Part shown: positions 1 to 25,354 of the stretch, in pieces
Layout: each line of letters opens with the position of its first letter
How positions within the stretch are numbered: the stretch's first letter is position 1
Source: a bacterium
Lineage (GTDB): Bacteria > CG2-30-53-67 > CG2-30-70-394
Length of the DNA: 25,354 nucleotides
NCBI GenBank assembly: GCA_024278555.1
Contig: JAJRSX010000017.1
Coordinates: forward strand, 1-25,354
Direction: 5' to 3'
Made by a program: the position numbers and the translations under genes
The notes under the pieces: generated by a model
What the model saw: only the letters and a program-made list of their open reading frames with translations
The model's database searches: none
What the model was told of the DNA's origin: nothing

Positions 1-22
1 CGGGGGTACAACCCCCTCCTAC
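1..22 (-). repeat. REP-like palindrome at window edge
   Basis: Read on the minus strand this begins GTAGGAG and continues into a perfect 5-bp stem, GGGGG (12-16 complement) with CCCCC (2-6 complement), around a 5-base loop. The same GTAGG head followed by a G/C palindrome occurs at 20868-20894, 20929-20955 and 23011-23032. It lies downstream of gatB, so it could also act in mRNA 3' end formation, but there is no U-tract. The call as a REP rests on head-plus-palindrome similarity seen by eye. The unit may extend beyond the window. Confidence 0.45.
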
Positions 23-94
23 CACGCGGCCAGAAGTAGGGTTTTGTCACGCCTTCCATGGTCATCTCATCCGGCCCGCAGGGTCGTCCACCCC

Positions 95-1555
95 TCACCC
101 CCCATCCGCCGGAGCCGTAGGCTCCGGCAGCATCTCCCGCAACAGCTTGTTCACCAACGCCGGGTTCGCCTTGCCGCCGGTGGCGCGCATCGTCTGTCCC
201 ACGAAGAAGCCCATGAGCTTGGTCTTGCCCGCCTGGTACTGGGCGAGCTGGGTCGGGTTGTCGTCGAAGACCTGCTGGATGATCGGGCGGAGCGCCTCTG
301 GATCGGCCACCTGCACCAGCCCCTCCTCTTCGACGATCGCCGCCGGCGCCTTGCCGGTGGCGACCATCTTCTCGAAGACGGACTTGGCGATCTTCCCGGA
401 GATGGTCTCCTCCTCGATGAGTCGGATCAAAGCCGCCAAGGCGGCGGCCTCTACCGGCGACTCTTCGACCGATATGCCTAACTTGTTAAGCACCGCGAGG
501 AGCTCCCCGAGGACCCAGTTGGCCGCCCTCTTCGCCTCTTTAACCGCGCCGGCCACCGTCTCGAAGTAGTCGGCGAGGTGGTGGCTCGCCACCAGGGTCG
601 CGGCGTCCTGGGGCGGCAGGCCGTACTCGACCACGAAGCGCTGCTCCTTGTCGGCGGGCAGCTCCGGCAGGGTGGCGCGCACCGCCTCGATCCACTGCTC
701 CGATATCTCCAGGGGCACCAGGTCGGGGTCCGGGAAGTAGCGGTAGTCGTGCGCCTCCTCCTTTGAGCGCATGGAGTAGGTCTTTCCCTCGGCGGTGTTC
801 CACAGGCGGGTCTCCTGCACCACCTCCTTGCCCTGGGCGAGGAGTCGCGCCTGGCGGCGTGCCTCGTAGTCGATCGCGTGGGCCACGTGGCGGAAGGAGT
901 TGAGGTTCTTCACCTCGGCGCGGGTGCCGAAGGTGTCGCTCCCCATCGGGCGGATCGAGACGTTGGCGTCGCAGCGGAAGCTCCCCTCCTCCATGTTGCC
1001 GTCGGAGATCCCCAGGTAGCGGACGATGGAGCGTAGTCGCTTGAGATACGCCGTCGCCTCCTCCGACGAGCGGATGTCCGGCTCGCTGACGATCTCCAAC
1101 AGGGGTACCCCGGCGCGGTTGAGGTCGACATAGCTGTGGTCGTCATCGGCGGCACCGTGGACGTTCTTGCCTGCGTCCTCCTCCATGTGGATCCGGGTGA
1201 GGCCGATGCGCCGGGTCTCCCCCGACTCCAGGTCCGCCTCCACGTAGCCGTGCTCGCAGATCGGCGCCTCGTACTGGGAGATCTGGTACGCCTTGGGCAG
1301 GTCCGGATAGAAGTAGTTCTTCCGCGCCCAGCGCGAGCTCCGGTTGACGGTGCAGCGGGTCGCCAGGCCGAGCTTGATGGCGCAGGTCACCACCTCGCGG
1401 TTGAGGACCGGCAAGACCCCCGGCATCCCCAGGCAGACCGGGCAGGTGTGGCTGTTTGGCGGCGCCCCGAAGGTGGTCGAGCAGCCGCAAAAGATCTTGC
1501 TCTTCGTCTTGAGCTGGGTGTGGACCTCCAGCCCGATTACGGTTTCATACTCCAT
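95..1555 (-). CDS. gatB: Asp-tRNA(Asn)/Glu-tRNA(Gln) amidotransferase subunit B
   Basis: GatB is the tRNA-binding and kinase subunit of the cytoplasmic GatCAB complex. It phosphorylates the carboxylate of misacylated Glu-tRNA(Gln) or Asp-tRNA(Asn), which is then amidated with ammonia from GatA. The 486-residue product has the usual family length. It opens with [14 protein letters not shown] and has the cysteine cluster FCGC (around residues 22-25) plus CPVC (38-41), the zinc site seen in GatB. HMEEDAGK follows near 130, and a C-terminal YqeY-like helical domain ends in a typical LLREMLPEP tail. The ATG start gives the canonical N-terminus, but I see no strong Shine-Dalgarno upstream. It has the same orientation as gatA and gatC but is separated from gatA by 1.7 kb of oppositely oriented accessory DNA, so it must have its own promoter somewhere in 1556-2000. 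The assignment is secure. Confidence 0.97.
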
Positions 1556-1989
1556 GGCGGCGAAGCCTAGGGAGGGGGTGGGGGGAAGTCAAAAAGGGGC
1601 GGCTGACCATACATCGTCGGTTGGAAAGCTCGCGCAGAGACCCCGAGGGGGGGCCACGCTTCAGGCGTCACCGGTGCTGCAACGCAGTGGGGACGAGGCC
1701 GGGAAGGCCACTCCATAATTTGAGCCGCATATAGGGCGCGAATGGACGCGAATGGAGGGCACCACCGGTCTGACGTCACCGGTGGGGACCACCGGCGGGC
1801 AACGCGCCTGGGTGGCGGTTCTTTCGCCACGGAAACCACGGGAGGGGCACGGAAGAGTGGGTTGAGCGAACAACCGGGACCCCGCTCCCGGTCGAAGCAC
1901 GGCAAGCGCCACCCCGCTCTCTTGCCCCCGCCGCGTGCTCTCGCCCCTTCCGTGGGTCCCGTGGCCAATTTCCTGCCGGGCAGCAGTGA
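1556..1989. repeat. Gene-free repeat-bearing gap upstream of gatB
   Basis: No convincing gene is visible in these 434 bases; the open frames here have biased, shadow-like composition. It contains: a segment at 1606-1640 that matches 10389-10422 closely; a short tandem repeat GCGAATGGAC (two copies, about 1735-1756); an inverted repeat CCACCGGT/ACCGGTGG (1762-1769 and 1778-1785, 8-base loop); and two arms of a CCACGGAA-type repeat in opposite orientation (about 1826-1858 and 1940-1982). The gatB promoter must lie here or in the flanking fragment, but I cannot point to one with confidence. Confidence 0.6.
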
Positions 1990-2553
1990 ATCCGGGGTCA
2001 ACGCGATCCGCCGCCACCGCCCCTCCTGAGCCCACTGTGGCTTGCCCTCCACGACACCGGCCTCGCCCTCGCCCAGGCGGACCACCGCAGCATCCGTTTC
2101 TACACCATGGCGGCGGCGATCATGACCCGACGTCAGGCGTACTACGCGATCCTGGAACACACCCAACGCCACGGCCTCGCCATCACCGAGTGGCTCGACT
2201 GGTTCCTCGCCACCCTCGAAGCGGCGATCCGTGACGCCCTCGACCAGGTCCGACACCTCCTCCTCAAGGCGCAATTCTGGCGCCACCACGACCGCGCCGC
2301 CCTCAACACCCGGGAGACCAAGCTCCTCAACCGTCTCCTCGATGCCGGTCCGGACGGCTTCGAGGGCGGACTCAACGCCCGCAAGTACATGGGGATGGTC
2401 CCGGTGAGCAAGGCCACGGCCACCCGAGATCTTACCGACCTGCTGGCCAAAGGGTGCCTCCAGCGGCGCCCCGGCGGGGGCCGCAGCACGAGCTACGACC
2501 TCCGCTGGCCGGCGGAGTCTGTCGCAGGAGCACCAGACGACCCGGGGCGGTGA
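1990..2553 (+). pseudogene. C-terminal relic of a Fic/DOC family protein
   Basis: Fic proteins transfer AMP or related groups from nucleotides to target proteins. The open stretch runs from just after a stop at 1987-1989 to the TGA at 2551-2553; an ATG at 2107 gives 148 residues. Homology seems to begin around 2047, before that ATG, with LALAQADHRSIRFYTM, which corresponds to the segment just after the Fic active-site loop. It continues with AYYAILEHTQRHGLAITEWL, a helical segment, and a C-terminal winged-helix-like part ending GGGRSTSYDL, typical of larger Fic proteins. The catalytic HxFxxGNGR motif is absent upstream in any frame I checked. The piece is therefore a 3' fragment, probably inactive as an AMPylase, though a free winged-helix product from 2107 cannot be excluded. 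It sits 35 bp before vapB in the island that splits gatA from gatB. Family recognition is from memory of Fic C-termini. Confidence 0.75.
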
Positions 2554-2588
2554 TTGACGGCCCACAGTTTCACAGTTAGGGTCATTTC
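2551..2588 (+). promoter_or_regulatory. Possible promoter/operator of vapBC
   Basis: TTGACG (2554-2559) resembles a sigma-70 -35 box. It is followed after exactly 17 bases by TAGGGT (2577-2582), a weak -10 that could instead serve as the ribosome-binding site. Two direct CACAGTT copies (2563-2569 and 2571-2577) lie between, a plausible operator for the ribbon-helix-helix antitoxin. The start codon is only 6 bases beyond the proposed -10, which would make the transcript nearly leaderless; this weakens the promoter reading. The region is visibly AT-richer than its surroundings. Confidence 0.35.
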
Positions 2589-2843
2589 ATGAAAAACATC
2601 ACCGTCAGTGTGGACGATGAGACCTACCGTCGCGCACGGATCACCGCCGCCGAACGGGGGCGATCGGTGAGCGCCATGGTGCGTGAGTATCTGGCGAGTC
2701 TCGGGCGGCCGGCCGGTGATGAGGCGGCTCGACAGGAGGCGTGGCAACGGCTGTGGGAGCATGTGGATACCTGCCAGGTGAAGGTGGGAGCACGACCCAC
2801 CCGCGAGCGCACCTATGACGACCGACGCCTTCATCGACACTAA
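2589..2843 (+). CDS. Ribbon-helix-helix antitoxin, VapB-type
   Basis: This 84-residue protein starts MKNITVSVDDETYRRARITA, a classic ribbon-helix-helix beginning: a short beta strand for DNA contacts, then helix A, then RGRSVSAMVREYLASL as helix B. The C-terminal part (residues about 48-84) is charged and would wrap the toxin. Antitoxins of this class neutralise the cognate PIN-domain nuclease and repress their own operon. The gene overlaps the downstream PIN gene by 29 bp (2815-2843), the tight coupling usual for toxin-antitoxin pairs. It is encoded opposite to gatA and gatB. The family assignment is strong; the exact subfamily is not determined. Confidence 0.85.
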   Translation: MKNITVSVDDETYRRARITAAERGRSVSAMVREYLASLGRPAGDEAARQEAWQRLWEHVDTCQVKVGARPTRERTYDDRRLHRH

Positions 2844-3237
2844 CGTCCTCCTCTACGCGGTCTCCACTGCGGCAGAGGAGCGCCGGGAACGGCGCGTCGC
2901 GCGCCGCCTCCTGGAGGTAGACAACTGGGGCCTCTCGGTACAAGTGCTCCAGGAGTTCTACGTCAACGCCACCGGCAAGTTGGCGCAGACGCTCCCGGAG
3001 GGGGAGGCGATGCGTTTTCTCGCCCATCTCATGCGCCGTCCGGTGGTCAACCTGACTCCGGAGCTCTTCCTGCGCGGGGTTGAGCTGAAGGAGCGGTACC
3101 GCATCAGCTACTGGGACGGTGCGATCGTCGCCGCGGCCCTGACCCTGGGCTGCCATACGCTCTACACCCAAGACCTCAACCACGGTCAGGACTACGACGG
3201 CCTCCGCGCCGTCGATCCCTTCCGTCACGAGGAGTAA
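2815..3237 (+). CDS. PIN-domain ribonuclease toxin, VapC-type
   Basis: This 140-residue PIN-domain protein is a Mg2+-dependent ribonuclease; VapC toxins typically cleave tRNA or rRNA and stop growth when the antitoxin is lost. The four acidic positions expected of the fold are visible: D8 in AFIDTNVLLYA, E47 in VLQEFYVNA, D101 in SYWDGAIVAAA and D120 in LYTQDLNHG. The protein is therefore likely active. The start at 2815 overlaps the antitoxin reading frame, giving translational coupling. It ends 5 bases before the stop codon of the convergent gatA, so the island is packed tightly against the housekeeping gene. Function is from family knowledge; the target RNA cannot be read from sequence. 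Confidence 0.9.
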   Translation: MTTDAFIDTNVLLYAVSTAAEERRERRVARRLLEVDNWGLSVQVLQEFYVNATGKLAQTLPEGEAMRFLAHLMRRPVVNLTPELFLRGVELKERYRISYWDGAIVAAALTLGCHTLYTQDLNHGQDYDGLRAVDPFRHEE

Positions 3238-3242
3238 CGCGG

Positions 3243-4709
3243 TTACAGCGCCGGCAGCGGCCGGCCCTGGCCGGTGGCCTCGAAGGCGTGGACCATCGCC
3301 AGGAGCCGCGCCTCATCGAAGTGGCGGCCGATGAGCTGCGCCCCGAGGGGGAGGCCCGCCGCCGTGGTCCCGGTGGGGAAGCTCACCGCCGGCAGACCGG
3401 CGAGGGAGACGGCGATGGTGAAGATATCCGAGAGGTACATGGTGAGCGGGTCGTCGAGCTTCTCCCCGAGGCGGAAGGGGGGGGTCGGCGCGGTCGGGGT
3501 GAGGAGGAGGTCGCACTGCCCAAAGGCGGCGTCGAAGTCGTTGCGGATCAGGGTGCGGACCGCCATTGCCTTGCCGTAGTAGGCGTCGTAGTAGCCGGCC
3601 GACAGGGCAAAAGTGCCGAGCATGATCCGCCGCTTCACCTCGGCACCGAACCCCTCCTCGCGGGTCCGCTTGTAGACATCGAGGAGGTCCTTGCCCTCCT
3701 GGCGGACGCCGTAGCGGATGCCGTCGAAGCGGCCGAGGTTGGAGGAGGCCTCGGCGGTCGCCACCAGGTAGTAGGTGGCCACCGCCTGCTCGGTGTGCGG
3801 CAGCGACACCTCCACGGTGGTCGCCCCGAGGGACTCGTAGGTGGCGATCGCCGCGCGCACCGCCTCTTCCACCGCCGGGTCGAGGCCGCCGCCGAAGTAC
3901 TCCTTGGGGATGCCGATGGTGAGCCCGGCCACCTCGGCCTCCAGGGCCGCCTCGTAGTTGGGGACCGGCTGGCAAGCGGAGGTGGAGTCGTCCGGGTCGT
4001 GGCCGGCGATCACCCCGAGGAGCAGGGCCGCGTCGCGGGCGTCCTTGGTGAGCGGCCCGATCTGGTCCAGCGACGAGGCGAAGGCGACGAGGCCGTTGCG
4101 CGACACCCGGCCATAGGTCGGCTTCAGCCCGACGACGCCGCAGAAGCAGGCGGGCTGGCGGATCGAGCCGCCGGTGTCCGAGCCGAGGGCGGCGAGGCAC
4201 TCGTCGGCGGCCACCGCCGCGGCCGAGCCGCCCGAGGAGCCGCCGGGAACGCGCTCCAGATCGTGCGGGTTGTGGGTCGGGCCGAGGGCGGAGTTCTCGC
4301 ACGACGACCCCATGGCGAACTCGTCCATGTTCGCCTTGCCGAGGATCACCGCCCCGGCCTCCTCCAGGCGGCGGGCCACGAAGCTGTCGTAGACCGGCCG
4401 GAAGTTGGCGAGCAGCTTCGAACCGCAGGTGGTGGGCAGCCCCTGGGTGCAGATGTTGTCCTTCACCGCGATCGGCAGCCCCCACAGGGGCGGCAGGGGG
4501 TCGGGGCGGGCGGCGTCACGGGCGGCCGCCTGCGCCAGGGCCTCGTCGGTGGTGCGGTGGGCAAAGGCGTGGACCGACCCCTCCACCTCCTCGATGCGCG
4601 CCACACACGCCTCGGTGAGCTCCGCGCTGGTCACCTCGCCGGCGGTGACCCGGTCACGGGCCTCGTGGAGGGTGAGGCGGGCGAGGTCGGAGTCCGCGGC
4701 CATGGTCAC
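3243..4709 (-). CDS. gatA: Asp-tRNA(Asn)/Glu-tRNA(Gln) amidotransferase subunit A
   Basis: GatA is the amidase-signature subunit of GatCAB. It hydrolyses glutamine and channels ammonia to the tRNA-bound substrate on GatB. The 488-residue product shows the Ser-cisSer-Lys triad: K83 in [10 protein letters not shown]158 in [14 protein letters not shown] and S182 in [12 protein letters not shown]. Length and end ([17 protein letters not shown]) are typical. The GTG at 4709 overlaps the panD stop codon (4-bp overlap, GTGA), so the two are translationally coupled; an in-frame ATG lies two codons downstream at 4703. It faces vapC convergently with only 5 bp between stops. Assignment is secure; the choice between the two starts is not. 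Confidence 0.97.
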
Positions 4710-5086
4710 GCCGCCTCCGCCCGGCCGGCGGTGTGGCGGGCGATGCGGTTGGCGTCGTCCACCAGGACCACGGTGGGGGCGAAGTCATCGGCCACCTCGG
4801 CCTCCCTCAGGTAGCCGTAGGCGAAGAGGATGATCAGGTCGCCGACCTGCACCTTGCGGGCGGCGGCGCCGTTGACGCACATCATCCCGGAGCCGGGCGC
4901 ACCGGGGAGGACGTAGGTCTCGAACCGCTCGCCGTTGTTGATGTCGGCGATGGAGACCTTCTCGTAGGGGCGGATCTGCGCCGCCTCCAGGAGGGTCGAA
5001 TCGACGGTGATCGACCCCTCGTAGTCGATGTTGCAGTCGGTGACCGTGGCCCGGTGGATCTTGGCCTTCAACATGCAACGCAGCAT
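4706..5086 (-). CDS. panD: Aspartate 1-decarboxylase proenzyme
   Basis: PanD makes beta-alanine from L-aspartate for pantothenate and coenzyme A. It is a small pyruvoyl enzyme that cleaves itself between Gly24 and Ser25. The 126-residue protein begins [16 protein letters not shown], and with this ATG (5086) the YEGS motif falls exactly at Y22-E23-G24-S25, as in E. coli. A GTG one codon earlier is possible. [20 protein letters not shown] matches the conserved C-terminal half. An AGGAG lies about 7 bases before the ATG. It sits inside the gat operon between gatC (46-base gap) and gatA (4-bp overlap), an unusual place for it; aspartate as a shared metabolite is the only link I can suggest. Confidence 0.95.
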
Positions 5087-5112
5087 CACGCAACTCCTGC
5101 TAGATCGGGGGG

Positions 5113-5129
5113 TCTACCCTGAGGGTACG
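5113..5129 (-). promoter_or_regulatory. Small hairpin between gatC and panD
   Basis: TACCCTGAGGGTA (5115-5127) is a perfect 5-bp stem with a 3-base loop in the short gap between the gatC stop and the panD start. It may tune the relative expression of gatC and the downstream genes, but without a U-tract it is not a standard terminator. Chance occurrence is possible. Confidence 0.25.
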
Positions 5130-5132
5130 GGT

Positions 5133-5411
5133 CTAGAGGATCCGGGGGACGATGAAGGAGGCGCCGTCGGTGGCGGGGGCGTTGGCGAGGGCCGCCTCGG
5201 TAGGGAGGGAGGGGCGGACGGCGTCGTCGCGGAAGGCCTCGCCGAGGGTTACCGGATGGGTGGTCGGCTCAACGCCGGTGGTGTCGAGTGCTTCGAGTTG
5301 GGCGACATAGTCGAGGATGCGGGTGAGCTGATCGCTCATCGCCGCGGTCTCCTCCTCACCCAGGTCGAGGCGGGCAAGGGCGCCAATCCGTTTGACCTCT
5401 GCCAGATCCAT
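5133..5411 (-). CDS. gatC: Asp-tRNA(Asn)/Glu-tRNA(Gln) amidotransferase subunit C
   Basis: GatC is the small belt-like subunit that wraps GatA and GatB and stabilises the complex. The 92-residue product begins MDLAEVKRIGALARLDL and includes QLTRILDYVAQLEALDTTGV, then a proline-rich stretch with LGEAFRDDAVRPSL and a terminal FIVPRIL, all classic for GatC. A long upstream extension in the same frame (to 6071) is rejected because it runs antisense into glnE and has arginine/serine-rich shadow composition. The ATG at 5411 is preceded by GGTGAGG at a suitable distance. It is the first gene of the gatC-panD-gatA unit and is divergent from glnE. Confidence 0.95.
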   Translation of the reverse strand: MDLAEVKRIGALARLDLGEEETAAMSDQLTRILDYVAQLEALDTTGVEPTTHPVTLGEAFRDDAVRPSLPTEAALANAPATDGASFIVPRIL

Positions 5412-5685
5412 AGAACAGGCCTCACCGTAGACGCCACGCGCCTGGTCGAGAAGGGCGAGGAAGCTAGCACAGGGGTGTTCACCCCACAACAATTCGAATT
5501 CGAAACGGCGGCGCCGTTGCGAAGAGGGGGGCGGCTTTTCACTCCCAGGATCGGGAACCGATTCCCCATGCCACCGGGGGTATGGAGCTGTGGCTGGAGG
5601 AGGGTTGATCGTTGGTTGGCCGGCGCGGTCCCAACCGGCGCACCCGCGTGGTGGATCCGATCGGCGGGGAGCGTAGACTCCGGCG
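5412..5685. promoter_or_regulatory. Divergent gatC/glnE control region with three palindromes
   Basis: These 274 bases separate divergent gatC and glnE. Visible elements: GGGGTGTTCACCCC (5472-5485, 6-bp stem), the AT-rich perfect palindrome TTCGAATTCGAA (5493-5504) and GGGAACCGATTCCC (5553-5566). For gatC a possible promoter on the minus strand is TTGTGG, 17 bases, TAGCTT, overlapping the first palindrome. This is a weak match to consensus. The AT-rich patch stands out in a very GC-rich background. I do not recognise the regulator that would bind these sites. Confidence 0.4.
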
Positions 5686-8600
5686 ATGGGTGGCGGAGCG
5701 GACTTTTGGGCGCGGGCGCGGTCGGCGGCGGCCGCGGGGGGGGAGGGGGCGGTGGCGCGCCTTGCCACCCTGGAGGGGGTGGTGGCGGTCCCGACCGGGG
5801 CGCCGCTGCTGGCGGCGCGGGCCCTAGGCGCCATCGCCGCCCACGCCCCCTTCCTCTGCCGCCACCTGGGCCGTGATCCGGAGGCCCTCGCTTGGGCGGT
5901 GGGGGCGACGGTGTGGCCCGGGGGGCGCGAGCGGTCGGCGATGGCAGACCACCTCGCCGCCCGGCTCGGCGACGGCGACGACGAGGAGGCGTGGATGGCG
6001 GCGGCGCGCGCCTTTCGCAACCGGGAGATGGTGCGTATCACCGCCCGCGACCTCCTCGACGAGGCCTCCATCGAGGAGTCGAGCGGCGAGCTGTCGCGTC
6101 TCGCCGAGGTAATCCTGGAGGCGGGCTTGGCGTTGGTCCGCGCGGCGCTGACCCGCCGCTACGGCGCCATGGGGGGGGCGGGGGCGGGCGGCGGTTTTGG
6201 GGTGATCGCCCTCGGCAAGCTCGGCGCCGGGGAGCTCAACTTCTCCTCCGATATCGACCTCCTCTACCTCTATCACGGGGAGGGGGAGAGCGCGGGCGGC
6301 GAGCGACAGGCCGTCTCCAACCACGAGTGGGCGGTGCGGGCGGCGAAGCAGCTCACCCGGATGCTCGATTGCGACACCGCCGACGGCCGCCTCTATCGGG
6401 TGGATCTGCGCCTGCGGCCGGACGGCAACGGCGGGCCGCTCGCCTTCACCCCGGAGGGGTGCGGCCGCTACTACGAGGCCCTCGGCCAGGGGTGGGAGCA
6501 GATGGCCCTCCTGCGGGCGCGGCGGGTGGCCGGCGACCCTGCGGTGGGCGACGCCTTCCTCGCCGAGGTCGCCCCCTTTGTCTACCGCCGCACCATCGAC
6601 CCGGCCCTGGTGGAGTCGGTGCGCTCGGTGAAGCGGAAGATCACCCGCCAGCTCGTCGCCCGCCGCCAGCGCGGCTTCCACGTGAAGCTCGGCACCGGCG
6701 GCATCCGCGAGGTGGAGTTCTTCTGCCAGACCCTCCAGATCCTCCACGCCGGCCGGAACCCCGAGCTGCGCGAGCGCAACACCTTCCGGCTCCTCGACCG
6801 GCTCCTGGCCGCCGGTCTGATCGACGACAACCTGCACGCCTCGCAGCTCGCCGACTATTCGCTGTTGCGCCGCATCGAGCACCGGCTGCAGATGGTGGAG
6901 GACCGCCAGACCCACCAGCTCCCGCCGGAGGCGGCGGCGCGCGCCGTGGTCGCCCGGGGGCTCGGCTTTCCCGACCTCGACCCCTTTGACGCCCACCTCA
7001 CCACCCTCCGCGACCGGGTCCACCTCCTCTTCCAGTCCCTCTTCGCCCGCGAGGAGAGCGATGAGGCGCGCGGTCGGCGGGAGCGCCTCACCCAGGAGCT
7101 CACCGCGCGGCTCCCCTTTGTCGACCCGGAGACCGCCGCGGCGGTCCTCAACCACTGGCCCGAGGAGGAGCTCGCCGCCCCCGCCCCCACCGCCGTGGCC
7201 GACGGCTTCGCCCTGCTCTCGGCGCTCTCTGAGGCGGAGCCGGTGGTGGCGCACATCGTCGACCTCGGCCTCGGCCGCTACCAGCTCCGCCTCGCCGCCG
7301 TCGACACCACCGGCCTGGTCGCCCTCTCCACCGGGGCCCTGGCCGGCTTTGGCCTCGACATCCGCGACGGCGCCCTCTTCACCCTCCCCCGCGGTCGCTA
7401 CTGGGGGCGGGAGCAGGGGCCGTGGGCCCTCCAGTACCTCACCGTGACGCCGGCAGACGACGCCCGCCTCGACGCCCACGAGCGCGACCAGGTGGCCGCC
7501 CGGGTGGTGGCGTGGGCGACCCGCTGGGTGGCGGGGGAGCGCGTTGCGGTGCGCGCTCAGGTGGCCGCCCACTGGGTCGCCACCCTGCGCCGGCGCGCCG
7601 ATGAAGTCGTGCCGGGGCTGGCGGCGGTAGAGCTGGAGATCGACAACCGCGCCGACCCGGACGCCTCGGTGGTCTACCTGTGGGGCGCCGACGCCCCCGG
7701 CTTCCTCCACGCCTTCGCCCTCGGCCTGGCGATGCGCTCCATCCGCATCCGCGACCTGAAGGTGCGCACCGACGGCCAGCGGGTGGTGGACTGCTTCCGC
7801 CTCACCGACGCCGGCGGCCGGAAGATCATCACCGCGAGCGCCCGCCACGAGATCGAGGTCTTGGCGGTGCTGATCCACGGCTTCGCCTACTGCCTCGCCG
7901 CCGCCGCCGACCCCGACCTGGCGCTCACCCAGTTCGACGCCCTGCTCGACCGCCTGGCCCGCGACGGCGCGGTGGCGAGCCTGCGTGCCCTGGAGGCCGG
8001 GCCGCTGCTCTCGGCCCTGGCCACCATCCTCGGCTCCGGGACCCACCTCTTCGAGGACTTCCTTTGCCTCGCCCCGCGCCACCTCCTGCCGGTGGTGGCG
8101 GCGGTCGCCGGCGGCTCCCCGCCGCTGCCGCCGCCGCAGGCCAGCGGCACCGTGGAGCAGCGGCGCGAGGCGCTCATCGCCTGGCGCGACGCCGAACTCT
8201 TCCGTATCGACTGCGACCACCTCCTCCATCCGGACCGCCCCTTCGGCCTCTTCGGCGAGCACCTCACCCGCCTCGCCGACCAGGTGGTCACCGCGGCGTG
8301 GGAGCTCGCCCTGGAGGAGGTGGGGCCGGCCGACGGGATCTGGGCCCTCTTCGGCCTCGGCAAGCTCGGCGGCCGGGAGCTCGGCTACGCCTCCGACCTG
8401 GAGCTCCTCTTCATCTACCGCGCCGACCCGGAGAGCGGGACAGGGCAGGCGGCGGTGGAGGGGTACCAGCGGGCGGTGCGGCGCCTCCTCCAGTCGCTGC
8501 CGGCGCGGCGCGAGGGGATCTTCGAGATCGACCTGAGGCTGCGGCCGCACGGCAAGGACGGTCCCCTGGCCGTCTCCGCGGCGGCCTTTGTGCACTACTA

Positions 8601-9201
8601 CCGTCCGGGCGGCGGCGCCGCGCCGTTCGAGCGCCAGGCCCTCATCCGCCTGCGCCCGATCAGCGGCGACCCCGACCTCATCGCCGAGATCCTCGCCGCC
8701 CGGGACCGCTTCACCTACGGCGGCGAGCCCTTTGACCTCGCCCTCTCGGCGGAGCTGCGCCGGCGGCAGATCGAAAACTTTGTCCGCGCCGGTGCCACCC
8801 ACCTCAAGTACGGTCGCGGCGGCCTGGTGGAGGTGGAGTACGCCATCCAGTACCGGCAGATCGCCCTCGGCGCCGCCCACCCGTCGGTACGCCGGACCAA
8901 CCTCCTGGAGGCGATCGCCGCCTTGGAGCGGCTCGGCGACCTCGGAGCGGCGGAGGCGGCGCGCCTGCGCGGCGCCTACACCCTCCTGCGGCGGGTGATC
9001 GACGCGGTCCGATTGGAGCGCGGCAACGCCCGCGACCTCCTCCTCCCGGAGCCGACCACCCCCCCCTTCGAGCGCCTCGCCCGCCGCCTCGGCCGCGACC
9101 CGGCCGAGCTCGCCGCCGAGGTCACCGAGACCATGGCGTGGGTCGCAGAAAACTACGCCCGAGCGGTGGGGGCGGCCGGCTCAGATGGCGCGCCCGGGTA
9201 G
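5686..9201 (+). CDS. glnE: Glutamine synthetase adenylyltransferase/deadenylylase with internal ACT-like pair
   Basis: GlnE adds AMP to glutamine synthetase when nitrogen is ample and removes it when nitrogen is scarce. The 1171-residue protein has two nucleotidyltransferase halves. The first has ALGKLGAGELNFSSDIDLL (D189, D191), the LRLRPDGNGGPL segment and GTGGIREVEFF. The second has GLGKLGGRELGYASDLELLF (D904, E906), LRLRPHGKDGPL and GRGGLVEVEYAIQY. E. coli GlnE has 946 residues. The extra length is central: around 531-590 (LSTGALAGFGLDIRDGALFT) and 655-735 (DAPGFLHAFALGLAMRSIRI, then GQRVVDCFRLTDAGGRKI) the sequence resembles the two ACT domains at the C-terminus of GlnD, which sense glutamine. 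The ATG at 5686 is the first start after an in-frame TAG. GlnE identity is certain; the ACT pair is my inference from motif resemblance. Confidence 0.96.
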   Translation: MGGGADFWARARSAAAAGGEGAVARLATLEGVVAVPTGAPLLAARALGAIAAHAPFLCRHLGRDPEALAWAVGATVWPGGRERSAMADHLAARLGDGDDEEAWMAAARAFRNREMVRITARDLLDEASIEESSGELSRLAEVILEAGLALVRAALTRRYGAMGGAGAGGGFGVIALGKLGAGELNFSSDIDLLYLYHGEGESAGGERQAVSNHEWAVRAAKQLTRMLDCDTADGRLYRVDLRLRPDGNGGPLAFTPEGCGRYYEALGQGWEQMALLRARRVAGDPAVGDAFLAEVAPFVYRRTIDPALVESVRSVKRKITRQLVARRQRGFHVKLGTGGIREVEFFCQTLQILHAGRNPELRERNTFRLLDRLLAAGLIDDNLHASQLADYSLLRRIEHRLQMVEDRQTHQLPPEAAARAVVARGLGFPDLDPFDAHLTTLRDRVHLLFQSLFAREESDEARGRRERLTQELTARLPFVDPETAAAVLNHWPEEELAAPAPTAVADGFALLSALSEAEPVVAHIVDLGLGRYQLRLAAVDTTGLVALSTGALAGFGLDIRDGALFTLPRGRYWGREQGPWALQYLTVTPADDARLDAHERDQVAARVVAWATRWVAGERVAVRAQVAAHWVATLRRRADEVVPGLAAVELEIDNRADPDASVVYLWGADAPGFLHAFALGLAMRSIRIRDLKVRTDGQRVVDCFRLTDAGGRKIITASARHEIEVLAVLIHGFAYCLAAAADPDLALTQFDALLDRLARDGAVASLRALEAGPLLSALATILGSGTHLFEDFLCLAPRHLLPVVAAVAGGSPPLPPPQASGTVEQRREALIAWRDAELFRIDCDHLLHPDRPFGLFGEHLTRLADQVVTAAWELALEEVGPADGIWALFGLGKLGGRELGYASDLELLFIYRADPESGTGQAAVEGYQRAVRRLLQSLPARREGIFEIDLRLRPHGKDGPLAVSAAAFVHYYRPGGGAAPFERQALIRLRPISGDPDLIAEILAARDRFTYGGEPFDLALSAELRRRQIENFVRAGATHLKYGRGGLVEVEYAIQYRQIALGAAHPSVRRTNLLEAIAALERLGDLGAAEAARLRGAYTLLRRVIDAVRLERGNARDLLLPEPTTPPFERLARRLGRDPAELAAEVTETMAWVAENYARAVGAAGSDGAPG

Positions 9202-9214
9202 CGCGGCCCCACCC

Positions 9215-10310
9215 TCAGAAGCGCGACGCGTCGTGGAGGGCGTCGACCACCGTCTTGAGCACCACGGTGAGGCGTCCCAACTCCTCGTCGGTGAGCTTGG
9301 TCCCGCCGTCCATCTCCTCCTCCAGGGTCTCGAACACGCAGCGCAGCACCGCCGGCTCGACCACCGTCGCGGGCGTGAGGCCGGCGGCCATGGGGTCCAC
9401 ATCGTCCTCCGGCGCCGCCGTCAAGAACCGGTGGTTGGCGAACAGCAGCCGCTCGATCTTCGGTGCCTTCACCCGCTTGATCTTCCTTGCCGGGCCGGCC
9501 TGGAACATCTCCATCACCACCACCGCCACGTAGAACCCCAGCTCCGCCACCGCCCGCCGCTGCCGATCCAGGCTGCCGCGGACGAAGGCCAACAACTCCG
9601 CCTGTCTCCCGCTCCAGCGGCGGACGAGGGTGACGATCCCCGCCGCATCCATGGCGGCGACCCGTCGCCAGGTTGTCTCCACAACCTCGGGGGAAATGGC
9701 GTTCGGAGCGGACGCGAACGGGATCGCGTCGACGAGGCCATCAAGCGCGTCGAGGTCATCGAGGAATACGGCGGCCAGCGTCTCGTTGACGGCGGCGATG
9801 TTGAAGGAATCCGGGTCGAGCTCGCCGCCGATCCACTCTTGGCACTCCTCATGGTCCGGGTGGGCGGGGTCCTGGAGGGCGTCGAGAAGGTCTCGATACC
9901 CCGGAACTCCCCCCCACGTCCTCCGGTGGACAGGCGCGCTCTCCGGCCAGGCACACCGGCAGGGCGATCTCCGGGTCGGGGGTCACGCTCTGCTCCAGCA
10001 CCACCTCGTGCTCCCAGCCGTCGCCGAAGTCGTACTCGTAGATGAGGGACTGTTGGGGACGCCGCAAGAGCTGGCCGAGGGTCACCTTTTGCTCGTCGAC
10101 GATCTCCCGCGAGTCGTCCAACTCCGGTCGCCCATAGTAGTTGCCGTCGGCGACGAACTCGTGCAGGTGGGCGTTCTCCCACCCCATCGCCACCTGCAAG
10201 ACCTCGTGCAGCTCCGACGGCCGCATGGTTTCGGCCACCAGCAGTCGCCGTCAGATCGGCGGCTCGACCTCCCGCAGGGTCACCCGAAGCTGATCGGTCT
10301 TCTTTGCCAT
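9215..10310 (-). pseudogene. Broken pRiA4b ORF-3 family gene, two lesions
   Basis: A single decayed gene can be rebuilt across three open pieces. The start ATG at 10310 (GAGGAGG upstream) gives MAKKTDQLRVTLREVEPPI, then TGA (10253-10251) where the family motif PPIWRR has Trp. Reading on in the same frame gives RRLLVAETMRPSELHEVLQV, GWENAHLHEF, YEYDFGDGWEHEVVLE and CLAGERACPPEDVGG. A run of seven G (9909-9915 on this strand) then shifts the frame. With six G it would read VGGVPGYRDLLDALQDPAHP and continue unbroken through WIGGELDPDSFN and ETLAAVFLDDL into a helical C-terminal region ending at 9215. Repaired, it would be 364 residues. pRiA4b ORF-3-like proteins are common on plasmids and beside mobile elements, with no settled function. 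The C-terminal 150 residues I do not recognise. Sequencing error could explain the G-run but less easily the TGA. Confidence 0.85.
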
Positions 10311-10757
10311 CGCGTGGCCTCCTCGGGCGGCATGCCCAGCCTGGCCAGAGGCAATGGTGTGTGGCCACCCCTGCCGTCGGCAAGGGTAACCGTAAATATC
10401 GGCTGGAAAGGTCGCGCAGAGGCGGCACCGGCTCGCCCCTTCCGTATGCTTCCGTGGTTTCCGTGGCCCATTCCCTGCCGGGCGGGAACACGAAGGCACG
10501 AAAAGTTGAAAACACGAAAGAATTCAATAGGTTGTTTTTCGTGCTTTGCCTCTTTCGTGTTTTCGTGTTCAGGCGGCGTGAAGGAGGGTGGAACACTCAG
10601 GGCTATTACCGCTGACCCTCTCTGCGTCCCCGCGTCTCTGCGCGAGACCCCTCGCCGACGATTCTGCCCCCCCCAGCGCCTTCCCCGGTTCTGCGGGGGG
10701 GGTGTAACCTCGCCCTCCCGGTCGCGCTTCGCGGCCGCGGGAGCTTAGGAGATCACC
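10311..10757. repeat. Gene-free repeat cluster
   Basis: There is no credible gene in these 447 bases. From left to right it holds: a segment (10389-10422) matching 1606-1640; a CCGTGG-rich segment (about 10437-10485) matching 1940-1982 in the same orientation; an inverted array of CACGAAA units (10486-10521 against about 10532-10570); a short CTCTGCG/CCCGCG tandem repeat (about 10617-10648); and a hairpin-like GGTCGCG-CTT-CGCGGCC near 10719-10735 just before the DUF1573 gene. The AGGAG ribosome-binding site of that gene closes the region. Confidence 0.65.
10486..10570. repeat. Inverted array of CACGAAA short repeats
   Basis: The left arm (10486-10521) carries GAACACGAA, GGCACGAAAA and AAACACGAAAGA. 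The right arm (about 10532-10570) carries their complement, TTTTTCGTGC, CTTTCGTGTT and TTCGTGTTC. The arms could fold into an imperfect stem of more than 30 bp. The patch is far more AT-rich than its surroundings. I recall similar CACGAAA-type repeats in intergenic DNA of many environmental bacteria but know of no established function. Confidence 0.7.
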
Positions 10758-11462
10758 ATGATGAAGACGATCTTGTTGGTGGCGGTGGCCAGCCTTGGGG
10801 TGGCCGCCTCGGCGGTGGCGGGGCCGCGGGTGGTGGTGGAGGCGCCGGTCTTTGACTTCGGGACCATCCTCCAGGGTGACAAGGTGGAGCACCGTTTTGT
10901 GGTGGAGAACCGGGGCGATGCACCCCTGGAGATCCACAAGGTGAAGACCACCTGCGGCTGCACCGTGGCGCGCGACTACCCGCGCGAGCTGGCGCCGGGG
11001 AAGAGCGGCGAGCTGCTGGTCACCTTCAACTCGGCCCACAAGCGCGGCCCCCAGACGAAGGGGATCACCCTCTTTACCAACAGCGAGCCGAGCGCCCAGT
11101 ACGTCCTCCAGCTCAAGGGGATGGTGCGGGAGCTGATCGCGGTGAGCCCGGTGGTGTGCAACTTCGGGGTCGTCCCCCAGGGCAAGGTGGTGACCCGGGA
11201 GATGACCCTCGCCAACCACTCGGACCAGCCGGTCCACCTACAGGTAGTCGAGCCGTCCGACGCCCACTTCAAGGTGAGCGTCGGTGAGGCCACCGTCCCT
11301 GCCGGCGGCGAGACCAAGGTGTCGGTGGAGTTTTCCAGCACCACCGACCGGCCGGTCTTCGCCAACCTGGCGGAGATCCGTACCGACCACCCGCGGGTGC
11401 CGGTGGTGACCATCCGCATCCGAGCCAGGGTCGAGATCCCACAGCAGCCGGCGGCGGGGTGA
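10758..11462 (+). CDS. Exported DUF1573 protein, two Ig-like domains
   Basis: This 234-residue protein has an N-terminal signal peptide (MMKTILLVAVASLGVAASAV, cleavage probably after AVA at about residue 22). Two DUF1573-type beta-sandwich domains follow. The first, from about residue 27, has the hallmark VFDFGTILQGDKVEHRFVV, RGDAPLEIHKVKTTCGC and LAPGKSGELLVTF. The second, from about 130, has VVCNFGVVPQGKVVTREMTL and VPAGGETKVSVEF. DUF1573 proteins are periplasmic or surface proteins of uncertain function with a PapD/ASH-like fold; the TTCGCTV cysteines are conserved. AGGAGAT precedes the ATG. It heads a plus-strand series with the heme lipoprotein and protease downstream, which suggests an envelope role. 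Confidence 0.88.
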   Translation: MMKTILLVAVASLGVAASAVAGPRVVVEAPVFDFGTILQGDKVEHRFVVENRGDAPLEIHKVKTTCGCTVARDYPRELAPGKSGELLVTFNSAHKRGPQTKGITLFTNSEPSAQYVLQLKGMVRELIAVSPVVCNFGVVPQGKVVTREMTLANHSDQPVHLQVVEPSDAHFKVSVGEATVPAGGETKVSVEFSSTTDRPVFANLAEIRTDHPRVPVVTIRIRARVEIPQQPAAG

Positions 11463-11477
11463 GGCGAGGCGCGGGTG

Positions 11478-11506
11478 GCGGCTTGCCGCTGTTCGGCTTC
11501 GAAGCC
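11478..11506. promoter_or_regulatory. Two adjacent palindromes between DUF1573 and cytochrome genes
   Basis: GCGGCTTGCCGC (11478-11489) and GGCTTCGAAGCC (11495-11506) are both perfect and lie 5 bases apart in the 73-base gap. They could form RNA hairpins that attenuate or end the upstream transcript, or be a protein-binding site. There is no U-tract. The downstream gene lacks a clear ribosome-binding site. Confidence 0.35.
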
Positions 11507-11535
11507 CTCTTGCCACTATCCACCTTGTTGTCTCG

Positions 11536-12822
11536 ATGCGTCTGACCCGCGGCCTCTCTGCGGCGCTCCTCCTGGGCGTCGCGCTGACCGTCGCCTGCGC
11601 GACCAGCGGCCGCATGGCGCCGACAGCGGTCCCGCCGCGGCTATTCTTCATGGGCCATGTGGAGGGGTACGTGGAGCCGTGCGGCTGCAGCGAGGGGCAG
11701 CTCGGCGGGGTGGCGCGGCGCGCCGAGCTCCTGCGCCGGCTGCGCGCCGCTCCCGGCGCGACCCTCCTGGTGGACGCGGGCAACCGGCTGATCGCTGCCG
11801 GTCGCAGCGGTGAGATCCAGGCGGCGGCCCTGGCCCTCGCGGCGGAGGCGGCCGGGGTGGCGGCGATCAATTTGGGGGAGGACGAGCGCCGCCTCGGCGC
11901 CGACTTCCTCTCCCGCATCGAGCCGGTGCGCCGCCTGCCGTGGGTGCGCGCCAATACCGACCCGCCCGCCACCGGCCGCTGGCCCGGCGAGGTGGCGCGC
12001 ACCGTGCGGGTCGGCGGCCAGGAGGTGTCGATTACCGGGGTGAGCGAGGCCGCGGCCGGGGTGGGCGATCCGGCCGCGGCGGTCGCCGAGGTGGCGGCGA
12101 AGGTGGCCCGCGGCAGCCGCCTGGTGGTCCTCTTTCAGGGCCAGGTAGCGGCGGCGGATCGCCTCGCCCGGGCGGTGGGGCGCATCGATCTGATCGTCGT
12201 CGCCGACGGCGAGGACCACCTCGACGCCGCCGCCCATCGGGTCGGCGCCACCCTGGTGGTGGCCACGGGCACCGACGGCAAGTGGCTCGGCGAGCTCCCC
12301 CTCACCCCCGGGCCTTTGGCCCCGGAGGGGGTGCAGGTCCACGTGCTGACCGAGGCGATCCCCGACGACCCGGGGGCGGCCCATCTGGTGCGTGACTACT
12401 ACCGCCGGCTCAAAGAGGCGCGGGTGCTGACCGAGGCGGTGCCACGACCCACGGTGGGCGGCAGCTATAGCGGGGCCACGGTGTGTGGCTCGTGCCACGA
12501 GGACGCCTTTGCCCTGTGGCGGGAGAGCGGCCACGCCCACGCCCTCACCACCCTGACCGAGCGCGGCAAGGAGGGGGCGCCCGAGTGTGTCGGCTGCCAC
12601 ACGGTGGGTGCCGGCTTTACCGGCGGCTTCGTCGACGCCACCACCACCCCGGAGCGGGGCGGGGTCCAGTGCGAGTCCTGCCACGGGGTCGGCTCCAACC
12701 ACGTCGACAACCCGACGCGCGACTACGGCCGCGCCGACGAGCAGACCTGCCGTCGCTGCCACACCGCCGAGCGCAGCCCCAAGTTCGATTTCTCCACCTA
12801 CTGGCCGCGGATCATGCACTGA
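11536..12822 (+). CDS. Metallophosphoesterase-like tetraheme c-type cytochrome lipoprotein
   Basis: The 428-residue protein has a likely lipoprotein signal (GVALTVAC, Cys21). Residues about 35-290 resemble a UshA/5'-nucleotidase-like phosphoesterase fold but lack its metal-binding motifs: the DxH position reads GHVEG (40-44), the GNH(E/D) position reads GEDE, and the late GGHTH position reads ADGEDH. In their place is the cysteine motif PCGCSEGQLGG (C49, C51). The C-terminal part has four CxxCH heme sites: CGSCH (317-321), CVGCH (351-355), CESCH (379-383) and CRRCH (405-409), in the style of cytochrome c-554-like domains. It is expected to be a periplasmic electron-transfer lipoprotein. It lies 23 bp before the HtrA gene. 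Family-level recognition is good; the biochemical role is unknown. Confidence 0.85.
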   Translation: MRLTRGLSAALLLGVALTVACATSGRMAPTAVPPRLFFMGHVEGYVEPCGCSEGQLGGVARRAELLRRLRAAPGATLLVDAGNRLIAAGRSGEIQAAALALAAEAAGVAAINLGEDERRLGADFLSRIEPVRRLPWVRANTDPPATGRWPGEVARTVRVGGQEVSITGVSEAAAGVGDPAAAVAEVAAKVARGSRLVVLFQGQVAAADRLARAVGRIDLIVVADGEDHLDAAAHRVGATLVVATGTDGKWLGELPLTPGPLAPEGVQVHVLTEAIPDDPGAAHLVRDYYRRLKEARVLTEAVPRPTVGGSYSGATVCGSCHEDAFALWRESGHAHALTTLTERGKEGAPECVGCHTVGAGFTGGFVDATTTPERGGVQCESCHGVGSNHVDNPTRDYGRADEQTCRRCHTAERSPKFDFSTYWPRIMH

Positions 12823-12845
12823 GGTAGGCAGGCGGAGGGTGAACG

Positions 12846-14162
12846 ATGCGCGTGTTCGGGTGGCGTTGGTGGATCGTTGGGGTGGTCGTCGCGGCCGTCG
12901 GGGGGAGCGCGGTCCTGCCGGTCGAGGCCGGCACGGTGGCGACGGAGGTCACCCGCCGGTCGGCGGTGGTGCGGGTGGTGGAGCGCCTCGCCGGGGCGGT
13001 GGTGAACATCTCCACCACCCAGCTTACGGTACGGCGCGACCCCCTCTTCGAGGAGTTCTTCGGCTCTCTCTTCGAGCCGGGACGGCGGGTGGAGCGGCGT
13101 GCCTCTCTCGGCTCAGGGATCATCGTCGACCCCAAGGGGCTGGTGGTCACCAATGCCCACGTGGTCGCCGGCGCGCACCGTATCTTTGTCGGGGTGGAGG
13201 ATGAGGAGATGGTGCCGGCGACCCTCGTGGGGGTCGACTCCACCGCCGACCTCGCGGTCCTGCGCATCAACACCCAACGGCGGCTGCGCGTCATCGGCCT
13301 CGACAAGGGCGAGGCGCCACTCATCGGCGAGACGGTGATCGCCATCGGCAACCCCTTCGGCCTGTCGCACACGGTCACCGTCGGGGTGATCTCGGCCCTC
13401 GACCGGTCGATCCGCACCGACGACCGGGTCTACCACCGCTTCCTCCAGACCGACGCCTCCATCAACCCGGGCAACTCCGGCGGGCCGCTGCTCAACGTTG
13501 AAGGCGAGCTGGTGGGGATCAACTCCGCCATCTATGCCCGCGGCGAGGGGATCGGCTTCGCCATCCCCCGGCCCCGTGTCCGCCGGGTGGTCCACGCCCT
13601 CACCACCGAGGGGTGGGTGTCGCCGGCCTGGGCCGGCTGGCTGCTGACTGCCGGCGACCGCGGGGTGAGCGTCGTCTACATTGCCCCGGACTCACCCAGC
13701 GCCCGCGCCGGCTTCGTGGTCGGTGACCGGCTCCTGAGGCTCGGCAGGGTTGCGGTGCGCGGTGTCGACGACGTCCTCGCGGTCCTCGCCGGCTCCCTCC
13801 CCAAGGAGGAGCTCACGGTCACCTTTGTCCGTGAGGGCCACCGCCATGAGGGGCGGCTGCGCCTCGGCAGGTATCGATCCAAGGCGGCGGATTCCATCGC
13901 CCGAACCCTCCTCGGGCTCGTGGTCACCGACTGGCGCGGCAGGGGGCGGGGGCGCGGGGTGGTGGTCCAGCGGGTGATCGACGGTGGCTGGGCGCAGCAG
14001 GCGGGGATCCGCCCCGGCGACCTGATCCGTGCCGTCGGCCAGCTTCCCCTCAGTCGCAAGCAGGACTTCAACGACGCCCTCGGCCTGGTCTTCTCGCAGC
14101 GCAGCCTGCCTCTGGAGGTGGAGAGGGATGGGGTGGGCTACCTCCTCCGTCTCCAGTGGTAG
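12846..14162 (+). CDS. Periplasmic HtrA/Deg-type serine protease
   Basis: This 438-residue DegP/DegQ/HtrA-type protease degrades or refolds damaged envelope proteins. A signal peptide or anchor (WWIVGVVVAAVGGSAVLPVEA, about residues 8-28) leads to the trypsin-like domain. The catalytic triad is complete: H105 in VVTNAHVVAG, D135 in DSTADLAVL and S211 in NPGNSGGPL. Two PDZ domains follow (about 262-345, with SPSARAGFVVGDRLLRLG, and about 350-438, with GWAQQAGIRPGDLIRAVG). The regulatory loop (SLFEPGRRVERR) is short, more like DegQ/DegS than DegP. It follows the heme lipoprotein by 23 bp, so probably shares its transcript. I leave the symbol blank because degP, degQ and mucD cannot be told apart here. 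Confidence 0.93.
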   Translation: MRVFGWRWWIVGVVVAAVGGSAVLPVEAGTVATEVTRRSAVVRVVERLAGAVVNISTTQLTVRRDPLFEEFFGSLFEPGRRVERRASLGSGIIVDPKGLVVTNAHVVAGAHRIFVGVEDEEMVPATLVGVDSTADLAVLRINTQRRLRVIGLDKGEAPLIGETVIAIGNPFGLSHTVTVGVISALDRSIRTDDRVYHRFLQTDASINPGNSGGPLLNVEGELVGINSAIYARGEGIGFAIPRPRVRRVVHALTTEGWVSPAWAGWLLTAGDRGVSVVYIAPDSPSARAGFVVGDRLLRLGRVAVRGVDDVLAVLAGSLPKEELTVTFVREGHRHEGRLRLGRYRSKAADSIARTLLGLVVTDWRGRGRGRGVVVQRVIDGGWAQQAGIRPGDLIRAVGQLPLSRKQDFNDALGLVFSQRSLPLEVERDGVGYLLRLQW

Positions 14163-14167
14163 CGTCC

Positions 14168-14204
14168 GCCGTCGGCGGCCGTTGCCCGGTACGGGGCATG
14201 CCCC
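14168..14204 (+). terminator. Possible stem-loops after the HtrA gene
   Basis: CCGCCGTCGGCGG (about 14167-14179) is a compact hairpin directly after the protease stop codon. GGGGCATGCCCC (about 14194-14205) is a second, perfect palindrome. They fall in the 105-base gap before the YcgN-type gene. No T-run follows, so intrinsic termination is uncertain. Confidence 0.3.
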
Positions 14205-14267
14205 GGGAGCGTTTCGGCGGTGGTGTAGTCATGCGGGCCGGGTGGATAAAGGCGGCGAGGCGAGGCG

Positions 14268-14789
14268 ATGGGTGTGGATCGGGCCGGAGGTGAAGGTGGG
14301 GCGCCCTTTTGGGAGAGGCCCCTCGACACCCTGACGGCCGCCGAGTGGGAGGCCCTGTGTGACGGCTGCGGCCTCTGCTGCCTGCACAAGCTGGAGGCGG
14401 AGGGAGACCGGGAGGGGGAGATTCTCTATACCCGGGTGGCGTGTCGGCACCTCGACCTGGAGAGCTGCCGCTGCCGCTGCTATCGACAGCGCCACCGGGT
14501 CGACGGCTGTGTCGGCCTCACCCCGGAGAGGGCGCGAAGCTGGTCGTGGCTGCCGGAGAGCTGTGCCTACCGGCGGTTGGCCGTCGGCCGCTCGCTCCCC
14601 CCCTCCCACCCGCTCCTCACCGGCGATCCGGAGTCGGTCCATGCCGCCGGGATCTCGGTACGTGGCCGCTGTCTCCCGGAGGCGGCGGTGGCGGAGGCGG
14701 ACCTGGTCGACCACGTGGTCGACCTCCCCGGGGGGATGGCGGGCGAGGGTGAGGGGCGCGGTGGACGCTCTTCGGGGGGAGGAGGGTGA
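14268..14789 (+). CDS. YcgN/UPF0260-type cysteine-cluster protein
   Basis: This 173-residue cytoplasmic protein matches the UPF0260 (YcgN) branch of the YkgJ-type cysteine-cluster family. It shows PFWERPLDTLTAAEWEALCD, then CDGCGLCCLHKLE (around residues 34-46), YTRVACRHLDLESCRC, GCVGLTPERARSW, WLPESCAYRRLAVG and GISVRGRCLPE. The many conserved cysteines suggest Fe or Zn binding, but the biochemical role of the family is unknown. A GAGG-containing weak ribosome-binding site precedes the ATG. It is the only clearly non-exported member in this part of the series. Family call is confident. Confidence 0.9.
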   Translation: MGVDRAGGEGGAPFWERPLDTLTAAEWEALCDGCGLCCLHKLEAEGDREGEILYTRVACRHLDLESCRCRCYRQRHRVDGCVGLTPERARSWSWLPESCAYRRLAVGRSLPPSHPLLTGDPESVHAAGISVRGRCLPEAAVAEADLVDHVVDLPGGMAGEGEGRGGRSSGGGG

Positions 14790-14790
14790 G

Positions 14791-14812
14791 CCCCACGGGG
14801 CGCTCCGTGGGG
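14791..14812 (+). terminator. Strong stem-loop after the YcgN-type gene
   Basis: CCCCACGG (14791-14798) pairs perfectly with CCGTGGGG (14805-14812) around a 6-base loop, starting one base after the stop codon. It lacks a T-run but is the strongest simple hairpin in this gap. It may end or stabilise the upstream transcript, leaving msrAB to be expressed separately. Confidence 0.4.
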
Positions 14813-14849
14813 CGGGGGTGTCTAGTGGTCTCGGATCCGCTACACAAAG

Positions 14850-15980
14850 ATGATGAGATCTACCCGTTGGCGCTCCGTGAGGGCGGCCGTGGCCGCCGTC
14901 GCCTTGATCACCACGGTGGCGGCGTGCACGAAGGGAGCAGCCGTCTCCGAACCGGCCGCCACCGTTTCCCGAGGAGTCCCGGTGAACGAAGAGATCGCCA
15001 CCTTTGCCGGTGGCTGCTTCTGGTGCATGGAAAAGCCGTTCGAGGAGGTCGACGGGGTGAGCGCGGTGCTCTCCGGGTATACCGGCGGCCACACCGAGGA
15101 CCCCACCTACGAGGAGGTCTGCTCCGGGACCACCGGCCACCTGGAGGCGATCGAGGTCCACTTCGATCCGGCGCGGGTGAGCTACGAGCGGCTCTTGGAG
15201 ATCTTCTGGCGCCAGGTCGACCCCACCGACGCCGGCGGCCAGTTCGTCGACCGCGGCGGTCAGTACCGCACCGCCATCTTCGTCCACGATGAGGAGCAGC
15301 GGCAGGCGGCGGAGCAATCCAAGGCGGCCCTCGCCGCCTCCGGCCGCTTCGATCGGCCGATCATCACCGAGATCCTCCCTGCCGCCCCCTTCTATCCGGC
15401 GGAGGAGTACCACCAGGACTTCTACAAGAAGTCCCAGGTCCGCTACCACGCCTACCGTGCCGCCTCCGGCCGTGACCGCTACCTGAAGCAGGTGTGGTCG
15501 CGGGAGGTTCCCCGGTCGCCCGGGGCGGGCGGCCGGGAGGGGGGCTACCACCGTCCGAGCAGGGCCGAGCTCAAGGAGCGCCTGTCGCCTCTCCAGTACC
15601 GGGTGACCCAGGAGGAGGGGACCGAGCCCCCCTTCGACAACGCCTATTGGGACAACCACCGGGACGGCATCTACGTCGACGTGGTTTCGGGTGAGCCGCT
15701 CTTCTCGTCGAAGGATAAGTTCGACTCGAAGACCGGCTGGCCCTCCTTCACCCGGCCGTTGGTGGCCGACGACGTGGTGGAGCGGACCGACCGCAAGCTC
15801 TTCATGGAGCGCACCGAGGTGCGCTCGCGGCACGGCGACTCCCACCTCGGCCACCTCTTCGACGACGGCCCGGCGCCCACCGGCAAGCGGTACTGCATCA
15901 ACTCCGCGGCGCTGCGCTTCATCCCCAAGGAGGAGCTGGAGGCGGAGGGGTACGGCGCCTATCTCAAGCTCTTCAAGTAG
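14850..15980 (+). CDS. msrAB: Methionine sulfoxide reductase MsrA-MsrB fusion lipoprotein
   Basis: This 376-residue bifunctional enzyme repairs both S- and R-methionine sulfoxide in proteins. A lipoprotein signal with VAAC lipobox (Cys about 26) sends it to the periplasmic face. The MsrA domain (about 46-210) has the catalytic [12 protein letters not shown] motif with C56 and C59, then [18 protein letters not shown] and EYHQDFYKK. The MsrB domain (about 238-370) has [24 protein letters not shown] and [11 protein letters not shown] with catalytic C349. Its SGEPLF segment lacks the zinc-binding CxxC pair of many MsrB proteins. This resembles the two C-terminal domains of PilB-type proteins without the thioredoxin domain. 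The electron donor is not encoded here. Confidence 0.94.
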
Positions 15981-16092
15981 TTGCCCCGCCCTACATCGCA
16001 AACGTGGTGGTCGAGGTGGTGAAGGGCGGTGGTCCGTAGTTTTGTCTGCGCGGGGGCCGGTGTGAGACCGTGGCGGGGTCGGAGGAGATCCC

Positions 16093-16302
16093 ATGGCCGA
16101 GAAGCTGCCCTTTCACCGTCGTCGCAAGGTCTTTCCCCCGTGTCAGGGGTGCGGTGACGATCCCGGCTTCACCTGGGCGTGTGAGTGCGGCTTCGCCCTC
16201 TGCCACACCTGCATGGCCGCCCAGGCGGAGCGGTGCGAGGCGAACGGCCGCTCGTGGACCTGCCCCATCTGCCACCGCAACCACATCGGCCCGGCGCGGT
16301 GA
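16093..16302 (+). CDS. Small zinc-ribbon protein, four cysteine pairs
   Basis: This 69-residue protein has CQGC (17-20), CECG (about 30-33), CHTC (38-41) and CPIC (57-60) with nearby histidines, enough ligands for two zinc ions in a RING-like or treble-clef arrangement. GGAGGAGAT lies just before the ATG, a near-ideal ribosome-binding site, which makes translation likely despite the small size. It has no signal peptide. I do not recognise a named family. It follows msrAB in the same direction (112-base gap) and is convergent with the methyltransferase gene, so a link with sulfoxide repair is only positional. Confidence 0.75.
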   Translation: MAEKLPFHRRRKVFPPCQGCGDDPGFTWACECGFALCHTCMAAQAERCEANGRSWTCPICHRNHIGPAR

Positions 16303-16340
16303 CCGGTTGGCGGCGCGACCCCACAAGGACCACCCTGTCT

Positions 16341-16370
16341 GCTGAGAGCTGAGAGCTGAGAGCTGAGAGC
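16341..16370. repeat. Heptamer tandem repeat GCTGAGA x4
   Basis: Four perfect copies of GCTGAGA (16341-16368) plus a partial GC fill the short gap between the convergent zinc-ribbon and methyltransferase genes. A 7-bp perfect tandem repeat outside coding DNA is unexpected by chance and could be length-variable. It resembles in period, but not in sequence, the repeats at 22970-23010 and 25199-25219. Confidence 0.85.
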
Positions 16371-16376
16371 CCCCCT

Positions 16377-17318
16377 TCAGCACACCCCTTCGAGCCAACT
16401 CCCGGGCCGTGAGAAGCCGGCGACCTCGGGCAGCGCCGCCGCCTCGCCCTTGACCGCGCAGGCGAGGAGCCGCCGGATGGGGCGCATGTGGAGCCGGATC
16501 TCGTCGCGGGGGAAGCCCACATCGACGAGCCAGCGGCCGAGGGACTCCAAGGTCGGGGCGTACCAGTTCCAACCCCTCTCCGAGGTGCCGGCGTAGTCGC
16601 AGGCGCCGCCGCCGCGGTGCGACGCCTTGGTCTCGACGATCAGCCGCCCTCCGGGCTTGAGGTAGGCGAAGCAGATGCGCAGGGCCAGCAAGGGGTCGGT
16701 GAGGTGGTAGACCACGCCGGAGAGGTAGACGAGGTCGAAGCGGCCCGCCCACGTTGGGTCGTCCGCGTAGAGGCTCCGGCGCATCACCTCTACCGGGGCG
16801 CCGACCAGGGCGCAGAGGCTCTCGGCGGCGGCGGCGGAGACCGGGTGCTCCTCCAGGGCGGTGACCCGCGCCCCGAGGCCGGCGAGGAGCAGGGCGTCGC
16901 CGCCGCTCCAGCACCCCACGTCGAGGACGTCGGCGCCGGAGAGGTCTTCCGGCAGGAAGCCGAGGGCCATGGCCTCGGCGCCGATCTCCAGGTGGCGGGT
17001 GGTCATCGCCCCGGCTCGGCGGACCCCGAAGCCGAAGTCGTGGTCGTGGCCCCAGGTGAAGAAGCGGGTGAAGCCGCGGTCGGCGGCTTCGTGCCAGAAG
17101 TGTGCCGGTGAGGCGCCGTCGGGGAAGGCGTCGGCCAGGGTGGCGGCGGTCGCCAGGGCGGTGGTCTCGTCGTCGGCCTGCCACCGTGCCATGGCCGCCT
17201 TGGCGCGGTGGCGAGCCTCTTCGATCGATGAGGAGGGCGGCGGCAGGATCGGCGAGAAGGGGGGCGCGAGGCGCCGCTCGCGGTCGGTGCGGGGGGGTTG
17301 GGGGAGGGTCGTGTTCAT
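16377..17318 (-). CDS. SAM-dependent methyltransferase, CmoB/DUF1698-like
   Basis: This 313-residue class I methyltransferase has motif I VLDVGCWSGGDALLLAGLGA (131-150), an acidic end of strand 2 (ALEEHP, E156), YLSGVVYHLTDPLLALRIC as motif post-II/IV, and LKPGGRLIVET as motif VI. The region before motif I (HFWHEAADRG to MTTRHLEIG) and the later RGWNWYAPTLESLGRWL resemble CmoB and related small-molecule or glycan methyltransferases. The ATG at 17318 overlaps the stop codon of the upstream gene by 4 bp (17315-17318), so the pair is translationally coupled. Its position opposite a GT41-type glycosyltransferase suggests sugar or glycoprotein modification, but tRNA modification cannot be excluded. 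Confidence 0.85.
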   Translation of the reverse strand: MNTTLPQPPRTDRERRLAPPFSPILPPPSSSIEEARHRAKAAMARWQADDETTALATAATLADAFPDGASPAHFWHEAADRGFTRFFTWGHDHDFGFGVRRAGAMTTRHLEIGAEAMALGFLPEDLSGADVLDVGCWSGGDALLLAGLGARVTALEEHPVSAAAAESLCALVGAPVEVMRRSLYADDPTWAGRFDLVYLSGVVYHLTDPLLALRICFAYLKPGGRLIVETKASHRGGGACDYAGTSERGWNWYAPTLESLGRWLVDVGFPRDEIRLHMRPIRRLLACAVKGEAAALPEVAGFSRPGSWLEGVC

Positions 17319-17923
17319 CGTTTCTCCGCCTCCAGGTTGAGGCTCATGAGCCGTCCGTGCTCCTTGTCCAGGTGCGGCAGGTAGGCCTGGGAGTAGTCGT
17401 CCACATCGGCGTGGTCGGTGGTCCGCCAGTCCCACCGGCGCACCACGGCGAAGCCGGCCTCGTGCAGGAGGCGGGTGAGGTAGGGCTTATCAAAGATCAC
17501 CTTGTGATAATCGTACGGGGTGCGTTGGCCGCCGCAGACGAGGCCCACGAGACCGTTGCGTCCGTCCTCCAGCCCGAGGGTGCGGTAGGTCTCCACGACC
17601 GCGGCGAAGTCGGGTACGGCCAGGCGTAGGACCCCGCCCGGGGCGAGGACCCGGTACCACTCGCGCAGGGTCGGGACCACCTCGTAGCGGCCGAAGTGCT
17701 CCAGCACATGGCAGGCGTAGATCAGCTCTGTAGTGTCGTCGGGGATGAAACGGAGGTCGTCCACGTGGCCGGCGTGGTCCACGTGCGGGCCGTCGACGAT
17801 GTCGATGTGGAAGAAGCCCGGCAGGTGCTTGTCACCGCAGCCGAGGTGGAGGCGGCGCAGGCGGCGGCGCAGCGGTGAGGGGGTGGACGGCGGCGCGGCC
17901 GTTGTCACGGTGAGGCGGCTCAT
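17315..17923 (-). CDS. SAM-dependent methyltransferase, type found in glycan loci
   Basis: This 202-residue protein has RRLHLGCGDKHLPGFFHID (24-42) as the SAM-binding motif, YACHVLEHFGRYEV and LREWYRVLAPGGVLRLAVPD, a form common in methyltransferases of polysaccharide and glycosyltransferase clusters. A longer upstream frame is rejected because it is antisense to the OGT-like gene and proline/arginine-rich. The ATG at 17923 gives a normal N-terminus, though I see no good ribosome-binding site. It is first in a two-gene unit with the downstream methyltransferase and is divergent from the OGT-like gene with only 38 bases between starts, so control must be shared or lie inside the genes. Substrate unknown. 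Confidence 0.85.
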   Translation of the reverse strand: MSRLTVTTAAPPSTPSPLRRRLRRLHLGCGDKHLPGFFHIDIVDGPHVDHAGHVDDLRFIPDDTTELIYACHVLEHFGRYEVVPTLREWYRVLAPGGVLRLAVPDFAAVVETYRTLGLEDGRNGLVGLVCGGQRTPYDYHKVIFDKPYLTRLLHEAGFAVVRRWDWRTTDHADVDDYSQAYLPHLDKEHGRLMSLNLEAEKR

Positions 17924-17961
17924 GGGAGGGTTCCGAAGGGAGAGGGGGTACGGAGAGGGCG

Positions 17962-20196
17962 ATGGCCAAGCGGCGGGCGACGTGGAGGGTGGATCGGTCC
18001 GGCTCCAAGGGGGGGCGGCGCAAGCGGGCGGCGGCCCTCCTGGCGACGGCGGTGGCCGCCCACCAGAGGGGGGATCTCGTCGCCGCCGAAGAGGGATATG
18101 GCAACGTCTTATCCATATCGGCAGAAAATGCAGAGGCGTTACGCCTCCTCGGCACCCTCTACGCCCAGACCGGCCGGCCCGCGGAGGCGATCCCCCTTCT
18201 GGAGCGGGCGGTCGCCGCCAACCCGCGCGACGACGACGCCCACAACAACCTCGCCCTCGCTCTCGAATCCGTCGGCCGGGTGGCGGAGGCGGAGGAACAT
18301 CTACGAGAGGCGGTCCGCCTCGCCCCGGCCGACGGGGAGCGCCATGCCAACCTCGGGGCGCTCCTGCGTGACGCCGGCCGGCCCGCGGAGGCGGCGACCC
18401 TCCTGGAGGCGGCGGCGCGCCGCCTCCCGGGCCATGTGGGGATCCACACCAACCTCGGCCTCGCCTGCGAGGACCTCGGCGCCGCGCCCCAGGCCGAGGC
18501 GGCCCTGAGACGGGCCGTGGAGCTGTCACCGCGAAGCGCGACGGTGCAACGTAACCTCGGCCTCTTCCTGGCGAAGAGGGGCGACTTGGTGGCGGCGCAG
18601 CCCTACCTGGAGGCGGCGCGCCGTCTCGGGGCGGCGGATGTGGAGGTCCTCCTCCACCTCGGCGCCGGCCATTACGCCGTGGGAGAGACGGAGGCGGCGG
18701 AGGCGCTCTTTCAGTCGGCGTTGGCGGCGGAGCCGAGCTCCACCATGGCCCACGTCGACCTGGCGGCGGTGTGCCGCGACCGCGGGGCGCTCGCCGAAGC
18801 GCTTGCCCATCTGGAGACGGCCCTGGCGCTCGACCCGGCGTGTGCCGAGGCCCACGGCAACCTCGCCACCTGTCACCTCGCCCGCGGTGAACACGCCGCC
18901 GCCCTGGCGAGCGATGACCGCGCCGTGGAGCTCCGGCCCGATGACCTCACCATGCGCTCAAGGCGCATCTCCCGCCTCCCCTACATGGCGGAGCTCACTC
19001 CGACACAGGTGGCGGCCGACCACCGCGACTGGGGCAGGCGGCTCATGCGGGTGGTGGAGCCGGTGGCGCGTCCCCGGTGGGATGGCGCGGTGGACCGGCC
19101 GATCCGGGTGGGCTACGTCTCCCCCGACCTGCGTCGTCACGCGGTGGCCACCTTCCTGGAGCCGATCCTGGCCGCCCACGATCCCACGGAAGTCGAGGTC
19201 ACCTGCTACAGCAACGTCGCCCGCCCCGACCCGGTCACCGAGCGGCTCCGGGCGCTGGTGCCACACTGGTGTGATGTCGCCTCGATGGACGATGAGGCGG
19301 CGGCCCGCCAGGTGGTAGCCGACGGGATCGACGTGTTGGTGGATCTCGCCGGCCACACGGCGCGCAACCGCCTCCCCCTCTTCGCCCGCTGTCCGGCGCC
19401 GGTGCAGGTGACCTACCTCGGCTACGCGACCACCACCGGCCTGCCGGCGATCGATTATCGGATCACCGACCGCTGGGTCGATCCGGAGGGCTTTGAGCCC
19501 TATTCGAGCGAGCGGCTGTGGCGGCTACCGTCGGGGTGGCTCTGTTTCCCGCCGCCGTCCGAGGCGGGGCCGGTGGCGCCGTTGCCGTGCATCGAGGCGG
19601 GCCACACCACCTTCGGCTCCTTCAACAACCTGGCGAAGGTGGGGCCGGCGGTGGTCGAGCTGTGGGCGGCGGTGCTGCACCGCGTGGAGGGGGCGCGGCT
19701 GCTCCTGAAGAACAGCTCCCTGCGCGATCCCGACACCTGTGGTTGGGTGCGTGATCGCTTTGCGGCAGCCGGCATCGACCCGGCGCGTCTGGAGCTGGTG
19801 GGGATGACGCCCACCGCCGAGGCCCACTTCGCCCTCTACCATCGGGTCGACATCGGCCTCGACCCCTTCCCGTACGCCGGTGGCACCACCACCTGCGAGG
19901 CCCTGTGGATGGGGGTGCCGGTGGTCACCCTGGCCGGTGATCGGTCGGCGGCGCGTTTCGGCGTCTCGACCCTCACCGTCCTCGGCCTGGAGGGGCTGAT
20001 CGGGGTCGACGGCGACGCCTACGTGGCGCTCGCCGCCGAGCTCGCCGCCGACCGACCGCGCCTCGCCGACCTGCGCGGGAGCCTGCGCGAGCGCATGAGA
20101 GCCTCCACCCTCTGCCGGCCTACCCCCTTCACCCGCGAGCTGGAGCAGGCCTACCGCGGGATGGTGGAGCGGCTATGGGAGGAGGGGCGGCGGTAG
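17962..20196 (+). CDS. TPR protein with O-GlcNAc transferase-like (GT41) domain
   Basis: This 744-residue protein has about nine TPR units (roughly residues 20-330, repeats such as ALRLLGTLYAQTGRPAEAI and AHNNLALALESVGRVAEAEE), then a GT41 (SPINDLY/OGT-like) catalytic region (about 375-740). The latter shows RVGYVSPDLRRHAVATF (382 on), DVLVDLAGHTARNRLPLFA, PVQVTYLGYATTTGLPAIDY, FGSFNNLAKVGPAVVELWA and LDPFPYAGGTTTCEALWMGV (633 on). GT41 enzymes transfer sugars from nucleotide donors to serine or threonine; bacterial members often modify flagellin, adhesins or other surface proteins, with the TPRs choosing the target. GGAGAGGG precedes the ATG. It is cytoplasmic (no signal). Acceptor and sugar cannot be read from sequence; the divergent methyltransferases may act on the same product. 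Confidence 0.92.
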   Translation: MAKRRATWRVDRSGSKGGRRKRAAALLATAVAAHQRGDLVAAEEGYGNVLSISAENAEALRLLGTLYAQTGRPAEAIPLLERAVAANPRDDDAHNNLALALESVGRVAEAEEHLREAVRLAPADGERHANLGALLRDAGRPAEAATLLEAAARRLPGHVGIHTNLGLACEDLGAAPQAEAALRRAVELSPRSATVQRNLGLFLAKRGDLVAAQPYLEAARRLGAADVEVLLHLGAGHYAVGETEAAEALFQSALAAEPSSTMAHVDLAAVCRDRGALAEALAHLETALALDPACAEAHGNLATCHLARGEHAAALASDDRAVELRPDDLTMRSRRISRLPYMAELTPTQVAADHRDWGRRLMRVVEPVARPRWDGAVDRPIRVGYVSPDLRRHAVATFLEPILAAHDPTEVEVTCYSNVARPDPVTERLRALVPHWCDVASMDDEAAARQVVADGIDVLVDLAGHTARNRLPLFARCPAPVQVTYLGYATTTGLPAIDYRITDRWVDPEGFEPYSSERLWRLPSGWLCFPPPSEAGPVAPLPCIEAGHTTFGSFNNLAKVGPAVVELWAAVLHRVEGARLLLKNSSLRDPDTCGWVRDRFAAAGIDPARLELVGMTPTAEAHFALYHRVDIGLDPFPYAGGTTTCEALWMGVPVVTLAGDRSAARFGVSTLTVLGLEGLIGVDGDAYVALAAELAADRPRLADLRGSLRERMRASTLCRPTPFTRELEQAYRGMVERLWEEGRR

Positions 20197-20220
20197 GGGC
20201 GGCGCGGCGGCGGCGCCCTC

Positions 20221-20730
20221 TTACCCCTCGACCACCGCCACGAGCCGTGCCACCACCCCTTCGTGGTCGAGGCCGTCGCAGGCCACGGTGAAGTCGGCGT
20301 AGTGTCGGTAGAGGGGCAGCCGCTCGGCGTACAGGTCGGCGAAGCTCTGCCCCGGGCGGCGGACGATGCCGCGCTCGGCCGCGTCGCCCAGGCGGGTATG
20401 GAGGGCGTCGAGCCCCACCTCCAGGAAGATGACCACCGCCTCCGCCCGCAGGTGGGCCATCGCCGCTTCGGAGTAGACGACCGAGCCGCCGGTGGCGACC
20501 ACGTGGCCGCGGACCGAGAGCTCCAGGACCCGTTGCTCCTCCACCGCCCGCATCGCCGAGATCCCGCGGGTGTCGATGATCTCCTGCAACCGGCACCCCT
20601 CCAGGGACTGGATCCAGACGTCGGTGTCGATAAAGGGACGCGAGGTCTGCTTGGCCAGGAGCAGGCCGCAGGTCGACTTGCCCGCCCCGGGCATGCCGAT
20701 GAGGACGATGTTGTGGGTGGCAGGGATCAT
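20221..20730 (-). CDS. aroK: Shikimate kinase-family P-loop kinase
   Basis: Shikimate kinase phosphorylates shikimate for chorismate synthesis. The ATG at 20730 gives 169 residues, the usual size, beginning MIPATHNIVLIGMPGAGKST with Walker A at 12-20. The DTD substrate motif is at 35-37, R61 sits in the helix expected to bind shikimate, and the LYAERLPLYRHYADFTV segment fits the C-terminal lid and helix. The GGG motif reads TGGSVVYSE (80-88), so the third glycine is serine, as I recall in a distinct branch of the family. Upstream in-frame extension to 20886 is rejected: it overlaps a REP element and lacks conserved sequence. Convergent with the OGT-like gene. The symbol assumes it is the pathway enzyme; a paralogue with another substrate is possible. 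Confidence 0.78.
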   Translation of the reverse strand: MIPATHNIVLIGMPGAGKSTCGLLLAKQTSRPFIDTDVWIQSLEGCRLQEIIDTRGISAMRAVEEQRVLELSVRGHVVATGGSVVYSEAAMAHLRAEAVVIFLEVGLDALHTRLGDAAERGIVRRPGQSFADLYAERLPLYRHYADFTVACDGLDHEGVVARLVAVVEG

Positions 20731-20867
20731 GGCGGTGGCGGCGCTGCGTGCCTCCGAGGGGTGATGGGGCCGGGTCGGCTCGGTGTGCGCGCCGACCATC
20801 ATGACGAACGGGAGGCAATTCCGACAATCATGTGCCGGCCCACGGCGGGCGACTCGTCCGTACCCCC

Positions 20868-20955
20868 GGTAGGCGCCGGCTCCCACCGGCGATCAGGCCC
20901 GAAGGGCCTGCCGCGGCCGGTGGCCGCGGATCGCGAGCGGGAGCCCGCTCCTACC
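20868..20955. repeat. Inverted pair of REP-like elements with two inner hairpins
   Basis: Two 27-base units face each other: 20868-20894 on the plus strand and 20929-20955 on the minus strand. Both start GGTAGG, share GGCTCCC in the middle and end GCGATC; each also contains its own G/C palindrome (GCGCCGGC-type and GAGCGGGC-type). Between them lie two perfect hairpins, AGGCCCGAAGGGCCT (20895-20909) and CCGCGGCC-GGT-GGCCGCGG (about 20911-20929). The layout is that of a BIME. It lies between gltA and the shikimate kinase gene, both minus-strand, where such elements often limit read-through or protect upstream mRNA. Confidence 0.85.
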
Positions 20956-20974
20956 GTGCCCCGCGCATCGCTCC

Positions 20975-22261
20975 CTACCCCCGCTCCTCCACCCCGACGT
21001 AGTGGCGTTCGGTGGCGCCGGTGTAGATCTGCCGCGGGCGGCCGATCTTGAAGTTCGGATCTCCCTGGAGCTCGACCCACTGGGCGATCCAGCCCGGCAG
21101 CCGGCCGATGGCGAACATCACCGTGAACATGTTCACCGGGATGCCGATCGCCTGGTAGATGATCCCCGAGTAGAAGTCGACGTTCGGGTAGAGCTTGCGC
21201 TCGACAAAGTAGTCGTCGGCCAGGGCCTGCTCCTCCAGCTCCACCGCCACGTCCAAGAGGCGCGACTGGACGTGGAGCTGCTCCAAGACGTTGAAGCACG
21301 CCTTCTTGATGATCTTCGCGCGCGGGTCGAAGTTCTTGTAGACCCGGTGGCCGAAGCCCATCAGGCGGACCCCCTCCTCCTGTCGCTTGACCCGCTCCAG
21401 GAACTGCTTGCCGGTGTCGCCGCCGTCGGCGATCCGCTGGAGCATCTCGATCACCTTCTGGTTGGCGCCGCCGTGCAGCGGCCCCCACAGGGCGCAGATG
21501 CCGGCGGAGACGGAGACGAAGAGGTTGGCCAGGGAGCTGCCCACCAGGCGCACGGTGGAGGTGGAGCAGTTCTGCTCGTGGTCGGCGTGGAGGATCCACA
21601 GGGTATCGAGCGCCTTCGCCACCACCGGGTCGACCTCGTACTCCTCGCACGGGGTGCCGAACATCATCCGCAGGTAACCGCTCGCGTAGTCGAGGTGGTT
21701 CTTCGGGTAGAGGCGCGGCTGGCCGATCGAGGTCTTGTAGGAGTAGGCGGCGATGGTCGGCATCTTCGCCAGCAGCCGGTGGATGGAGACCATCACCTGC
21801 TGCGGATCGCGCGGGTCCAGGGAGTCCTGGTAGAAGGTGGAGAGGGCCCCGAGGGCCGCCGAGCAGACCGCCATCGGGTGGGCCTCCTTGGGCAAGGCGT
21901 CGTAGAAGCGGCGCATCTTCTCGTGGACCATCGAGTGGTGGCGGATCGAGTCGGTCCACGCGTCGAGCTCGACGGCGGTGGGCAGCTCGCCGTAGATCAA
22001 CAGGTAGGCCACCTCCAGGAAGGTGGACCGTTCGGCGAGCTCCTCGATCGGGTAGCCGCGGTAGCGGAGGATCCCCTTCTCGCCGTCGAGGAAGGTGATC
22101 GCGCTCTTGCAGGCGCCGGTGTTGACGTAGCCCGGGTCGAGGGTGATGGCGCCGCTCTGCTTGCGCAGGGCGGTGATGTCGATTCCCTGCTCCCCTTCGC
22201 TGCCGGTGGCCACCGGCAGTCGGTACTCCCGACCGTTGTGGGTGAGGATGGCTTCGCTCAT
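20975..22261 (-). CDS. gltA: Citrate synthase (type II, hexameric class)
   Basis: Citrate synthase condenses acetyl-CoA and oxaloacetate, the entry step of the TCA cycle. The ATG at 22261, with GGAG about 7 bases upstream, gives 428 residues, one more than E. coli GltA. The N-terminal beta domain (residues 1-40), typical of the Gram-negative NADH-sensitive class, is present. Conserved sites include ILHADHEQNCSTSTVRLVGS, LWGPLHGGAN with catalytic H263, GFGHRVYKNFDPRA with the second catalytic His, and LYPNVDFYSG with the catalytic Asp. A 12-codon upstream extension exists but lacks family similarity. It follows dciA by 57 bases in the same direction. Confidence 0.97.
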   Translation of the reverse strand: MSEAILTHNGREYRLPVATGSEGEQGIDITALRKQSGAITLDPGYVNTGACKSAITFLDGEKGILRYRGYPIEELAERSTFLEVAYLLIYGELPTAVELDAWTDSIRHHSMVHEKMRRFYDALPKEAHPMAVCSAALGALSTFYQDSLDPRDPQQVMVSIHRLLAKMPTIAAYSYKTSIGQPRLYPKNHLDYASGYLRMMFGTPCEEYEVDPVVAKALDTLWILHADHEQNCSTSTVRLVGSSLANLFVSVSAGICALWGPLHGGANQKVIEMLQRIADGGDTGKQFLERVKRQEEGVRLMGFGHRVYKNFDPRAKIIKKACFNVLEQLHVQSRLLDVAVELEEQALADDYFVERKLYPNVDFYSGIIYQAIGIPVNMFTVMFAIGRLPGWIAQWVELQGDPNFKIGRPRQIYTGATERHYVGVEERG

Positions 22262-22318
22262 GGCACGCTCCAAGAGGTTGTTGATCAACCCACTCAAGCT
22301 GCCCCAGGGGGCGCGTCC

Positions 22319-22786
22319 TTACAAGTCCGGTCCATCCGCCTCGCTGCGCTGGACCGCCAGCGCCCGGGCGATGGCCTCCCGCAGGGCGTCGTCTTCCACC
22401 TCGGCGGCGGCCGCCTCCGCGGCGCGCTGGCGGGCCGGGGTCGGCGGCGGCGGGAGCGCCTCGGGCGTGGGGAGGGGGGTGGCCTCCAGGGGGTGGAGGA
22501 CGAGGCGCACCTCCGCCGGCCACGCCTCGTCGGCCCAGGCGTGGATCTTTTGCAGGAGCTCACCACGGCGGAAGTTCAGCTCGGTGAGCCAGCCGGCGTC
22601 GTACACGTGGACCACCAGCGCCTTGCCCTGGAGGTGACTCGCCTCGCTATGCGCCGCGATCGGCGCCCCGACCACCGCCGCCCACCCCTCGCGCAGCCGC
22701 GCCACCCGACCGGAGGCGGCCGCCATCCGCGGCTCCTTGAGGATGCGGCCGAGGAGGACGTCGAGGGGCTGGAAGCCGCGGGCCAT
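22319..22786 (-). CDS. dciA: DciA/DUF721-type protein, putative DnaB helicase loader
   Basis: DciA loads or assists the replicative helicase DnaB in bacteria lacking DnaC or DnaI; it was formerly DUF721. The 155-residue protein has the N-terminal KH-like domain with LREGWAAVVGAPIAAHSEAS, LQGKALVVHVYDAGWLTELN and FRRGELLQKIHAWA (about residues 28-90). A low-complexity tail follows, with TPLPTPEALPPPPTP and alanine-rich helix, the disordered type of C-terminus known in DciA proteins. The ATG at 22786 has no clear ribosome-binding site. The family call is good; helicase loading is from family knowledge, not shown by sequence. Confidence 0.82.
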   Translation of the reverse strand: MARGFQPLDVLLGRILKEPRMAAASGRVARLREGWAAVVGAPIAAHSEASHLQGKALVVHVYDAGWLTELNFRRGELLQKIHAWADEAWPAEVRLVLHPLEATPLPTPEALPPPPTPARQRAAEAAAAEVEDDALREAIARALAVQRSEADGPDL

Positions 22787-22858
22787 GGGGGGGCGCTACG
22801 CGCCGGGGGGAGGGAGGTAGGGAAATAGGGGTGGTCAGCGCTGCGGGCTGGGACGGCC

Positions 22859-23010
22859 GTAGAAAGAAGGTAGAAGGTAAAAAGGGGGCGGACGGCCCTG
22901 CGGGCCGCATGAGCTGTCGATGAAAGCCACCCACGAAGAGATGATCGCCGGCCGCAGGCCGGCACCACCCCCTTTCTACCTTCTACTACCTACTTTCTAC
23001 GCGTTTCTAC
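22859..23010. repeat. Large imperfect inverted repeat of GTAGAA heptad-like units
   Basis: The left arm (22859-22887) reads GTAGAAAGAAGGTAGAAGG then TAAAAAGGGGG. The right arm (22970-23010) is its complement, CCCCCTTTCTACC, TTCTACTACCTAC, TTTCTACGCG and TTTCTACGCG. The arms are about 80 bases apart, and the loop holds two smaller palindromes: GGCCCTGCGGGCC (about 22898-22910) and GCCGGCC-GCA-GGCCGGC (about 22947-22963). The element fills most of the gap between ppiD and dciA. Its AT-rich arms contrast with the GC-rich background. Function unknown; it could separate the two transcripts. Confidence 0.75.
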
Positions 23011-23032
23011 GCGCGCGAAGCGCGCCCCTACA
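23011..23032 (-). repeat. REP-like element overlapping the ppiD stop codon
   Basis: On the minus strand this reads GTAGGGGCGCGCTTCGCGCG, the same GTAGG head followed by a G/C palindrome (GCGCGC-TTC-GCGCGC type). The TAG inside its head (23030-23028) is the stop codon of ppiD, so the element begins within the last codons of the gene. REP insertion right at a stop codon is compatible with normal protein length. Confidence 0.55.
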
Positions 23033-24944
23033 TCTCCGCGGCGCCGCCGCTGCCGAGGATGCGGGCGACGACCTTCGGGTTCATCTTCACCTGCGCCTCT
23101 TCTTGCAGACGGGCGGTGAGGACCTCCATGGCGAGCTGGTGTTTGGCGGTGAGGAGCTGGTTGCGGAGCGCCTCCTTGGCCGCCTCCAAACCGGCGGGGT
23201 CGGGGGCGATGTGCTTCGTCACCTCGACCACCGCCGAGCCCTGCGGCCCCCGGAGGAGCAGGGCGGAGCGGTCCTTGGGGAGGTCGAACGCCTTGCGCAC
23301 GTCGCCGAAGGCGGCCAGGGGGGCGGGCGGCTGGGTGCGGGTGAAGGGGGCGGGCTCGACCACCGCCACCCCGAGCCCCTTGGCGAGGGTGGCCAGGGCG
23401 GTGCCGTTGTTGATCGCCTCGGTCCACTGGCGGGCGGTCTCGTCGGCGAGGGCGGCGGCGCGCTCCTTGAGGAGGTCGGCACGCACCGCCTCCTTGGCCT
23501 CCTCCAGCGACTTCGGCCGCGACGGGATGCGCTCGGTGGTGCGCACCACGTAGAAGAGGCCGTTCGCCTCCACCGGCGGCGCCACGCTGCCCGCGGCGGT
23601 GGCGATCGCCGCCTCCACCACCGGCTTCGGCAGGGCGACACTGGTGGCGTCGAGGGGGCCGGCGGTCTCCCAGGTGAGCTTTGCCTCGGCGGCCAGCTTG
23701 TCCGGGTCGCCGCCGTCGGCGATCGCCTCTTGGAGGGCGGAGGCGCGGGCCAGGGCGAGGGCCTTGGCCTGCTCCTTCACCACCTCGGCGCGCACCGCCT
23801 CCTTCACCTCCTCCAGGGGGCGCAGCCCCGCCTCTTTGTGCTCCTCGATCTGGATGATGTGGAAGCCGAACCGGGTCTGCACCGGGCCGACGATCTCCCC
23901 CGCCCGGGCCGCGAAGGCGGCCTCTTCGAAGGCGGGGACCATCTGGCCGCGGTGGAACTCACCGAGCTCACCGCCCTGGGCGGCGGTGGTGTCTTCCGAG
24001 TGCGCCTTGGCCAGCTCAGCAAAGTCCTTCCCCTCCTGGGCCTGGGCGAGGATCTCGATCGCCTTGTTCTCCACCTCCTTCACCTTTGCCGGGTCGGCGT
24101 CCTGGGCGACGCGCAGGAGGATGTGGCGGGCGCGGACCGTCTCCGGTACCTCGTACCGGTCGAGGTGCATCTCGTAGGCCTCGCGCAGCTCGTCGTCGGT
24201 GGGCTTCACCTCCTGCTCGAAGTCGGCCGGGTTGAAGGCGAGGGTGGCGACCTTCACCTGCTCTCCCACCAGGTACCGTTCCCCGTGCGCCGCGTGGTAG
24301 GCGGTGAGCGCGGCGTCGTCCACCTTCACCTGCCCCTCCAGGTGGGCCGGATCGAGGAGGCAGTAGCTGACCTTCAGCTTCTCCCCCTGCAAACGGTATT
24401 GCTCGGCGACCTCGGCATCGCTCACCGTCAGGGTGCCGCGCACCAGGCGCGACAGGTGGAAGGCGGCGAGGAGCTCACGCCGGTTCGACTCGAACTGGTC
24501 CGGGGAGAGGCGGCGGCGGCGCAGGTAGGCGTCATAAAACCGCTTCTCGAAGTGGCCGTCCTGCTGAAAGTCGGTGATCGCCCGGATCGTGTCGAGGAGC
24601 TCCGCGTCGCTCACCGACAGCCCCATCTCCGAGGCGGCGTGGGCCAGGAGGCGCCGGCTGATGAGGTTGTCCAGGGCGCGCCGCTTCAGGCCGAGCTGCT
24701 CCACCAGCTTCGGGTCGACCGTACCGCCGGTGGCCTGGCGCAGGGAGTCGAGGAGGTTGTTCAGCTCCATCTGGTAGTCGTGGTAGAGGAGCTGGTCGCC
24801 GTCGACCCAGGCGACGATGCCGGTCGGGTTGTTCGCCGCGCCGCCCTTGCCCCATGCGTAGAAGATGGTGACCACGAAGGCGGCGATGACCAGCCAGAGG
24901 ATGGCCTGGAGCGAGCGGATCGACTCGCGCATGGAGGTGAGCAT
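23028..24944 (-). CDS. ppiD: PpiD-like periplasmic folding chaperone, parvulin domain
   Basis: PpiD is an inner-membrane-anchored periplasmic chaperone near the Sec translocon. The 638-residue protein starts with a short cytoplasmic tail and one transmembrane helix (about 12-32, SLQAILWLVIAAFVVTIFYA). A SurA_N-like helical chaperone region follows (43-260; DGDQLLYHDYQMELNNLL, LIDD-type LDNLISRRLLAHAASEMGLS). The parvulin domain (about 268-370) has RARHILLRVA, FAELAKAHSEDTTAAQGGEL and FGFHIIQIEEH. The C-terminal half repeats coiled helical units (EEAKEAVRADLLKERAAALA). In E. coli the PpiD parvulin domain is inactive; activity here is unknown. GAGGGG lies 10 bases before the chosen ATG; a second ATG is at codon 5. 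Its end overlaps a REP-like element. Confidence 0.92.
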   Translation of the reverse strand: MLTSMRESIRSLQAILWLVIAAFVVTIFYAWGKGGAANNPTGIVAWVDGDQLLYHDYQMELNNLLDSLRQATGGTVDPKLVEQLGLKRRALDNLISRRLLAHAASEMGLSVSDAELLDTIRAITDFQQDGHFEKRFYDAYLRRRRLSPDQFESNRRELLAAFHLSRLVRGTLTVSDAEVAEQYRLQGEKLKVSYCLLDPAHLEGQVKVDDAALTAYHAAHGERYLVGEQVKVATLAFNPADFEQEVKPTDDELREAYEMHLDRYEVPETVRARHILLRVAQDADPAKVKEVENKAIEILAQAQEGKDFAELAKAHSEDTTAAQGGELGEFHRGQMVPAFEEAAFAARAGEIVGPVQTRFGFHIIQIEEHKEAGLRPLEEVKEAVRAEVVKEQAKALALARASALQEAIADGGDPDKLAAEAKLTWETAGPLDATSVALPKPVVEAAIATAAGSVAPPVEANGLFYVVRTTERIPSRPKSLEEAKEAVRADLLKERAAALADETARQWTEAINNGTALATLAKGLGVAVVEPAPFTRTQPPAPLAAFGDVRKAFDLPKDRSALLLRGPQGSAVVEVTKHIAPDPAGLEAAKEALRNQLLTAKHQLAMEVLTARLQEEAQVKMNPKVVARILGSGGAAEM

Positions 24945-25215
24945 GGTTGGGTACCCCTCGAGATCGTGCGGAGTGGCATTATCGCCACGAAGATCGCCAA
25001 CGGTGAGGGCGGACTATAGGGAAGGGGTGTGGGGCGCTACAAGAAAGGGGCGCGCTTGGGGCCCGCTTCGCGCGCTAGGGATTGGGGAAGGAGAGCCCTT
25101 CGGGCTGATGAGCTGGTGAGGGGAGGTATCCGGGAGAAAGTAGAAAGGGGGGGAGCTTCACCACACAGCGGATCACCGGCCGCGCTAGCGGCCGACCACC
25201 CCTAACCCCTAGTCC
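24945..25215. repeat. Gene-free repeat-rich region upstream of ppiD
   Basis: No gene is supported. The ppiD promoter must lie here; TAATGC and TTGGCG occur on the minus strand around 24975-25000 but their spacing is poor. Other items: a degenerate REP-like piece GGGGCGCGCTT ... GCTTCGCGCGC (about 25047-25077), a hairpin AGCCCTTCGGGCT (about 25094-25106), another GTAGAAAGGGGGG unit (about 25140-25152), and a palindrome GGCCGCGCTAGCGGCC (about 25178-25193). These are the same repeat types seen at 22859-23032. Confidence 0.5.
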
Positions 25216-25219
25216 CTAG
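25199..25219. repeat. Degenerate heptamer tandem repeat CCCCTAA/CCCCTAG/TCCCTAG
   Basis: Three adjacent 7-base units, CCCCTAA (25199-25205), CCCCTAG (25206-25212) and TCCCTAG (25213-25219), differ at only a few positions. The period matches the GCTGAGA array at 16341. They directly border the distinct sequence that begins at 25220. Confidence 0.6.
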
Positions 25220-25354
25220 GAGTCTGTCGGACTTATGCACGATCTACTGCTTGATTCGCGGATCTCGGCCCGGATCGCGCCCCGTTCTTCGTTACATAGG
25301 CCCGCGTAGCGCTCGAACGGGTCGCAATCCGGACTCGAGCCCGCTTTCCCTCGC
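25216..25354 (-). other. Possible edge of a mobile element or truncated coding sequence
   Basis: From about 25220 the sequence changes character (more balanced base use than the neighbouring genes). It begins with AGTCTGTCGGACTTATGC, containing the short inverted repeat AGTC-TGTCG-GACT. A minus-strand frame stays open from the window edge to a TAG at 25218-25216 and reads, in part, DCDPFERYAGLCNEERGAI and RAEIRESSSRSCISPTDS. An abrupt change next to a tandem repeat, with a short inverted repeat at the border, is what an IS or transposon end looks like. I do not recognise a transposase in the 46 codons visible. Confidence 0.3.

Follow-up and report, generated by a model that had tools for sequence, protein, structure and literature searches.

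The glnE gene of the window (the whole stretch of DNA that was analysed, 25,354 nucleotides) encodes a protein in which a GlnD-type pair of ACT domains lies between the two catalytic halves, an arrangement confirmed by sequence, profile-profile comparison, predicted fold and phylogeny. We suggest, with a probability of roughly 0.6, that this protein is a bifunctional glutamine synthetase (GS) adenylyltransferase/adenylyl-removase, the adenylylating C-terminal half of which belongs to a distinct subfamily that carries the regulatory module of GlnD and is predicted to be responsive to glutamine. The architecture, referred to here as ACT-GlnE, is not unique to the window genome, but marks a subfamily that spans multiple phyla. 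The features of the window gene are as follows:

5686-9201, + strand: ACT-containing GlnE, 1171 residues, one open frame, order NT1-ACT1-ACT2-NT2 (ORF and domain searches)
5824-7044, + strand: NT1, N-terminal half of the deadenylylase type, with NTase PF03710 at residues 47-293, PF08335 at residues 314-453, SSDID at residues 187-191 and the third acid D240 (domain models; match to 1v4a, E 1.5e-61; tree)
7243-7530, + strand: ACT1, residues 520-615, VDTTGLVALSTGALAGFGLDIRDG (GlnD models, hhalign, AlphaFold, fold search)
7531-7626, + strand: helical bridge between ACT1 and ACT2, residues 616-647 (AlphaFold model)
7627-7896, + strand: ACT2, residues 648-737, ADAPGFLHAFALGLAMRSIRIRDLKVRTDGQRVVDCFRLTDAGGRKI (Pfam, GlnD models, hhalign, AlphaFold, fold search)
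7897-9171, + strand: NT2, C-terminal half of the adenylyltransferase type, residues 738-1162 (tree, ACT-ACT-NT2 model, fold match)
8389-8406, + strand: catalytic motif ASDLEL of NT2 (D904, E906), with the third acid at D949 (motif search)

Upstream of glnE, the opposite strand carries GatB (95-1555) and a GatA-like amidase (3243-4709), and a GatC-like sequence can be discerned by eye inside the ORF at 5133-6071 (- strand). Downstream, positions 10758-14162 of the + strand encode a DUF1573/HYDIN-type Ig protein, a cytochrome c554-like protein and a trypsin-PDZ (DegP-type) protease.

Catalytic halves of the window GlnE

On the basis of its domains and motifs, the window protein is a GlnE, that is, a GS adenylyltransferase/deadenylylase of predicted activity. 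Two stretches each are matched by Pfam PF03710 (E 4.1e-90) and PF08335 (E 3.1e-34), with the GlnE NTase and GlnD_UR_UTase domains located at residues 47-453 and a second GlnE half further on, and the score against the NCBIfam GlnE equivalog NF008292 is 490.7 bits, above the cut-off of 487. The protein is not a GlnD, as it reaches 71.9 bits with TIGR01693 (cut-off 519.4) and lacks the NTase-HD-ACT-ACT order. The spacing between the catalytic SD motifs is 715 residues, compared with 528 in E. coli GlnE and 531 in a sister-family GlnE, which places the excess of ~190 residues in the central region, as had been proposed in the preliminary description of this 1171-residue protein.

Catalytic carboxylates are present in both halves, namely SSDID and D240 in NT1 and ASDLE and D949 in NT2. 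The second Asp of the motif, a metal ligand, is replaced by Glu in NT2, and SD[IL]E is found in all halves attached to an ACT pair (ACT-NT) that are readable by motif search, whereas every readable canonical GlnE half has SDxD and none has SD[IL]E. This substitution within the adenylylating half counts against a self-sensing adenylyltransferase. The AlphaFold model of ACT-ACT-NT2 (pLDDT 88.8, pTM 0.87) matches the halves of the E. coli adenylyltransferase (1v4a, Z 39.0; 3k7d, Z 35.9) as well as ACT proteins.

A GlnD-type ACT pair in the central region

Residues 501-760 alone match the ACT portion of GlnD models (PRK05092, E 2e-13; TIGR01693, E 8.6e-11; another model, E 8.4e-11), whereas Pfam ACT on its own gives a non-significant E of 0.031 for the window GlnE. 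Thus, Pfam ACT alone would have missed the window pair, which is settled by the family alignment together with the GlnD models. Pfam ACT matches 43 of the 66 relatives (best E 7.6e-11) and an ACR9-like ACT model matches 57, and comparison of the 66-relative alignment with 11 GlnD C-termini using hhalign yields 99.9% and E 3.6e-37 over 229 columns. Since these columns take in the helices preceding ACT1, the match extends over the whole regulatory module at the C-terminus of GlnD.

The AlphaFold model of residues 450-795 (pLDDT 87.3, pTM 0.86) comprises two beta-alpha-beta-beta-alpha units, each bearing an extra N-terminal strand. Fold matches of the pair (VIA) include the ACT domains of aspartate kinase (Z 13.0), GDH-180 (Z 10.1), threonine deaminase (Z 9.0) and CASTOR1 (Z 8.5), and the best match to a solved structure in Foldseek is the 180-kDa NAD-glutamate dehydrogenase; a sequence search for a solved relative returned weak ACT matches only. 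Which ACT domain of GlnD binds glutamine, and how, is settled by none of the solved structures found. The preliminary description had placed a tandem ACT pair of the GlnD type at 7261-7900, in close agreement with the computed boundaries of 7243-7530 and 7627-7896, and both the profile search and the structure prediction bear out this assignment, with ACT profile matches and two ACT folds rather than a helical linker alone.

The central segment could in principle be an ordinary helical linker that resembles ACT domains by chance, or the frame could represent two genes joined by an assembly error. In a same-genus genome, glnE stops at residue 181 and restarts at residue 880, both at contig ends, and because the gene is broken there this genome cannot confirm the central part or the join. 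The window gene is, however, a single continuous open frame, and the NT1-ACT-ACT-NT2 order recurs in dozens of independent genomes, which leads us to reject an assembly chimera, while the profile and fold evidence rules out a linker or a chance resemblance; the likelihood of either explanation is practically nil.

Distribution and origin of the fusion

In a survey of 386 genomes, about a dozen that do not belong to the window's phylum (which itself comprises 8 genomes only) contain the ACT pair together with the C-half module. A scan of 84,980 species genomes yields 414 relatives of the ACT-NT query, the best 80 of which were used here, and no place in plasmid records covers 80% of this query. 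Among the best 80 of 414, the NT1-ACT-ACT-NT2 order, with a length of about 1185-1345 residues, is found in Planctomycetota, Chloroflexota and one spirochaete. Nitrospira and other Nitrospirota have a stand-alone ACT-ACT-NT protein of roughly 740-880 residues, with the N-half encoded by a divergently transcribed neighbour, and in Entotheonella the ACT-ACT-NT and N-half are adjacent split genes. An inverted order, ACT-ACT-NT-NT, in which the adenylylating-type half comes first, is observed at three loci of Omnitrophota and their kin. Desulfuromonadales have a stand-alone ACT-ACT-NT of about 700 residues, and a complete canonical GlnE (about 1060 residues) is present elsewhere in the genome. Across the family, the ACT pair goes with the adenylylating half and not with the deadenylylating half, and in Nitrospira, Planctomycetota and Chloroflexota the ACT-NT replaces the canonical C-half rather than being additional to it.

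In the tree of GlnE halves, 30 of 30 ACT-NT halves, including that of the window, form one clade (SH-aLRT 100), which neighbours the canonical C-terminal halves and is separate from every N-half. Descent of the window C-half with the canonical GlnE of its class-mates is rejected (p-AU 3e-33), whereas descent of the N-half with the class-mates is compatible with the data (p-AU 0.137). In the ACT-pair tree, GlnE-ACT and GlnD-ACT are separate clades (100/100), and we can therefore reject the possibility that the window ACT pair was copied from the organism's own GlnD. Thus, the single ACT-NT clade and the separation of GlnE-ACT from GlnD-ACT suggest that the fusion most likely arose once and was afterwards spread or lost, rather than being remade from a local GlnD.

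Neighbouring genes and the probable target of the ACT-NT half

A glnA gene is located within 5 kb of the ACT-NT gene at about 25 of the loci searched, in Nitrospirota, Chloroflexota, a spirochaete and Omnitrophota, and the adenylylation tyrosine (D/N-[LI]-Y-[DE]-L) is found in all 24 of the 24 neighbouring GlnA proteins readable at the site. At five loci of Nitrospirota the cascade is clustered, with divergent NT1 and ACT-NT genes followed by glnA, glnD and glnB.

A different situation is encountered at four Desulfuromonadales loci, where two of the four ACT-NT genes adjoin a 2-oxoacid:ferredoxin oxidoreductase and no nitrogen genes were found among the neighbours scanned. Because these bacteria also keep a canonical GlnE, and their ACT-NT genes lie away from nitrogen genes, some ACT-NT members may do something else. 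By extension, the ACT-NT half in general could be a nucleotidyltransferase that uses another nucleotide or acts on another target than GS, which would fit with these stand-alone copies residing beside a full canonical GlnE and with the D-to-E change in the metal motif being invariant among ACT-NT halves. We consider this quite improbable, however, given that glnA genes encoding the target tyrosine adjoin ACT-NT genes in several phyla, that ACT-NT substitutes for the canonical C-half in three lineages, and that its fold equals that of the E. coli adenylyltransferase halves. Our preferred reading remains that ACT-NT is a GS adenylyltransferase.

Occurrence with and without GlnD and PII

In textbook nitrogen control, GS adenylylation is governed through GlnD and PII. 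Among 121 Anaerolineae genomes, none has a GlnD at the family cut-off, the top match to the GlnD model (82 bits) being confined to the HD region of the model, and about 31 of the 121 contain the ACT module within a frame that is GlnE-sized or shorter (possibly cut by contig ends). Canonical PII, defined as E < 1e-20, is absent from 26 of these 31 genomes and present in 5, as counted from draft genomes and profile matches. Loss of PII is not enriched among the ACT-GlnE Anaerolineae within the 121 genomes (Fisher p 0.78), PII being rare across the class sample. In addition, a genome from another small class, G197, has ACT-GlnE and neither GlnD nor PII, whereas in its three class-mates PII and GlnD are present and ACT-GlnE is absent. 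Omnitrophota and one further genome (G118) have PII and lack GlnD, and both GlnD and PII are present in Planctomycetota, Nitrospira, Entotheonella and the window organism.

Thus, ACT-GlnE is found both in cells that possess the GlnD/PII cascade and in cells that lack it. Since the ACT-GlnE Anaerolineae have no GlnD and mostly no canonical PII, it is likely that GlnE in this family senses an amino acid directly and independently of PII, and we infer that this amino acid is probably glutamine. The broader proposal that the GlnE branch found over several phyla consists of one self-sensing enzyme, in which the ACT pair detects glutamine and controls the adenylyltransferase and for which GlnD and PII would be dispensable, is a tentative one to which we give slightly less than even odds.

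We are less sure that the same sensing operates in the window organism, which keeps the full GlnD/PII cascade: amtB, glnB and glnA are consecutive on another contig, GlnA carries the target tyrosine (NLYDLPPEE), GlnB, the one PII, carries the T-loop tyrosine (ELYRGAEY), and a separate GlnD scores 641.6 bits. Moreover, none of the 66 ACT pairs is as diverged as that of the window, which retains 38 of 65 strongly conserved columns (the next lowest retains 45) and sits on a long branch (2.65) in the ACT-pair tree, so that its specificity may have changed or decayed. Both observations would fit a reading in which the pair, although real, binds another ligand in this organism, or acts mainly as a structural spacer or PII-interaction surface, with regulation left to the intact GlnD and PII. 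Yet the ACT-ACT fold is still predicted confidently for the window, a glycine is kept in both beta1-alpha1 loops (TTG; DAPG) together with the aspartates D540 and D669, and NT2, at 78% to the same-genus relative, is better conserved, and we regard this alternative as rather unlikely. The preliminary description had suggested that the enzyme may detect glutamine directly and have less need of PII. This idea gains support at the level of the family, from the Anaerolineae and G197, but is weakened for the window organism by the presence of GlnD, PII, AmtB and GlnA; indeed, the case for glutamine is better supported in the family at large than in the window, because the window ACT pair is diverged and on a long branch and glnE is broken in the same-genus genome.

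Proposed mechanism and implications

In the PII cascade, the role of glutamine sensor is ascribed to GlnD (PMC4285133), whose ACT pair is the proposed glutamine site (PMC3173338), and in E. coli GlnE adenylylation is carried out by the C half and deadenylylation by the N half (PMC12409994). Because the ACT pair accompanies the half that adenylylates and the ACT domains of GlnD are the proposed sensor, we suggest that glutamine promotes adenylylation. At high glutamine, binding to the ACT pair would activate the adenylyltransferase half joined to it and switch off the deadenylylase half, such that GS would become adenylylated and slowed, and the reverse would apply at low glutamine. Where a lineage has neither GlnD nor PII, ACT-GlnE may thereby be the sole sensor through which glutamine acts on GS, whereas in the window organism, which keeps both, it may add a second, direct glutamine input. 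As an alternative to glutamine, the ligand could be another amino acid that reports on nitrogen status. The E. coli adenylyltransferase is already directly affected by glutamine, and thus the novelty would lie in the sensing module rather than in a glutamine effect as such.

No description of an ACT domain in GlnE was found in the open-access literature (PMC), and the passages found of a HEPN survey covering GlnD and GlnE show no ACT domain. The family libraries searched hold no model of the ACT-GlnE architecture, which is matched only as GlnE or GlnD fragments. As a regulated subfamily, the architecture appears to be undescribed in the open-access literature searched; the proteins themselves are not new, since the sequences are public.

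If the proposed reading is correct, ACT-GlnE in cells without GlnD and PII would represent a shorter circuit for the same control of GS, and a single self-sensing enzyme may govern nitrogen uptake in many bacteria. Lineages with both systems (the window organism, Planctomycetota, Nitrospira), with PII only (Omnitrophota) and with neither GlnD nor PII (most Anaerolineae sampled, G197) would then trace the replacement of a cascade by a single protein. ACT-GlnE may also provide a test system for locating the site through which glutamine influences GS adenylylation, a point only partly answered by the E. coli enzyme. It bears, in addition, on how nitrogen is handled by Nitrospira, Planctomycetota and Anaerolineae, groups of importance in wastewater and sediments.

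Comparison with known systems

Like E. coli GlnE (1v4a, 3k7d; Z 39.0 and 35.9), the window protein has two NTase halves with GKxGxxEL..SD motifs, of which the N-terminal half is of the type that deadenylylates and the C-terminal half of the type that adenylylates. Unlike the window protein, E. coli GlnE has no ACT pair between its halves, has SDLD in its C-half where ACT-NT has SD[IL]E, and relies on PII and PII-UMP together with direct effects of glutamine. The tandem ACT module of GlnD, including its leading helices, is homologous to that of the window, whereas the window GlnE has no match to the HD domain and carries the ACT pair before its catalytic half, rather than after it as in GlnD. 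Plant ACR proteins and the ACT domains of GDH-180 share a tandem ACT of the GlnD/ACR kind, but without an attached GlnE-type nucleotidyltransferase. The ACT-NT proteins of Nitrospira, Planctomycetota, Chloroflexota, Omnitrophota, Entotheonella and Desulfuromonadales have the same ACT-ACT-NT2 module as the window GlnE and belong to one clade, within which the domain order differs by phylum, being stand-alone, NT1-ACT-ACT-NT2 or ACT-ACT-NT-NT.
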